A stretch of DNA of 64,000 bases, from NCBI RefSeq assembly GCF_010119975.1, contig NZ_CP048222.1, positions 8,780,501-8,844,500 of the forward strand, written 5' to 3'. Shown here one piece after another: positions 1 through 64,000 of the stretch. The stretch comes from Rhodocytophaga rosea. GTDB lineage: Bacteria; Bacteroidota; Bacteroidia; Cytophagales; 172606-1. The translations under genes were made by a program, and so were the position numbers. Below the pieces are notes generated by a model that was not told the origin of the DNA, did not search any database, and saw nothing but the letters and a program-made list of their open reading frames with translations. Position 1 is the first letter of the stretch; every line of letters begins with the position of its first letter.

Positions 1-1
1 T

Positions 2-505
2 TTTCTTCAGTTTCTACTTCTGATTCCAGTCGTCTTTGGGCTTCATAAACTTTCACTGCTAAGGCCTCCTGGCATGAGTAGAACCATACTTTCTATGGGT
101 GTCGGAGCAGTCCTATGGGTAGTTTTCTGTCTGTTGCTCACACTACCAAAAGTGGTGGCAGAAGTACTCTATATGTTTCCGCAAGGTGTATTCGGAGGGT
201 GGCTCATGGTCGTTTGCTGGCGGTTGAGGAACAATCTTTCTCCAGGACTTCGCTGGTTTGGAATAATTGTGGGGTTTGGCCTTGCCCTTGTTGGGATCTT
301 TCCCTTGGGATATGCCATTTTTGTTGATACCATTATTCTTCAAATACCGGCGGCATCCGAAGAGGCAGTTGCAAAAATTCCTATTACCCCTGCCAATATG
401 GTATTGCATTGGTTCCTTTGGGTGGGCTCGCCTATGGGAGTCCTCACACTTCCATTCTGGACTATCTTAATCGGCCGCCGACTGCTGCGGGAGAGTCACA
501 TATAA
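2..505 (+). CDS. Multi-pass membrane protein, DUF4386-like, 5' end outside window
   Basis: The frame is open from the first bases of the window with no stop, so the gene almost certainly begins upstream. An ATG at 74 exists, but the residues before it (LQFLLLIPVVFGLHKLSLL) are hydrophobic and fit a continuing membrane helix better than noncoding DNA. The visible 167 residues contain about four hydrophobic segments separated by short basic loops, ending in RRLLRES. The general pattern recalls the DUF4386 family of small integral membrane proteins, whose function is unknown; that assignment is by impression only. It lies 65 bp before another membrane protein on the same strand and may be cotranscribed with it. 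I see no catalytic motif. Confidence 0.6.
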   Translation, partial: FLQFLLLIPVVFGLHKLSLLRPPGMSRTILSMGVGAVLWVVFCLLLTLPKVVAEVLYMFPQGVFGGWLMVVCWRLRNNLSPGLRWFGIIVGFGLALVGIFPLGYAIFVDTIILQIPAASEEAVAKIPITPANMVLHWFLWVGSPMGVLTLPFWTILIGRRLLRESHI

Positions 506-570
506 AACTCGCTTTTACCCCTTAAGATCAAGAAACAAACAACAATCATACAAGCTGAACGACTAATCTA

Positions 571-1629
571 ATGAATAAAATTTCAACGCCTGGCATAAGT
601 GCTGCTTCGGTTACCGGGCATCGCATGAACAGTAGCACCTTTCAAACCCGCTATGTCAAGTATTTCTTTGTAGCGATGGCCTGCCTGTTTCCTATTCTGG
701 TTTTATTAGGTTTTGTTCCCGATTATGTGGTAATATTTGGTGGACAATTGAAGGTGCATTGGTTTTCCCATCTGCATGGCGTGATAATGAGCGCCTGGTT
801 AGCCATGTTTTTTACCCAGAGTTTTCTGGCAGCAAAGGGGAATTTGAGACTTCACCGGCAATTAGGCATGATTTCCTTTGGGTTGGGCATACTCGTTTGG
901 CTCACGATGATTATAGTCACCTTTCGGGCTTTGATTGCCAATAATCCGCCCATGGAAGATTCTCAATTTGATGTGCTACTCATTGCGTTGAATCAGGTAG
1001 TTCTGTTTGGACTATTCTTTACCTGGGGTATGCTCGTAAGAAAAAAAGATACCACAGCCCATAAACGTCTGCTTTTACTGGCTACCATCGTTATTTTGCA
1101 AGCGGCCATCGACCGCATCCGGTTTTTGCCAGGTATTAATACTTTTATCTTTATACGATTTCTCTACCTGGACTTACTTCTGGTTCCACTGCTTATTTAT
1201 GACTATTTTACTTTAAAACGCATTCACCAAATTACCTGGATAGGTGCGATATGCATAGGTCTTGTCCAGGCTGGAAATGTGATAGGCGTCGAGTCGAGGG
1301 CCTGGCACCAGTTCTGGTTCAACGCCATTTCCCCCTTTGTAGAGAAGGTAGTCGAAGTTCAGCTCACCGATAAGCAAGCAGCATTGCTTGTGGGCGATTA
1401 TGGAGACAAGAATTGGCATATGACTATCAGCCAGGAGAGTGGGAAACTATACCTTCAACTTCCCACGTTACCAAAAAGGGAACTGGGAGCAACTTCTTCA
1501 ACCAGGTTATTTGTGCGTACTATCAACTGGAAACTCAATTTCATCATAGGAACTGATGGCCAGGTGACGAAAATAATTAACGATCAAATAGCAATTGAAT
1601 GGGAGGCAAAGAGAATCAAGCAACCTTAG
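571..1629 (+). CDS. Multi-pass membrane protein with DUF3471-like C-terminal domain
   Basis: A 352-residue protein. After a short polar N-terminus, residues ~28-245 form about seven hydrophobic helices, with conserved-looking histidines in HWFSHLHG and in LRLHRQLG between helices. From ~265 to the end the protein becomes soluble. The LVGDYGDKNWHMTI stretch followed by LYLQLP and a beta-rich tail resembles the small DUF3471-type domain often found at the C-terminus of beta-lactamase-like and other Bacteroidota membrane proteins. The function is unknown; the tail may bind a ligand outside the membrane. It starts 65 bp after the preceding membrane protein gene and is followed by a hairpin that could end transcription. 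The start ATG is the first in a clean frame. Confidence 0.65.
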   Translation: MNKISTPGISAASVTGHRMNSSTFQTRYVKYFFVAMACLFPILVLLGFVPDYVVIFGGQLKVHWFSHLHGVIMSAWLAMFFTQSFLAAKGNLRLHRQLGMISFGLGILVWLTMIIVTFRALIANNPPMEDSQFDVLLIALNQVVLFGLFFTWGMLVRKKDTTAHKRLLLLATIVILQAAIDRIRFLPGINTFIFIRFLYLDLLLVPLLIYDYFTLKRIHQITWIGAICIGLVQAGNVIGVESRAWHQFWFNAISPFVEKVVEVQLTDKQAALLVGDYGDKNWHMTISQESGKLYLQLPTLPKRELGATSSTRLFVRTINWKLNFIIGTDGQVTKIINDQIAIEWEAKRIKQP

Positions 1630-1698
1630 CACGAATATGACGGCCTCCAAATCTCTCATTTTTCTATATATGAATACATTTAAATGAATAAAGTCATA

Positions 1699-1735
1699 CA
1701 TGGTTTTTTCCGGTTATAGGTTGACAAAAACCATG
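1699..1735 (+). terminator. Hairpin downstream of the DUF3471-like gene
   Basis: Ten-base perfect inverted repeat, CATGGTTTTT and AAAAACCATG, with a 17-base loop, followed by a short CTTTTC tract. It lies 70 bp after a stop codon. It could act as an intrinsic terminator, though the stem is AT-rich. The rest of 1630-2163 is AT-rich and shows no further gene to me; it should hold the promoter of the chemoreceptor gene. Confidence 0.4.
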
Positions 1736-2163
1736 CTTTTCTGAGACGATTGATTAACTATTTAACTACCTGTTGGTTCGCTAAGTATTTGTATTAAAAA
1801 CAGGCCTCAGATAGTATAGTTTTATCACATTACTGATACTGATTTGATGAGACGATTACGAAAGTATATTGCAGTTGAGTGAGTACCTAAGACTGGAGTT
1901 AAAAATAACTAACATTCAGATGATTTGAAATAAGGTCAATATCTGTTGAATTTATACCAATCCATTTAACTTTTCTACTAAAAACCTACAATCAAAATAC
2001 AATAGCTAATGGAATAATTATTTGTAACCTATTGATTTATATTATATTCAAGATCTATATTATTCCATATTGACCTTGTTGCTGCTCTTTCAATCAAAGC
2101 GAAAAAGAATAGCAGCAAAGTTATATCTCTATAGAAATTCACAAGTAAAAATTACTGAAAGTT

Positions 2164-3864
2164 ATGCATTTTACTATCAGAGTCAGGCTGATTCTAGGTT
2201 TTACAGTCTTATTAGTCTTATCAGCACTCATTTTCCTTATAGGTGTATTTTCTTTATCTAATTTCAATGATCGTGTAGAACAACTCACAACCAGCACGGC
2301 ACAGAAAATTGTAATAGCAGGAAATATTAATTCTGATATTTTATCTGTTTCAGAATCAGAAAAGAATATGTTATTATCAGATTCAGAGGAAGATATAGAA
2401 AATTACATTGATGAAATCGATGAATTGAACATAGATCTCAAACCTAAGATTATTCAATTAAGAGAATTAGCAACCGGAGAAGAAATAACAATAATTGACC
2501 AGTTCAGCAAATCCTGGAAGGATTATACGAAAGTTGTTAATCAGATGAAAAAACTTGTCAGATTAAATGCAGCAAATGAGGCCGCTGCTGTAAATGATGA
2601 GACTATTAAGAGTATCAATGCAAATAATAACAGAAAAGCACATGAATTAGGAAAAAGTAAAGCTGAAACATTTCATGATAATTCTGAAGTGCTCATTGCT
2701 AAAATTATACAGATGAATGCAGATAGGCTGGCCGTTGAAAAAACTGAGACAAGAGAAACCTATAGCCAATCCCGGAATACTATGATATTTTTTATGTGTA
2801 TAATCGTTATTGTAGTTATGGGGGTATCATATTGGATTATTACTTCTATTGCTAAGTCTCTTATTCTGGCAAAAGAAGCGATAAAAGCTGTAGCGGAAGG
2901 AGATTTAACTATAAAAGTGGATACCACTACTAAAGATGAGATAGGCGAACTTTTGCAATACCTGCAAAATATGGTTTACAAGCTTAAAAGTGTAATTTCT
3001 CATGTAACAACCGCTTCAGAAACAATTGGTTCAGCTAGTTTGCAGATGAATTCTTCTTCCGGGCAGCTATCCCAGGGTGCAACTGAACAAGCCGCTTCTG
3101 CTGAAGAAGTTTCTTCTTCTATGGAGGAAATGACTTCTAACATCCAGCAAAATACTGATAATGCCCAGCAAACAGAAAAAATAGCCCTGCAAGCCGCACT
3201 AGATATTCAGGAAGGTTCTCTGGCAGTAAATCAAACGGTAGAATCGATGAAAACCATTGCTAAAAAGATTTCTATCATTGAAGAAATTGCCAAACAAACT
3301 AATTTGCTTGCGTTAAATGCAGCCGTAGAAGCAGCCCGTGCTGGCGAACATGGAAAAGGCTTTGCGGTAGTTGCTGCTGAAGTGCGTAAATTAGCAGAAA
3401 AAAGCCAACTGGCGGCTACAGAAATCAATATTTTATCTTCTACAAGTGTAGAGATAGCTGAGAAATCCGGAAAACTTCTGGAAGCCATCGTGCCAAATAT
3501 TGAGAAAACATCCAGATTAGTACAGGAAATAGCCGCTTCGAGCATGGAGCAGTTTTCGGGAGCTGAGCAAATTAATAGTGCTGTTCAACAGCTAAATCAA
3601 GTCATTCAAAACAATGCCGCTTCTGCTGAAGAGACAGCAGCCAGTTCAGAAGAACTCTCTACGCAGGCTGCTCAACTTAAAACTACGATAGCCTTCTTTA
3701 AAATTGATCTTCAAACACTACTCACTAGAAGTACAAACGCTCCGGTAAAACAGCCTTCTACTTCTGCTCCTGTACAACCTGTTAATAATAGCAAGCAAAC
3801 AATAAGTGGAGTAAAGTTAGATATGAATTCAGATGTATTAGATCATGAATTTGAAAAATACTAG
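2164..3864 (+). CDS. Methyl-accepting chemotaxis-type receptor
   Basis: A 566-residue transmembrane signal transducer. Residues ~8-30 form the first membrane helix; 31-206 are a helical periplasmic sensor of the four-helix-bundle type. The second membrane helix is at ~207-227, a HAMP linker follows at ~228-283, and the rest is the long antiparallel cytoplasmic signalling domain. The diagnostic hairpin tip is intact at ~376-411 ([16 protein letters not shown] then [17 protein letters not shown]). Such receptors control a CheA kinase through CheW; no che gene lies in this window, so it is an orphan that must work with partners elsewhere. In a gliding Cytophagales the output may be motility or another CheA-like pathway. 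The C-terminal tail lacks an obvious CheR-tethering pentapeptide. Long stretches of low-complexity alanine, serine and glutamate are normal for the family. Confidence 0.93.
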
Positions 3865-3960
3865 GCTCATAATCCTTAAAGCTTTCTGCTGGGTTGTATA
3901 ATTGATTGTACGTTAAGTTAGGCTTAAATAATTTCTAAATAGTTTTACATTCTAGCTATA

Positions 3961-4007
3961 TCTCATCAAACAGCCCTTCATTTAAAAACAGGGGCTGTTT
4001 GATGAGA
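3961..4007. terminator. Perfect 16-bp inverted repeat between convergent genes
   Basis: TCTCATCAAACAGCCC at 3961-3976 is the exact reverse complement of 3992-4007, with a 15-base loop. It lies between the end of the chemoreceptor (+) and the end of the recombinase remnant (-), where a bidirectional terminator would be expected. No long T tract follows on either strand, so termination is inferred from position and stem strength. Confidence 0.6.
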
Positions 4008-4051
4008 TTCCGGCCACACTTACACTGGAAATCTGTTTCTATTTTGCTACA

Positions 4052-4708
4052 TTATAGCTCCAATGGAGGAATATATCTTTTAAAGAGCCGTTTGACGCTC
4101 ATGGGGTGAAGTGCTTTCCTATAGAAGTTTGGTAACTATCCGAGTTGCGTTCATCTGCAATGGCCTTAATAGTCCATCCTTTATCTTACAATGATTGTAG
4201 CTGCCGGTTTATTAGAAAGTTTTTCAATTGCCTTTTCGTAGTTAACCTTCCCTCCTTGCTGTCGGTGCTCATGGTAAAGTGAATGAAAGCACCTAGCTTT
4301 GCAATGGCTTATTTCTTTGCCTCAAGAATTGCTTTGGTACAAGCTAATATCATTTTACGTTTCTGCTGAGCAAGGGCAGCAAAACATGAATGGCAAACTC
4401 ATTAGCCTCGGGCAAGAATTTTACAACTGAATCCATCAGCGAGAAAATAAAGGTTATGTTTTTTTGACAGCCTATCCTGCTTTACAATTAGCAAAATAGC
4501 TTCTTTTTGATTGGCTTGGGTGATGACTTGTGCAAGCTCTTCAGCTATCACTCTTACATGGCTTGATAGCTGTAAATTCTTCCAGAATAAAGCCTTTTTT
4601 ATTGACAAAACTTTCTACCACCCGGCGTTATGTTCTCAATTCCAAATCTAAACCTGATAATTCTTGTCCCTTTGTAGAAATTCTATAGTAAGCAATATAG
4701 GAACGCAT
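4052..4708 (-). pseudogene. Decayed serine recombinase (resolvase/invertase family)
   Basis: Reading the minus strand in shifting frames recovers most of a ~219-residue serine recombinase. It opens with MRSYIAYYRISTKGQELSG, which contains the catalytic-serine motif Y-x-R-x-S. It continues through VNKKGFILEEFTAIK and the IVKQDRLSKK stretch that matches the family's active-site KLDRLSR motif. Then come EFAIHVL and TKAILEAKK, matching the start of the long E helix, and finally GWTIKAIADERN and TPMSVKRLFKRYI, matching the C-terminal helix-turn-helix. At least two in-frame stops and several frameshifts interrupt it, so the gene is dead. Family members invert or resolve DNA between short sites or mobilise small elements. 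A 59-residue ORF lies 60 bp upstream on the same strand. Confidence 0.85.
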
Positions 4709-4768
4709 AAATACCTATGTTTAAGATTATGGTATTGCGGCTTAATGGTAAGCTGTACCTCCTCCCTA

Positions 4769-4948
4769 CTACTCATGCTTAGACAGTTCGATTTCTACTT
4801 TTCTGAGTTTGTCATACAAAGTTTGTTTTTCTTCCAACGACAAGTCTTGCCACTGGACTCTCATCTGCACAGCATAGCGGTTGAACTCATCTTTGAGTTT
4901 ACTTACCTCAAGGGTATCTTCCGGTGCTATTTTCCTGAGTTCGATCAT
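4769..4948 (-). CDS. Small charged helical protein upstream of recombinase remnant
   Basis: An intact 59-codon frame starting MIELRKIAPEDTLEV and ending VEIELSKHE. It is rich in Glu, Lys and Leu, with a heptad-like pattern that predicts mostly helix. It has no signal peptide and I do not recognise the family. It ends 60 bp before the start of the decayed recombinase on the same strand, which suggests the two formed one unit, perhaps a small accessory protein of the same mobile module. Its intact frame beside a heavily decayed partner is mild evidence that it is real, or that it decayed less because it is short. It could also be a chance ORF. Confidence 0.45.
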   Translation of the reverse strand: MIELRKIAPEDTLEVSKLKDEFNRYAVQMRVQWQDLSLEEKQTLYDKLRKVEIELSKHE

Positions 4949-5447
4949 TCATTTTTTAACTTTTTAAGCAAGATATAAAAATTTATCAAACCATAGGCGG
5001 ACGTTGCTGAATTGTAACATAAGAAAATTTGCTTTATGTCAGGCAAAAAATTGTTCTTGACCTACACTCTATGCAAACTATGTTGTGTACATGAAAGGAG
5101 GTGTTGTATTAGCTTCCCCTTTCGATTTACTTTAAAATTCTCTGCTTTTAAGGGAGGAGGCCACCTTTAGAGCTGGCCAATTGGTAAGTAGAAGATTAGC
5201 TATTACACAAAACACTTATAGCTTCCAATTGACCACTTACAAAATATTACATACCAATAGTGAAATGAAGCTATTTTTCTACTCCTTGCTTACCTACCTT
5301 TCTTAAGTAAATGCTGATATTCCAGATGAGAAGCGTTCTCCATCTGGAATATTACTACTCTTTCTTGCATATCTATTGATCAAGGCTTTTCTGCAACTCA
5401 TTACACCCTAGCTCAACTTATCCGGCTTAAGTATTTAGCATATCATT
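4949..5447. other. Intergenic region with one strong hairpin
   Basis: About 500 bp without a convincing gene. The notable structure is at 5317-5352: ATATTCCAGATG is followed by AGAA-GCG-TTCT and one unpaired C, then CATCTGGAATAT. This gives a near-continuous 16-bp stem with a three-base loop. No long T tract follows. It probably separates the recombinase region from the hydrolase gene that starts at 5448 and may be a terminator or a processed leader structure. The remainder is AT-rich, and the promoter of the 5448 gene must lie here. Confidence 0.45.
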
Positions 5448-7607
5448 ATGAAAAATCACTTTCTTTATTTAGTCTTAGTACTTTTTACTTCCTTTGGTAG
5501 CCATGCCCAGAGTCAAGTCCATGCCTGGTATCAATACGGGCAAGTGTGGATTGTATGGAAAGAAACAAATCCCCGACCAGAGATTTATGAGATTTACAGC
5601 GCTACTACACCTTTTACTTCTACCCATCAGGCATCGCTTATCGGCAAGTTAGCACACTGGGAATGGGCAGCAGGCGCCCTGAAAGATCAGATTAATAATC
5701 CAACGTTTAACTGGAATGTGCCTTCAATAAATGGAAGCTATCATCAATTAGACACCACCCAGGGACTATTTGTCTTTACGCCTCATAGCACGGATTCCGC
5801 TTATTTTGCTGTAGTAAAGCGGGGAGATACCTTGGTTAATCCCACTATTAATAGAACCCATTCAGCTATTGGTTATAGCTATGATCCGGTAAATGATCCT
5901 GTCATAAGCCATCCTCAAGTAAGTAAAGTAAACGAGGGCTATCCTACTACTTTTTGGGCCATGTGGGCCGATGGCCGGGCTGACCACTGGAATGGCCGGG
6001 CTGATTTTCCGGTAATGGCTAATCAGCATAAGAATGGACAACCAAGTATATTTATTGTTAGCGAGGCCATTGATATGGATACTACTGGTGGAAAAAAGAT
6101 TCCGGCCTGTATCTGGTTGCATGGCGGGGATGGAAAGGCTATACAATCTTTACCCAAAAGCCGTCCCCTGGTGAATATTAAACCACAAGAAGGCATACTG
6201 GTTGCCCATAATGATGATTTTGTAGCGTATGTTTCCAACCGCCTGAATGATCAGCATAGCAACAGTTGGTTTTTTGGGTGGGCAAAAAACAAAGACCCTT
6301 ATAGCCCTGATAATAATGCGGTTAGTTTTAATGATACAATCATCAACTATACGCAAAGAAGACTGCACTGGATTGAGGATTGGCTGATCCAGAAATATCA
6401 TGTTGACCCGGAAAGAATTCACATCAACGGACATAGTATGGGTTCAGCAGGAACAACTGCACTAATGAAAACTTACCCAGCCCGCTATGCCACAGCAACG
6501 ATATTTAATAATGGGCTGAATGGCCATAGTAACACCGATCAGGGCTATACTTTGTTTGGTGATACGGCTTGGAACAACCCTACGAATCTCTACCGGCGTG
6601 ATGGCAGTAATGTGGCGATTAAGCAGGTCTTTAATCTCAACGACCGCAATTCATACAGGCGGGATTTGCCCTTGGTGAGAATGTTTCACGGAAAGAATGA
6701 TGAAAATGGGGTTATGATGTGGGATGCGTATGTAGTGAGTGAATACAAAAAAGCGGATTCTTTAGGCTGGGGCATGCAACTCTACTGGAGTGAAAGAGGA
6801 CATGGCATTGGAACGGGAGAATTGTATAATGACCACTGGACCCACTCGAAAGCATCTACAGGCCAGACCCTTCGAGACAATGTCGGCTATGAAGAACTGA
6901 AATACCGGAATAAGACTTTTCCTGCTTTCTACAACCATCGGCTTGACCCTAATGCGTTTGAGCCGGGGGATGGCACGATTGGCACGATTGCCACTGGTGG
7001 AAACGGAGACGATTGGGGAACCTATGGAGGATATCATGAGTGGAATACCACATCACTGATCGATCAACCAGACAGGTGGCAGGTATGTGCCTGGCTGATC
7101 AATGAGGCCATATATGTAAATGACAATTGCCCTTTTGACTCATTAGTATCCTCTGTTTCGATCCGGAAACCTCAACATTTCAAACCTGGTACAGGTCAGA
7201 CCATCTACTGGAGTCAGATCGACTCTACTACCAATACTATACTTAAAGAAGGCATTACGCAGACAGGAGCAGATAATGTTGTTTCAGTAGATAATATTGT
7301 GCTGTACCGCTATCCGGTAAAAACTTATATTACGTTTACGCTCATTCCTTCTTGGGCACGCAAAAATTTCTCAGCAGATCCCGATCAACACTTTACAGTA
7401 TTCCCCAATCCAACAGATGATCAATTGCATATACGTATTCGGGGCTTTTCAAAGGATAATCTGGTAACCGTTCGAAATCTCATGGGTACGCTTATTGCCC
7501 AATTCTATATACAAAAGGAAAATAATTTGTTAGACATAAGCCGTCTGAAACCTGGGGTCTACCTGGTGAGTCATAACAACTTCACTGTAAAGTTTATAAA
7601 AAAATAA
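5448..7607 (+). CDS. Secreted alpha/beta hydrolase (esterase/depolymerase-like) with T9SS sorting domain
   Basis: A 719-residue exported protein. Residues 1-20 are a signal peptide (MKNHFLYLVLVLFTSFGSHA). The region ~30-140 looks like a beta-sandwich, and ~160-500 is an alpha/beta-hydrolase domain with nucleophile elbow INGHSMGSAG, putting the serine at 330; His in ERGHGIG is a candidate triad member. The last ~70 residues, from FTVFPNPTDDQLHIRI, are a type A sorting domain with the final KFIKK, which directs export by the type IX system and surface anchoring or release. The likely role is hydrolysis of an ester bond in a plant or algal polymer or polyester; the substrate is not visible. The GH16 gene 100 bp downstream on the same strand suggests a joint role in glycan breakdown. 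Confidence 0.8.
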   Translation: MKNHFLYLVLVLFTSFGSHAQSQVHAWYQYGQVWIVWKETNPRPEIYEIYSATTPFTSTHQASLIGKLAHWEWAAGALKDQINNPTFNWNVPSINGSYHQLDTTQGLFVFTPHSTDSAYFAVVKRGDTLVNPTINRTHSAIGYSYDPVNDPVISHPQVSKVNEGYPTTFWAMWADGRADHWNGRADFPVMANQHKNGQPSIFIVSEAIDMDTTGGKKIPACIWLHGGDGKAIQSLPKSRPLVNIKPQEGILVAHNDDFVAYVSNRLNDQHSNSWFFGWAKNKDPYSPDNNAVSFNDTIINYTQRRLHWIEDWLIQKYHVDPERIHINGHSMGSAGTTALMKTYPARYATATIFNNGLNGHSNTDQGYTLFGDTAWNNPTNLYRRDGSNVAIKQVFNLNDRNSYRRDLPLVRMFHGKNDENGVMMWDAYVVSEYKKADSLGWGMQLYWSERGHGIGTGELYNDHWTHSKASTGQTLRDNVGYEELKYRNKTFPAFYNHRLDPNAFEPGDGTIGTIATGGNGDDWGTYGGYHEWNTTSLIDQPDRWQVCAWLINEAIYVNDNCPFDSLVSSVSIRKPQHFKPGTGQTIYWSQIDSTTNTILKEGITQTGADNVVSVDNIVLYRYPVKTYITFTLIPSWARKNFSADPDQHFTVFPNPTDDQLHIRIRGFSKDNLVTVRNLMGTLIAQFYIQKENNLLDISRLKPGVYLVSHNNFTVKFIKK

Positions 7608-7710
7608 ACTCCTGTCTCTGTTTGACTCATTTTACTACGCTACTAGTAAACCTCTTATAATATGTTCCTCTTTTCTGTGGGGCACACTTCAAATCAATAA
7701 TCCTACTCAA

Positions 7711-8802
7711 ATGAAACCACACTCATTAATAAACTACAACAGGAACCATGGCTTCTCTATGGTTGAAACAGCTAAGCAGCTCACCTATTTTTTAGCTGAT
7801 AAAAGACTCTATCTGGCCGTAGTTTTTTGCTTATTATCAGTAGGTTGTACTCAAAATAAGGAATTCCCCGAACCGGGTACAACTAAAGCCATACCTCATC
7901 GCATAGCACCTGTAATCACTAAATGTGGATCTGTTTTAGATGAAGCCAGTTTAATTAACAAAGGCTGGAATATACTTTTTGAGGATAATTTTGGGAAGGG
8001 AGGCATTCTTTTACCGCCTGGGGCTCCAAATCCAACTTTAGATGAAACAAAATGGACCTACTGGACGAGCGGGGCTTATAATAACGAACTTCAATACTAT
8101 CAGCCGGCAAATTTAACGCTGGGAAATAGTGATGTCGCAGGTAATCTTGACCTGATGATAACGGCAAAAGAAGAACACATTGAAGATGGAGCTATCTCTC
8201 CTTATGCAGGGCCAACAGAAGTTGGGGATTTTGAATATACATCCGGCAGAATTGAAAGTATCCAGACCTTTAGAGGCTCAGATTATAACAAAGTCAGAAT
8301 ATATGCCCGTATTAAGCTGCCAACTGCCTACGGCTTATGGCCTGCCTTCTGGACTTTAGGGGTTGATGGACCCAATGAGCAGTGGCCTCAAAATGGAGAA
8401 ATTGATATTATGGAAAGTAAAGTGGATGTTCTGGGTAATGTTCCTACGGAGTATCAAACGAATTACTTTTATGGAACAAGTCCGGGTAATAATCTGGTAT
8501 CCGGGGCTGAATTTGAGGTTGGTGTGGCAGATTTAACAAGCTGTTATCATATATTTATGGTTGAGTGGAGAGAAGAAGAGCTTAAATATTACTTTGATGA
8601 GTTGCTCATAGATACAAAGACCTATGACCCTGACCCTTTAAGTTCAGGACATTATATTCCAGAACTCTGGGACAAAGAACAGCGTATTGTTTTAAGCCTG
8701 GCTTATGGGGGTGATTTTTTAGGAAATAATTTTGTGCCAGGAGCAATCGCTGCAGGCACCGGAACTATGTATGTAGACTGGGTAAAAGTATTTGTCAAAT
8801 GA
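7711..8802 (+). CDS. Glycoside hydrolase family 16 lipoprotein (beta-glucanase/laminarinase type)
   Basis: A 363-residue protein. The catalytic signature E-I-D-I-M-E falls at 230-235, giving Glu230 as probable nucleophile and Glu235 as acid/base, as in the GH16 jelly-roll family. W-rich substrate-groove motifs such as GLWPAFWTLG precede it. An N-terminal hydrophobic stretch ending LLSVGC makes Cys46 a lipobox cysteine, so the protein is probably an outer-membrane lipoprotein. Because the signal helix begins near residue 31, the true start may be Met17 rather than Met1. GH16 enzymes cut beta-1,3/1,4-glucans, agars, carrageenans or related chains; the precise substrate cannot be read here. It follows the T9SS hydrolase and may share its transcript. 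Confidence 0.88.
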   Translation: MKPHSLINYNRNHGFSMVETAKQLTYFLADKRLYLAVVFCLLSVGCTQNKEFPEPGTTKAIPHRIAPVITKCGSVLDEASLINKGWNILFEDNFGKGGILLPPGAPNPTLDETKWTYWTSGAYNNELQYYQPANLTLGNSDVAGNLDLMITAKEEHIEDGAISPYAGPTEVGDFEYTSGRIESIQTFRGSDYNKVRIYARIKLPTAYGLWPAFWTLGVDGPNEQWPQNGEIDIMESKVDVLGNVPTEYQTNYFYGTSPGNNLVSGAEFEVGVADLTSCYHIFMVEWREEELKYYFDELLIDTKTYDPDPLSSGHYIPELWDKEQRIVLSLAYGGDFLGNNFVPGAIAAGTGTMYVDWVKVFVK

Positions 8803-8855
8803 TGGCCTGTAAAAGAATAATCCTGGTGATGATCACATTCATTTGTTTAAGTTAA
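8799..8855 (+). CDS. 18-codon signal-peptide-like micro-ORF overlapping the GH16 stop
   Basis: An ATGA overlap at the GH16 stop codon starts a frame of 18 codons, MMACKRIILVMITFICLS, then a stop. It looks like the start of a signal peptide and nothing more. It may be the remnant of a lost downstream secreted gene, or chance. I cannot assign a function. Confidence 0.2.
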   Translation: MMACKRIILVMITFICLS

Positions 8856-8891
8856 AAGTACGAGTAGTTAACTTAAAGTCCTCCTTTTGGC

Positions 8892-8969
8892 AACCTTAGC
8901 CAAGAAAAAACAACGTGATAATCTTTAATATCCTTATCACTGTAATATGTTCGGCTAAGGGTTTTTTTT
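8892..8969 (+). terminator. Terminator-like nested hairpin after the GH16 gene
   Basis: AACCTTAGCC (8892-8901) pairs with GGCTAAGGGTT (8953-8963) around a ~51-base loop that carries its own stem, GTGATAA (8915-8921) with TTATCAC (8934-8940). Eight T residues follow at 8962-8969. It lies ~90 bp after the GH16 stop, so an intrinsic terminator for the plus-strand pair is the simplest reading. The nested architecture also allows a small structured RNA. Nothing else was recognised in 8856-9169. Confidence 0.5.
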
Positions 8970-9169
8970 ATAATTATGCCTCTTTCTATTGAAATTTGGT
9001 AGTAGTAGTAAAAGACTTGGCAATAAATTAAATTAGCTATATAATCATAACAGGCCATGCTTGTGCCAAAGCGGCTGGTGAGAATTGGTGCAAATACGGT
9101 TCGTAGGATGATTTGGCCTGATTTAAATATGCTCTCCTACAAATACAGTTGAAAATTCGCCATTGTCCA

Positions 9170-10282
9170 TTATTTCAAGTTCTTCCTAAGCCATCTGCGG
9201 GCAGGTTCATCATATAGCTTCAGGCTCATATAAGCCAGTAGAATTGCACCAGAAAATGTAAGCAAGGCATAAGGCCAGGCTTCTGCCATTGTGATGCCTT
9301 TATGATTGCTTATCCAGGCGACATAGAAATAGACCAGCGGGTAATGAACCATGTATAGAGGATAAGATATCTCACCCAGAAACTTGCATACCTTATTTTC
9401 GACCGGATTATCAACTTTGCCACTTGCGCCCATATAAACGATAGCGGGAAATAGGAAGATGATACATATGGCTTCATATAAGCCGTTTAACCACAGGTGA
9501 TCAGCACCACCAATACGAGGCATAAAAAGGAGCACAGCGATCCACAGACTGCACCAAAAAAATGCATTCCTGAAGTGAGCCGGTTTTGCCACCCGCGATA
9601 ACAGCAGGCCAGCGAAAAAGGGATACATGGTCCGGGTAAGTCCCACCCGAATATGTGCAACATTCAGTGTCCAACCACCTGTAACATCTCCATTTGCACT
9701 GGTTAATGCCAAGTGGAATAAGATGATAGCGGCGATGGCCACCAGCACGGATAATGCTAAGGTTGAGAATTTTCTGACCCAGACAGCATACAGAATATTG
9801 GCGATGTATTCAAAAAACAACGACCAGGCTACGCTATTCAATGGATGCATTTCCTGCCAGCCGCGGATGTCCATAGATAACGGGATGGGAAGTACCGTAT
9901 ACCCGATGAGCATAACCAGGAGCAGTTTCCATACTGGTATCGTGTGGATCAGCGGCCACAGCGTGGAATCGGTGAAGTAAAATCCTATGGCACCCAGCGT
10001 CATACCTAAGATGATCAGAGGCTGGAGCCGTTCTATACGGCGTCTAAAAAAGCCACCGATGGTAAGCTTGTTCCATCTGTCGTCATAGGCGTAGCCAATA
10101 ACAAAACCCGACAGCAGGAAGAAGAAGTCGACGGCAAGATAACCGTGGTTCACCAGTTGTGTAAAACGGCTGGTGGCAAGCGGCTCGCAAAGATGGAAGG
10201 CAACAACGATAATGGCGGCTACTCCGCGTAAGCCGTCTAAAATAGGGTAATGGGGTTTTGTAGCAATGTTGTTATTGTTCAT
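9170..10282 (-). CDS. Membrane acyltransferase, family 3 (OafA/YrhL type)
   Basis: A 370-residue integral membrane protein with about ten helices. The N-terminus carries the family hallmark LDGLRGVAAIIVVAFHLCEP, including the conserved Asp, Arg and the His essential in acyltransferase 3 enzymes. A second typical block, FFFLLSGFVIGYAY, follows, then a basic FRRRIERLQP loop. Members move acetyl or other acyl groups from the cytoplasm onto sugars of lipopolysaccharide, capsule, nodulation factors or antibiotics. No glycan biosynthesis gene is adjacent, so the acceptor is unknown. The length is normal and the frame clean. It is monocistronic and convergent with the GH16 gene. Confidence 0.9.
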   Translation of the reverse strand: MNNNNIATKPHYPILDGLRGVAAIIVVAFHLCEPLATSRFTQLVNHGYLAVDFFFLLSGFVIGYAYDDRWNKLTIGGFFRRRIERLQPLIILGMTLGAIGFYFTDSTLWPLIHTIPVWKLLLVMLIGYTVLPIPLSMDIRGWQEMHPLNSVAWSLFFEYIANILYAVWVRKFSTLALSVLVAIAAIILFHLALTSANGDVTGGWTLNVAHIRVGLTRTMYPFFAGLLLSRVAKPAHFRNAFFWCSLWIAVLLFMPRIGGADHLWLNGLYEAICIIFLFPAIVYMGASGKVDNPVENKVCKFLGEISYPLYMVHYPLVYFYVAWISNHKGITMAEAWPYALLTFSGAILLAYMSLKLYDEPARRWLRKNLK

Positions 10283-10660
10283 AAGGCACGCGGGTAGCAG
10301 TAAAGTTAATTATGGTGACAGCGTATGATTGCAGGGCTTAATAAAATGGATGATATGATGTAGACGCATTGGCAAGGACTAATGTGAACATATACACCCA
10401 GGTCCTACCCTAAGTCCATTTATTAAAGGAATAAGCAACGAAATAATAGGAGAAAAGATGAATCTAACCTTAAATGAGAAAAGATATTCCCGCATTCCTT
10501 TATATGCTGACAGATTCTACTTTTATTATAAACTCCAATTTTGCCAATCCACACTTTAGTTCAAAATAACAGGAAGTTAAATTAACTGTTTCATTGATTT
10601 TTCTATTGGTACAAAATGCCCTCATCATGTTTGATAAGGTACCATATATATCAGATGGAG
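10283..10660. other. Intergenic region, no gene seen
   Basis: About 380 bp, AT-rich, between two minus-strand genes. It should carry the promoter of the acyltransferase and the end of the upstream transcript. I found no repeat, RNA gene or convincing short ORF. Confidence 0.5.
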
Positions 10661-12247
10661 TTAATATCCGTAATATAAATAAAGCGCACCATAGGTCCAG
10701 TTTGGTCCTTTTAATCCAGGGTAATTATAGCGGTCCATCATTAAGGCTATATATTTAGTGGCATATCCATCAGGTAGTTGAATGATATTTGGCCAAACCC
10801 GGCTGCCGGCTTTATCATCCCATGGAGGCAAATCTATTTGTAGGATGCCTGCCGGTTGTAAATCCGGATAGGTGTAAATGAAGATCTTTCTTTCTGAGCT
10901 ACCAGAAAAACAATACCATGTATTGCCAATCTGTTGCAGGGAGGTACCGGTTGAATTGGCTTGAACCGGACCTGCAATTCTTTTATAAATCCCATTCCAT
11001 GTATCTGACTCTAGTAGAATAGCTTTGTAGCCACCTGTATTTTCACAGGTGAGCAGCCTCCATTTGTTAACCCTGGTATCATAGATAATATGCGAATCTT
11101 CTATATCACCCACCATATTAGTGGGTTTAGCTTTCATAATGGAAAAGCCAAACCTGGGATCAACTTTGCTTTCGATAAACCATATTTGCTTTTGTTCCTT
11201 TTGTGGATTAGCTGCAAAAGAAAACCCGGTAGTAAATCCCCGCCACATTTTAGCATCATCGTCGTAAAATATATGCGAGGAAATTTCATTACGCAGCAAG
11301 CCATCATCCCGGTCAAAGACAATTATCCCTTCAAGTTTTAAATCAAAAGCAGAAGGATTTAAGCTGAATACGCCTTGTAAATGATGATCCAGGCCCCGGC
11401 CGCGGATGGAAAGGGTGTACCACAACCTTCCTTTATCAAGATAAGGGGAGCCATCTTTATGGGTAATGGCCCGGATATCAGCCTGCCCAACGCCAGTTGT
11501 AAGGGCTGACCGGGCATGGGAGATGGAGATTTCACCTTTGTCCAGCACACATACCAATCGGGATTGAAAAGAATGCATCACTTCAATCCTGCGTAAATCA
11601 AGTAATTGACTAAAATCAGCTTGAGCAATACTGATTGGAAGGCCGGATTCCTGGATATATACATTTAAGCCACTGCCAAACATCTGTAGAATCAATTCTA
11701 TCGGGCCATTAATAGAGGGAATAGGAGTAGTTACAATGGATTGTTCATGGACAATGATCTTGTTAAGCACAATCTTTAGTACCACATCCTTGTATTGGCC
11801 ATCTTTAAAGTTCATAACAACCTGAAAACGATCTGTATTGCCAGAATTTGCGAATTCAAAACCGATGGCACCCTTCCCTTTGGGAGCTTCTACCTGAGCC
11901 GAATAAGTGGCAAAAGGATTACAAGCGCCCAGCCAAATACTGGTCTCTGTATATTGTGGGGAGGCTACTCTCAAAAGTCCTTTATGTATGGAGAGCTTAG
12001 CCGTATCCGCGCTATAAATGGTTTGGGGATGCATGGATGAAAGTCCTACAATGGATGAAGGGTCCAGTTTAGCTAACAGAATGGCTTGTTGAGAATCAAA
12101 AATCAGCCGTTGTACGCCCTGTCTGATAAATTTGATGTTGGAAGGATGAATTGCCTGTTGAGCATTAAGCGTAGATAGGCTAAAAGCAAATAAAAACAAA
12201 ATACCCAGTACAATTCTATAGGTTCCATGTAAAAGAGTAATAGTCAT
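10661..12247 (-). CDS. Secreted protein, N-terminal lectin-like domain plus GH43/GH32-like propeller
   Basis: A 528-residue protein with an N-terminal signal sequence (hydrophobic ILFLFAFSLSTLNAQ). Residues ~60-240 have the beta-rich pattern of a concanavalin-type or DUF1080-like sandwich. The C-terminal half, ~250-528, repeats blades of the form HIFYDDDAKMWRGF, DSHIIYDTRVNKWRLLT and LQQIGNTWYCFSGSS, typical of the five-bladed propeller shared by families GH32, GH43, GH62, GH68, GH117 and GH130. I could not pick catalytic acids with certainty, so the exact family and activity are open. It probably acts on an imported or surface glycan. It is transcribed away from the neighbouring sulfatase, sharing a ~570-bp divergent region. 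Confidence 0.55.
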   Translation of the reverse strand: MTITLLHGTYRIVLGILFLFAFSLSTLNAQQAIHPSNIKFIRQGVQRLIFDSQQAILLAKLDPSSIVGLSSMHPQTIYSADTAKLSIHKGLLRVASPQYTETSIWLGACNPFATYSAQVEAPKGKGAIGFEFANSGNTDRFQVVMNFKDGQYKDVVLKIVLNKIIVHEQSIVTTPIPSINGPIELILQMFGSGLNVYIQESGLPISIAQADFSQLLDLRRIEVMHSFQSRLVCVLDKGEISISHARSALTTGVGQADIRAITHKDGSPYLDKGRLWYTLSIRGRGLDHHLQGVFSLNPSAFDLKLEGIIVFDRDDGLLRNEISSHIFYDDDAKMWRGFTTGFSFAANPQKEQKQIWFIESKVDPRFGFSIMKAKPTNMVGDIEDSHIIYDTRVNKWRLLTCENTGGYKAILLESDTWNGIYKRIAGPVQANSTGTSLQQIGNTWYCFSGSSERKIFIYTYPDLQPAGILQIDLPPWDDKAGSRVWPNIIQLPDGYATKYIALMMDRYNYPGLKGPNWTYGALYLYYGY

Positions 12248-12816
12248 TAGCTTGCTGGTATGGTTATTTAATATAAGGACTTGGCTATATACTTAAGGAG
12301 GCTAAAAACATTTGTTAAGCCTTTCTTTCGAACTTATTTCTAAATAAATCCTGTAGCTCTTGTAATATACCTAACAGAGTTATCCCACAAAGTAAAAAGC
12401 AATAGCTTTGCTATGTTAAGAAAAGTTTTTCAGATCGGTTTAAGAAGGTATATGTATATTTTCCCGGAGGATGACTATAAAGGCTGAATGTTAATAGATA
12501 AAGTGTTTTAAACCTTATCACTTTAGCCTCCTATCCAATTCTACATTTACCTGCTCCATGGATACTCCTCATTTTGCTTTTTTGGACCAATAACTTTTTT
12601 GTCTGTATCTTCGGCTTTCCATACCATCTAATAATGGCTCCATGTCTTCTACCAGGAAATCAGGAATTTAAGTAGAGGAAGAGTTTAACAAGCGGAAATA
12701 ATACTTGCCAAAGAGGTAGTTACTATGAAATATGCTGACTTAAGATAAATTTCTCTCGTAGCAGTTTGAGGAATTATTCCTTAGCAAACGCTGCTTCATT
12801 AATAATAAGATTGTCT
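12248..12816. other. Divergent intergenic region between propeller protein and sulfatase
   Basis: About 570 bp that must hold promoters in both directions. A short inverted repeat, TAAAGTG with CACTTTA, occurs near 12500-12530. Around 12560-12660 the minus strand reads a short fragment, MVWKAEDTDKKVIGPKKQNE, that could be the decayed end of a gene, but it is too short to name. No other structure was recognised. Confidence 0.35.
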
Positions 12817-14231
12817 ATGAAAAAAACACCTTTCCTTTTTATTATTTATACCATATTCTATCTAGGCGGATGTGCAACACATAAAAATAATACTAAGCCC
12901 AATATTATTCTCATATTGATTGATGATATGGGATGGGCAGATTTATCCTGTTTTGGAAATGTGGATGCACAAACGCCAAATATTGATAAGCTGGCTTTGG
13001 AAGGTATCCGTTTTGAACAATTTTACGTCAATTCCCCCATTTGCTCGCCTTCACGGGTAGCTATCTTGACCGGAACTTACCCACAACGGTGGAATATTAC
13101 TTCTTACCTCTCCTACCGGGAGGAAAACCGTAAAAGAGGTATTGCCAACTACTTGGAACCTTCTGCTCCCAGTTTGGCGCGAAGCCTGCACCAGGCGGGA
13201 TACGCTACCGGGCATTTTGGAAAATGGCATATGGGTGGGCAACGCGATGTAGCCGATGCCCCACTAATCAGCGAATATGGATTTGACGAGTCACTCACCA
13301 ATTTTGAAGGGATGGGAGCCAAATTACTCCCGCTTACTAAAGATGAAACCGGAAAAGTCGGACGGATCTGGCAAGAGGCTGAAATCCTGGGAAAACCCTT
13401 TACCTGGATGCAACGCTCGGAGATAACCACAGGTTTTATTGATGCAGCCATACAGTTTATTGGCAAAGCCCATCAAACGCAACAACCGTTTTATGTAAAT
13501 ATTTGGCCTGACGATGTACATAGCCCTTACTGGCCACCATTTGAACAATCTGGATTAGCCAAAGAAGCGGATAAAAGAGAATTGTACCTTGCCGTGCTCA
13601 AATCCATGGACCAACAGTTTGGTAAACTTTTCGATTATATTCAGGCCAATGAACAATTACGCAATAATACCTTAATTGTGCTTTGTTCCGACAATGGCCC
13701 GGAATTGGGAGCTGGAAGAGCAGGAGAATTGAAAGGCTATAAAACACATCTCTATGAAGGAGGCATACGTTCTTCCTTACTTGTTTGGGGCCCCGGATTT
13801 ATGAATGAAAAAGTAAAAGGTACACAAAACAAAGCATCGTTTTTTTCTGCTATCGATATAAAGCCTTCTTTACTTGAATTTACCGGAACAAAAGTTGTTG
13901 ATAACGCAATAACGGATGGAGAGAATATGCTACAAACAATGCTTGGTCAATCTGACACCTCCCGAAGGGCGCCCATCTTTTACAGCCGCCCCCCGACCGG
14001 AAGAATTTTTACGGATTTGAAAATCTTCCTGATTTAGCAGTACGTGAAGGCGAGTGGAAACTTTTATGTGATTATGACGGAGGCAGGCTAGAACTCTATC
14101 ATATCGTTACTGATCCGGGTGAGCATCGAAATCTGGCAGAGGTACATGCCGAAAGAGCTAAAACAATGGCTCAAAAAGTAACAGCATGGTATAATTCAAT
14201 GCCTGTTTTGGAAACAGAAAAAAAACAATAA
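12817..14231 (+). pseudogene. Sulfatase lipoprotein interrupted by a single-base frameshift
   Basis: Start chosen at the ATG at 12817, which gives a proper lipoprotein signal (IYTIFYLGGC, Cys19). A TTG start 17 codons earlier is possible but adds a polar extension. The N-terminal alkaline-phosphatase fold is intact: IDDMGWADLS supplies the metal-binding aspartates, and CSPSR at 76-80 is the formylglycine motif of type I sulfatases. The frame stops at 14037, but the next frame continues without a gap as NFYGFENLPDLAVREGEWKL to the stop at 14231, exactly the expected C-terminal sulfatase subdomain. One extra C in the C6 run at 13989-13994 would restore one protein of ~471 residues. The enzyme would remove sulfate esters from glycans. 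Either a recent mutation, a phase-variable tract or a sequence error. Confidence 0.85.
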
Positions 14232-14427
14232 AGCACTTCATATAAAAATAATAGCAGGTAATGCTAGGAAATCACCATTTCCGAACCGACCTTATCCTGT
14301 CCAATATAAAAATATATTTTCCCTCGATATTGCCAGGGCTAAAATGAGTGAGTCCGCCTGTTTTTCGGATAAAAACCAAAAAGAAACCATCACATTTCTG
14401 TTTAATTAATACCAAATAGGGCGAAGG

Positions 14428-15035
14428 CTATTCCATAGAGGTTGTAATCTTGCTGATGGCTTCTAAAATGTAAGGGTATCCGGTTAGAGAGGCGATCTGT
14501 CTTTGCCCATAACTTTTAGCCGTATTAGTGATCCAGGCTTCCAGTTCTTGTTCATGGCTGAAGTTGTGAAAAGCTACTTTGTTTTTCATATCCCCCACAG
14601 CCTTTCGACCGGATTGAGTTCAGGGTTGGAAGAAGGTAAATACACCAGGCGGATATTTTGGGGCACTTGCAAGGCTTTTGCCCGGTGATAGCCTGCTTTG
14701 TCTACAAAGATAAACTTGAACACTTGCGGTTGATGGCGGCTAAACTCCTCAAGCATATACTCAAAGTAAAGCGTGTTAACCTGTGGGGCAGTAATAAAGA
14801 AGTGATCTCCTGTCAGCGGTTCTACCAATCCATAGCAGTAGCGGTAGATGAAGCGGTGCTGATAGGCTCCTACCGGTTTTATGCCGGCAAGGGTGATGGC
14901 TCTTCTCAAAACAGTCATCAAACCAAAGCGGCTCTCATCCTGATAGTACACCTTCCAATGGCTGACTACCCCTTTGGCAGCCAAAGGAGCATAGTAGCGC
15001 TGTAAGAGGAAAGTGAGCACCAAGTTTAGTTTTTT
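14428..15035 (-). pseudogene. IS630 transposase, DDE catalytic part (orfB), frameshifted near C-terminus
   Basis: The frame downstream of the slippage site encodes the DDE nuclease domain: YYQDESRFGLMTVLRR carries the first Asp, FIFVDKAGYHRAKAL the second, and LPSSNPELNPVERLW the final Glu, all in the usual order and spacing. The frame stops at 14586, but the next frame continues as DMKNKVAFHNFSHEQELEAW through to a stop at 14428-14430, the normal C-terminal tail. One additional base in the C5 run at 14592-14596 (G5 on the coding strand) would repair it. All three catalytic acids precede the break, yet the loss of ~55 residues probably inactivates the enzyme unless it is a sequence error. Expressed by frameshifting from orfA. 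Confidence 0.8.
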
Positions 15036-15520
15036 TTATACTTCTGCTCATAGGCTAGATCCTTTTTCAGGTTGCTCTTTCTAACCACTTTCAGCTTTGC
15101 CCCCAGCTGTCGGTGGACAAACCAATGTACATGCTCATAGCTCAGATCAATGCCATGCGCCGTGTGCAACCACTCATGGATTTGCTTATAAGAAGTAAAA
15201 TAGTTGTTTGGATCAGCAAGCTTTGCCTTCAACTGCTCAAGTACTTTACCTGCAATCTGTGATGCCCTTTTGTGGCCGCCCGGATCTATCTGAAGACAGG
15301 CTTGCAGCCCTTTCTGTTTGTAAAGCCGGAACCACTGGCCCACTGCATGACGCTCATAGCCTACGGCAGCAGCTATTTGTCCATACGCTTTAGCCTGCCC
15401 ACTCTTGTAGAGGTAAAAAGCCCGCAGTCTGGCTCCGGCTAGCGGATGGGCTATTTTTTTGCTCATCTTCAGCAACTGCTCGGCACTCTCGATGAGCTCA
15501 GTTTTGGTTACTCTTCCCAT
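15026..15520 (-). CDS. IS630 transposase, DNA-binding part (orfA)
   Basis: A 164-residue frame with a helix-turn-helix region at ~25-75 (AGARLRAFYLYKSGQAKAYG then IAAAVGYERHAVGQWFRLYK) and a second, winged-helix-like unit at ~105-150 (SYKQIHEWLHTAHGIDLSY). Both are the standard bipartite DNA-binding arrangement of IS630/Tc1-type transposases. It ends at an A8-C tract that allows -1 slippage into orfB, producing the fused transposase YEQKYKKN-LNLVLTFLLQRYY. Alone, the product would bind the inverted repeats without cutting and may act as an inhibitor. Confidence 0.85.
   Translation of the reverse strand: MGRVTKTELIESAEQLLKMSKKIAHPLAGARLRAFYLYKSGQAKAYGQIAAAVGYERHAVGQWFRLYKQKGLQACLQIDPGGHKRASQIAGKVLEQLKAKLADPNNYFTSYKQIHEWLHTAHGIDLSYEHVHWFVHRQLGAKLKVVRKSNLKKDLAYEQKYKKN
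15029..15035 (-). promoter_or_regulatory. Slippery heptamer A AAA AAC for -1 frameshifting
   Basis: On the minus strand, in the orfA frame, the last codons read AAA AAC TAA, preceded by further A residues (A8 in all, 15037-15030). The heptamer A-AAA-AAC is a classical -1 slippage site. A -1 slip moves the ribosome into the orfB frame (CTA AAC TTG GTG) just before the stop. IS630 and IS3 elements commonly use such sites. Confidence 0.7.
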
Positions 15521-15757
15521 ACTTGATCAACATATAACATCTATGGAAGGTTCTTTATACTATTCGGTATAACTACCAATACATTTTACTTCGCGTATGG
15601 TAAAAGATCCATTCCTGACAATTTTCTACTATCGCCGGATAAAGTAAATTTTCCACAGAATGAAGTCTTTTGCTTGTACGCTGCAAGCCAGTAACCTCCT
15701 TGCATTACCCCCTACCAGAAGTTGCCCATAGATTGACCTTTTGATTAGCTTTGCCGC

Positions 15758-16792
15758 ATGGAAAAATTGCTGAAAGTAATAAACGTTTCTAAGAAATATG
15801 AAAATCAATCTGGTAATGCCCTATCCAATATTTCTTTTGAAGTAGACAAAGGAAAGCTTTTAGCTATAGTGGGAGAAAGTGGAAGTGGTAAAACTACGCT
15901 GCTCAAACTCCTAGCAGGCGTAGAAGAGACTGATTCTGGGCAAATTCTTCTGGAGGAAAAACCAGTTACAGGGCCATCATTCAATCTAGTGCCGGGGCAT
16001 AAACAGGTAAAACTACTTTTTCAAGATTTTCGTCTTTTTCCAAATATCACCCTTTACCAGAATATAGAATACGTATTGAGAGCGTATAGCAAATCATTCC
16101 AGAAGGAAAGAATCAGCGAGATGCTGCAGCTATGCAAATTAACTCATCTGCAAGATAGATATCCCAGGGAATTGTCTGGGGGAGAGCAGCAAAGAGCCGC
16201 ACTTGCCCGGGCCTTAGCCGATGAACCTTTGTTATTATTGCTGGATGAACCCTTCAGTAATATGGATGTGCGGCTGAAAGGACAACTGAAAGAAGATTTA
16301 ATAGATATTATTTCAAAAAGCCATACGACAGCCATAGTGGTTACCCACGAGGCAAGTGATGCCTTATCGATGGCAGATACCATAGCGGTTATAAAAAGTG
16401 GACAAATTCTCCAGGCAGATACCCCTCAAGGAATTTACAAACAACCTTTATCCCCATATACTGCCCAGTTTTTTGGTACGTGTACCATAGTAAAAGCACA
16501 AGATCTTATACCCTACATGAAAGAGCAGCTCCAGACCAAAAAAAGCATGCCTTATCCTAAAGATACCTTGATTTGTATCAGAGCTGAACATATCCACCTG
16601 GGTACTTCTGAATGCTTTCATATGAAAGCTACTATTTCTAAAATAAGTTATTATGGGGCCTATTATCAGGTAGTAGCCTCGGTAGACAAACGGCTTCAAC
16701 TTACATTTCATACAACAAACGCTTTTTTAAGCAAAGGTGAAAGGGTGCCATTGTGTATAGATACAGAGGCTATTCATTATTTTTATGCGTAA
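15758..16792 (+). CDS. ABC transporter ATP-binding protein (PotA/FbpC-like)
   Basis: A 344-residue ATPase. Walker A GESGSGKTT is at 39-47, the Q-loop in LLFQDFRLFP near 89, the signature LSGGEQQ at 139-145, Walker B LLLLLDEPFSNMD at 158-170, and the switch His197 in VVTHEAS. The ~100 residues after ~240 form a TOBE-like beta domain with CIRAEHIHLG, as in the ATPases of polyamine, iron and sulfate/molybdate importers. No permease or binding protein is nearby, so it is an orphan and its transport partner is unknown. The start ATG fits the first beta strand of the fold. It lies just beyond the IS630 element, whose insertion may have separated it from former neighbours. Confidence 0.9.
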   Translation: MEKLLKVINVSKKYENQSGNALSNISFEVDKGKLLAIVGESGSGKTTLLKLLAGVEETDSGQILLEEKPVTGPSFNLVPGHKQVKLLFQDFRLFPNITLYQNIEYVLRAYSKSFQKERISEMLQLCKLTHLQDRYPRELSGGEQQRAALARALADEPLLLLLDEPFSNMDVRLKGQLKEDLIDIISKSHTTAIVVTHEASDALSMADTIAVIKSGQILQADTPQGIYKQPLSPYTAQFFGTCTIVKAQDLIPYMKEQLQTKKSMPYPKDTLICIRAEHIHLGTSECFHMKATISKISYYGAYYQVVASVDKRLQLTFHTTNAFLSKGERVPLCIDTEAIHYFYA

Positions 16793-16855
16793 TTTCCATC
16801 CTTTTTACCCTTTCGGATTATAAAAAATACATTCATCTGTTCAATACAACCTAAA

Positions 16856-17192
16856 CTATATACTGGTATGTATACAATCATTTGAATAAAACACAATCTT
16901 ATATAATTCAAACGCATTATCGTTTTGGACAGCACTTTTTACTTTTTCGGTGATAAGTTTTGCTAAATTTGATAATTCTATTTCATTCTCAGGAAGGTTT
17001 TGGCCACTCCTTAAATTGTACGATTATATAATGAATAGCCTTATGTTGGGGTACAAAAGTCAGTAGAGTAATGCTGTTAAAATTATACAATTGTTTGATT
17101 TCATCTACTAATTCAGTTACCTCGGTTTTAAATTCAGGTTGTTTTCTTTCTGTAAAGGAGCAACTTTTAAGACAGTGAAGTAAATACAACAA
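16856..17192 (-). pseudogene. Possible decayed small lipoprotein gene
   Basis: On the minus strand the frame reads LLYLLHCLKSC, resembling a lipoprotein signal with a cysteine. It continues through TEVTELVDEIKQLYNFNSI and KAIHYIIVQFKEWPKP and then stops. A different frame carries on at once with LPENEIELSNLAKLITEKVK and AFELYKIVFYSNDC to a stop at 16856-16858. The two halves have coding-like composition and join without a gap, which suggests a gene broken by one frameshift; the start is also lost. I do not recognise the family. The remaining parts of 16793-17387 are AT-rich, with no other feature seen. Confidence 0.4.
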
Positions 17193-17387
17193 TGCAAAAA
17201 GGTTTTACCCATTTATATATATTATATTGGAACGAATTCAGTTTTTTAGAGTATTTATGAAATTATTGTTCAATCTCTTTAACTGTTTCATAAAAGCAAA
17301 TTGAGTAAAACCCCAAGCTTAAACTAGCAGTAGCGATCTTTAAAATACTTACCTCTTGCAATACGACATACATAAGATGCTTAGCCT

Positions 17388-18758
17388 ATGAAAAACACAA
17401 ATAGAAGATCATTCCTTAAAAAAACAGCTACAGCCGCTTCTGCCATCTTTGTTGCTCCTACCATTATTCCTGCTTCAGCCTTAGGTAAAAATGGGCATGT
17501 AGCCCCTTCAGACAGGATCAATCTTGCCTTTATTGGAGCCGGGAATCAGGCGGAGAATGATGTGGGTAGCTTTTTAACCGATGACAGAGTACAAATCACG
17601 ACTATTTGTGATGTCAATAAAGAAAGTACCGGCTATTGGGACGGAAAGGTAGGGGGCAGAGAGTATATCATGAGAAAAGTAGATACGTTCTACACTGAAA
17701 AATTTGGTAAGAAATATAAAGCTTGCAGAGGCTATGCAGATTTTCGTGAAGTCCTCAACTTAAAAGAGGTAGATGCAGTGGAAGTAGTAACCCCCGATCA
17801 CTGGCACTCGATTCCTGTTTTGATGGCAGCTGCGGCAGGCAAGGATATCTATTGTCAGAAACCCCTTTCCCTTACAGTAGCTGAAGGAAGAGCGATGAGT
17901 AATGCCGCAAAAAAATATAACATCGTATTTCAAACAGGCAGCCAGCAACGATCAGATTCAAATTTTAGACGCATCTGTGAACTAACCCGCAATGGCAGGA
18001 TAGGAGAGCTCAAAACGGTGGTATGTGGCCTGCCTGCAGGCACCCCTGACTTTGGAAAAACCGGACAGTTAACCCAGACTATACCCGTACCTAAAGACTT
18101 TGATTATGAAATGTGGCTGGGACCTGCCCCCTTTGCCCCTTACAGCCCTTCCCGGACTCATGTAAACTACAGATGGGTTTTGGACTACTCTGGTGGGATG
18201 GTAACGGATTGGGGAGGGCATCATCCGGATATTGCTCAGTGGGGAATGAATACAGATAATACCGGTCCTGTAAAAATCCGCAATGCCAAAGCTATCTGGT
18301 CTACTCATCCAATCTGGAATACAGCTACAGAGTTTTACTTTGAATGTATCTACAAGAATGGGGTGACATTAATCGTACAGAGCGGTAAAGACTTTGGAGT
18401 TACCTTTAAGGGAAGTGAAGGAGAAGTATGGGCCACTCGGGGCAGTCACAAGGTTTTTCCACCAAAATTAGCTGATACAATCATTAAGGAAGACGAAGAT
18501 CAACTCTATAAGAGTGAAAATCACTACCGGAACTTTATCGATTGCGTGCTATCAAGAAAAGCTACTATTGCTCCGGCAGAAACAGGACATCGGTCCATTA
18601 CCATTTCACATCTTGGAAATATTGCGATGATGCTGGAGCAGGATCTGGATTGGGATCCTGAACAGGAACGTTTTATTAATAACTTTGCAGCTAATCAGTT
18701 GCTCTCACGACAGATGAGAGAACCTTGGGGAGCCATTTATAACAGATATCTTGTGTAA
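17388..18758 (+). CDS. Tat-exported Gfo/Idh/MocA-family oxidoreductase
   Basis: A 456-residue NAD(P)-dependent sugar oxidoreductase. The twin-arginine signal NTNRRSFLKKTATAASA (1-30) sends the folded, cofactor-loaded enzyme to the periplasm. The Rossmann fold begins at LAFIGAGNQAEN (~47-58). The family EKP motif appears as QKP in DIYCQKPLSL, and GGHHPDIAQWG in the C-terminal half supplies a conserved histidine of the catalytic region. Exported Gfo/Idh proteins are numerous in Bacteroidota and Planctomycetes and are thought to act on sugars or glycosides with tightly bound cofactor. An aldo/keto reductase follows 78 bp downstream in the same direction, suggesting paired redox steps on a sugar derivative. 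The substrate is unknown. Confidence 0.9.
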   Translation: MKNTNRRSFLKKTATAASAIFVAPTIIPASALGKNGHVAPSDRINLAFIGAGNQAENDVGSFLTDDRVQITTICDVNKESTGYWDGKVGGREYIMRKVDTFYTEKFGKKYKACRGYADFREVLNLKEVDAVEVVTPDHWHSIPVLMAAAAGKDIYCQKPLSLTVAEGRAMSNAAKKYNIVFQTGSQQRSDSNFRRICELTRNGRIGELKTVVCGLPAGTPDFGKTGQLTQTIPVPKDFDYEMWLGPAPFAPYSPSRTHVNYRWVLDYSGGMVTDWGGHHPDIAQWGMNTDNTGPVKIRNAKAIWSTHPIWNTATEFYFECIYKNGVTLIVQSGKDFGVTFKGSEGEVWATRGSHKVFPPKLADTIIKEDEDQLYKSENHYRNFIDCVLSRKATIAPAETGHRSITISHLGNIAMMLEQDLDWDPEQERFINNFAANQLLSRQMREPWGAIYNRYLV

Positions 18759-18836
18759 AAGCTACGGATGGCAATAAATATTCTTCTATTCTAATCCATA
18801 AAAGATTCTTACTAAAGAACTAAAACTAATTATTAA

Positions 18837-19877
18837 ATGGAATACAGACAATTAGGCTCTTGCGGACTGCAGGTGCCAGTGCTGAGTTTTGGCACAGCCA
18901 CTTTTGGAGGAGGTAACGACTTTTTTAAAGCCTGGGCAAGCACTCAGCAAGAGGAAGCAAACCGTATGGTCAATCTTTGTCTGGAGGCAGGCGTAACTAT
19001 GTTTGATACGGCAGATGTATATTCTACAGGCCTCTCCGAACAGATATTAGGTAAAGCCTTACAAGGAAAGCGGAATCAAGTGCTTGTTTCCACAAAAGCT
19101 ACTTTTCCTTTTGGGCAGGGTCCTAACAACCAGGGCTCTTCCCGTTTCCATATAACCAAACAAGTAGAGGGTAGCCTCAAACGCTTGCAGACCGATTATA
19201 TAGATCTTTATTATATGCATGGCTTTGATGGAAATACAGCGGTAGAGGAAACCTTACGTAGCTTGGATGATTTGGTGCAAAGCGGAAAAGTACGCTATAT
19301 AGCTGCCTCCAACTTTTCAGGGTGGCATCTGATGAAATCGTTAGCTATTTCAGAAAAGTATGGGTGGAGCCCATATGTAGCGCATCAGGTCTATTATTCC
19401 CTGGCCAATAGAGAATATGAATGGGAACTGATGCCACTTGGTTTGGATCAAAAAGTAGGAGGTATTATCTGGTCTCCCCTTTCAGCAGGCCGGTTAACTG
19501 GCAAGTACCGCCGCAATCAAGCTTTGCCTCCTGATAGCCGGGTAGCACAAGGCGGGAGTCCGGTTCCTGAAGCCGTAGTCAATCAGGAAGTATTTTACAA
19601 TACCATTGATGCCCTGGATGAAGTGGCTGCTCAAGCAGGAAAAACTGTGGCTCAGGTAGCCCTTAACTGGCTATTGCAACGTCCAACGGTTAGTAGCATT
19701 ATTATCGGGGCCCGTAATGAAGAGCAGTTAAAGCAAAATATAGAAGCAGTAGGCTGGAAACTTACTGTGGAGCAGGTAAAGAAATTAGATGCTGCAAGTG
19801 AAATGCCGGCTATCTACCCCTATTGGCATCAGAGGCAAAATACGACACTTAATCCCCTGCCTGACTTTTACAAATAA
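18837..19877 (+). CDS. Aldo/keto reductase
   Basis: A 346-residue cytosolic (beta/alpha)8-barrel reductase. The catalytic tetrad is visible: Asp57 and Tyr62 in FDTADVYSTG, Lys87 in VSTKATF and His128 in YYMHGFDG. The NADP-binding end carries the family's IIIGARNEEQLKQN. There is no signal peptide. The sequence resembles the YghZ/AKR11-15 group that reduces small aldehydes and sugars, but the substrate cannot be deduced. It probably shares a transcript with the oxidoreductase 78 bp upstream. It is intact and of normal length. Confidence 0.92.
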   Translation: MEYRQLGSCGLQVPVLSFGTATFGGGNDFFKAWASTQQEEANRMVNLCLEAGVTMFDTADVYSTGLSEQILGKALQGKRNQVLVSTKATFPFGQGPNNQGSSRFHITKQVEGSLKRLQTDYIDLYYMHGFDGNTAVEETLRSLDDLVQSGKVRYIAASNFSGWHLMKSLAISEKYGWSPYVAHQVYYSLANREYEWELMPLGLDQKVGGIIWSPLSAGRLTGKYRRNQALPPDSRVAQGGSPVPEAVVNQEVFYNTIDALDEVAAQAGKTVAQVALNWLLQRPTVSSIIIGARNEEQLKQNIEAVGWKLTVEQVKKLDAASEMPAIYPYWHQRQNTTLNPLPDFYK

Positions 19878-20074
19878 GTTCAAAGAGGCAAGCTGCAAAG
19901 CATCAATTGTTTTTCTCTTTTGGTATAGGCATTTCGGTTTTATAGTAGGAATTAGTTAAGTTAATTCCTTTGGTTTTACTTATAGTGTGTCTGATCACAT
20001 CAGTCCTAATATAGCTATCCTACAATCGCTCTTCACTTGGAGTTCACTTTTACTGGGGAACGTCTATCTGGCTA

Positions 20075-20689
20075 TTAATCTGGTAGATTAGGAACCAGCC
20101 TTGGATCATATGTTGAACCAGCGGCTACTTGCACCATGGTGATGCGAACTTTGGTTGGAAAGAACTTCTCTGCATCAGACCGTTTGTGTGCATGCCCCTG
20201 TCCACCACTATTATCTTTGATAACCAGGTCCATTTGCTTAATTCCCTCTGACCAGATGATAGCTTCGTTTTCCCAGAAAGAGGTCATGGCAATATCTTTT
20301 TCATATACTCCCTTCTCCGAATACAGACCTGTGCTTGTGCAGCCATACCCATTGCCCTGCCCCTTGTTAGGAATATAGCACAGGCTCCAGGTAGCATGTT
20401 CACCTCCGGCTGGTTTCTCCAATACTTCCAGGCGGATATGTACTGTACCATTCCGGTAATCTACTGGTGAGGTCCAGTCTTTGGGACGCTGGGGATTCAA
20501 CTTATTGCCAGTTACATAATAATGCGACTTACTTGGCTTGGAATTGTCTGCCTCTTCTTTGGTATAGGTAAATTCAACATCGAAAAGTACAAACTGCTTA
20601 CTGTGGGAGATATTTTTAGTGGCTTTACCAGCTTGTGCCAGTACCAAAGTTGGACTGAAAAAGAAAAGGAACAGTATATATATTTTCAT
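20075..20689 (-). CDS. Secreted protein of unknown function, 204 residues
   Basis: The first ~18 residues (MKIYILFLFFFSPTLVLA) are a clear signal peptide. The mature part is beta-rich with many aromatic residues and two cysteines (LCYIPN and YGCTST) that could form a disulfide. I do not recognise a family. Motifs such as SHYYVTGNKLNPQRPKDW and EGIKQMDLVIKDNSGGQGH suggest a ligand-binding sandwich, perhaps carbohydrate-binding, but that is a guess. It is the last gene of the minus-strand block that contains the DUF1592, DUF1552 and esterase/SMP-30 genes, 184 bp after the last of these, so its role is probably tied to theirs. Confidence 0.6.
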   Translation of the reverse strand: MKIYILFLFFFSPTLVLAQAGKATKNISHSKQFVLFDVEFTYTKEEADNSKPSKSHYYVTGNKLNPQRPKDWTSPVDYRNGTVHIRLEVLEKPAGGEHATWSLCYIPNKGQGNGYGCTSTGLYSEKGVYEKDIAMTSFWENEAIIWSEGIKQMDLVIKDNSGGQGHAHKRSDAEKFFPTKVRITMVQVAAGSTYDPRLVPNLPD

Positions 20690-20873
20690 AAGAAGTGAGA
20701 TAATGTCAGGTGGTAAGCAATGTTTACTATTTTGTTGGGGTTATTCCTTATTTAAATACGCTACGATGCACGCTTATATTTTTCTTTATGGCATGTTAAT
20801 AAAGTGTGAATTGGATAGATTTCTATTGAAAAATCAGTAAATAATGAATCATTTGCACGGCTGGTTTTCGCTA

Positions 20874-22628
20874 TTATAGGCTGGGCTTTGCTGGTTTAAA
20901 GGGAGCTTCAAAAGTATTTACTCCCCGAACATTTAACTTCCGGCGGTAAACTTTATTTCCGGCAGTAACATACAAAGTATTAAAATCAGGACCTCCAAAA
21001 CAAATATCAGAAGCATTTCCACCTGGAACTGGTAATATAGCCTGAGTCTTGCCGATCTGGTCGAGTACTTGTATGCCCATTTTAGTAGTTACATAAACCC
21101 GGCCTTTATAATCGCATTTCAGGCCATTTGCTCCGGAGACATACTCATCGTACTCATTGGTATGCAGCCAGCCATACTTTTGCTTATAAGCAAGTTTACC
21201 GTCTGGTTGTATCTGATAAATCCAGACGACATGTGAAGTGGATTCGGTCACGTATAATTGCTGCTGGTCAGGAGTAAGGGTAATACCACCTGCATATTTT
21301 ACGCCTTCATCTACAAGTATCTTTTCTCCATCAGGCTTTATCAAATATATTTTGCCAGAGGTATCTTTTTCATCAGCCGACGTAACATACATATTTCCAT
21401 TATGTGCTACCACCAGATCCTTACCTGCTATCAGGCGGGCTACTACTGTTTCTTTTCCTTGTGAATCGTAGCTAAGAATTTTCCGGGTAATGGCTGACAT
21501 TATATAGCGTTTCCCATCTTTCCCAAAAGCTGTACCACGGGCTTTCTTTGCCGGAGATGTAAAAGAACCTACGATTCCATTCTTATCTACTTTATAGGTT
21601 CTGTTGGTAAGAATATCCTGAAAAAAAACTTCTCCTGCCGCATTGGCTATAATTCCATCTGTAGAGCTATACCCCTCCCCTACTAATTCCCATTCTTCAC
21701 CAGGAATTAATATATCTTTTAAGGCCGCATTAGCCGTTGTTCCTTTTTTTACAGGTTTTGGCCAGTCCTTCCACAGATACCGCATTGCATCAGGAAAAAT
21801 AGCCCTCCCATGCTGATTATTATGTGCGCCTTCTCCCCAGATATGATTTACCTCATAGCCGGCAAAGGTTAAAGCCCTTTCCATGGTTTCATTGGCTTTC
21901 CACCAGTCACCGGCATACACATGTAAATCGTTGGTACCATCCTGCAAAAATATCCGTAAAGGTTTGGGCTCTACTTTCCGTATCAGGGTATGATATTGAT
22001 CTGCGCCCCGAAGACCCACGAATGTACCCACTACACTAAATACCCGGGAGAATTCCCCCGGCCATTCCCAGGCGGCAGTAAAGGCGGCGACTGCTCCGGT
22101 ACTTGATCCGCCAATAGCCCGGTCATTTCCATTTTTAGAGAGTATGATTGAGCGGCCATCTGCCGTCTTCTGCTGTTCTACATGGGGTAAAATTTCTTCC
22201 AGAATAAAGCGTGCGTAGCTATCTCCTAATGCATCAAACTCATAACTGCGGTTAAACCGGTCCAGGGCAGCATCTGGATTGGCTGCAAGTACTCTGCCAG
22301 GGGTTACAAACACCCCAATAGTAACTGGCATTTCCTTTTGGTGAATTAAATTATCGAACACCGTGGGGGCATTCCATTGTAAGCCATCCTGGTTTACATA
22401 TACACAGGCTGGTTTCTTTCCATCGTATTGTTCCGGAACATAAACCCAGTATTCCCGCCAGGTACCCGGAAAAATGGCAGAGTTTTCAAAAATTAATTTG
22501 AGTACTTCCCCTTTGGGCACACCTGCCTGCTCAACAGAAGCCGGGTCCTGAGGATAGGTTTCTGTATTATTCTGGGCAACTGCTAATACGTGGGAGAAGA
22601 GGAAAAGAACCAAAATTAATTTTTTCAT
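20874..22628 (-). CDS. Secreted esterase fused to SMP-30/gluconolactonase propeller
   Basis: A 584-residue exported protein: signal peptide 1-19, then an alpha/beta-hydrolase of the enterochelin-esterase (Esterase D) type at ~40-290, and a six-bladed SMP-30/gluconolactonase-like propeller at ~300-575. The nucleophile elbow is GGSSTGAV, giving Ser176; His in GEGAHNNQHGR is a likely triad member. The propeller shows blade motifs such as GITLTPDQQQLYVTEST and CFGGPDFNTLYVTAG. Family members with this pairing occur in sugar-catabolic clusters of Planctomycetes and Bacteroidota, where they may open lactones or cleave sugar esters. It lies 92 bp after the membrane cytochrome gene on the same strand and is likely in that operon. 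Confidence 0.85.
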   Translation of the reverse strand: MKKLILVLFLFSHVLAVAQNNTETYPQDPASVEQAGVPKGEVLKLIFENSAIFPGTWREYWVYVPEQYDGKKPACVYVNQDGLQWNAPTVFDNLIHQKEMPVTIGVFVTPGRVLAANPDAALDRFNRSYEFDALGDSYARFILEEILPHVEQQKTADGRSIILSKNGNDRAIGGSSTGAVAAFTAAWEWPGEFSRVFSVVGTFVGLRGADQYHTLIRKVEPKPLRIFLQDGTNDLHVYAGDWWKANETMERALTFAGYEVNHIWGEGAHNNQHGRAIFPDAMRYLWKDWPKPVKKGTTANAALKDILIPGEEWELVGEGYSSTDGIIANAAGEVFFQDILTNRTYKVDKNGIVGSFTSPAKKARGTAFGKDGKRYIMSAITRKILSYDSQGKETVVARLIAGKDLVVAHNGNMYVTSADEKDTSGKIYLIKPDGEKILVDEGVKYAGGITLTPDQQQLYVTESTSHVVWIYQIQPDGKLAYKQKYGWLHTNEYDEYVSGANGLKCDYKGRVYVTTKMGIQVLDQIGKTQAILPVPGGNASDICFGGPDFNTLYVTAGNKVYRRKLNVRGVNTFEAPFKPAKPSL

Positions 22629-22720
22629 TGTCGGTGCAATACAGGTTTAGTTTTTTGGCCACTAATACGTAAGCGTCTTTATTGATCAAGCTTTTAATGC
22701 TATTTACCAGCTTGCCACTG

Positions 22721-24241
22721 TTAAAAGAATTTCCCTCGTTCCAACCGGAGATCTAAATGGGGTTTGTTTTTACGGATGGCTTCCACCACCTCTTTAGATA
22801 CCTGGGTTTCATACAAGAATAACTCTTCCAAGTTCGGCAATTGCAGGATATGTAACAATTGCCCGTCATTAATCTTGGTTTTGGAAAGATCCAGTAAGCG
22901 CAGGTTTTTCAGGGAAGAAAGATGAACGAGGCCGATGCCTTCTATCTGAGTTTGTTGCAGGTATAGTTCACGCAAAGAACTCATTTGACTTACATGGTAC
23001 AAGGCATCATCGGTAATATCGCTTCCCATAAAAGAAGCTTTTGTGATACTGGGAAACAGTGGCTGCACTGCCAGTAAATCTTCGTCTTTAAAGCTTACCA
23101 GCGGAAATGGCATGGAGAGATTAATACCTTTCTCCTCGTAAGAATCCAATTGCAATACTAGATTATCTTTGGCTGGCAGTTCTTTCAACAATTTCTCCAG
23201 GCTTTGTTGTTGCAGGAAACTAGTCCGTTGCTGTGTTTCCAGTTCTTTTAGGTAACTCACTACCATAGGCTTTATTTGAACCTCGGAAGCCATTTCCTGT
23301 ACCCGTAATGTGGTGTCTGCGCCGTGATCTATCCACCAGGCGATCAGGTCTACCTCTTGTTTTGTCAGCGAAGGTTTGCCCTTTGGAGGCATACGGTCAT
23401 CATCGTCTACGGGCAGAAGCACCCGCTTATGCATCTCGCTTTTTTCCGCCGAACCAGGCACTAATGTCGGATGCTCCCCTTTTCCTCCTTTGAGCAGGTA
23501 GGCATAGGAAGTCATGATCAGGTCGCCCTTTGATTTGTTTTCGTTATGGCAGCTCATGCATTTCTTATTTAACACAGGCACCACCAGATCATTAAATACC
23601 AGCATCTTCTCCACTGGTTTAGGCTCCCATACTGCCTGTGCTCCATAATTGAATTTGGGCGTATACTCGGTAAGATATTCGCTCCCATGGGTTAATGATC
23701 CTCCTTGATGGCTTGTATACAGGAGTATTCCATTGGCTACTGCTAATAAAGTAAGGTAACTGTTATAGTAGACTTGAGTACGGTATTGCTGAAAGTTTAA
23801 AAAGAGAAAAAAAGCCACTGCCATGGCCGAAGTAAGTAATACTCCTCCCCACAGGTGTCCCTGCATAACCGCACCAGTATACTCACCAGTATAGTACAAC
23901 AAAAACCCCATTGCCAGCGAGACGACACAACCAAGCAGCGCAAGAGCCAGCAATACCCGAATAGTAGTGACTGAGGTTCGCAGGACTTTAATTCGCCTGC
24001 CTAGTTCAAACAGCAATGCCAGTAGCACGAGTACTACCGGAAAATGCACTACCAATGGGTGGAAACGGCCTATCCAATATACAAAGTCAGGCACTCTGCC
24101 TTCAGCCGGTTTCCAGAGGGGAAGAAATAGTACTGCCACAGCCAGAGGCAAGAGAAGGAACCTATAAGGAATATCTATTTTCCGGATTGAAACAGGCCGG
24201 ATTAGTAACTTCTGTATTAAACTACTACGCATACATATCAC
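22721..24241 (-). CDS. Membrane cytochrome c protein with DUF2231 and leucine-rich repeats
   Basis: A 506-residue protein with three parts. Residues ~25-175 hold about four to five membrane helices with the HPLVVHFP motif of the DUF2231 type. Next comes a periplasmic planctomycete-type cytochrome c domain with heme-binding CMSCH at 228-232 and an axial-ligand candidate in DRMPPKGKP. The last ~110 residues contain leucine-rich repeats (LRELYLQQTQIEGIGL, LRLLDLSKTKIN, LEELFLYETQV). Such proteins probably pass electrons or gauge the state of the adjacent DUF1552/DUF1592 system. The start overlaps the DUF1552 stop by 17 bp, indicating translational coupling; a later Met at codon 4 would still overlap. 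Of the three domains only the cytochrome part has a firm biochemical role. Confidence 0.8.
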   Translation of the reverse strand: MICMRSSLIQKLLIRPVSIRKIDIPYRFLLLPLAVAVLFLPLWKPAEGRVPDFVYWIGRFHPLVVHFPVVLVLLALLFELGRRIKVLRTSVTTIRVLLALALLGCVVSLAMGFLLYYTGEYTGAVMQGHLWGGVLLTSAMAVAFFLFLNFQQYRTQVYYNSYLTLLAVANGILLYTSHQGGSLTHGSEYLTEYTPKFNYGAQAVWEPKPVEKMLVFNDLVVPVLNKKCMSCHNENKSKGDLIMTSYAYLLKGGKGEHPTLVPGSAEKSEMHKRVLLPVDDDDRMPPKGKPSLTKQEVDLIAWWIDHGADTTLRVQEMASEVQIKPMVVSYLKELETQQRTSFLQQQSLEKLLKELPAKDNLVLQLDSYEEKGINLSMPFPLVSFKDEDLLAVQPLFPSITKASFMGSDITDDALYHVSQMSSLRELYLQQTQIEGIGLVHLSSLKNLRLLDLSKTKINDGQLLHILQLPNLEELFLYETQVSKEVVEAIRKNKPHLDLRLERGKFF

Positions 24242-25607
24242 TCAATTCTCCAGTACTATCGGCAAAGCTCGACAAGCGCATGTCTAGCACACGGGCCATA
24301 GAAAGATAAAGATTGGATAAAGGAGTTTCTTTTTTAAATTGAAGGTTCTGCCCAGTTTTCAGCCGCCCTCCTGCTTTGCCGGCTACAATAACGGGTATAT
24401 TAACCGACGAATGAGAGTTACCATCCCGTAAGCCGGAAGTAAACATGATCATAGAGTTATCGAGCAGATTACCCTCGCCATCGGGAATAGATTTAAGTTT
24501 TTCGAGGAAATACGCATACTGGGCCACATAAAACTCGTTTATTCTGCGGTATTGCTCCATTTCGCCGGCATGGTTCTGGTGATGGGATATCTGGTGATGG
24601 CTACCCTGCACGCCTTTCAAAAATGAGAAGTTGCGGTTGCTGGCTGCATTACCAAACATAAAAGTAGTAACCCGGGTAGCATCGCTCCAGAAGGCAAGCG
24701 CTATAATGTCGAGCATCTGCCGCACCTTTTCGGTAATGTCTACCCCTACAAACTGTTCTTTGAACTCATCAATCCGTAAATTCAGGCCAACCAGTTCTTT
24801 CTTGATTTTAGGGGTTACCTGCTGATTAAAAGTTTTCAACTTCTCTTCGTTGTCAATACGTTTTTCCAGGGAGCGAATCGATTCCAGGTACTCTTCCAGC
24901 TTATCCTGGTCGGAGCGGCCCAGTTTACGTTGCAGCGCATGCGCATCGTCCTGCACCATGTCCAGTACACTCTGCTTCCAGGTTTCATCGCGCTTTTTAG
25001 AAACTGGCATAACGCCCCGGAACAAACGGTCAAAGGCCATGCGTGGATCGATCTCCCGGGTACAAGGCTGTGTCGGGGATTTCCAGGAGATGCTTGCAGC
25101 ATATAAGCGTGTAAACCCGGTGGCTCCACAGACCCCTGAGTTGATCCGTTCCATACCATATTGAAGAGAATCATACAGCGTGTCTTGACCCTTTTGCTGA
25201 GCGATGAGCTGATCGAAAGAAATGCCCCCACTGTTAATATTTTCACCGGTAGTCTTCAAAATAGGTTTGCAGGTCATGATGTTGGCCGTCTTGCAAAAAT
25301 GTCCCTCTGCGCCCGGAAAGATGGAGCCCTTATTCATCAGTTCATTTAGTACGAGAATATCTTGTTTCACCTTCTCCAAAGGCTTTAGCGTACTCGTTAA
25401 CTCAAAGTCTTTACCAAACTTAGCTGGCGTCCAGTGATCTTTGTTCACGCCATTGGGCATATACAGGCATGCAAACCGTACCGGCTTTTTAGGCATATTA
25501 TAAGCGCTCATTCCTGGAGGAACCATAGCCTGTAAAAACGGAAGGGCGATACTGGCCCCTATGCCTTTTAACATCCGTCTGCGGGAGATATGCCATGTGC
25601 TACTCAT
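24225..25607 (-). CDS. DUF1552 family Tat-exported protein
   Basis: A 460-residue protein. The N-terminus ISRRRMLKGIGASIALPFL is a twin-arginine signal, so it is folded before export. The body matches the DUF1552 pattern: RFACLYMPNGVNKDHWTP, then SGGISFDQLIA, FGNAASNRNFSFL and MIMFTSGLRDGNSHSSVNIP. DUF1552 belongs to the alkaline-phosphatase/sulfatase-like superfamily group (with DUF1501), found mostly in Planctomycetes, Verrucomicrobia, Myxobacteria and some Bacteroidota. It is nearly always encoded beside a DUF1592 cytochrome, as it is here, 157 bp downstream of one. The enzymatic activity is not established. It overlaps the next gene by 17 bp. Confidence 0.92.
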   Translation of the reverse strand: MSSTWHISRRRMLKGIGASIALPFLQAMVPPGMSAYNMPKKPVRFACLYMPNGVNKDHWTPAKFGKDFELTSTLKPLEKVKQDILVLNELMNKGSIFPGAEGHFCKTANIMTCKPILKTTGENINSGGISFDQLIAQQKGQDTLYDSLQYGMERINSGVCGATGFTRLYAASISWKSPTQPCTREIDPRMAFDRLFRGVMPVSKKRDETWKQSVLDMVQDDAHALQRKLGRSDQDKLEEYLESIRSLEKRIDNEEKLKTFNQQVTPKIKKELVGLNLRIDEFKEQFVGVDITEKVRQMLDIIALAFWSDATRVTTFMFGNAASNRNFSFLKGVQGSHHQISHHQNHAGEMEQYRRINEFYVAQYAYFLEKLKSIPDGEGNLLDNSMIMFTSGLRDGNSHSSVNIPVIVAGKAGGRLKTGQNLQFKKETPLSNLYLSMARVLDMRLSSFADSTGELSDMYA

Positions 25608-25763
25608 ACTAGTTATAAAGATTTATAAGGTTATCTGTTTGTTTCTATTTTTTTTACCTGATCACTTTACTTACCCTTTCCGGTTAAACTATTCTTTAAC
25701 GTAAACCAGGCTTCTCGTATCGGTTCATTGATGTATATATCTTCAAATTTGTTTTCAATACGC

Positions 25764-27737
25764 TTATTTTCCTGCCACCTTAAACTTTTCTGTTTTGTCA
25801 TTCACCTTATAGCGGAATGGCTCCAGGTTCACTAGTTCTATAATTAATTTCTCAGGATTGAACCGGTTTTGTTTGAGATTTTTTATCATTCGTTGCATAT
25901 AAAGTTCGTCTGTGAAGCCTACATTACGGCCAATCGCATAGACGAACATTTTTTCGGACAAGGTGCGGGCAAACTCATCCTCCTTTGTTACTAGTATTTT
26001 CTTGAGTTGGGCAGGATTACTAAACACTTCTCCACTCGGTAAAGTATCCCAGGTTACTACGATTGGGCTGTCACCATAGCTGCTGCGCCAGCGGCCAATT
26101 GGGTCAAAATTTTCCAGCCCAAATCCAATGGGGTCCATTTTCTGATGGCAGCCTGCACAGGCAGGTTTAGAACGGTGCAGCACAAGCAGATCACGAATAC
26201 TGGCATTTTTATCCGATGATGCCTCTTCTGGTAGTTCTCCGGCATCGGGAGGAGGTGGTGGAGCCGGGGTACCTAGTATTTCCTCCAGAACCCATTTCCC
26301 TCGCAATACCGGGCTAGTCCGGAGCGGTAACGAGGTAGAGGTGAGCACACTGCCCATCCCCAGGATGCCCCCCCGGTTCCGGTTTTGCATCGTTACCTTT
26401 CGCATCTGTGAACCATTTACACCTTCAATTCCATAATGCCTGGCTAGTTCCTCATTCAGGAAAGTGTAATCACTATCAATAAGATCAAGGAAATTGCCTC
26501 TTTCCGTGAGCACGTAGTAAAAATACTCTACCACTTCCTGATACATAGCATTTCGCAGAGAAGGAGTTAATTCCGGGAATCGCCCAGGATCTACCGGATT
26601 ATTTTCCTGCAACTGGCTAATACCAAACCACTGGGTAGAGAAACTCTCTGCAAAACGTCTGGCTTTGGGGTCCTGCAGCATTCTCCTGACCTGCCGGTTT
26701 AAGACTGCCGGGTCGTGTAAATCCTGGCGGTAAGCGGCTTCGAATAGTTCCTTGTCGGGTAAGGTAGACCAAAGAAAATAAGACAACCGGGAGGCTAGTT
26801 CAAAGTTGCTTAGGGGATAGGGATGATCTACCGGCACAGGCTGTTCCTCTTCATAACGGTATAAAAAATTAGGTGACACAAGCACCGCTTTCAGTGTTTC
26901 TTTTATGGCTATGGAATAACGATCATCTGGATCACTACCCTCATACACTTTCCTAAAAAGAGTTAATAATTTCTGCTTTTCCTCGGGCGTCAGAAACCGG
27001 CGATAGGCCTGACTGGCAAAAGGCACGATTACCTCAGCCGCCTGTTTTATGGCTCCTTCTGAAGGATCTATTTTTGTAAAGAGGCCAGAAACCCAGTTGA
27101 CAAACCGTTGCCAGATAGACTCGGTATAGGTTTGAGGAACGAGTTTGCGCCACAGTTCAGGCTTGGCGTTTACCTCATCCATAATTTCTTCCGCTGCTTC
27201 ATAATACCGCTCCATTTTTAGCGGTGTCAGAAATAAGGTGCTGGCAAAATTATCGAAGCCGGCTCCGCCTGAGCCATCTGAGGGAAATTTAGCTTCAGCA
27301 TCATACGATACGCCTACTAAATTAAAAATAGAATATTGATACTCACTATGGCTTAACCGCCGCATCACCACCCTTCCCGGATTATTGGCACTTAATGAAG
27401 AGTAGAGAATCTCATTAATGGTCTTCACAAGAGTATCCTGTTCCTGCTGGGTCATTCGTGGTTCTGTGCGGGGAGGCATTTCTCCACTCTGGATCTGCTT
27501 CACTACGTTCATCCATACCTTGCCGTCGTGCACCATCAGGGCTTTAGTGTCGTTGATGCCCATGAATATATTTTTGAGGCTAATGCCAGCGGACCTTTTC
27601 GTATCATGGTGGCAAGAAAAACAATGCTGTTCGAGAATGGGCTTTATCTTTGGTATCGGGTCCTGCTTGGGAACTTCGGCCAGAACCGATGAAGCTATCA
27701 GGATGATCAGGAAGAGGGTAGTAAAAATTCTACGCAT
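25764..27737 (-). CDS. DUF1592/DUF1588/DUF1585 c-type cytochrome protein
   Basis: A 657-residue exported protein with signal peptide 1-20. The first heme-binding site is CFSCH at 39-43 in a planctomycete-type cytochrome domain. DUF1587 follows (RVVMRRLSHSEYQYSIFNLV), then DUF1595 and DUF1592 (NFLYRYEEEQPVP through LEEILGTPAPPPPPDAGELP). DUF1588 carries a second CxxCH at 527-531 (CAGCH) with MDPIGFGLENFD, and a C-terminal DUF1585 ends in LVNLEPFRYK. This is the standard large partner of DUF1552 proteins, probably a periplasmic diheme redox enzyme of unknown substrate. It is the first gene of a minus-strand block of five. The promoter should lie in 27738-28217. Confidence 0.93.
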   Translation of the reverse strand: MRRIFTTLFLIILIASSVLAEVPKQDPIPKIKPILEQHCFSCHHDTKRSAGISLKNIFMGINDTKALMVHDGKVWMNVVKQIQSGEMPPRTEPRMTQQEQDTLVKTINEILYSSLSANNPGRVVMRRLSHSEYQYSIFNLVGVSYDAEAKFPSDGSGGAGFDNFASTLFLTPLKMERYYEAAEEIMDEVNAKPELWRKLVPQTYTESIWQRFVNWVSGLFTKIDPSEGAIKQAAEVIVPFASQAYRRFLTPEEKQKLLTLFRKVYEGSDPDDRYSIAIKETLKAVLVSPNFLYRYEEEQPVPVDHPYPLSNFELASRLSYFLWSTLPDKELFEAAYRQDLHDPAVLNRQVRRMLQDPKARRFAESFSTQWFGISQLQENNPVDPGRFPELTPSLRNAMYQEVVEYFYYVLTERGNFLDLIDSDYTFLNEELARHYGIEGVNGSQMRKVTMQNRNRGGILGMGSVLTSTSLPLRTSPVLRGKWVLEEILGTPAPPPPPDAGELPEEASSDKNASIRDLLVLHRSKPACAGCHQKMDPIGFGLENFDPIGRWRSSYGDSPIVVTWDTLPSGEVFSNPAQLKKILVTKEDEFARTLSEKMFVYAIGRNVGFTDELYMQRMIKNLKQNRFNPEKLIIELVNLEPFRYKVNDKTEKFKVAGK

Positions 27738-28217
27738 AGCCTCAATAAAATAACTTTGAAATGAAAGTGCTCTTTCTTGCCTATAAGAGTTTTATAATAT
27801 CAGCTCAGGAAAACCCATTTTATTGATAATCTTCCCAAAGGAAAGCACACAACGTATATTTTCTTTGTTAGCCTTACCAATTTTGATCTTCTAATATGTG
27901 ACTATAGATCAAAGTAAAGTAAGCAAGAATACTTGTATTTATCCATTCTATTCTATAGATAGCTATATAAATGCGATATTTAAGCCTGTTTATTCGATAC
28001 TTCCATTTTAATATTATATATAATTTATTGTATTAAAACTATATGTATGCCATTGCTTTGAGCAAAATAATGCAACAGAGTCAGGACTTAGAGAGCTGGT
28101 TTCAGCTTTCTAAGGATTCAGTACTGACAAAATGATTGATGGATTAGAGAATCTGCCGCTTTCAATTTATTTGCTTTGTATAGAAAAGATATACATCTGT
28201 AATTACTGCTTTCCACA
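27738..28217. other. Intergenic region upstream of the DUF1592 block
   Basis: About 480 bp, very AT-rich around 27900-28060. It must contain the promoter of the DUF1592-DUF1552 block and the end of the AraC gene transcript. I found no repeat, RNA or reliable short gene. Confidence 0.5.
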
Positions 28218-29093
28218 CTAAGCATGTTTACTGGCATAAGCTTTCTGGTAATCCAGAGGACTTTTGCCGGTGATGGCCTTGAAGTTTTTATGAAAACAGG
28301 TGAAGTTATTAAATCCGCTTTCATAACAAAGTTGCTTTACACTCATTTGTTCATCCAATAGCAGTTTACACGCATAACCAATTCTAATCTCTGTTAAAAA
28401 CTGTGAAAATGGTTTGCCTGCCCTCGATTTAAAATACCGGCAGAATGAACTGGGAACAAGCCCGGCTACGCAAGCAATTTCTTCTAAAGCAATCTTTTGC
28501 TTGAAATGCTTCAGGGTATACTCGTAAATAGCATTGATGCGCTCATTTTCTGCCGGCGAAAAATTAGATTGGAACCCTATGGAAGAAAGCACTTGTGCTT
28601 CTTGTGAACCAGCAATGGCCAGTAAACATTCCATCAGGTAAATAATGCGGTAAGATCCCTGTGAGTAGTATATTTTTTCTATGTGTTTTCCGACCAGAGG
28701 GTTAGCCTGGCTGGAAAGGAGAATTCCTCGTTTCGCCTTTTCTAATAAAGATTTTAATGACTTGTTTTCAGGTAGATTCATAAACCGGTCGCCCCAGAAA
28801 GTTTCTGTAAAATGAATCACTGTTGAGTAAGGTGTTTCCTGGCTGTAATCCTCAAAGTACCTATCATCATAACGCCAGTAATGAGGCAGGTTAGCCCCAA
28901 CCAGCACAATATCTCCTGCACTAAACCGCTTAATATGATCGCCTACAAACTGGGTACCGCCTCCCTTATGAAACTGGATCAACTCTACTTCCGGATGGTA
29001 ATGCCAATGGTTATTAATGTTAGGCAATTTATCCTGCCTGACACTAAAGGAATACACAGATCCGGTAGGAATCTTCAACAGCTGGGGTTTCAT
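28218..29093 (-). CDS. AraC-family transcriptional regulator with cupin domain
   Basis: A 291-residue regulator. Residues ~15-90 form a cupin ligand-binding domain (WHYHPEVELIQFHKG and LVGANLPHYWRY, with histidines in the usual places). Residues ~190-285 hold two helix-turn-helix motifs of the AraC type: IALEEIACVAGLVPSSFCRY and VKQLCYESGFNNFTCFHKNF. These regulators usually bind a sugar and activate an adjacent operon. It is divergent from the dehydrogenase/GH95/esterase run, starting 206 bp from it, and is the natural candidate for controlling that run. Intact and of normal length. Confidence 0.93.
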   Translation of the reverse strand: MKPQLLKIPTGSVYSFSVRQDKLPNINNHWHYHPEVELIQFHKGGGTQFVGDHIKRFSAGDIVLVGANLPHYWRYDDRYFEDYSQETPYSTVIHFTETFWGDRFMNLPENKSLKSLLEKAKRGILLSSQANPLVGKHIEKIYYSQGSYRIIYLMECLLAIAGSQEAQVLSSIGFQSNFSPAENERINAIYEYTLKHFKQKIALEEIACVAGLVPSSFCRYFKSRAGKPFSQFLTEIRIGYACKLLLDEQMSVKQLCYESGFNNFTCFHKNFKAITGKSPLDYQKAYASKHA

Positions 29094-29299
29094 ACACTAT
29101 GATATTTATACACGAAAGTTAGATTATCTAAACAAAATGATGTTAAAATAGCTGAATATCTGGATAATTTTTCAGTATATCTTTCTATTGAAATAGTTTT
29201 TCTTTGTATAGTTCTAAATACTGCTGAAAACTTGTGAGTGGCTCCCGGTTACAAAGCCAAAGTCTATTCTGTTAGTAAGTTCATACCTAATTCTTAACC

Positions 29300-30316
29300 A
29301 TGCAAACCCTTGTTTGTACTACGCCAGGTAGTTTTCAATACCGAAAAAGTGAAAAACCTGTTCTTAAACCGGGGAACGCAATTATTAAGATAGCCCGTAT
29401 CGGGGTTTGTGGTACAGATTTGCATGCCTTTGAAGGAACGCAGCCTTACTTCAGCTATCCGCGCATTCTCGGTCATGAAATTGCCGGAGAACTAGTAGAC
29501 GCAGACGGGGCAACTGGTTTTCAAATAGGTGAAACCGTAACGTTTATACCCTACCTCAACTGTGGACAGTGCATTGCCTGCCGTTCGGGTAAATCCAATT
29601 GCTGTGTAAACCTACAGGTAAGTGGGGTTCACATAGATGGCGGCATGGTAGAGTATCTTTCTATACCCTCCTACGCACTTGTACATGGTCAGGGCATGCC
29701 ACTTGATGCTTTAGCGCTGGTAGAACCGCTGGCTGTTGGCGCACATGGAGTTCGCCGGGCTGCTATTGAGCCAGGCGAATTTGTACTGGTGGTGGGTGCA
29801 GGCCCGATTGGTTTAGGCACCATGGAATTTGCCCGGATAGCCGGAGGAAAAGTAATTGCACTTGACATAAATGAAGGGCGTCTCCAGTTCTGTAAAGAAA
29901 GACTGAAGGTAGATCACATTGTTAATGCATCTTCTCCGGATGTGCTTCAGCAATTAAAAGAAATTACCAATGGCGATATGCCCACCGTGGTCTTTGATGT
30001 AACGGGAAGTTTAAAAGCGATCAATCAGGGATTTCAATATATGGCACATGGGGGCAGGTATGTGTTAATCGGCTTGCAGAAAGGCGAAATATCTTTTTCT
30101 CACCCGGAGTTTCATAAACGGGAAGCCACCTTGATGAGTAGCCGTAATGCCACCAGGCAGGACTTTGCCCATGTGATAGCTGCTATGCAAAAGGGAGAGA
30201 TCAATCCCACAACCTATATCACGCATAGGGTACCTTTTGATAAGGTAGCTGACGAATTTAAATCCTGGCTGAATCCGGCTAGTGGTGTAATTAAAGCTAT
30301 GATTGAGATGCCCTAA
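29300..30316 (+). CDS. Zinc-dependent sugar-alcohol/polyol-type dehydrogenase (MDR family)
   Basis: A 338-residue medium-chain dehydrogenase. The catalytic zinc ligands are Cys37 (GVCGTD), His59 and Glu60 (LGHEIAG). The structural zinc site is the four-cysteine lobe within CGQCIACRSGKSNCC (88-102). The NAD-binding Rossmann motif is VVGAGPIGLG near 168-177. The sequence most resembles sorbitol, L-idonate and L-galactonate-type dehydrogenases acting on sugar derivatives. As first gene of the run containing a GH95 fucosidase it may oxidise L-fucose, L-galactose or a product of these, which is inference from context. It starts 206 bp from the divergent AraC gene. Confidence 0.88.
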   Translation: MQTLVCTTPGSFQYRKSEKPVLKPGNAIIKIARIGVCGTDLHAFEGTQPYFSYPRILGHEIAGELVDADGATGFQIGETVTFIPYLNCGQCIACRSGKSNCCVNLQVSGVHIDGGMVEYLSIPSYALVHGQGMPLDALALVEPLAVGAHGVRRAAIEPGEFVLVVGAGPIGLGTMEFARIAGGKVIALDINEGRLQFCKERLKVDHIVNASSPDVLQQLKEITNGDMPTVVFDVTGSLKAINQGFQYMAHGGRYVLIGLQKGEISFSHPEFHKREATLMSSRNATRQDFAHVIAAMQKGEINPTTYITHRVPFDKVADEFKSWLNPASGVIKAMIEMP

Positions 30317-30393
30317 AGAGGGCAATCTGTTAACTATAATAAACTACCATTTAAAAAGATATTCATGCCTAAACCTACTAATACCTTCAAATA

Positions 30394-32853
30394 ATGAAGC
30401 ATTTGATTTGTTTGTTTTTACTCTCGATTGCAACTTCAGGCTTTTCCCAGAATACCCCAGGCTTAAAACTTTGGTATGATACACCTTCTGGTACTACCTG
30501 GGAAAATGCTTTGCCTATTGGGAATGGCAGGCTGGGTGCTATGGTCTATGGAAATGTGGAAAAGGAAACCATTCAGCTCAATGAACACACCGTTTGGTCT
30601 GGCAGCCCTAATAGAAATGATAATCCGGACGCCTTGGCGGCATTGCCCCAGGCTCGGCAGTTGATTTTTGATGGCAAACAAAAAGAAGCTGAAGACCTGG
30701 CTAATAAAAGCATCCTTACCAAAAAATCGCATGGACAGCTATTTCAGCCGGTTGGCAGCCTTCACCTGACATTTAATGGACATGAAACCTATACCAATTA
30801 CTTCCGGGAGCTGGATATTGAACGGGCGGTAGCTAAAACAACTTATACAGTAGGTGGAGTGACGTATACACGGGAGATATTAACGTCTTTTCCCGATCAG
30901 GTTGTTGCTATGCAACTAACGGCAAATAAACAGGGTAGTCTTTCGTTTTCTGCTTCATTCTCTACACCTCAGACGAACGCTCAAATTAAAGCTACTTCAA
31001 AAAACGAACTAACCATTTCTGGCACCACTTCTGACCATGAAGGAGTAAAAGGTATGGTAAAATTCAAAGGCATAGCCCGTATTAAAGTTGATGGAGGAAG
31101 CCTATCTTCCAATGACAGCACGATTCTAATAAAAGGTGCCAACACAGCAACTATTTATATTTCCATTGCCTCTAATTTTAATAATTACAAAGACATTAAC
31201 GGCGATGAGCAGGCAAGAGCGGCTACCTATCTCGAAAAAGCCTATGGTAAATCTTATAAGGCTATTCTTAGTCCTCACATAGCTGCTTACCAGAAATACT
31301 TCAACCGCGTAACATTGGACCTCGGCACTACTGAAGCAGCTAAGCTTCCTACTGACCAGCGCTTGAAAAATTTCCGTACCGCAAACGATCCTCAGCTGGT
31401 TACTTTGTACTATCAGTATGGTCGGTATCTGCTCATTTCTTCTTCGCAACCCGGTGGACAGCCAGCCAATCTGCAAGGCATCTGGAACCATCGGATGAAA
31501 CCACCCTGGGATAGTAAATACACCATCAACATCAACGCCCAGATGAATTACTGGCCGGCTGAAAAAACCAACCTTTCTGAACTGCATGAACCTTTTCTGC
31601 GAATGGTAAAAGAACTGTCGGAGGCTGGGCAGGAAACAGCCAGGGTGATGTATGGAACCAGAGGATGGATGGCCCATCACAACACCGATATCTGGCGCAT
31701 TACTGGACCTATTGATGGCGCTCTCTGGGGAATGTGGGTAGCAGGTGGCGGCTGGACCAGTCAGCATTTGTGGGAACATTATTTGTATAATGGAGATAAA
31801 AAATTTCTGGCATCCGTTTATCCCATTTTAAAAGGGGCAGCCACGTTTTATGTAGATTATCTGGTAGAACATCCCAAATATAAGTGGCTGGTGGTTACTC
31901 CAGGCACTTCTCCTGAAAACGCCCCCAAAGCCCACGGCGAGTCTTCGCTGGATGCCGGTACAACTATGGACAATCAGATTGCTTTTGATGTCTTCAGTAC
32001 AATGATCAGGGCGGCAGAAATTTTAAAACAAGATGCAGCATTTATAGATACATTGAAGCAAATGCTCAGCCAGCTACCGCCTATGCATATTGGTCAGTAT
32101 GGCCAGTTGCAGGAATGGCTGGAAGATATTGATGATCCAAAAGACAATCACCGCCATATCTCGCATTTGTATGGTTTATTTCCCTCTAATCAGATCTCTG
32201 CCTACCGAACACCGGAATTGTTCAGTGCGGCTAAAACAACGCTGATTCACCGGGGCGATGTATCAACTGGCTGGAGTATGGGATGGAAAGTGAATTGGTG
32301 GGCCAGAATGCAGGATGGAAATCATGCCTATCAATTAATCCAAAATCAACTCACGCCCTTAGGAACGAATCCGGGCGGAGGAGGAACCTACAACAACCTG
32401 TTTGATGCACATCCACCTTTTCAGATTGATGGCAACTTTGGTTGTACATCCGGTATAACAGAAATGCTCATGCAAAGTGCCGATGGGGCCATTCATTTAC
32501 TTCCTGCATTACCCGATGTCTGGCCTACAGGCAGCATTAGTGGAATACGGGCACAAGGTGGTTTTGAAGTGGTGACTATGCAATGGAACGGGGCAAAACT
32601 AACAAAGGTAGAAATCAAATCTACGCTTGGTGGAAACCTGCGCCTGCGGGTTCCAAATGCCTTACAACTAAGCAAAGGAGGAGCGTTGAAAAATGCCTCC
32701 GGACAAAATCCCAATCCGTTCTATTTCACCGAATCTACTCCGGCTCCTGTTATTTCCGACAAAGCCAATGTGACAGCTCTGAGATTGAAAGAAACCTTGC
32801 TTTATGATATCCCTACGCAACCTGGCAAAGTGTATACCCTGATAGCTCAGTAA
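30394..32853 (+). CDS. Glycoside hydrolase family 95 (alpha-L-fucosidase/alpha-L-galactosidase)
   Basis: An 819-residue secreted enzyme (signal peptide MKHLICLFLLSIATSGFS). The N-terminal super-sandwich domain starts LWYDTPSGTTWENALPIGNG, the GH95 hallmark. The (alpha/alpha)6 catalytic barrel contains the paired-asparagine motif NINAQMNYWPAE (~residues 375-390) that activates water, the general acid Glu in TPGTSPENAP (~508), and the conserved DGNFGCTSGITEML (~679). GH95 enzymes invert and remove alpha-1,2-linked L-fucose or alpha-linked L-galactose from xyloglucan, mucin or hemicellulose side chains. Its neighbours are a sugar dehydrogenase and a row of carbohydrate esterases, consistent with debranching a decorated plant glycan. 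Confidence 0.94.
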   Translation: MKHLICLFLLSIATSGFSQNTPGLKLWYDTPSGTTWENALPIGNGRLGAMVYGNVEKETIQLNEHTVWSGSPNRNDNPDALAALPQARQLIFDGKQKEAEDLANKSILTKKSHGQLFQPVGSLHLTFNGHETYTNYFRELDIERAVAKTTYTVGGVTYTREILTSFPDQVVAMQLTANKQGSLSFSASFSTPQTNAQIKATSKNELTISGTTSDHEGVKGMVKFKGIARIKVDGGSLSSNDSTILIKGANTATIYISIASNFNNYKDINGDEQARAATYLEKAYGKSYKAILSPHIAAYQKYFNRVTLDLGTTEAAKLPTDQRLKNFRTANDPQLVTLYYQYGRYLLISSSQPGGQPANLQGIWNHRMKPPWDSKYTININAQMNYWPAEKTNLSELHEPFLRMVKELSEAGQETARVMYGTRGWMAHHNTDIWRITGPIDGALWGMWVAGGGWTSQHLWEHYLYNGDKKFLASVYPILKGAATFYVDYLVEHPKYKWLVVTPGTSPENAPKAHGESSLDAGTTMDNQIAFDVFSTMIRAAEILKQDAAFIDTLKQMLSQLPPMHIGQYGQLQEWLEDIDDPKDNHRHISHLYGLFPSNQISAYRTPELFSAAKTTLIHRGDVSTGWSMGWKVNWWARMQDGNHAYQLIQNQLTPLGTNPGGGGTYNNLFDAHPPFQIDGNFGCTSGITEMLMQSADGAIHLLPALPDVWPTGSISGIRAQGGFEVVTMQWNGAKLTKVEIKSTLGGNLRLRVPNALQLSKGGALKNASGQNPNPFYFTESTPAPVISDKANVTALRLKETLLYDIPTQPGKVYTLIAQ

Positions 32854-32930
32854 TTGAACAGAAGAAGGAATGCCATTTTTGAGAATTGAAAGAGGAAATT
32901 AAATTATATAATTCAAATTTGAATAAACTG

Positions 32931-33440
32931 ATGATAAAAACCTCCCTGATCGTTTGTACCCTATTAATCAATTCCATTGCCTTTGCTCAATCGAACTTCA
33001 GCAGTAAACAAATTGGTATTGGCGTAGTGGTCTCGGATATAGACCGGTCCTTAGACTTTTATGTCAAGGGCATTGGCATGGTAAAAACCGGGAGTTTCAC
33101 GATTAATGAAGATTTTGGCAAACGTTCAGGTCTTACCGACGGAACAGCAGTTTCGGTAACGGTATTAAAGCTGGAAAACAGTCCCGATGCCAATGAATGG
33201 AAGTTGATGAGCTTTGGAAAAAAAGCCAAGCATCCTACTCAGAAAACCATTGGGGATGATACCGGTATGCAGTATATTACCATTCAGGTAAAATCCCTGA
33301 AGCCCATCATCGAAAGATTAAAGCAACAGAAGGTAGCTTTCCTGGGAACTACACCCACCCCACTGAGCAAGGATACACACTTTTTATTGGTGCAAGATCC
33401 GGATGGAAATTTTGTGGAGCTGATCGGGCCCCTTGAATAG
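32931..33440 (+). CDS. Secreted VOC-family (glyoxalase fold) protein
   Basis: Start placed at the ATG at 32931, which gives a signal peptide MIKTSLIVCTLLINSIAFA; an upstream TTG at 32886 would bury it behind 15 polar residues. The 169-residue product is a single vicinal-oxygen-chelate unit with GIGVVVSDIDRSLDFYVKGI in the first half and FLLVQDPDGNFVELIGPLE at the end. The final Glu is a usual metal ligand. VOC proteins include glyoxalase I, dioxygenases and binding proteins. Export is unusual for the fold, and the location between a fucosidase and an esterase suggests a sugar-linked role in the periplasm; the activity is unknown. Confidence 0.8.
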   Translation: MIKTSLIVCTLLINSIAFAQSNFSSKQIGIGVVVSDIDRSLDFYVKGIGMVKTGSFTINEDFGKRSGLTDGTAVSVTVLKLENSPDANEWKLMSFGKKAKHPTQKTIGDDTGMQYITIQVKSLKPIIERLKQQKVAFLGTTPTPLSKDTHFLLVQDPDGNFVELIGPLE

Positions 33441-33498
33441 AATAATGAAACAAACATCTTTATACCCAGTGATCTGGCTGACCTGTTCCTAAATACAT

Positions 33499-34665
33499 AT
33501 GCTTATGCAAACACCTTTATTTATCCGCTTAGCAGCTTTCTTATTGCTTTTCCTGGCTAAGGCTTCGTTCGCGCAGCCACCCCGAGGTCCTTTGGTTGTA
33601 TCGCCGCAGGTGAATGCCGACAAAACCGTTACCTTTCGCTATCTGGCTCCATCTGCACAGCAAGTTCTGCTCAATGGGGGGCAGTTTGGATCTTCGGCAG
33701 TGCCCATGGCCAAAGATACTTCCGGTATCTGGAGTGTAACCGTGGGTCCAGTTAAGCCGGATATTTATCCGTATAGTTTTCAGGTGAATGGCGTTACCGT
33801 AATGGACCCGGCCAATGTAGCGTTCTTCCCTAACGAACGGTTTAAAGCCAGTCTGGTGGATGTGCCGGGCGATACACCTCTGGTGCATGCCCTGAAAGAT
33901 GTTCCGCATGGCACCGTTTCGTATGAATATTATCCTTCAGTTTCCGGCACCACCGGATCGCTGGTGATTTACACGCCGCCTGGATATACTAAAAACACTT
34001 CACAAAAATACCCGGTATTTTACCTCATCAGCGGCACAACCGATACGGAAGAAACCTATTTTAAAGTAGGCAAAACCAACTTCATTCTGGATAATCTGAT
34101 TGCCGAAGGCAAAGCCAAACCCATGATCATTGTGATGCCTTATGGCAACATTGCCGCCAGGGTAGCCGAGCAAACCGGAAAACCCAAACCTGCCGACCCA
34201 GTGGTAAGGGACGATGCGGAAGCGGTGAGCCGGGCCAAAGCGTTTGAAACGGATTTGTTAACTAATGTAATCCCCTATGTAGAGAAAAATTACCGCACAA
34301 TCAATAATCGTGATAACCGGGCTATTGGCGGCTTTTCCCGCGGTGGCGGACAAACCTTACGGGCCGCTTTTGGAAATATGGACAAGTTTGCCTGGGTATG
34401 CAGTTACAGTTCGTATTTGTCACCCCAGGAAATGGACCGCAACTTTCCGCAGATCGGTGCAAACTCAGCAAACACCAACAAGCAATTCAAACTGCTGTGG
34501 GTAAGTGTAGGCAGTGAAGATTTCCTATACAAAGGAACCCTTGAATTTATGGACTACCTGAAGGCAAAGAATGTGAATTTTAAAAGCCTGATCACGGATG
34601 GTGGGCATACGTGGATGAATGTTAAAAAGTACCTGGCCGAAACTGCTCCCTTGCTTTTTAAATAA
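33499..34665 (+). CDS. Secreted esterase (CE1/enterochelin-esterase type) with CBM48-like domain
   Basis: A 388-residue exported protein. Signal peptide 1-25, an early-set/CBM48-like sandwich at ~30-115 (TVTFRYLAPSAQQVLL, DTSGIWSVTVGPVKPDIYPY), then an alpha/beta hydrolase. The elbow is GGFSRGGGQ, Ser280; Asp341 in VGSEDFLY and His370 in DGGHTWMN complete the triad. A small oddity is YLISGTTDTEE where the paralogues have [11 protein letters not shown], so the oxyanion-region His-Gly is changed to Ser-Gly. The architecture is typical of acetyl/feruloyl esterases acting on plant xylan or pectin side chains. It is the first of four related esterase genes here and lies 17 bp before the ThuA-like gene. 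Confidence 0.9.
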   Translation: MLMQTPLFIRLAAFLLLFLAKASFAQPPRGPLVVSPQVNADKTVTFRYLAPSAQQVLLNGGQFGSSAVPMAKDTSGIWSVTVGPVKPDIYPYSFQVNGVTVMDPANVAFFPNERFKASLVDVPGDTPLVHALKDVPHGTVSYEYYPSVSGTTGSLVIYTPPGYTKNTSQKYPVFYLISGTTDTEETYFKVGKTNFILDNLIAEGKAKPMIIVMPYGNIAARVAEQTGKPKPADPVVRDDAEAVSRAKAFETDLLTNVIPYVEKNYRTINNRDNRAIGGFSRGGGQTLRAAFGNMDKFAWVCSYSSYLSPQEMDRNFPQIGANSANTNKQFKLLWVSVGSEDFLYKGTLEFMDYLKAKNVNFKSLITDGGHTWMNVKKYLAETAPLLFK

Positions 34666-34682
34666 AAAATCTGATCGGGCCT

Positions 34683-35621
34683 ATGAAAACTAAATCAATT
34701 CTTGGCGCTTGTATAGTTATCGTTCTTTCGGGCTTTTATTCAAATTTCAGTTTTACCCAGCAAGCGAATCGTATCGATGTTTTAATTGTTGATGGATTTA
34801 GCAATCACGACTGGCAACAAACTACTGCAGTAACGAAGTGGATACTGGAAGGAAGCGGGCGTTTTAAAGTATATATTTCGACCATTCCTTCTGATAGCAT
34901 TGCGCGGAAAGATTGGAGGCCTGAATTTAACAAATATGACGTAATCGTCCAGAATACCAACAATATACAAAATCAGCGTTTGCGATGGCCCAGACAGGCA
35001 GAACAGGAACTGGAAGCCTATGTAAAAAACGGAGGAGGGTTATATATTCTTCACTCGGCCAATAATGCATTTCCGCATTGGAAAGAGTACGATAAAATGA
35101 TTGGGATGGGCTGGCGGCAAAAAAATGGAGGCTATGCATTGGAAATTGATGCAGACAAAAAAATCGTCCGTATTCCACCAGGAGAGGGGGAGGGCACCGG
35201 TCATGATGACAGATTTAATGCCGTCATTCAGATTCTCAACCGGCATCCGATCAATAAAAATTATCCTGACCAATGGCAAACAGCCAATACCGAAGTCTAT
35301 TATTTTCCACGAGGTCCAGCCGAAAACATGACGGTATTATCCTTTGCCTATGATAGTACTGGTACCCGCAAAATGTGGCCAGTCGAATGGACAGTTAATT
35401 ATGGGAAGGGACGCGTATACAATTCAAGTTTGGGTCACCTTTGGAAAGGCGAAGTTTATCCCCCAGCGTACCGGTGTATCGGGTATCAAACTACCGTAAT
35501 CAGGGTTACGGAATGGCTGGCAACGGGTAAAGTAACGTATCCTGTACCTGCTGATTTTCCCACAAAAGATTCACAGAGCCTGAGAAGCGAACAGGAATTT
35601 ATAAACTCAGGCAAACACTAA
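34683..35621 (+). CDS. ThuA-like domain protein, secreted
   Basis: A 312-residue protein with signal peptide (MKTKSILGACIVIVLSGFYS). It matches the ThuA family of class I glutamine-amidotransferase-like folds: RIDVLIVDGFSNHDW near the start, LEAYVKNGGGLYILHSANNA in the middle, then HPINKNYPDQW, and the terminal MWPVEWTVNYGKGRVYNSSL with GHLWKG. Members are abundant in Bacteroidota glycan clusters and are named after a trehalose-utilisation gene, but the reaction is not established. It starts 17 bp after an esterase gene and is followed by another, so it belongs to the same operon. Confidence 0.88.
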   Translation: MKTKSILGACIVIVLSGFYSNFSFTQQANRIDVLIVDGFSNHDWQQTTAVTKWILEGSGRFKVYISTIPSDSIARKDWRPEFNKYDVIVQNTNNIQNQRLRWPRQAEQELEAYVKNGGGLYILHSANNAFPHWKEYDKMIGMGWRQKNGGYALEIDADKKIVRIPPGEGEGTGHDDRFNAVIQILNRHPINKNYPDQWQTANTEVYYFPRGPAENMTVLSFAYDSTGTRKMWPVEWTVNYGKGRVYNSSLGHLWKGEVYPPAYRCIGYQTTVIRVTEWLATGKVTYPVPADFPTKDSQSLRSEQEFINSGKH

Positions 35622-36737
<1,116 letters not shown>

Positions 36738-36774
36738 ATGAGACAGGCAATATTAATGAATCCACATCCCGTGA

Positions 36775-37929
<1,155 letters not shown>

Positions 37930-37960
37930 TTGCACTATGTTATAGGAATGAATAATGAAT

Positions 37961-38043
37961 ATCGAACAAGGAATCTTGAATGTAAAAGGAGGTACCTCGA
38001 AATTGGCTTCGCCGAACTCACGTTTCGAAGCTCCTTGTTCGAT
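37961..38043. repeat. Palindromic REP-like intergenic repeat
   Basis: ATCGAACAAGGA at 37961-37972 is the exact reverse complement of 38032-38043. The interior has further near-palindromic pieces (GGTACCTCGAAATTGG against GGAGCTTCGAAACG), giving a long imperfect hairpin. The sequence around it, AATGAATAATGAATATCGAAC, has the look of short dispersed repeats I associate with Bacteroidota chromosomes. In the rest of 37930-38404 the plus strand around 38090-38307 can be read as GYIEWWMHKRGLSGPGGEK and onward to a stop, possibly a degraded membrane-protein fragment; it has no start and is uncertain. Confidence 0.55.
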
Positions 38044-38377
38044 GTTCTTCTGTTCTTTTCTTAATAATTCTTAAATAAAAACCGAAATTCGCATTTTCCG
38101 ATAACAGCTTATGCAGGAGCCACCTTATACAATCTTTGGGTCAGCATTGCCCATGAGCGAGCGGGTTATATAGAGTGGTGGATGCATAAGCGGGGCCTCT
38201 CCGGCCCAGGAGGAGAAAAGCAGTTATGCACAAAATTAGTTTTGCTAAGTATCCTGATTTTTCATATGGTTATAACCTCATTTGTAAACAAAATTGAAAG
38301 CGATGTCTGAAACGGCCTTACAATCCGGCTACCTTCAGGTAACCTAATCGCATTGAGTAATCATTCCAGGCAAGTAA

Positions 38378-40342
<1,965 letters not shown>

Positions 40343-40418
40343 AGAATACACTTTGATACGAGGCGTACATCAAAACAAAAACCACTGAATATGCTAATAA
40401 TGAAAGGGGCTGTATACT

Positions 40419-41237
40419 TTAATTTCTGAAGGAAGAAGGGCTTCAGCTGGTATGCTTTTTAAAGAAGTGGTTGAAATTGACCGCATCTTCAAAACCCAGC
40501 ACATAACTGATCTCAGAAAGATTCCAGTTGCTATGCCTGAGAAGCATTTTGGCCTCGTTGGCTAAGCGCTCTGCAATGTGCGTAGTAGTGGTTTTTCCTG
40601 TGGTCAGTTTCAAGGCACAGTTTAAATGGTTCACATGCACCGACTGTTGCCTGGCATAATCATTTGGAGAACGCAGCTTGAAATCTTTATTTTTTGTGTC
40701 AATAGGAAACTGCCTTTTCAGAAGCTCTTTAAATACCGAGGCATTCCGGGCATTGGCATCCATATTTTAAGCAAGGGTTCAGAGGGTTTCAGTTTCAGGG
40801 CATAATGTACCAGCTCGGCCACATAATTGCGGATAAGGTCAAATTTAAATGCATATTCAGAGCCCACTTCCAATTTCATTTTTTGAAGATCTGGCTAACT
40901 GCTTTTTCCTGTACCCTGGTTAAAACATAACTCGGTTTTCCGCCCCAGCTAAACATAGGCAGGTCACGGATATTTCCCTTATATCGTTCGGTGAAGAAGG
41001 GTTCCCGGTAAATACAGAAATAGCCGTCGGCCTTTTCACTCAACACCTCGAACTTGTAAGGTACATCCGGGCTGAAAAAATCAGCGTTGATCCGGAAACT
41101 TCCATGGTTTTCTCTGCATAGTGATACAGATAATTTCCTCTCATGGGGGCAATTTTAAAAAAATCCCTGCGTCTTTTTTGTACCTGCGTCTCCGTTAAGC
41201 AGTCTTCAAAATCAAATAGTCTGAATGGTTCATTCAT
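40419..41237 (-). pseudogene. Decayed AraC-family regulator
   Basis: The pieces in three frames make one AraC protein of ~270 residues. It starts MNEPFRLFDFEDCLTET and RRRDFFKIAPMRGNYLYHY, passes through PDVPYKFEVLSEKADGYF and IRDLPMFSWGGKPSYVLT, then KLEVGSEYAFKFDLIRNYV, and ends in the helix-turn-helix region with HIAERLANEAKMLLRHSNWN and ISYVLGFEDAVNFNHFFKKH. Single-base losses in homopolymers break it at 41075-41080, 40879-40884 and near 40764-40767. An in-frame TGA follows HTS just before SPSSFRN and the stop at 40419-40421. With four lesions, at least one of them a substitution, it is probably a true pseudogene. Confidence 0.85.
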
Positions 41238-41523
41238 TAATTCATGCCCTTGATAGTTTTTTTTTAACTGTTGCGGTAAAACAAGAGCAAAGATTCAGGT
41301 TTCTCCATACTCAGGTGAGCTTGATAAAAGAAATACAGCTATTTGTAACATAGCAGCAGGTAAGGCTGAGTGTTAAGTATAGCGTATTTTTCTGGCAAGC
41401 TCACTTGAATCAACCCTTTAATTGCCTTATGATAATGACTGTACAGGCTTGAAATCTTATTAACATATATTCATTTGTTTAAATAATGAGTGAATGGTGG
41501 TTTGTTGAAATGTGTATTGATTG

Positions 41524-41850
41524 TTAGCGATTTATAGCATTACCTACTGACTGTATGACGAATTGTTTTGTGAAGTCTTTTATGAATATGTCATCCTCTT
41601 CGGCTTTCCTTTTGGTGAGCAGCAGTTGTGCATATTTTCCGGCAGGGTAACGAAACTTGTCGCTGTTATCATTGGCTGCCTGGTAGATCATTTCTACAAT
41701 AACTGAGGCAGGTGAGGTCTCTTGTTGAGAAGGACCAAATCCCTGAAACATCGACTGAACCAGACTTTGATATTAGGTTAGCGTTTCATCGTTGCTGAAC
41801 TCAAAATAATATCCTAATTGCCCTACTTGCCCATAGTTTAGATAATCCAT
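41524..41850 (-). pseudogene. C-terminal remnant of a short-chain dehydrogenase/reductase
   Basis: The frame carries the end of an SDR protein: FEFSNDETLT, a stop codon, YQSLVQSMFQGFG, then ETSPASVIVEMIYQAANDNS and KFRYPAGKYAQLLLTKRK, ending in IKDFTKQF. This matches the C-terminal substrate-lid region of classical SDRs of ~280 residues. The Rossmann N-terminal half, with the GxxxGxG and YxxxK motifs, is absent. A TAA stands where a glutamate codon is expected. It begins immediately beyond the SusD1 stop, so the SusCD locus may have inserted here and cut the gene. The AraC remnant lies ~290 bp downstream in the same direction; AraC and SDR genes often pair. In 41238-41523 I see nothing else. 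Confidence 0.7.
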
Positions 41851-41852
41851 TT

Positions 41853-43313
41853 TTATTGCAAATTAGGATTAGCGGAGACTTCGGTAATGGGCAGCGGAAA
41901 TATATAGTCTTCTTTTGTAATGGATCCAATCGGATTCAGGTCCCAGGCATGTTTGCTGGCATTGGCAGTTTCTACCATTTCCAGGCGTACCAAATCAAAC
42001 CAGCGTGTTCTTTCTGCGGCAAACTCCCAGGAACGTTCATTAATTACTGCCATGGCAAAATCTTCTGCGGATAAACCACTCAAGGGTTCTAAACCAGCTC
42101 TCTGGCGAACAGCATTTAATGCATCATACGCTTGCTGATTCGGACCTCCGGAACGGGCTTTTGCTTCTGCATAAATGGTTAATACATGGGCATACCGCAT
42201 CATCACAAAAGGAAGAGAAGAAGCCCAGTCTTTTACATCGCCTTTTATCCAGAACTTTCCATAATACGGATGTTTTGTCTGGCTTTGTTCCCAGGGAACC
42301 ATGGTTCCATCAGAAAGCTTAAACTGGGTGCGGAACGTAGCATTTTTTCTGGGTCCGGCAGGAAAATTATTAAAGAAATTAACTTCTGCAAAATAATCAT
42401 CCCAACCAGATTCTTCTCCTGGCATAGCTGGGAAGCCGTAAGTAGCATTGGTAGCCTGGCCTACACCTTTAAAGGCTGATAATTGAAACACATGTTCTGG
42501 CAAAGTTGCCACGGTGGGGTCATTGTCAAATAAGGCGGCAAAGGTAGGCACCAGGTCAAATCCGTAGCTTGCTTTATTGTCTATTACTTCTTTTGCTTTT
42601 GCCGCAGCCAGCGCATATTTGGAAGCATCTTTTAAGGGCCATCCTGCCATGGTCAGGTATACATCCGCTAACAGTGCTTTTACAGAACCTTTATTTGGCC
42701 TGCCTGCATCTCTTTTGGTGTTTTGAATGAGTTCTTCTGCCTGCAATAAATCACTCACTATTAACTCATACACTTTATCGGGACCAGTTTTGCTAATGGT
42801 GAGCATATCCATGGTAAACTCAGCTTTTGTAACCAACGGAATATCTTTATATAATCTCACCAGCCAGTAATAGGATAAGGCACGCAGAAAATAAGCTTCG
42901 CCTACAATTTGTTGTATTTGCGCCTGGTCGCCGGTCGTATTTTGATAGTTAGCTAAAATATTGTTTGCGCCCTGAATGGTTTTATAACAGCCATTATATA
43001 GGTTACCTGTCCGGCTATTACCGGCAGAAACCGCGAACTGATCAAACTCCCTGAATTCTTGCTTGTTACTGGCAGGATGGGTAGTAACATCGTCGCCACC
43101 CATCGTAGCGCCTATGGCGGTTGGGTGCAGAAAGCCAGTACCCCAGGTTTGTGTTAAGCCTTTGTACGCCCCGGTTAATGCAGCATCTAATCCTTGTACA
43201 GAAGATAAAGCGGCTGTGCCCACTAATTGTCCTTGCAGGTCCTCTTCCAGGAAATCATTACAACCAGCGCCTGCTAATAAAACGGATATAAATAATATTT
43301 TTAGATTTTTCAT
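41853..43313 (-). CDS. SusD/RagB-family outer-membrane glycan-binding lipoprotein (SusD1)
   Basis: A 486-residue lipoprotein with lipobox cysteine Cys18 (LLAGAGCNDFLEE). SusD-type helical repeats follow, including YKTIQGANNILANY, GEAYFLRALSYYWLVRLYKD and a C-terminal NERSWEFAAERTRWFDLVRL motif near residue 440. The protein caps the extracellular mouth of the SusC transporter and captures oligosaccharides. It starts 20 bp after the SusC1 stop, the normal pairing. The end reads directly into an SDR remnant. The glycan bound cannot be determined. Confidence 0.95.
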   Translation of the reverse strand: MKNLKILFISVLLAGAGCNDFLEEDLQGQLVGTAALSSVQGLDAALTGAYKGLTQTWGTGFLHPTAIGATMGGDDVTTHPASNKQEFREFDQFAVSAGNSRTGNLYNGCYKTIQGANNILANYQNTTGDQAQIQQIVGEAYFLRALSYYWLVRLYKDIPLVTKAEFTMDMLTISKTGPDKVYELIVSDLLQAEELIQNTKRDAGRPNKGSVKALLADVYLTMAGWPLKDASKYALAAAKAKEVIDNKASYGFDLVPTFAALFDNDPTVATLPEHVFQLSAFKGVGQATNATYGFPAMPGEESGWDDYFAEVNFFNNFPAGPRKNATFRTQFKLSDGTMVPWEQSQTKHPYYGKFWIKGDVKDWASSLPFVMMRYAHVLTIYAEAKARSGGPNQQAYDALNAVRQRAGLEPLSGLSAEDFAMAVINERSWEFAAERTRWFDLVRLEMVETANASKHAWDLNPIGSITKEDYIFPLPITEVSANPNLQ

Positions 43314-43333
43314 TTTCTTATAAGTAGATAGGA

Positions 43334-46300
43334 TTAAAAAGTAAGATTGAGACCTGCTGTATAAATCTTTGAGTTGGGATAAGCTCCATAATCGATACCT
43401 AATGCCGTATCAGACCCATTTACAGAGCTGGATTCAGGATCAATTCCTTTGTATTTGGTGATGGTAATTAAATTGGTGCCACTTACAAATACCCGGATGG
43501 TGCCTACATTCCGAATCCATGAAGATGGCAGATTGTAGGATAAGCTGATGTTCTTTAATCGGACAAAATCCCCTTTTTCCATAAACCTGGTAGACTGGGT
43601 ATATACCCTGTTTGTGATGCTGAAAGCAGGAATATCTGATGTTTCATTTACGCCTGGAATGTAGCGGTTTTTGATATCTTCCAGAATGGGCTGACGGGCA
43701 TCCGCAGAGCCTGCAATCGCCGCTGCTCTGGTATAATTGAGTTTATCCACGCCAAAAATGCCCTGGAAAAATATATTGAGCGTAAGTCCTTTATAGGTGA
43801 ACGTATTGTTCCAACCTGCGGAAGTTCTGGGTATGCCACTGCCTATGATCTGGAAATCCTGGGTATTAATGGCTCCGTCATCATTCAAATCCTGGTATCT
43901 GGAATCACCTGTTTTCTCCCCGTATCTGGAGGCTTCATCTGCCTGGCCGGGCTTCCAGGTACCCAGATATTTCAGGCCCCAATACGCACCCAGCGCTTGT
44001 CCTGGTGCATACACATATTCAGATTGGGTAGACATGCCAGCGCCTACATTTGTATTGGTAAAGAGCTTATCTGCAATACCTCCTATGCTCACTACGGTAT
44101 TTTTTACATTGGAAATATTAAAGGCACTTGTCCAGTTAAAATCTCCTACTTCAAGCACGGTAGCTCCTAAAGAAAACTCCCATCCTTTATTCTGAATTTC
44201 ACCCAGATTCTGGGCAATATTCCCTCCGCCTACATAACCGGGTAAGGGCTGATTCAATAATAGGTCAGTGGTATTTTTAACAAAATAATCTCCTTCCAGG
44301 GTGATTCTTCCCTTCAGGAATTCCATTTCTGCGCCAATATTGAATTGCTCGGTGGTTTCCCACTTTAATTTAGGATTTCCAGGATTTCCCAGCATAATTC
44401 CACTGGAAGCACCTGTATTGTTAAAGGCAACCAATGGACTTGTGTTATAGGTGGATTGGGTTGCATACGAGTTGATCGCCTGGCTTCCGGTTAAACCCCA
44501 GCTGCCTCTGATTTTGAAATTATTGAATACATTCAGGTTCTTTAAAAATGGCTCTTCGGATACTCTCCAGCCTACGGCAATAGATGGGAATACGCTGTAT
44601 CTATTGCTTTTCTGAAATTTGGAAGACCCATCTCTCCGTAACGTACCAGAAATTAAGTATTTATCCTTGAATGAATAATTTACCCGGCCTAAATAAGATA
44701 ACAATGTCCATTTGGAATATCCTGAACCTATGGCATACGAACCAGCTAACCCAATATTATAATAGCCGAGGGAGGCATCTTTTAAGGTATTCCCTGTCGC
44801 ATTGAAAGAATTGCTGGTAAACTGCTGTGTTTCAAATACGCCTACCGCATCAATGGTATGCACTTCATTAAAGGTACGTTTGTAGCTTAGGGCATTGGTG
44901 CTTTGCAGGGTGATCTGTTCGGTAGATGCCCGGTAGGCACTTGGGTTATTTCTGGATACAAAGTTGCCATTAAATGTTTTATCCTGTTGATTTAAATAAT
45001 TGACAGCCAGCTGCACATCTAAAGCTAGTCCTTTAATAAACTCATACCTGGCCCCTCCTACTATATTTCCAAGCGAACGTTCCTGATCAATTTGCCTGTC
45101 ATTGATAAGTGCTACGGGGTTTGTGCCTACTGAACCCAACGGGTCATTCATGGTATATCCTCCGGTTGCATCCTTCACTGGCGTAGTCGGAGACCAGGCC
45201 AATGCCTGCACCACTGGATTACTTGTACCTGTCAGGATGCCAGTATTATGATTGATCAATCGGGAGCCTGTTACATTCAGCCGCAACGAAAATTTTTCGG
45301 ATACCTGGGAAGCGATGTTCGACCGGATGGAATACCGCTGGTAATCTGTATTTTGAATGATCCCTTCCTGATTAAGATAGTTGCCAGAGATAAGAAACGT
45401 TGTTTTTTCATTTCCACCCGAAACACCTAATTGGTGTTCTTGCCCAAGCGCTGTCCTGAATATTTCGTCTTGCCAGTCGGTGCCGCCAGTTCTTCTGAAT
45501 TCATCTACCTGATTTTGTGTAAAAACCTGTGAAGTACCAGTTGCTGCGGCACGTTCGTTAACTACCTGTGCAAAATCTCCGGCACTTAAGGTATTGTACA
45601 AGCCAATTACGTTTGAGGTAGATACCTGTCTGTTATAGTTTACCTTAATGCCACCTTTTGCGCCTCGTTTGGTAGTTATAATGACGACACCATTGGCTCC
45701 CCGGCTTCCATAAATAGCCGTAGATGAAGCATCTTTTAACACCTGAATAGATTCGATATCATTGGGATTGATCGTAGTAAAATCAGCGCCTACATAGCCG
45801 TCTACTACATATAAGGGGTTGTTGTCTCCGAAAATGGAATTAGCTCCTCTTACCCTGATTCTTACGCCACCTCCCGGAGCCCCACTGGCATTGGTTACTT
45901 GTACGCCGGTAGCCCTGCCCTGCAAAATCTGGTCTACACGGGTAACAGGCTGGGCTTCAAATTCCTTTACAGATATAGAAGCTAGAGAACCAGTTACATC
46001 TGTTTTCCGCTGTGTACCATAACCTACCACTACCACTTCGCTCAACGATTGAATATCAGGCATGAGCGACACATCAATGGTTGCCCGGTTATTGATCGGC
46101 ACTTCTTCGGTAGTAAAGCCAATATAAGAGAAAACCAGGGTGCCATTTCCATCCGGCGCATTCAGTGAATATTTGCCATCTACATCGGTAGTTGTACCCT
46201 GGCTGGTTCCTTTAATTACTACGTTTACACCAGGTAAATTCTGTCCCTGGTCGTCCGTAACTTTTCCGCTTATGCCTAACACGGCTGCATGGTTACTCAT

Positions 46301-46798
46301 TAATTGGACACTTGCCAGGTTTTCTAATGCCTCAAACTGGAACAGGTTTCTTGATGAGGAAAAAGGTTCTTTCTCAATTCTTTTAATTTCTTTCCTCTGC
46401 TTTTTTGAATAAATCAAGTAATTATTTTCGCTGAATTTTTCAAAAGTAAGCTCCAGCGGCTGCAATATTTCTGTAAGTGTTTTGTCCAGATTATTGCCGG
46501 TAAATGGCTGCTTTTGTACCGCTTTTCCTTCCAGAATCTGCTTTTCGTAATCGAATTTGACTTTATAGTGGGTAGACAATTCAGACAGGACTGTAATGAG
46601 TGACTTGTTATCCTGTAGCTGTTGTTTGCCCGGCTTTCTTTCGGGCATTGCTCTGTAAGAAGCTAGTTCCTGAGCCATGGATTGTAAAGGGATGCTGCTG
46701 ATAGCGATCAGCCACATTAACAGGATTTTTTTAGACAAGGAGTACCTTGCAGGTGTTAAATGTGTGCTCATAGAATATAAAATTTGGTTAGATTTCAA
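43334..46798 (-). CDS. SusC/RagA-family TonB-dependent transporter with STN domain (SusC1)
   Basis: A 1154-residue outer-membrane transporter. After the signal region (to ~42), an STN secretin/TonB short N-terminal domain occupies ~63-130 (SLITVLSELSTHYKVKFDYE). A carboxypeptidase-D-like beta sandwich is at ~175-250 (GISGKVTDDQGQNLPGVNVV), and the family motif SEVVVVGYGTQRKTDVTG at 253-270. The plug follows at ~270-375 and then the long 22-strand barrel. The STN domain lets substrate binding signal through FecR to the sigma factor encoded just upstream, so this is a self-inducing import system. The gene starts 24 bp after the FecR stop and is followed by SusD1. Confidence 0.95.
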   Translation of the reverse strand: MKSNQILYSMSTHLTPARYSLSKKILLMWLIAISSIPLQSMAQELASYRAMPERKPGKQQLQDNKSLITVLSELSTHYKVKFDYEKQILEGKAVQKQPFTGNNLDKTLTEILQPLELTFEKFSENNYLIYSKKQRKEIKRIEKEPFSSSRNLFQFEALENLASVQLMSNHAAVLGISGKVTDDQGQNLPGVNVVIKGTSQGTTTDVDGKYSLNAPDGNGTLVFSYIGFTTEEVPINNRATIDVSLMPDIQSLSEVVVVGYGTQRKTDVTGSLASISVKEFEAQPVTRVDQILQGRATGVQVTNASGAPGGGVRIRVRGANSIFGDNNPLYVVDGYVGADFTTINPNDIESIQVLKDASSTAIYGSRGANGVVIITTKRGAKGGIKVNYNRQVSTSNVIGLYNTLSAGDFAQVVNERAAATGTSQVFTQNQVDEFRRTGGTDWQDEIFRTALGQEHQLGVSGGNEKTTFLISGNYLNQEGIIQNTDYQRYSIRSNIASQVSEKFSLRLNVTGSRLINHNTGILTGTSNPVVQALAWSPTTPVKDATGGYTMNDPLGSVGTNPVALINDRQIDQERSLGNIVGGARYEFIKGLALDVQLAVNYLNQQDKTFNGNFVSRNNPSAYRASTEQITLQSTNALSYKRTFNEVHTIDAVGVFETQQFTSNSFNATGNTLKDASLGYYNIGLAGSYAIGSGYSKWTLLSYLGRVNYSFKDKYLISGTLRRDGSSKFQKSNRYSVFPSIAVGWRVSEEPFLKNLNVFNNFKIRGSWGLTGSQAINSYATQSTYNTSPLVAFNNTGASSGIMLGNPGNPKLKWETTEQFNIGAEMEFLKGRITLEGDYFVKNTTDLLLNQPLPGYVGGGNIAQNLGEIQNKGWEFSLGATVLEVGDFNWTSAFNISNVKNTVVSIGGIADKLFTNTNVGAGMSTQSEYVYAPGQALGAYWGLKYLGTWKPGQADEASRYGEKTGDSRYQDLNDDGAINTQDFQIIGSGIPRTSAGWNNTFTYKGLTLNIFFQGIFGVDKLNYTRAAAIAGSADARQPILEDIKNRYIPGVNETSDIPAFSITNRVYTQSTRFMEKGDFVRLKNISLSYNLPSSWIRNVGTIRVFVSGTNLITITKYKGIDPESSSVNGSDTALGIDYGAYPNSKIYTAGLNLTF

Positions 46799-46822
46799 GT
46801 TTGTTTCGGTTAAAAGAATGCA

Positions 46823-47863
46823 TTATTTTTCATTGCTTTTCAGCATTACGCTATTCTCATTTCTGGTCACCCTGGCATCAAAAATTTTGGAGAGTTTAGA
46901 TAAAAGAATGTCTACTTTATCAGCAGGCGTAGAACCTGTATATCGTCTGTTCAGCAAGGTTGAATCCTGTATGTCTACCTTAAGGCCGTAATTATCTTCC
47001 AGCGTTTGTGCAATTTGCCAGAGGGGCGTATCATCAAAAGTGAGGATATTATTTTGCCAGGCGGTATAGGCTTCTGGCTGTACAATCCGGTTGGTAATGA
47101 TTTCTTCTTTGTCAGAAATTTCTACCAGCTGCCCTGGTTGCATAATCACATTCTTGACCTGGTTATTGCTTTCCAGGTTGAGTTTAACTTTGCCCGAACT
47201 CAACACTACTCTGGTATTACCCCGGCGGTTATTTACATTGAATGTAGTGCCGAGTACTTCTATACTGGCATCCTCTGAGGTAATGACAATAAACTTCTGG
47301 TGATTGGCTGTATGTACCACCGAGAAAAAGGCCTCCCCTTCCAGGCGAACTTCCCTGTTTTGTGTATCAGTCCATTTATCAGCTAATTCAAGCCTGGAGT
47401 TTGCATTTAGTGTGACTACCGACTGATCTGGCAAGGTTATCGTCTTGGTTTCTCTATAGCCAGTAGTATAGATAATGGTAGCGTTAAACTTAAAAGTATA
47501 GAGTAAAAAACCTGCAATCATGATTATCCCAATCCATACAGCGGCCATCTTGACCAAGCGATTATGAATGAAGCTTCTGTGAGAATTAACTTTTTCAGGC
47601 TTGATAAAGGGTTCTTCCTGAATGGTATGAGTAATCCGTTTAAAAATATCTTCTACCCGGTGTTCCTCTAAAACCGTAGTCTTGAATCCCATCAGCAATA
47701 CCAGTTCTCTGGCTTCTTCTACAATAGGTTTTTTTTGGGGATGTTGTGCCAGCCATGTTTCCCAGAATTGATTGGTAGCTGCATTGGGATGGTTTACCCA
47801 TTGTTCAAAAAAACGATCAGCAGCAAAATCTTCTACTGAATACTCTGAGTAATCTTTAGCCAT
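46823..47863 (-). CDS. FecR-family anti-sigma factor/transmembrane signal protein
   Basis: A 346-residue protein. The N-terminal ~90 residues are cytoplasmic and should hold the sigma factor; a membrane helix lies at ~106-125 (KMAAVWIGIIMIAGFLLYTF). A periplasmic FecR domain follows at ~130-235 (ITLPDQSVVTLNANSRLEL and VLGTTFNVNNRRGNTRVVLS). The C-terminal DUF4974 region spans ~270-345 (LTFDDTPLWQIAQTLEDNYG) and contacts the STN domain of SusC. It lies between the sigma gene and SusC1, in the usual order for cell-surface signalling. Interval to the sigma gene 210 bp. Confidence 0.95.
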   Translation of the reverse strand: MAKDYSEYSVEDFAADRFFEQWVNHPNAATNQFWETWLAQHPQKKPIVEEARELVLLMGFKTTVLEEHRVEDIFKRITHTIQEEPFIKPEKVNSHRSFIHNRLVKMAAVWIGIIMIAGFLLYTFKFNATIIYTTGYRETKTITLPDQSVVTLNANSRLELADKWTDTQNREVRLEGEAFFSVVHTANHQKFIVITSEDASIEVLGTTFNVNNRRGNTRVVLSSGKVKLNLESNNQVKNVIMQPGQLVEISDKEEIITNRIVQPEAYTAWQNNILTFDDTPLWQIAQTLEDNYGLKVDIQDSTLLNRRYTGSTPADKVDILLSKLSKIFDARVTRNENSVMLKSNEK

Positions 47864-48073
47864 GAGGGTAAATTTTCAGTTTACCGGCCTTTATTGCCGG
47901 CCTCTTTATACCAAGAGACACAGACCCTCTGCTTTTCCCATGCTTTTTATAAATATTTTTTGTTTTTTTTAAATCTTAGAAAGAAATAACACACAGCATA
48001 TAAAACTTATATGCGAGCGGTACACAGATTACATTCTTTATCAGCTTTAGCTGATTATATTACCTGTTTTGAA

Positions 48074-49132
48074 TCAGAACAAGAGAGGGAGAAAAGAGGA
48101 AATAGAAGTACTAAAATGATGGAGCATCAACAAAACGGGAATCAGATGCACAAGATTTTTACGAAGTTCAGACAGCGCCATGTACACAAAATTATAGGCA
48201 GTTTTCACTGTAATGGACATCACCGAAGCAATTTCTTCGTAGGAAAAACCTTCATAAAACCGTAAAAAGATGGCTTCCCGTTGCCTATCTGAAAGGGTAC
48301 GTAAGGCGGCTGCCAGGTTTTTTTCTTGCTCCTGGGTAATCTGACTGGTGATAAGGGCAAATTCGTGGGAAAAAACAAACTCAAAATTATAGTCTTCAAC
48401 AAGATAGTGTTGTGCAGATTTTTTTCCTAACGAACGGATGAGCTTCCGTTTCAAGGATTTAAAAAGATAATACTTGATAGAATTCACTTCACACAGATTT
48501 TGCCGGCTTTTCCAGAGTTCTACAAATAAATCATGTATACAATCTTCTACAAGTGCCCGATCGGACGTGATTTTGCTGCCAAAATTATATAGGGGCTGAA
48601 TATGTTTTTTATAAATACTGGTAAAGGCTGTATAATCTCCTTTTTTAAAATCCTCCCATATTTTCCTATCTTCAGTTATCCCTTCTGTTATTTTACTATT
48701 CAGTAAGTACTTGTTTTCAGCCATAGAGGTTTGGAGCATGTCTTCCAGAAGCTGGCGGCAAAAAAATACATCCACCCGTTGCATACACCTTTTAGCATCA
48801 TTCCAAATAAAGATTTCCTGCCCATTGCTCTGATAGGCAAATGGACGGAAAGGCTGTTTTTTTTCAAGCTGATTGATATACTCTACTGCTTTGTATTCTC
48901 CAATCTCTAAGTCCTTGCAGGTAAACTGAACTTCGATAATAGCTAATACTTGTCCATTCTCCCGGTAGAGGCAATAATCATATAAACCGGACTCTGAAGA
49001 TTGAATATAGGTAACTAAAGGGAGTGTAAGCGATACCTGAGAGGGATCATCCGTTTTCCATCCTGCCTGCTGCAACAGCTGACTAATCGTAACATGTAGG
49101 GAATGTATATCCTTTAGTGTATGTGCAGCCAT
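48074..49132 (-). CDS. ECF sigma factor fused to an HsdR-N-like (PD-(D/E)xK fold) domain
   Basis: A 352-residue single frame. Residues ~155-330 are an ordinary SusC-associated ECF sigma factor: region 2 with SDRALVEDCIHDLFVELWKS (~190-209) and region 4 with LSDRQREAIFLRFYEGFSYE (~280-299) and EIASVMSITVKTAYNFVYMA. Residues ~1-135 are extra. They read SLTLPLVTYIQS, GLYDYCLYRENGQVLAIIEV, then QFTCKDLEIGEYKAVEYINQ and FAYQSNGQEIFIWN, the layout of the HsdR N-terminal nuclease domain: D at 52, then E67-V-Q69 where E-x-K is usual. The lysine loss argues against cleavage. Sigma-only translation from Met137 is possible and would give a normal 216-residue protein. It heads the FecR-SusC1-SusD1 group. 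The fusion is unusual in my knowledge; the HsdR-N assignment is by motif layout. Confidence 0.8.
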   Translation of the reverse strand: MAAHTLKDIHSLHVTISQLLQQAGWKTDDPSQVSLTLPLVTYIQSSESGLYDYCLYRENGQVLAIIEVQFTCKDLEIGEYKAVEYINQLEKKQPFRPFAYQSNGQEIFIWNDAKRCMQRVDVFFCRQLLEDMLQTSMAENKYLLNSKITEGITEDRKIWEDFKKGDYTAFTSIYKKHIQPLYNFGSKITSDRALVEDCIHDLFVELWKSRQNLCEVNSIKYYLFKSLKRKLIRSLGKKSAQHYLVEDYNFEFVFSHEFALITSQITQEQEKNLAAALRTLSDRQREAIFLRFYEGFSYEEIASVMSITVKTAYNFVYMALSELRKNLVHLIPVLLMLHHFSTSISSFLPLLF

Positions 49133-49185
49133 TGGAGCTATTGAGTTCTGATTTCCATGTAAAGGAATGCTATTATACTATAAAA

Positions 49186-49216
49186 TAAATATAGATAAAT
49201 ATTTATTTTATCCAAA
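49186..49216 (-). promoter_or_regulatory. Possible Bacteroidota sigma-A promoter of the sigma/FecR locus
   Basis: On the minus strand TTTG at 49216-49213 is followed after 19 bases by TATATTTA at 49193-49186. The Bacteroidota consensus is TTTG, ~19-21 bases, TAnnTTTG, so only the last base differs. It lies ~54 bp before the ATG of the fused sigma gene. It is a weak match in an AT-rich region and could be chance. Confidence 0.35.
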
Positions 49217-49294
49217 TTGAAAAATTTACTATTGGTACAGTACCCATTTTAACGGATATATTAGCCTCTGGCTGGAATGTTAAATTGAATATGT

Positions 49295-51475
49295 TTATTT
49301 ACCGGACGGCAAGGCAAATGCCATGTATAAGCCACCAGGTTTGTGGCCATTTTTGACTCCGCCAGCAGCAATTACCACATATTGTTTACCTGCTGCCTGA
49401 TACGTAATGGGTGTTGCAAAACCTCCGGCCGGAAGCTGGTATTCCCAGACTACTTTTCCGGTTTTTTTATCAAAGGCACGGAATTTTTCATCTTTTGTTC
49501 CTCCAATAAATAGCAATCCGCCTGCGGTTGCTACCGGGCCGCCATAATTTTCGGTTCCTGTTTGCAGAATACTTTTTTTGGCTAATTCCGGAAATTCACC
49601 CAGAGGCACTTTCCATAGATATTCGCCGGTATTCAGGTCAATCGCATTCAGGGTTCCCCAGGGTGGTTTTACTGCCGGATATCCATTGGGATCAAAGAAT
49701 TTTACCCAGCCATTGTTAACAAAAGGCGGTTCATAGGGAAATTTGGCTTTCTTTTCTGCAGATACTTCAGGTGCTTGCCCATGTTCAGGGGAAGAATTTG
49801 ACTTATTTTCTATGTTAAGCAAGTAACTTACAATTGCATTGCGGTCTCTGCCAGACAGATGGGCAAAAGCAGGCATACGGCCTTTGCCGGTTTTGATGGT
49901 GGTTTGAATTTCTTCCTTTGAAAGCCGGTTTCCAATATTCACCAGACTGGGATAGCCTTGTCCACTTCCTTTCCGGTCTACCCCATGGCAGGATACACAA
50001 TTTGTCTGGTAAAGGGTTTTTCCCATGGAAGTGATCTCTTTGTTTCTGGTGGCAATATCCACCATGCGTAGATCCCAAACCGCTTCATTCGAATTCTGAT
50101 ACAAGATTCCCTCCGGATCTGCAGCGTTGCCTCCCCACTCGGCACCTCCGCCCATGCCATAAATCAAGGTACCTTCCATACTGGGTGGCATATACTTATT
50201 GCCGGAACGGGTTTGCCTGAACCGCTCTTTTACAAAAGCATTTGCTTCAGGCGATATATCCGTTATATCTGCTTCTGTAAATACTTGCCTGGAAAAAGGA
50301 GCAGGCTTTAAAGGAAAAGGTTGGGTAGGCCAGGGATGTTCCCCTGGCAAGGCATCAGCCGTTGAGACCGGCCGTTCTTCTACCGGAAAAAGCGGTTTTC
50401 CTGTATCCCGGTCAAGCAGGAAGATCAGGCCATCTTTGGTAGCTTGCGCCACAGCATCTATTTTTCGTCCATTATGAGTGACCGTTACCAGGTTGGGCGG
50501 ACAAGGCAAATCACGGTCCCATAGATCATGATGCACGGTCTGGAAATGCCATACCCGTTTACCAGTTTCGGCATTAAGGGCAAGAATACAATTAGCAAAC
50601 AGATTTTGTCCTTTCCGGTTGCCGCCATAAAAATCAAAAGAAGCAGAGCCCGTTCCCATATACACAATCCCCCGCTTTTCGTCTAGCACCATACCACTCC
50701 ATGCATTTGCACCGCCTATGTTTTTATACGCCTCCGGTGGCCAGGTTTCGTAACCCACTTCGCCAGGCTGGGGGATGGTATGAAAAATCCACCGCAATTT
50801 TCCGGTCCGGACATCAAATCCCCGAACATGGCCTGGCGCTGCATCGCCAAATTCCGATACAGACGAACCCAGAACAAGAACATCTTTATAAATCACGCCA
50901 GGAGAAGTAGCAGTTACCGATAGATTTTTTACTTCAAATGCTACATTTTCCCCCAGGCCTTCATGTAAATCCACTTCACCGTTTGTACCAAAACTGGTAA
51001 TAGGTTCGCCCGTCAGCGCATGGATGGCATACAGTGTAGGACCGGCTGTGTAAAGAATGCGTTTATCATTTCCATCTTCCCAGTACATTACTCCTCTGTT
51101 AGAATGATACCTGGGTCCTTTATTTTTAAAGGGATCAAATCTCCAGAGCTGTTTTCCGGTAGCCGCATCCAAGGCAAATAATTTTAGCATAGGCGAAGTT
51201 CCATACAATACACCCTGTACCACAATGGGCTGGCATTGAATCTCCATCGCTCTTCCGGTTTTATTTTCTGTAGAATCTTCAGCTGCCTTATAGGTCCAGG
51301 CAACCTGGAGTTGAGATACATTCTGGAGAGTAATCTGGTTGAGGGTAGAATACCGGTTACCGGCGTTATTGCCACCATAAACTGGCCAATCCTGAGTAGT
51401 TTTTTGCTGATTTTGGGAAGTGCAGTTAATAAGCCCTACCCAAACCATTACAAATAGGTAAAAAGACCTCTTCAT
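49295..51475 (-). CDS. PQQ-dependent dehydrogenase lipoprotein with cytochrome c domain
   Basis: A 726-residue quinoprotein. Lipobox cysteine Cys18 (VGLINCTS) makes it a lipoprotein. An eight-bladed propeller of the glucose/alcohol dehydrogenase type spans most of the chain, with W-motif blades such as AATGKQLWRFDPFKNKG, NAETGKRVWHFQTVHHDLWD and DKKTGKVVWEYQLPAGG. A cytochrome c module is inserted with CVSCH at 493-497 and axial Met in GKGRMPAF, then the last blades follow. Such enzymes oxidise aldoses, polyols or alcohols in the periplasm and hand electrons to the respiratory chain. It is the last gene of the SusC2 block, suggesting oxidation of the imported sugar. Confidence 0.9.
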   Translation of the reverse strand: MKRSFYLFVMVWVGLINCTSQNQQKTTQDWPVYGGNNAGNRYSTLNQITLQNVSQLQVAWTYKAAEDSTENKTGRAMEIQCQPIVVQGVLYGTSPMLKLFALDAATGKQLWRFDPFKNKGPRYHSNRGVMYWEDGNDKRILYTAGPTLYAIHALTGEPITSFGTNGEVDLHEGLGENVAFEVKNLSVTATSPGVIYKDVLVLGSSVSEFGDAAPGHVRGFDVRTGKLRWIFHTIPQPGEVGYETWPPEAYKNIGGANAWSGMVLDEKRGIVYMGTGSASFDFYGGNRKGQNLFANCILALNAETGKRVWHFQTVHHDLWDRDLPCPPNLVTVTHNGRKIDAVAQATKDGLIFLLDRDTGKPLFPVEERPVSTADALPGEHPWPTQPFPLKPAPFSRQVFTEADITDISPEANAFVKERFRQTRSGNKYMPPSMEGTLIYGMGGGAEWGGNAADPEGILYQNSNEAVWDLRMVDIATRNKEITSMGKTLYQTNCVSCHGVDRKGSGQGYPSLVNIGNRLSKEEIQTTIKTGKGRMPAFAHLSGRDRNAIVSYLLNIENKSNSSPEHGQAPEVSAEKKAKFPYEPPFVNNGWVKFFDPNGYPAVKPPWGTLNAIDLNTGEYLWKVPLGEFPELAKKSILQTGTENYGGPVATAGGLLFIGGTKDEKFRAFDKKTGKVVWEYQLPAGGFATPITYQAAGKQYVVIAAGGVKNGHKPGGLYMAFALPSGK

Positions 51476-51576
51476 AAAAATAAAGAATCAATAAAAACGT
51501 AGAATAACTATCTCACTGTGCCTGCCATTGATTGGAAGTATTATTCACTCGTCAGAAATATATTGTGAGGTATAGC

Positions 51577-52563
51577 TTATTTAGAAGAGTTGGGCAGGGT
51601 ATAAAATTCATAAGTGATGTTCCAGGTAATTTCTTCCCCAGGCTTAGCCTGTATATCAATATAAGGTTCGGGGCAAGAGGTAGTATAACACGACCAGAAT
51701 ACAATTTTTGATAGGGGTTGATCGCCGGTTATTCTTACACCTGCCCCTGATTTCTGGTTTTCAATTCTAAAATCATAGTCTTTTGCAGTGGTGCCAAAGC
51801 CCTGTACATTGTTATTAAACGCATTTTCGCCTTTCTGTAACTGCCGCAAATACACAATTTGCTTGCTTTGTACTTCAGCAAGCCCTTCTTTGCCTAAACC
51901 TCCTTTCGCTTCTACTTCAAAAGGAAAAGTGGTAAGGATTCCTGGTCCGGTAGGCTCTTTATCAATGACAAAGAAATTATGGTTGTAGGTTTTGGTTTCT
52001 ATACTCCGGCTGCCCGTATTTTTCAAGCGGTGCTCCAGAATGAGTTGCGGCTTTCCTTTCACAAGACGTACATTTTTCTGATATCTGTAGGAATAGCCTG
52101 TGGCCTCTTTTAGCTCATGTACAAACTGAACCTGGTCTTTCTTTTTGCTTACTGACCATTTGCCAGGATTGGTGATTTCATAAGGATTAGCAAAATGGTA
52201 TTTAGGTGCATCTCCTTTCCGTAATGCTCCCACCCCAATAATTACAAAATCATCTCCGGGCTTTGCTTGCTCATATCCTATGGGTACAAATGCTTCCACC
52301 GGGCCAGTAATGGCATCATGAATCTTAGGGTCATGTTTTTCAAACCAGGGTCCAAAGTAATTATGTTCTTTGTAGGTAAGGCTACCAATCACTCCTGACC
52401 AGTCGAATCTGGTTCCCTGGTAATAGCCATTCTTTGCATCGGGCAAATACAATGTAGCTTGTATTACGCCATTGGTAATATGGGCCTGCGGAAAATCTGC
52501 CTGAATGGAGATGGCACTTACCAGACCGATAAGCAAACAACTCATAATTAGAACTCTTCTCAT
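51577..52563 (-). CDS. Secreted galactose-mutarotase-like protein
   Basis: A 328-residue exported protein with signal peptide MRRVLIMSCLLIGLVSAIS. The sequence is beta-rich throughout, with GVIQATLYLPDAKNGYYQGT, FDWSGVIGSLTYKEHNYFGP, LILEHRLKNTGSRSIETKTY and a C-terminal ITWNITYEFYTLP. This layout suggests a galactose-mutarotase-type supersandwich, but I cannot name the family, and no catalytic His/Glu pair was confirmed. It may interconvert anomers or bind a sugar before the next enzyme. It lies between the ManD-like and PQQ dehydrogenase genes on the same strand, supporting a sugar role. Confidence 0.55.
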   Translation of the reverse strand: MRRVLIMSCLLIGLVSAISIQADFPQAHITNGVIQATLYLPDAKNGYYQGTRFDWSGVIGSLTYKEHNYFGPWFEKHDPKIHDAITGPVEAFVPIGYEQAKPGDDFVIIGVGALRKGDAPKYHFANPYEITNPGKWSVSKKKDQVQFVHELKEATGYSYRYQKNVRLVKGKPQLILEHRLKNTGSRSIETKTYNHNFFVIDKEPTGPGILTTFPFEVEAKGGLGKEGLAEVQSKQIVYLRQLQKGENAFNNNVQGFGTTAKDYDFRIENQKSGAGVRITGDQPLSKIVFWSCYTTSCPEPYIDIQAKPGEEITWNITYEFYTLPNSSK

Positions 52564-52731
52564 AGATGAACTTAACTGGCTGCTTATAATTATACGTTTT
52601 GCATTTTATACAAGGTGGCTTATTTGCTTTTGCCAACTGTCTATACACAACCAGCATACGCAAATAAGCCACTCTGAAAATTACATAGTTTATGAGTTTA
52701 TGTATAATTTCAACTGGAAGCCATAAGAAAA

Positions 52732-54096
52732 TTAAGGCCGGATACTAGTACCATCCCGCTTGCGCACCTGCCAGTTAGATTTTGTACTGATCGGATACTT
52801 AGCAGCTGCCTTTTCGTTTATATCTACGCCAATTCCCGGTACCTCATTCACAAACATATACCCATTTTTTACAGTCGGGCAACCAGGGAATACTTCCTGC
52901 AGCTTTTCGTTAAATCTGCCAGCCTCCTGAATACCAAAATTCCAGGTAGCAAAGTCCATATGCGTATGAGCCGAATGCCCAACCGGCGAAACATCTCCTG
53001 GTCCGTGCCAGGCTGTTTTTACATTAAACCACTCTCCTAGCCTGGCTACTTTCATAGCCGGGGTAATGCCTCCGATCTGGGAAACGTGTATGCGGATATA
53101 GTCGAATAATTGCTCCGCCATCGGCTCTTTAAACTCATTGATATTATTGAACAACTCTCCCATGGCAATGGGTACAGAAGTGGTCTGGCGAAGCGTCTTA
53201 AACCATTTCATATTTTCCGGAGAGAAAGGATCTTCAATAAAGAAGGGGCTATATTCTTCCAGTTTCTTAATCATATTAATGGCATCCATCGGTTCTACCC
53301 GTTCATGAATATCATGCAATAGTTCTACGTCTTCCCCACACCGTTTGCGTACCACTTCGAACATTTTAGGCACTGATTTCAGATAGGTTTTCTGGTCCAT
53401 AAATACATCGGATTCACTGGCAAATTTCGCTTCTTTAAAATCCGGTTTTTGTGCCAGGTGTGCCGCCCCATAGCCTCCTTGCTGAATCCGTACATGCCGG
53501 AAACCTTCTGCCATAAATTTCTGCACATTATCTGCCAGTTCTTCGGGAGTGTTTCCATTTGCATGGGCATAAGTATCTACCCCGAAACGGCATTTACCCC
53601 CCAATAACTGATAAACCGGCATATTCGCCCGTTTTCCTTTTATATCCCACAGTGCCTGATCCAGGCCACTCAATGCATTATTCAACACCGGACCATTCCT
53701 CCAGTACGAACTCACATAGGCCGAATGCCACATGTCTTCTATATTATCCACATCCCGGCCTACACAAAATTCACTCAGGTATTTATCGATGGCTGTTACT
53801 ACGGCAAAAGCACGTTGTGTAAAGGTGGCACAACCTAACCCATAGAGTCCTGGCTCAGAGGTTTCTACTTTTACTACAATTAAGTTAGAACCTGCCGGTG
53901 CGGTGGCAATTGCTTTTACACTTGTAATTTTTAAGGGAGGCAAGCCTTTGGCATAGGAGGGCTGTACTTTGCTGGCACGGGCTTCTGCAGGAGAAGTTCC
54001 TCCAAACATTCCCAATAGGCCTGTTGCGGCTCCTAGGCCCAGGGTTTTCATGGCATCCCGGCGGCTATTTTCCATTGATGGTTCTTTTTTCTTCAT
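52732..54096 (-). CDS. Mannonate-dehydratase-like enolase-superfamily enzyme with Tat signal
   Basis: A 454-residue member of the enolase superfamily, most like D-mannonate dehydratase/RspA. The N-terminus has a Tat motif, MENSRRDAMKTLGLGAATGL, so it is probably exported. The metal ligands are Asp265 (LLHDIHERV), Glu291 (FFIEDPFSP) and Glu317 (IAMGELFNN). The spacing of 26 and 26 residues, and His267 two after the first Asp, match my memory of characterised mannonate dehydratase. RIQQGGYG and TAWHGPGDVSPVGH are also shared with that group. Family members dehydrate mannonate or gluconate, some only weakly. An exported version is unexpected because the known enzyme is cytosolic. It lies in the SusC2 block. 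Confidence 0.85.
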   Translation of the reverse strand: MKKKEPSMENSRRDAMKTLGLGAATGLLGMFGGTSPAEARASKVQPSYAKGLPPLKITSVKAIATAPAGSNLIVVKVETSEPGLYGLGCATFTQRAFAVVTAIDKYLSEFCVGRDVDNIEDMWHSAYVSSYWRNGPVLNNALSGLDQALWDIKGKRANMPVYQLLGGKCRFGVDTYAHANGNTPEELADNVQKFMAEGFRHVRIQQGGYGAAHLAQKPDFKEAKFASESDVFMDQKTYLKSVPKMFEVVRKRCGEDVELLHDIHERVEPMDAINMIKKLEEYSPFFIEDPFSPENMKWFKTLRQTTSVPIAMGELFNNINEFKEPMAEQLFDYIRIHVSQIGGITPAMKVARLGEWFNVKTAWHGPGDVSPVGHSAHTHMDFATWNFGIQEAGRFNEKLQEVFPGCPTVKNGYMFVNEVPGIGVDINEKAAAKYPISTKSNWQVRKRDGTSIRP

Positions 54097-54247
54097 AAAA
54101 ATTAATTAACTGAAATGTAAATGGACAAAAATATAGGCATTGTTTATTAAAAACCGAGGCATTCTTTAAATTTATAGTTAAAACAGGCTGATTACCTGTA
54201 ATCAAGTAAAAGTCACAGGTAATAGCCAGTAGTTTATAAATAAGTAA

Positions 54248-55786
54248 TTATTTATCCCACCAGACTCTGGTATCTAAATTATTAGGACCCTGCCTGCTAA
54301 TGGCTTCATTCACATTTGCCTGGTTCACGATTGTTTCGCTATCCGGGTAAGGCATACGCCGGATAAAATCCCCGGCAATTTCAGATGCAGGATAGGGATT
54401 TTTTGTTAAAGTTGGATAGCCGCTTCTGCGGAAATTTGCAAATAATTCAGGGCCGCTCAAAAAAGAAGCTACCCAGTATTGTGTATTGATCAGTTCTAAT
54501 TCTTTGCCAGCTTCTAAAGGATGAGCCTGAATATAGGTTTGAATGGCAGGTTCACTGATGGCCGCTTTGGGATCATACAAAGTCATTTGCTCCAGGTGTG
54601 CCCTTATTCCAGTTGAAAATAATGCGGCTGCATCACCGGTAGCCCAACCCCGGAAGACGGCTTCTGCCAGTAGTAACTGTGTTTGTGCATGTGTTACAAA
54701 AAACTCAGGAGCATCTATTTTGAGTACAGTGTTTAAATTTACCTGCGAAAAATCCCAGAGACTTGCAACGCTATTTTGCTGCAATACATTGTTGATCGTA
54801 ATATTATCAAAGCCCATGGGCATTCCAACCTGCACAGCTGGATCGGTAGACGCTCTTGCATTCACCTGCTCAGGACCACCTTTTGCCCCAACATACCGGA
54901 TGGCAATAACCGCCAGACGAGGGTCGTTATTCTCTTTTAAATAATTGACAAAAGGGGCAGCCAGGTAGAAGTTTGTTTTTTCGCGGGCTGCCAGATGCTG
55001 GGCAATGTAATTATTATAGAGCGCCGTATGCCGCATCGTCGCATTATCCGCATTTGACTGCATTAAGCCGCCTGCCACTGCTTTGGCCACATACGATTGA
55101 GCCGTGCTGGGTTCCACTTTGCTTAGGCGCATCGCAGCTCTGAGCATGAGAGAATAGCCAAAGCGTTTCCACTTGGCAATATCACCGCCATATAAAATTT
55201 CGGTTGGTTCTGTAGGTTTAGTTGCATCCAAAGCGGCTGAGGCTTCATCCAGTTCCTTTAAGATATCTTTGTAAATAGTTTCCTGTGAATCGTATTTAGG
55301 TTGAATGATATCTTCCAGATAGCCTTTTCCTCCTTCAAAATAAGGTATATCCCCATAGGTATCCGTTAAAATCATAAATGCATACGCTTTCCAGATTCTG
55401 GCACTATGATATAGATTAGAACGGTCTGCATCTTCACTGGTCCTTTCCACCACATCTCCTACTTGTTTGAGCACGTTCCGGTAGTAGTTTTGCCAGACAT
55501 TCGGTGTATTGGACACATTGTTCTGGTTATAATTTGCGCCGGCTAAAGAACTTCCATAGGGCGTGATGATTTGTTGTACAATGCCAAATTCATAGGTGAG
55601 ATGCTGCAAGGTGCCAAAGCCATCCAGATAGGTAGCATCGGTAATCGCTTTGTTCAACTGAAAGGAAGGAGCCAGTGTGGTCGGATCAACTTTATTAATA
55701 TTGAGCTCGTCGAATCCCTTATCACAGCCAGAATGCAAACCAGTAATGGCAAGCAGACTTAGTATATATATTTTAAATGATTTCAT
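54248..55786 (-). CDS. SusD/RagB-family outer-membrane lipoprotein (SusD2)
   Basis: A 512-residue lipoprotein of the SusD-like second type, with lipobox cysteine Cys21 (LHSGCDKGFDELN). It carries GFGTLQHLTYEFGIVQQIIT, ARIWKAYAFMILTDTYGDIP and a C-terminal SRQGPNNLDTRVWWDK. The long gapped loops mid-protein and the NFRRSGYP motif are typical of SusD-like-2 proteins. It pairs with SusC2, which starts 43 bp upstream, and binds the glycan or other ligand at the cell surface. Substrate unknown, although the downstream ManD-like and PQQ enzymes suggest a sugar. Confidence 0.93.
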   Translation of the reverse strand: MKSFKIYILSLLAITGLHSGCDKGFDELNINKVDPTTLAPSFQLNKAITDATYLDGFGTLQHLTYEFGIVQQIITPYGSSLAGANYNQNNVSNTPNVWQNYYRNVLKQVGDVVERTSEDADRSNLYHSARIWKAYAFMILTDTYGDIPYFEGGKGYLEDIIQPKYDSQETIYKDILKELDEASAALDATKPTEPTEILYGGDIAKWKRFGYSLMLRAAMRLSKVEPSTAQSYVAKAVAGGLMQSNADNATMRHTALYNNYIAQHLAAREKTNFYLAAPFVNYLKENNDPRLAVIAIRYVGAKGGPEQVNARASTDPAVQVGMPMGFDNITINNVLQQNSVASLWDFSQVNLNTVLKIDAPEFFVTHAQTQLLLAEAVFRGWATGDAAALFSTGIRAHLEQMTLYDPKAAISEPAIQTYIQAHPLEAGKELELINTQYWVASFLSGPELFANFRRSGYPTLTKNPYPASEIAGDFIRRMPYPDSETIVNQANVNEAISRQGPNNLDTRVWWDK

Positions 55787-55829
55787 AACAGTGAGGTTCT
55801 TGAAAGTTTGTAGGTAGAATTTGGGCGGC

Positions 55830-58800
55830 TTAAAACTTCACATTCAGGTTAAATCCGATACTTCTGGTGGGTGGAAGGCTTGGCCAGAAATCCAGTCCGG
55901 TGGCATTATCAGAAGCACTGTTTACCTGCTCAGGGTCCATATTTTCCGTCCACTTCTTTAACACCGCAACATTGTTGGCTACTGCACTTAAGCGTATTCC
56001 TTTTACAAAAAAGTTTTGAGGAAGCAGCCTAGTAAAGTCGTATCCTAAGGTAATCTGACGCAACTTCCAGAAACCGGCATTGAACACAAAATCTTCGTAG
56101 ATACCCAGCACATTAGGCGTTTCATAGAAAGGCTGAACCGGTGATCTGGTGGTATTTACTTCCCCATCCGGATTTACACCCTCACCAATTACATATCCTT
56201 CTGCCCGTCCTACCAGCGTCCGTTTATGTAAACCGTGGCGTAAATAATTCATATTAGAACCGGCAATCATCTTATGGCCCAGCTTGAAGTCAATTAAGGT
56301 AGATAAAATGATTCCTTTAAAAGTGAATGTATTGGAAATACCGCCAAAATACCTGGGCAAGGCGCTTCCTACATTAATAGGGGTAGGATTCCGCAAAGGC
56401 CGGCCGCTGTTTTTATCAAATACCTGACGGCCTTGTTCATCCCGTAAGTAACCAAAAACAAATAGCTGCCCAATGGGTTTGCCCACTACCTGCCGTAAAG
56501 TACTTCCTCCTGAACCGCCTACCGTAATCATGGTATCGCCGGGCGTTAGTCCCAATTGCAGAACTTTTGAGGTATTATACGAAGCATTAAAACTAACATC
56601 CCATCTGAAGGCATTTGTACGAACCGGCGTAGCGGTTAACAGTAATTCAATTCCCTTATTCATACTGCGTCCTACATTAATTAAACGGCTGGTAAATGAA
56701 GATGCATCTGAAACCTGGGCAGCCAAAATCTGATCTTCTGTTATTTTCCGGTAATAGGTTAAATCTACGCCAATGGCATCGTTAAAAAACTTGGCTTCAA
56801 TACCTACCTCTGCTTCTGATACGCGTAAGGGTCGCAGGTTTTTGTTCGGAATAGAACTGGCATTGATCCCACCCACCGAAACAGGCTGACCCTGGGGTGT
56901 TGGGAAAAGGTTATTGTTGACACTGTAATATAACGTGTTTGAATAGGGATCTACATTGTCGTCGCCTACCTGTGCATAAGCGGCTCTTATTTTTCCAAAC
57001 GAAAGCCAGTTAGGCAGGTTTGCAAATGCCTGTGAAAACACAAAGCTTCCGGTAACAGATGGATAGAGTATACTCCGGTTAGCTGGAGCCAGGGTAGAAA
57101 ACCAGTCGTTACGGGCAGTTACATTTAAATACAGGTATTCCCTGAATGAGATTTCGGCGGCGCCATATAAGGAATTTACTTTTCTTTCAGATAAGCTGTA
57201 GAACGGATTTTTTACCCGTCCATTCATGACGGTATATAACCTGGGCTGAACAAAATCCTGCACCGTTACACTATTGTATTCCATGCGTACATAGCGCTGA
57301 TTGCCTCCCAGCGTTACATCCAGGCCAAAATCACCGAAACTCTGGTTAATGCCTAAGATAAAATCATTATTGATCTCCCTGAACTGCCGTACATCCTGGG
57401 TATAGGAACCATTTACAAAACCCAGGGGAGCTCTGGCAATAGGCGCATAACCATTGGGTATATTATAATCCTGGTTCCGGGCATAATAATCCTGGGCAAT
57501 CCGGCCCTGCAAATACAACCATTTGGCAAACTGGTATTTCAAGGCAATATTTCCGAAAAGCCTGTCCCGTTTGATATTTTCAAAATGATTGTTTACAGAG
57601 TAATAGGGATTGTTCCGTACCAGAAATCTGGAGAATACAAATTCGTCGCCATTAGGCAAGGTCTGGTTTTGTTCCAGCGCCTCAAAAGGCATAGAATTAG
57701 CCAGGGTATATACTACAGTTGGCGTAGCAAAGTCCTGGGTGTTGAGCTGAGCAGGATTGCGGTTTTTTTCATTGGAATAATTGATATTACCCATGGCGGT
57801 TAGTTTGCCAGCTATCGTCTGGGTAAAACCTAAGTTGATCGTTTTTCTGTTGAAATTTGAATTGGGTACAATGCTTTTATTATCTGTATTAGCAAACGAA
57901 AGACTAAACCCGCCACTGTCACCGCCATTCGACACCGTAACCGTATTGGTAAAATTGGTACCAACGTTATAGAATTTCCGTACCCGGTTCCGCACTGGCT
58001 CATAAGGCCATTCTTCTCCATCGAACAGGATTTGTGTCATACCTGGCTCAAATTTTTCTCCGAAACTCCATACACCTGAAGTAGGATTCGGAGCGGTTGG
58101 CCGTACCCCTCCTTCCCCCTGGCCGTACTCGTATTGAAAATCTGTAAAATCTAAGGGTGTTTCTGTCGTATAATTGGCATTATACTCTAAACCCAGTCCT
58201 TTGCCAGAACCTTTGTTTTTGGTAGTGATCATCACTACGCCATCTTTCGCTCTTGAGCCATATAATGCCGCTGCGGTAGCTCCCTTCAGCACTGTCATGG
58301 ACTCTATATCATCTGGATTAATGCTGGAAAGACCATCTCCCCCATCGGAACTGTTAGCAGCCCGGTTTCCGAAGTTTCCGCCTAAGGCATAATTAGAATT
58401 ATCTACCGGCACGCCATTTATTACAATGAGTGGATTATTCTGCCCGCTAAAAGATGACTGTCCCCGGATACGGATTTTACTACTACCTGCCGGGCCAGTA
58501 GCCATAGTAGAAATATTCACACCAGCCATTTTCCCTTGCAGGGAGCTCATTACATTGGGGGTGCGGTTTACATTGATCTGATCTGCATTTACAGTAGCAA
58601 TGGCATAACCTAATTTTTTTGCTTCCCGCTTAATTCCCAGAGCCGTTACTACTACTTCGTTCAGCGACTTAATATCGGCAGCCATGGCTATATTCACAGT
58701 TGTCCGGTTGTTAATAGCCACCTCCTGGCTGGCATAACCTATGTAGGAAAAGACCAGTGTACCATTGGCATCTGGCGCTGTAATACTATATTCCCCCTCT

Positions 58801-59111
58801 GCATTCGTAACAGAACCTGTATTTGTTCCTTTTACGAGCACATTTACGCCCGGTAATCCTTCTCCGCTTTGCGAATCTGTCACCTTTCCGCTCACCGCTA
58901 TTTCTACCGGGGTAATAGAAGTTTTATCAGTGGCAGGTAGATGTACCTGGCCTGGAAGACCTGTATGTTTACTTATCTCTTGACTGTTTGCCATGGAAAG
59001 ATTGCTGAGTTGAGCTATCCCAGCCGAAGGCAGGAAAGTAATTAACATCAACATTCCCACCTTAAAAAGAACTATGGGAACGTAACGAACATGGGTATGG
59101 TATTCTCGCAT
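55830..59111 (-). CDS. SusC/RagA-family TonB-dependent transporter without STN domain (SusC2)
   Basis: A 1093-residue outer-membrane transporter. Signal region to ~34, a carboxypeptidase-D-like sandwich at ~73-145 (AVSGKVTDSQSGEGLPGVNV), then NEVVVTALGIKREAKKLGY at 151-169, the signature of this SusC group. The plug follows and a barrel ending in FNLNVKF. Unlike SusC1 there is no STN domain, so it cannot signal through FecR; control probably comes from the two-component pair just upstream at 60086-64000. SusD2 follows after 43 bp. The 970-bp region upstream should contain its promoter. Confidence 0.95.
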   Translation of the reverse strand: MREYHTHVRYVPIVLFKVGMLMLITFLPSAGIAQLSNLSMANSQEISKHTGLPGQVHLPATDKTSITPVEIAVSGKVTDSQSGEGLPGVNVLVKGTNTGSVTNAEGEYSITAPDANGTLVFSYIGYASQEVAINNRTTVNIAMAADIKSLNEVVVTALGIKREAKKLGYAIATVNADQINVNRTPNVMSSLQGKMAGVNISTMATGPAGSSKIRIRGQSSFSGQNNPLIVINGVPVDNSNYALGGNFGNRAANSSDGGDGLSSINPDDIESMTVLKGATAAALYGSRAKDGVVMITTKNKGSGKGLGLEYNANYTTETPLDFTDFQYEYGQGEGGVRPTAPNPTSGVWSFGEKFEPGMTQILFDGEEWPYEPVRNRVRKFYNVGTNFTNTVTVSNGGDSGGFSLSFANTDNKSIVPNSNFNRKTINLGFTQTIAGKLTAMGNINYSNEKNRNPAQLNTQDFATPTVVYTLANSMPFEALEQNQTLPNGDEFVFSRFLVRNNPYYSVNNHFENIKRDRLFGNIALKYQFAKWLYLQGRIAQDYYARNQDYNIPNGYAPIARAPLGFVNGSYTQDVRQFREINNDFILGINQSFGDFGLDVTLGGNQRYVRMEYNSVTVQDFVQPRLYTVMNGRVKNPFYSLSERKVNSLYGAAEISFREYLYLNVTARNDWFSTLAPANRSILYPSVTGSFVFSQAFANLPNWLSFGKIRAAYAQVGDDNVDPYSNTLYYSVNNNLFPTPQGQPVSVGGINASSIPNKNLRPLRVSEAEVGIEAKFFNDAIGVDLTYYRKITEDQILAAQVSDASSFTSRLINVGRSMNKGIELLLTATPVRTNAFRWDVSFNASYNTSKVLQLGLTPGDTMITVGGSGGSTLRQVVGKPIGQLFVFGYLRDEQGRQVFDKNSGRPLRNPTPINVGSALPRYFGGISNTFTFKGIILSTLIDFKLGHKMIAGSNMNYLRHGLHKRTLVGRAEGYVIGEGVNPDGEVNTTRSPVQPFYETPNVLGIYEDFVFNAGFWKLRQITLGYDFTRLLPQNFFVKGIRLSAVANNVAVLKKWTENMDPEQVNSASDNATGLDFWPSLPPTRSIGFNLNVKF

Positions 59112-60085
59112 AGAAGTAAGGTTAATAGTTTATGAATGGTTTGAAATGATTCAGTCAAAAGAGGATATGTCTTTTATTAAGGAGAGAATAGCCTTACAAA
59201 CTTTTGTTTTAAGGCTATTTCCAGAATGTATCTATAAATGTCTGATCAGGAATAGAAAGGTAAAACCGGGAATGTTACAAGCACTTACATTACAAGCTGA
59301 TGCCATACCTTCAAAGCTTTCAACGGTTGAATGCTATCGTATTCAGCTTATAATTTAAGCAATTGAAAGCACGATTTATCAAATACATGCATTTCACCTT
59401 TCTTACTTTAAACTACCTCAATGTCGCGTTCCAGTCTATCTTCATTGAGTGTTTGGTTAATTTGATTGAGTAGCTAACCAAATAGAATGGTAGTTGTATT
59501 TTGTTGGATAAAACAGATAATGAATTGAATATTTACAATAGAGGGCTTGATGACTTAGTGAACAGGTTGATAAAAACCAAGAAAGTTATTTTAACGTGAG
59601 GTCCAGGATAACAAAGTATTTTAACGGCGAATTCATTGGGATTTTATAGCATTTTTTATTTAGGCCGCCCTTACTTTTCTTTTACTTTTCCAAATGACGG
59701 CAAAAACGAGAGTTTTTGAGCAAGCCTTGAGCTAAGACTGTGTGGCAAAGCGAGAGCTTTGAGCCAGCTTGTGTGCCAGTAACAAAAGAAAAAGACTGCA
59801 TCAACAAAGCCTGTTTTACGCTGAAATGGCCGATAGTCGCACAAACAACTGCGTTGGCAATCTTCGCATTCTCATACTCGATTTTGGCCTACACACAGGC
59901 CAAAACTGGCCACACTGTTGCTGCACCCCTGCCCACTAAAAATGTATCCATATTCTACATTGTATCCCTAAAATCGAGTTCTATTGGTAGGTGAGAAGTG
60001 TGCTGAAACTATTTATTGATTCTGTTATAATGGTAGATTTCAACAAAGAATTTTACTTCTCCTTTTATAAATCCTTGGTTAGGGC
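59112..60085. other. Long intergenic region with repeat-like structured element
   Basis: About 970 bp with no convincing gene. The segment ~59650-59960 is GC-richer than its surroundings and contains a perfect hairpin at 59882-59905 (TTTTGGCCT, six bases, AGGCCAAAA). It also has two imperfect direct repeats beginning CGAGAG (near 59708 and 59750) and CTTTTCTTTTACTTTT-type tracts. It does not look coding: frames that stay open have poor composition. It may be a dispersed noncoding repeat or a regulatory RNA. The promoter of SusC2 lies in the AT-rich part at 59112-59600, but I found no good consensus. Confidence 0.4.
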
Positions 60086-60823
60086 TTAGCTAAATATTTT
60101 AAACAGCTCTTCTTTCCGGCTGCGGGAAACACTTACTGAAGATTCATCACTCATGACCACATATCCTCCTTCGCCCCGTATGTAGCGGACTATTTCATTC
60201 AGGTTTACAATATGCGATTGGTGGATGCGAAGGAATGGCTGTCCTTCCAGTAATTCATCTATTTCCTTCAGCGTACGGGAAACCAGAAGCTTTTTATTAT
60301 TCTTCAAAAACACATTGGTATAATTATTATCTGCTTCACACCGGATGATTGTATCTAAGGGCACGACTTCAAATCCCTGAAATGTAGGTAAAGCTATTTT
60401 TTGTAAGAGAAGCTGGTTCTTTAGTTTCTGAAACAGAATAGTGAGCTGTTGCGCCATCAGGTTTTCCTTTTCCCGGCTTATTTTGGCAATGGACTTCCGT
60501 AGATCATCTTTATCAATGGGTTTGAGTAAATAATCCAGGGCACTAAAACGGATCGCTTTAATCGCATAGGCATCATAGCCGGTGGTAAATATGATCTCGA
60601 AAAAGATAGCCGGAAGTTGCTCCAGCATTTCAAATCCATTCATATGAGGCATTTCCACATCCAGAAAAACCAGGTCTGGTGAATGCGCTACAATTGCCTT
60701 TAAGCCTTCTGCCGCTGATCCACATTCAGCCACTACAGTTACCTCCGGACAATACCTGGTTAGTTGCATAAATAGAGTAGCCCGGCAATGGTCTTCGTCG
60801 TCAATAATAATCGATTTTATCAT
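60086..60823 (-). CDS. LytTR-family response regulator
   Basis: A 245-residue regulator. The receiver domain at 1-120 has acidic pocket Asp8-Asp9 and phospho-acceptor Asp55 in LVFLDVEMPHMNGFE. The Thr/Lys end is represented by FTTGYDAYAIKAIRFSALDY and LLKPIDKDDLRKS. Residues ~148-245 are a LytTR DNA-binding domain (VPLDTIIRCEADNNYTNVFL, LKEIDELLEGQPFLRIHQSH, IVNLNEIVRYIRGEGG). It is encoded 39 bp after the sensor kinase and before SusC2. It probably binds the SusC2 promoter region in response to the sensor. Confidence 0.95.
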   Translation of the reverse strand: MIKSIIIDDEDHCRATLFMQLTRYCPEVTVVAECGSAAEGLKAIVAHSPDLVFLDVEMPHMNGFEMLEQLPAIFFEIIFTTGYDAYAIKAIRFSALDYLLKPIDKDDLRKSIAKISREKENLMAQQLTILFQKLKNQLLLQKIALPTFQGFEVVPLDTIIRCEADNNYTNVFLKNNKKLLVSRTLKEIDELLEGQPFLRIHQSHIVNLNEIVRYIRGEGGYVVMSDESSVSVSRSRKEELFKIFS

Positions 60824-60862
60824 AGCTTAGTTTTTCAAAGTATATGCTGCAACAAATTCTTT

Positions 60863-63800
60863 CTACCTGGTTGGAATCTGGAGTTCTACCCGAGTTCCGC
60901 AAGGTTCACCTTCTGCATCTACCAGATCTGCAATAGACACTGTGGTTTTTTTACCAGACAATGCATTACTTAATTCCAGCCGGTGAGCGGTAATCTGCAT
61001 TCCCATCGACTTATTCTTAGTGGCCGATTTACTTTTCAGTTCAGCCGCTCTTTTACGGCCGATACCGTCATCTTCAATGGTACAAATGAGCCTGTTATGT
61101 TCGTGTTTTATATTTATAACCAGATGCCCGATTCCTTCTTTGTGCATTAAGCCATGCCAGATGGCGTTTTCTACATAGGGCTGAATAATTAATGGAGGAA
61201 TTTCAATATAGGCTGTTTCAACTTCTTCGCTGATCTGAACCAGAAAAGTAAATTTACCTTTAAACCGGAGTACTTCTAATTTTAAATAGAGTTGTAAAGC
61301 TTCCAGTTCTTTTTCCAGAGTAATGGTGGAAGTATTGGAATTTTGCAGGATTAAGCGAATCAGTTTAGAAAACTTGGAGAGATAATCAGAAGCCTCTTCA
61401 GGCTCATTATTCATAATAAAGCGGTTGATAGAATTGAGCGAATTAAAAATAAAATGCGGATTCATTTGTGCACGTAAAGTCTGCAATTCCATCTCCGAAA
61501 GCTTCTTATTAAATGCTGCTTTGTGGGCTTCTTCCTGCCTGATCTGCCTGATGCGGTACCGGAAACCAGCATAGATACAGCCTCCAAACATGAGTGCGCC
61601 TATCGTCATAAACCACCAGGTACGCCAGAATGGCGGATGAATAATGATTTTTAAGGAGGTTCCGACAGTATTCCACACCCCATCGTTATTGGAAGCTTTT
61701 ACTTTAAATGTATATTCGCCGGGATCAAGATTCGTATAAGCTGCAAAACGCCTTTTACCAGAATACACCCAGTTATTATCATTCCCTTCCAGCTGATAGG
61801 CATACTGATTTTTTTCCGGAGAAATAAAATTAATAGCCACAAAATCAAAGGAAAAAGAATTCTCCTGGTAGGAAAGTGCTAAGGTATCTCTGCGGAAAGT
61901 ACTGATTGTGTCGTTGATGGTAATATTGGTAATATGTACAGGCGGCTTGTGTTGATTGTCCTGAATATGTTCCGGTGAAAAAATATTGAAGCCGTTTGGA
62001 CCACCAAAAAGTAATTCTCCTGTAGTCCGTTTGGCACATACTTCCAGAAATTCTCTGCCAAACTCTTCCCCCTGCAATCCATCAGTTGCATCATAATTCC
62101 GGCAAACTTTGGTTGCAGGCGTAAACCGGCAGATTCCCTGGTTAGTAGATAACCATAAATTACCCAATCTATCGCCAAGAATAGCCACAATATGATTGCT
62201 GGGAAGGCCATCATGTGTAGTATAGGCAGTAAAAAGCCCTGTTTGCGGATCGTACCGGTTAAGGCCTCCCTGGTTGGTGCCTATCCACAAAATGCCCTTC
62301 TCATCTTCAAATAAAGAGCGGATATCTCTATCATTTAAATGCCCTGATGGATTAGAATAATTAGGTTGGAAACGGGTAAATTTTCCGGTAGCCGGATCTA
62401 ATTTATTGAGCCCTCTACGGTTGGTAGCTGCCCAGATAGCACCCGACCGGCTAATGAATAACGTAACCACATTATCGTCACTCAAGGACGATGAATCATG
62501 CGGAATGTACTTATATTGCGTAAACTGCCGGGTGTGTTGATTAAACGATGCGATGCCGCCATAGCCTGCTATCCAAAGGTTATTTTCTGCATCTTCCCGG
62601 ATGGACCGGATTTGAATGCCGGTATAAAAACGGCTGAACCGCTCTCCCCTGCCCTCTTTTTTGTGTAAATAACTGCCTGCCCCTACCCATAAGATGCCAG
62701 AGCGGCTTTCGTAAATAGCGGCGACCTGGTTGCTGGCTAATTGTGTAGGATTGGTTGAATCTGCCATATAGGAAGCAAATTGCTTTGTTTCCGAATGTAA
62801 GGCATGTAAACCACCTGCTTCATTGCCTACCCAGATGGTACCGGTCTGATCCTGACATAAAGCGGCAATTTTATTTTCCGGCAATTGGGAAGAATGTAAA
62901 TCTTTATTCAGCTGGATTGTTTGAAATTTTTTAGGTTGAGGAATCAGTTTATTAATGCCATTATCTGTTCCTATCCATAAAATGCCGCACCGGTCCTGAA
63001 AGAAAGATTTAACTACGTTCTTGCTTAAATTACTAACCTGAGAAAAATTATCCTTTGAACCTTCCCATTGGCCGTTTCCTGCATTAAAGCGGACCAGTCC
63101 ATTCTTATTCTCCCGGGCCAGCCAGATTATACCAGAAGCATCCCCGAATAAAGCAGTTGGGCGGCCTTCAAAAAAATTTTCCGGTTCAGGCAAAAACGTA
63201 ACTGTAAGGCTGGTAGGATCTAACTTAGATAAATGACCTTTGGGAGAAGCGATCCATAGTGTGCCTTTATCGTCCTGATACATAGCCTCTACTCCTTGCA
63301 TAGGGCCATCCTTCATTGGAAAGCAGGTAAACTCACCAGTTTTCCGGTCGAACTGGTATAAACCTTTTCGTCCGCCTACCCATAGCCTTCCATACTGATC
63401 CTCGCAAACAGCAAATAATCCCAGTGTTTCGTCGGCAGGCGAATTGTATAAGCTGAATTTACCGCTATTCGGATCAAGCTGGTTTAAGCCTCCATGAGAA
63501 GCAATCCAAAGAAATCCATGGCGGTCTTCAAAAATAGAACGGCATACATTCCGGTCGTTAATCTTTGTCGGGTCAATCCGGTAAGAAGTCAGTTTTCCGC
63601 TGCGCTTATCCATCCGGTGCAATCCTCCCCCATGGGTAGTTACCCACAGTCTTCCCTGGCGGTCTTCTAAAATATTATTTACCCAGTTATGTCCTAAAGT
63701 GTTCTTTGGGTCTAAAGGATCAGGTTTATAAATAGTAAATGTGTAGCCATCGTATTTATTCAATCCATCCCTGGTACCCATCCATATAAACCCTTCCTGG

Positions 63801-64000
63801 TCTTGCCGGATGCAGAGCACGGTATTGTTTGAAAGTCCTTGCTTAACTGATAGGTGTTCAAAACTAACATCCCTATTAGCTGGCAAATTTACTTGTGCAT
63901 TTTGTCCGTAAACTGGAAGTATCCATCCCAATATACCAATCCCTACCATTAACTGCCGGAGCCAGCAGATGGCAAATTGAAAGAGTTTGGATTGAATGGA
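60863..64000 (-). CDS. Propeller-type sensor histidine kinase (LytS-like), 5' end at or beyond window edge
   Basis: A large sensor. A periplasmic part with many two-component propeller repeats (GFIWMGTRDGLNKYDGYTF, GRLWVTTHGGGLHRMD, GILWIGTNQGGLNRYDPQTG) is followed by a Y_Y_Y-type sandwich (FKVKASNNDGVWN) and a membrane helix at ~778-797. The kinase is of the LytS/His_kinase type with phospho-acceptor His832 in AQMNPHFIFNSLN and ATP-site ENAIWHG and DDGIGRK motifs. An ATG at 63949 gives 1028 residues, but the frame stays open to position 64000. The upstream codons (SKLFQFAICWLRQL) supply the basic and hydrophobic start of a signal peptide, so the true start is likely outside the window. The kinase partners the LytTR regulator 39 bp downstream. 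Confidence 0.93.
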   Translation of the reverse strand, partial: SIQSKLFQFAICWLRQLMVGIGILGWILPVYGQNAQVNLPANRDVSFEHLSVKQGLSNNTVLCIRQDQEGFIWMGTRDGLNKYDGYTFTIYKPDPLDPKNTLGHNWVNNILEDRQGRLWVTTHGGGLHRMDKRSGKLTSYRIDPTKINDRNVCRSIFEDRHGFLWIASHGGLNQLDPNSGKFSLYNSPADETLGLFAVCEDQYGRLWVGGRKGLYQFDRKTGEFTCFPMKDGPMQGVEAMYQDDKGTLWIASPKGHLSKLDPTSLTVTFLPEPENFFEGRPTALFGDASGIIWLARENKNGLVRFNAGNGQWEGSKDNFSQVSNLSKNVVKSFFQDRCGILWIGTDNGINKLIPQPKKFQTIQLNKDLHSSQLPENKIAALCQDQTGTIWVGNEAGGLHALHSETKQFASYMADSTNPTQLASNQVAAIYESRSGILWVGAGSYLHKKEGRGERFSRFYTGIQIRSIREDAENNLWIAGYGGIASFNQHTRQFTQYKYIPHDSSSLSDDNVVTLFISRSGAIWAATNRRGLNKLDPATGKFTRFQPNYSNPSGHLNDRDIRSLFEDEKGILWIGTNQGGLNRYDPQTGLFTAYTTHDGLPSNHIVAILGDRLGNLWLSTNQGICRFTPATKVCRNYDATDGLQGEEFGREFLEVCAKRTTGELLFGGPNGFNIFSPEHIQDNQHKPPVHITNITINDTISTFRRDTLALSYQENSFSFDFVAINFISPEKNQYAYQLEGNDNNWVYSGKRRFAAYTNLDPGEYTFKVKASNNDGVWNTVGTSLKIIIHPPFWRTWWFMTIGALMFGGCIYAGFRYRIRQIRQEEAHKAAFNKKLSEMELQTLRAQMNPHFIFNSLNSINRFIMNNEPEEASDYLSKFSKLIRLILQNSNTSTITLEKELEALQLYLKLEVLRFKGKFTFLVQISEEVETAYIEIPPLIIQPYVENAIWHGLMHKEGIGHLVINIKHEHNRLICTIEDDGIGRKRAAELKSKSATKNKSMGMQITAHRLELSNALSGKKTTVSIADLVDAEGEPCGTRVELQIPTR

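What the first reader, a model, noticed from the sequence alone, without database searches (positions are those of the whole stretch)
48074..49132. ECF sigma factor with an N-terminal HsdR-like nuclease-fold domain
The sigma factor of the SusC1/SusD1 locus is preceded in the same frame by ~135 residues whose motif order (D52; E67-V-Q69; hydrophobic strands; FAYQSNGQEIFIWN) follows the N-terminal domain of type I restriction HsdR proteins. Sigma factors of this kind are normally ~190 residues and start at region 2. The Lys of the E-x-K motif is Gln, so the domain probably binds DNA or a partner rather than cutting. It could give promoter selectivity, link glycan-import signalling to foreign DNA, or be a captured domain. 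In my knowledge such a fusion is not a described architecture.
Basis: partly seen in the sequence, partly recalled or inferred. Interest (0 to 1): 0.8.

Follow-up and report, generated by a model that had tools for sequence, protein, structure and literature searches.

The report
Sigma factor wearing dead nuclease domain
In one bacterium of the order Cytophagales (as far as the tools place it), a regulator protein that turns on nutrient-uptake genes carries at its front a folded but chemically disabled piece of a DNA-cutting defence enzyme, a combination that I found in no other genome searched.

Summary
ORF 48074-49132 (-) encodes 352 aa. Residues 153-352 are an ordinary FecI-type ECF sigma factor, next to FecR, SusC and SusD genes. 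Residues 1-136 are a complete HsdR N-terminal PD-(D/E)xK domain. They align without gaps, from the start Met, to N termini of one HsdR subfamily (35-37% identity), and the predicted fold matches HsdR 3h1t (Z 13.0). The nuclease is almost certainly dead: K69Q and Q81K, plus loss of T11, R12 and E36, at positions 99-100% conserved in 89 HsdR proteins. D52, E67 and Y85 remain. The branch is very long (2.34 versus at most 0.75). Even so, the frame shows no stop or indel, the hydrophobic core is kept (37/42), and a neutral-decay simulation gives P(0 stops) of at most 0.0075. The domain therefore diverged under selection for its fold, not for catalysis. No second fusion was found in about 1,200 related genomes or in a motif scan of 84,980 species. 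Best reading: a captured, nuclease-dead module appended to the sigma factor, acting through protein contacts. Its function is inferred. Whether translation starts at Met1 or also at Met137 is untested. It is a new variant of N-terminally extended ECF factors, known from one genome.

The parts
48074..49132 (-). fusion gene, 352 aa: HsdR-N domain + ECF sigma factor
48725..49132 (-). residues 1-136, HsdR N-terminal PD-(D/E)xK-fold domain, complete from start Met
48977..48979 (-). D52, motif II Asp, kept
48932..48934 (-). E67, motif III Glu, kept
48926..48928 (-). Q69 in place of the catalytic Lys (K in 89 of 89 HsdR)
   Evidence: K167A of EcoR124I gave no DNA cleavage, PMC2602864
48890..48892 (-). 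K81 in place of the near-invariant Gln (99% in HsdR)
48677..48724 (-). residues 137-152, low-confidence linker starting at Met137 (possible alternative start); marginal HsdR-linker similarity
48074..48676 (-). residues 153-352, ECF sigma factor with hydrophobic C-terminal helix
48416..48616 (-). sigma region 2 (residues 173-239)
48164..48319 (-). sigma region 4 (residues 272-323)
46823..47863 (-). FecR anti-sigma factor
43334..46798 (-). SusC-type TonB-dependent receptor
41853..43313 (-). SusD-type lipoprotein

Best explanation
A gene fusion joined the N-terminal nuclease-fold domain of a type I restriction HsdR subunit, with its own start codon, in frame to the FecI-like sigma factor of a SusC/SusD-FecR uptake locus (shown: homology and boundaries). 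The domain then lost its cutting residues but kept its fold (shown: residue pattern, gapless frame, core retention; predicted: fold). Inferred: the long protein is made from Met1, and the domain is tethered by a flexible linker in front of sigma region 2. There it acts as a regulatory or stabilising appendage, through contacts with the sigma factor itself, FecR, RNA polymerase or another protein, rather than by cutting or strongly binding DNA. The sigma factor otherwise works conventionally: FecR is expected to hold it until the SusC receptor signals, after which it transcribes its target genes.
For: Gapless alignment to HsdR N termini from Met1. HsdR profile 113.6 bits. AF2 domain model pLDDT 74, pTM 0.72, with block means around 90 over much of the domain in the full-length run. 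Structural match to HsdR 3h1t, Z 13.0, rmsd 4.0 over 131 residues, and to EcoR124I HsdR 2w00, Z 7.7. K69, Q81, E36, R12 and T11 lost although 99-100% conserved in 89 HsdR; D52, E67, Y85 and W25 kept. K167A of EcoR124I HsdR, the equivalent Lys, gave no cleavage (PMC2602864). Branch 2.34 versus at most 0.75 for any other tip. Neutral decay to the same identity leaves no stop in 0.25-0.75% of runs, and would produce about 10-20 indels at assumed indel rates where none is seen. Substitutions are more conservative than neutral. Hydrophobic core kept in 37/42 columns but charged columns in only 11/23. Codon usage is coding-like in this frame. Residues 141-152 are a low-confidence linker. The FecR/SusC/SusD context is normal.
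Against: Seen in one genome only, so conservation of the fusion itself cannot be tested. The Met1 start context (C at -3, G at -6) is poorer than Met137 (A at -6, as in 7 of 8 neighbouring genes). Much of the divergence, and of the selection that kept the frame, could predate the fusion. No contact between the two parts is predicted (pTM 0.43). No regulatory role was tested.
Confidence: 0.55

Rival explanations
1. Captured remnant. A decaying HsdR gene lies in frame just upstream of the sigma gene, the sigma factor is translated from Met137 (and perhaps also as a read-through long form), and the domain has no function today.
For: Met137 lies 22 residues before the region-2 Trp, within the range of starts in homologues. 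Met137 has A at -6, unlike Met1. Many relatives of this HsdR subfamily are broken, for example L106, where the N domain is joined to the HsdR tail and D52 is Gly. The fusion is confined to one genome.
Against: No stop or indel in 136 codons at 37% identity; neutral simulation P(0 stops) at most 0.0075; conservative substitutions; core retained while charges are lost. A remnant would have to be recent, with the divergence earlier in a separately selected, already nuclease-dead protein.
Confidence: 0.28
2. The dead nuclease fold still binds DNA and adds promoter selectivity or affinity to the sigma factor.
For: PD-(D/E)xK domains bind DNA (general knowledge), and D52, E67 and Y85 are kept.
Against: T11, R12, K69 and Q81 are lost; Lys+Arg is 12 versus at least 15 in all 44 close HsdR; net charge -5, pI 5.1.
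Confidence: 0.1
3. The domain docks to a restriction or defence complex (HsdM/HsdS-like) and couples the sigma factor to foreign-DNA detection.
For: Origin from HsdR only.
Against: No hsd genes among the neighbouring genes identified; HsdR generally needs its helicase and C-terminal parts for assembly (general knowledge), and these are absent; no conserved fusion.
Confidence: 0.04

Closest known systems
HsdR N-terminal nuclease domain (PF04313 / EcoAI-type NF046051; 935-938-aa HsdR of L066, L067, L080)
   Same: sequence from the start Met, order of motifs, predicted fold
   Different: catalytic Lys and Gln lost; no helicase or C-terminal domains; fused to a sigma factor
FecI-like ECF sigma factors of Bacteroidota Sus loci (TIGR02985, Sig70_bacteroi1)
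   Same: regions 2 and 4, FecR and SusC/D neighbours, up to 49% identity
   Different: none of the homologues examined has an N-terminal domain; this one scores below the TIGR02985 cut-off (98 versus 126.4)
ECF sigma factors with N-terminal extensions (former ECF87-89 of Planctomycetes; ECF36 with a DUF2275 transmembrane anti-sigma fusion)
   Same: an extra domain before region 2 (PMC8103513; PMC8999054)
   Different: the word nuclease does not occur in those two reviews; here a separate FecR gene is present
ECF41, ECF42 and ECF56-type factors with C-terminal SnoaL_2 or TPR domains
   Same: a captured domain regulating sigma activity (PMC3426412, PMC7730460; PMC8103513)
   Different: the extension is C-terminal, and these are widespread families

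Membership tests
HsdR type I restriction subunit | N-terminal PD-(D/E)xK fold domain | tested here: met
HsdR type I restriction subunit | catalytic D, E-x-K and Q residues | tested here: not met
   K69Q and Q81K; D52 and E67 kept
HsdR type I restriction subunit | SF2 helicase motor and C-terminal assembly domain in the same chain | tested here: not met
   sigma regions follow instead
HsdR type I restriction subunit | hsdM and hsdS partners nearby | tested here: inconclusive
   neighbours are PQQ dehydrogenase, FecR, SusC/D and MLE genes; the whole window was not annotated
ECF sigma factor (FecI-like) | regions 2 and 4 only, no region 1 or 3 | tested here: met
ECF sigma factor (FecI-like) | FecR anti-sigma and TonB-dependent receptor beside it | tested here: met
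ECF sigma factor (FecI-like) | drives promoter-specific transcription under FecR control | not testable with these tools
   needs experiment
ECF with N-terminal regulatory extension | folded domain fused before region 2 | tested here: met
   translation from Met1 not shown
ECF with N-terminal regulatory extension | extension modulates sigma activity | not testable with these tools
   needs deletion or truncation assay

The most novel reading that the evidence does not exclude
A restriction-enzyme nuclease domain was domesticated as a non-catalytic sensor or docking module on a sigma factor, giving RNA polymerase a new input (a partner or ligand once used by the restriction machinery) at a glycan-uptake locus.
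Probability: 0.12. Interest if true: 0.75.

Novelty: new variant of a known kind. Interest (0 to 1): 0.42.

Why it matters
It would be a clear case of a restriction nuclease domain stripped of catalysis and put to a new use on a transcription factor. How N-terminal extensions regulate ECF sigma factors is an open question: a 2021 review reports no mechanistic information on them (PMC8103513). Here the extension has a known fold and known ancestral chemistry, so truncation experiments are simple to design. Because it is known from one genome, it may also be an evolutionary accident.

Tried and rejected
Chance resemblance: rejected. Pure neutral remnant of long standing: disfavoured. Other sigma factors with long open frames in G003 (307-333 aa) as further fusions: rejected, because their upstream frames show no HsdR similarity and look like non-coding read-through. 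Short HsdR-like frames (L076, L078, L099, L106, L108, L112 and others) as sigma fusions: rejected; they are truncated, frameshifted or contig-edge HsdR genes. Viral, phage and plasmid collections: HsdR-like matches or nothing, no fusion seen. Orthologous locus in the same genus for codon-level tests: absent, best FecR about 41% and best sigma 48%. HsdR homology continuing past residue 136 into the linker: marginal, shuffle p = 0.05. Promoter search: only weak one-mismatch Bacteroidota-type sites, one upstream of Met1 (49215/49193) and one inside the domain (48867/48845), undecided. Repeats around the gene: nothing that looks like an insertion scar. Foldseek alone was weak (best E 0.024, still HsdR 3h1t). 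VIA-align was a re-ranking of Foldseek's list, and its lower rows are common nuclease folds.

Full report
Observation. The ORF at 48074-49132 on the minus strand opens with ATG and encodes 352 residues. Pfam and NCBIfam place sigma-70 regions 2 and 4 at residues 173-239 and 272-323, with TIGR02985 (Bacteroidota sigma factor) as best model. The flanking genes are FecR, a SusC-type receptor and a SusD-type lipoprotein: a usual receptor-FecR-sigma locus. Upstream lies a PQQ dehydrogenase with a cytochrome c domain.

The first 136 residues. They match HsdR proteins. The best place outside the window is the N terminus of 935-938-aa HsdR proteins (E 1e-28 and 2e-27). The alignment from Met1 to residue 136 has no gap and 35-37% identity, and the start Met of the fusion aligns with the start Met of HsdR. 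A scan of 84,980 species found 44 relatives. Those with a complete open frame are HsdR, with no sigma factor behind the domain, and the short ones are broken HsdR genes or contig ends. An AlphaFold2 model of residues 1-154 (pLDDT 74, pTM 0.72) is closest to the HsdR fragment 3h1t (Z 13.0, 131 residues, rmsd 4.0), followed by other restriction enzymes including EcoR124I HsdR. In the full-length model residues 141-152 form a low-confidence linker, and the low pTM (0.43) leaves the placement of the two parts open.

Catalysis. Among 89 HsdR domains, D52, E67 and Y85 are essentially invariant, and the window keeps them. K69 (89/89) is Gln here and Q81 (99%) is Lys. E36, T11 and R12 (99-100%) are also lost, and E8 is Asp. 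In EcoR124I the equivalent K167A gave no DNA cleavage (PMC2602864). The domain is therefore very probably not a nuclease.

Decay or reuse? In a tree with 44 close and 11 other HsdR domains, the window branch is 2.34 substitutions per site, and the next longest tip is 0.75. Exact placement inside the subfamily has weak support (47-73). If this divergence were neutral, simulation from three extant relatives predicts about five stop codons; only 0.25-0.75% of runs show none. About ten or more indels would also be expected at assumed rates, and none is seen. The substitutions are more conservative than neutral. Of 42 hydrophobic columns 37 stay hydrophobic, while only 11 of 23 charged columns stay charged. 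Lys+Arg falls to 12, below all 44 close HsdR (minimum 15), and Gln rises to 14 (maximum 9). So the fold was maintained while the active site and the positive charge were not. The caveat is that part of this history may predate the fusion.

Distribution. The domain and sigma factor are joined only in this genome. This was tested in 8 genomes of the family, about 390 of the order, 395 of the class and 395 of the phylum, and by the motif scan of 84,980 species. The order, class and phylum samples are subsets, and the motif scan could miss diverged copies. The sigma/FecR locus itself has no close orthologue in the family (best 49% and about 45%).

Translation start. Sigma homologues start roughly 8 to 35 residues before the region-2 Trp (W159 here). 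Met137 is 22 before it, so it could be the old sigma start. Met137 has A at -6, as do seven of eight neighbouring genes, and Met1 does not. Bacteroidota lack Shine-Dalgarno sequences, and A at -3 is a positive determinant of initiation (PMC6847099 abstract). The long form, the short form or both may be made, and sequence alone cannot decide.

Mechanism. Shown: homology, boundaries, loss of catalytic residues, intact frame. Predicted: fold, flexible linker. Inferred: the domain acts as a protein-contact appendage in front of region 2 that tunes stability, FecR capture or holoenzyme formation. Reviews describe N-terminally extended ECF factors (Planctomycetes, ECF36) but mention no nuclease (PMC8103513, PMC8999054). 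My paper searches found no HsdR-sigma fusion. The library holds open-licence papers only, so absence there is weak evidence.

Verdict. The domain is real and so, at DNA level, is the fusion. The function is unproven and the case rests on one genome. I file it as a new variant of a known kind: an ECF sigma factor with an N-terminal extension.

Noticed in passing
L106:326-886: Terrimonas pollutisoli carries a 187-aa remnant of the same HsdR subfamily: the N domain joined directly to the HsdR C-terminal tail by an internal deletion, with D52 changed to Gly. It shows how free N domains can arise.
   Followed up: partly
L076, L078, L083, L093, L099, L108, L112: Many members of this HsdR subfamily are truncated or frameshifted in place, so the subfamily is often inactivated.
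   Followed up: partly
window 48074-48160: After region 4 the sigma factor ends in a hydrophobic stretch (HLIPVLLMLHHFSTSISSFLPLLF) predicted as a helix. Several FecI-like homologues in the family end in similar Leu-rich tails.
   Followed up: no
G000:C1:2981572-2981763 (L062) and G000:C1:4495379-4495552 (L063): The same genome holds two further short frames (95 and 155 aa) with HSDR_N matches (L062 over the Pfam cut-off, L063 below it) that are not similar to this domain.
   Followed up: no
window 49298-51475: PQQ/cytochrome c dehydrogenase with six other full or partial matches in the genome.
   Followed up: no
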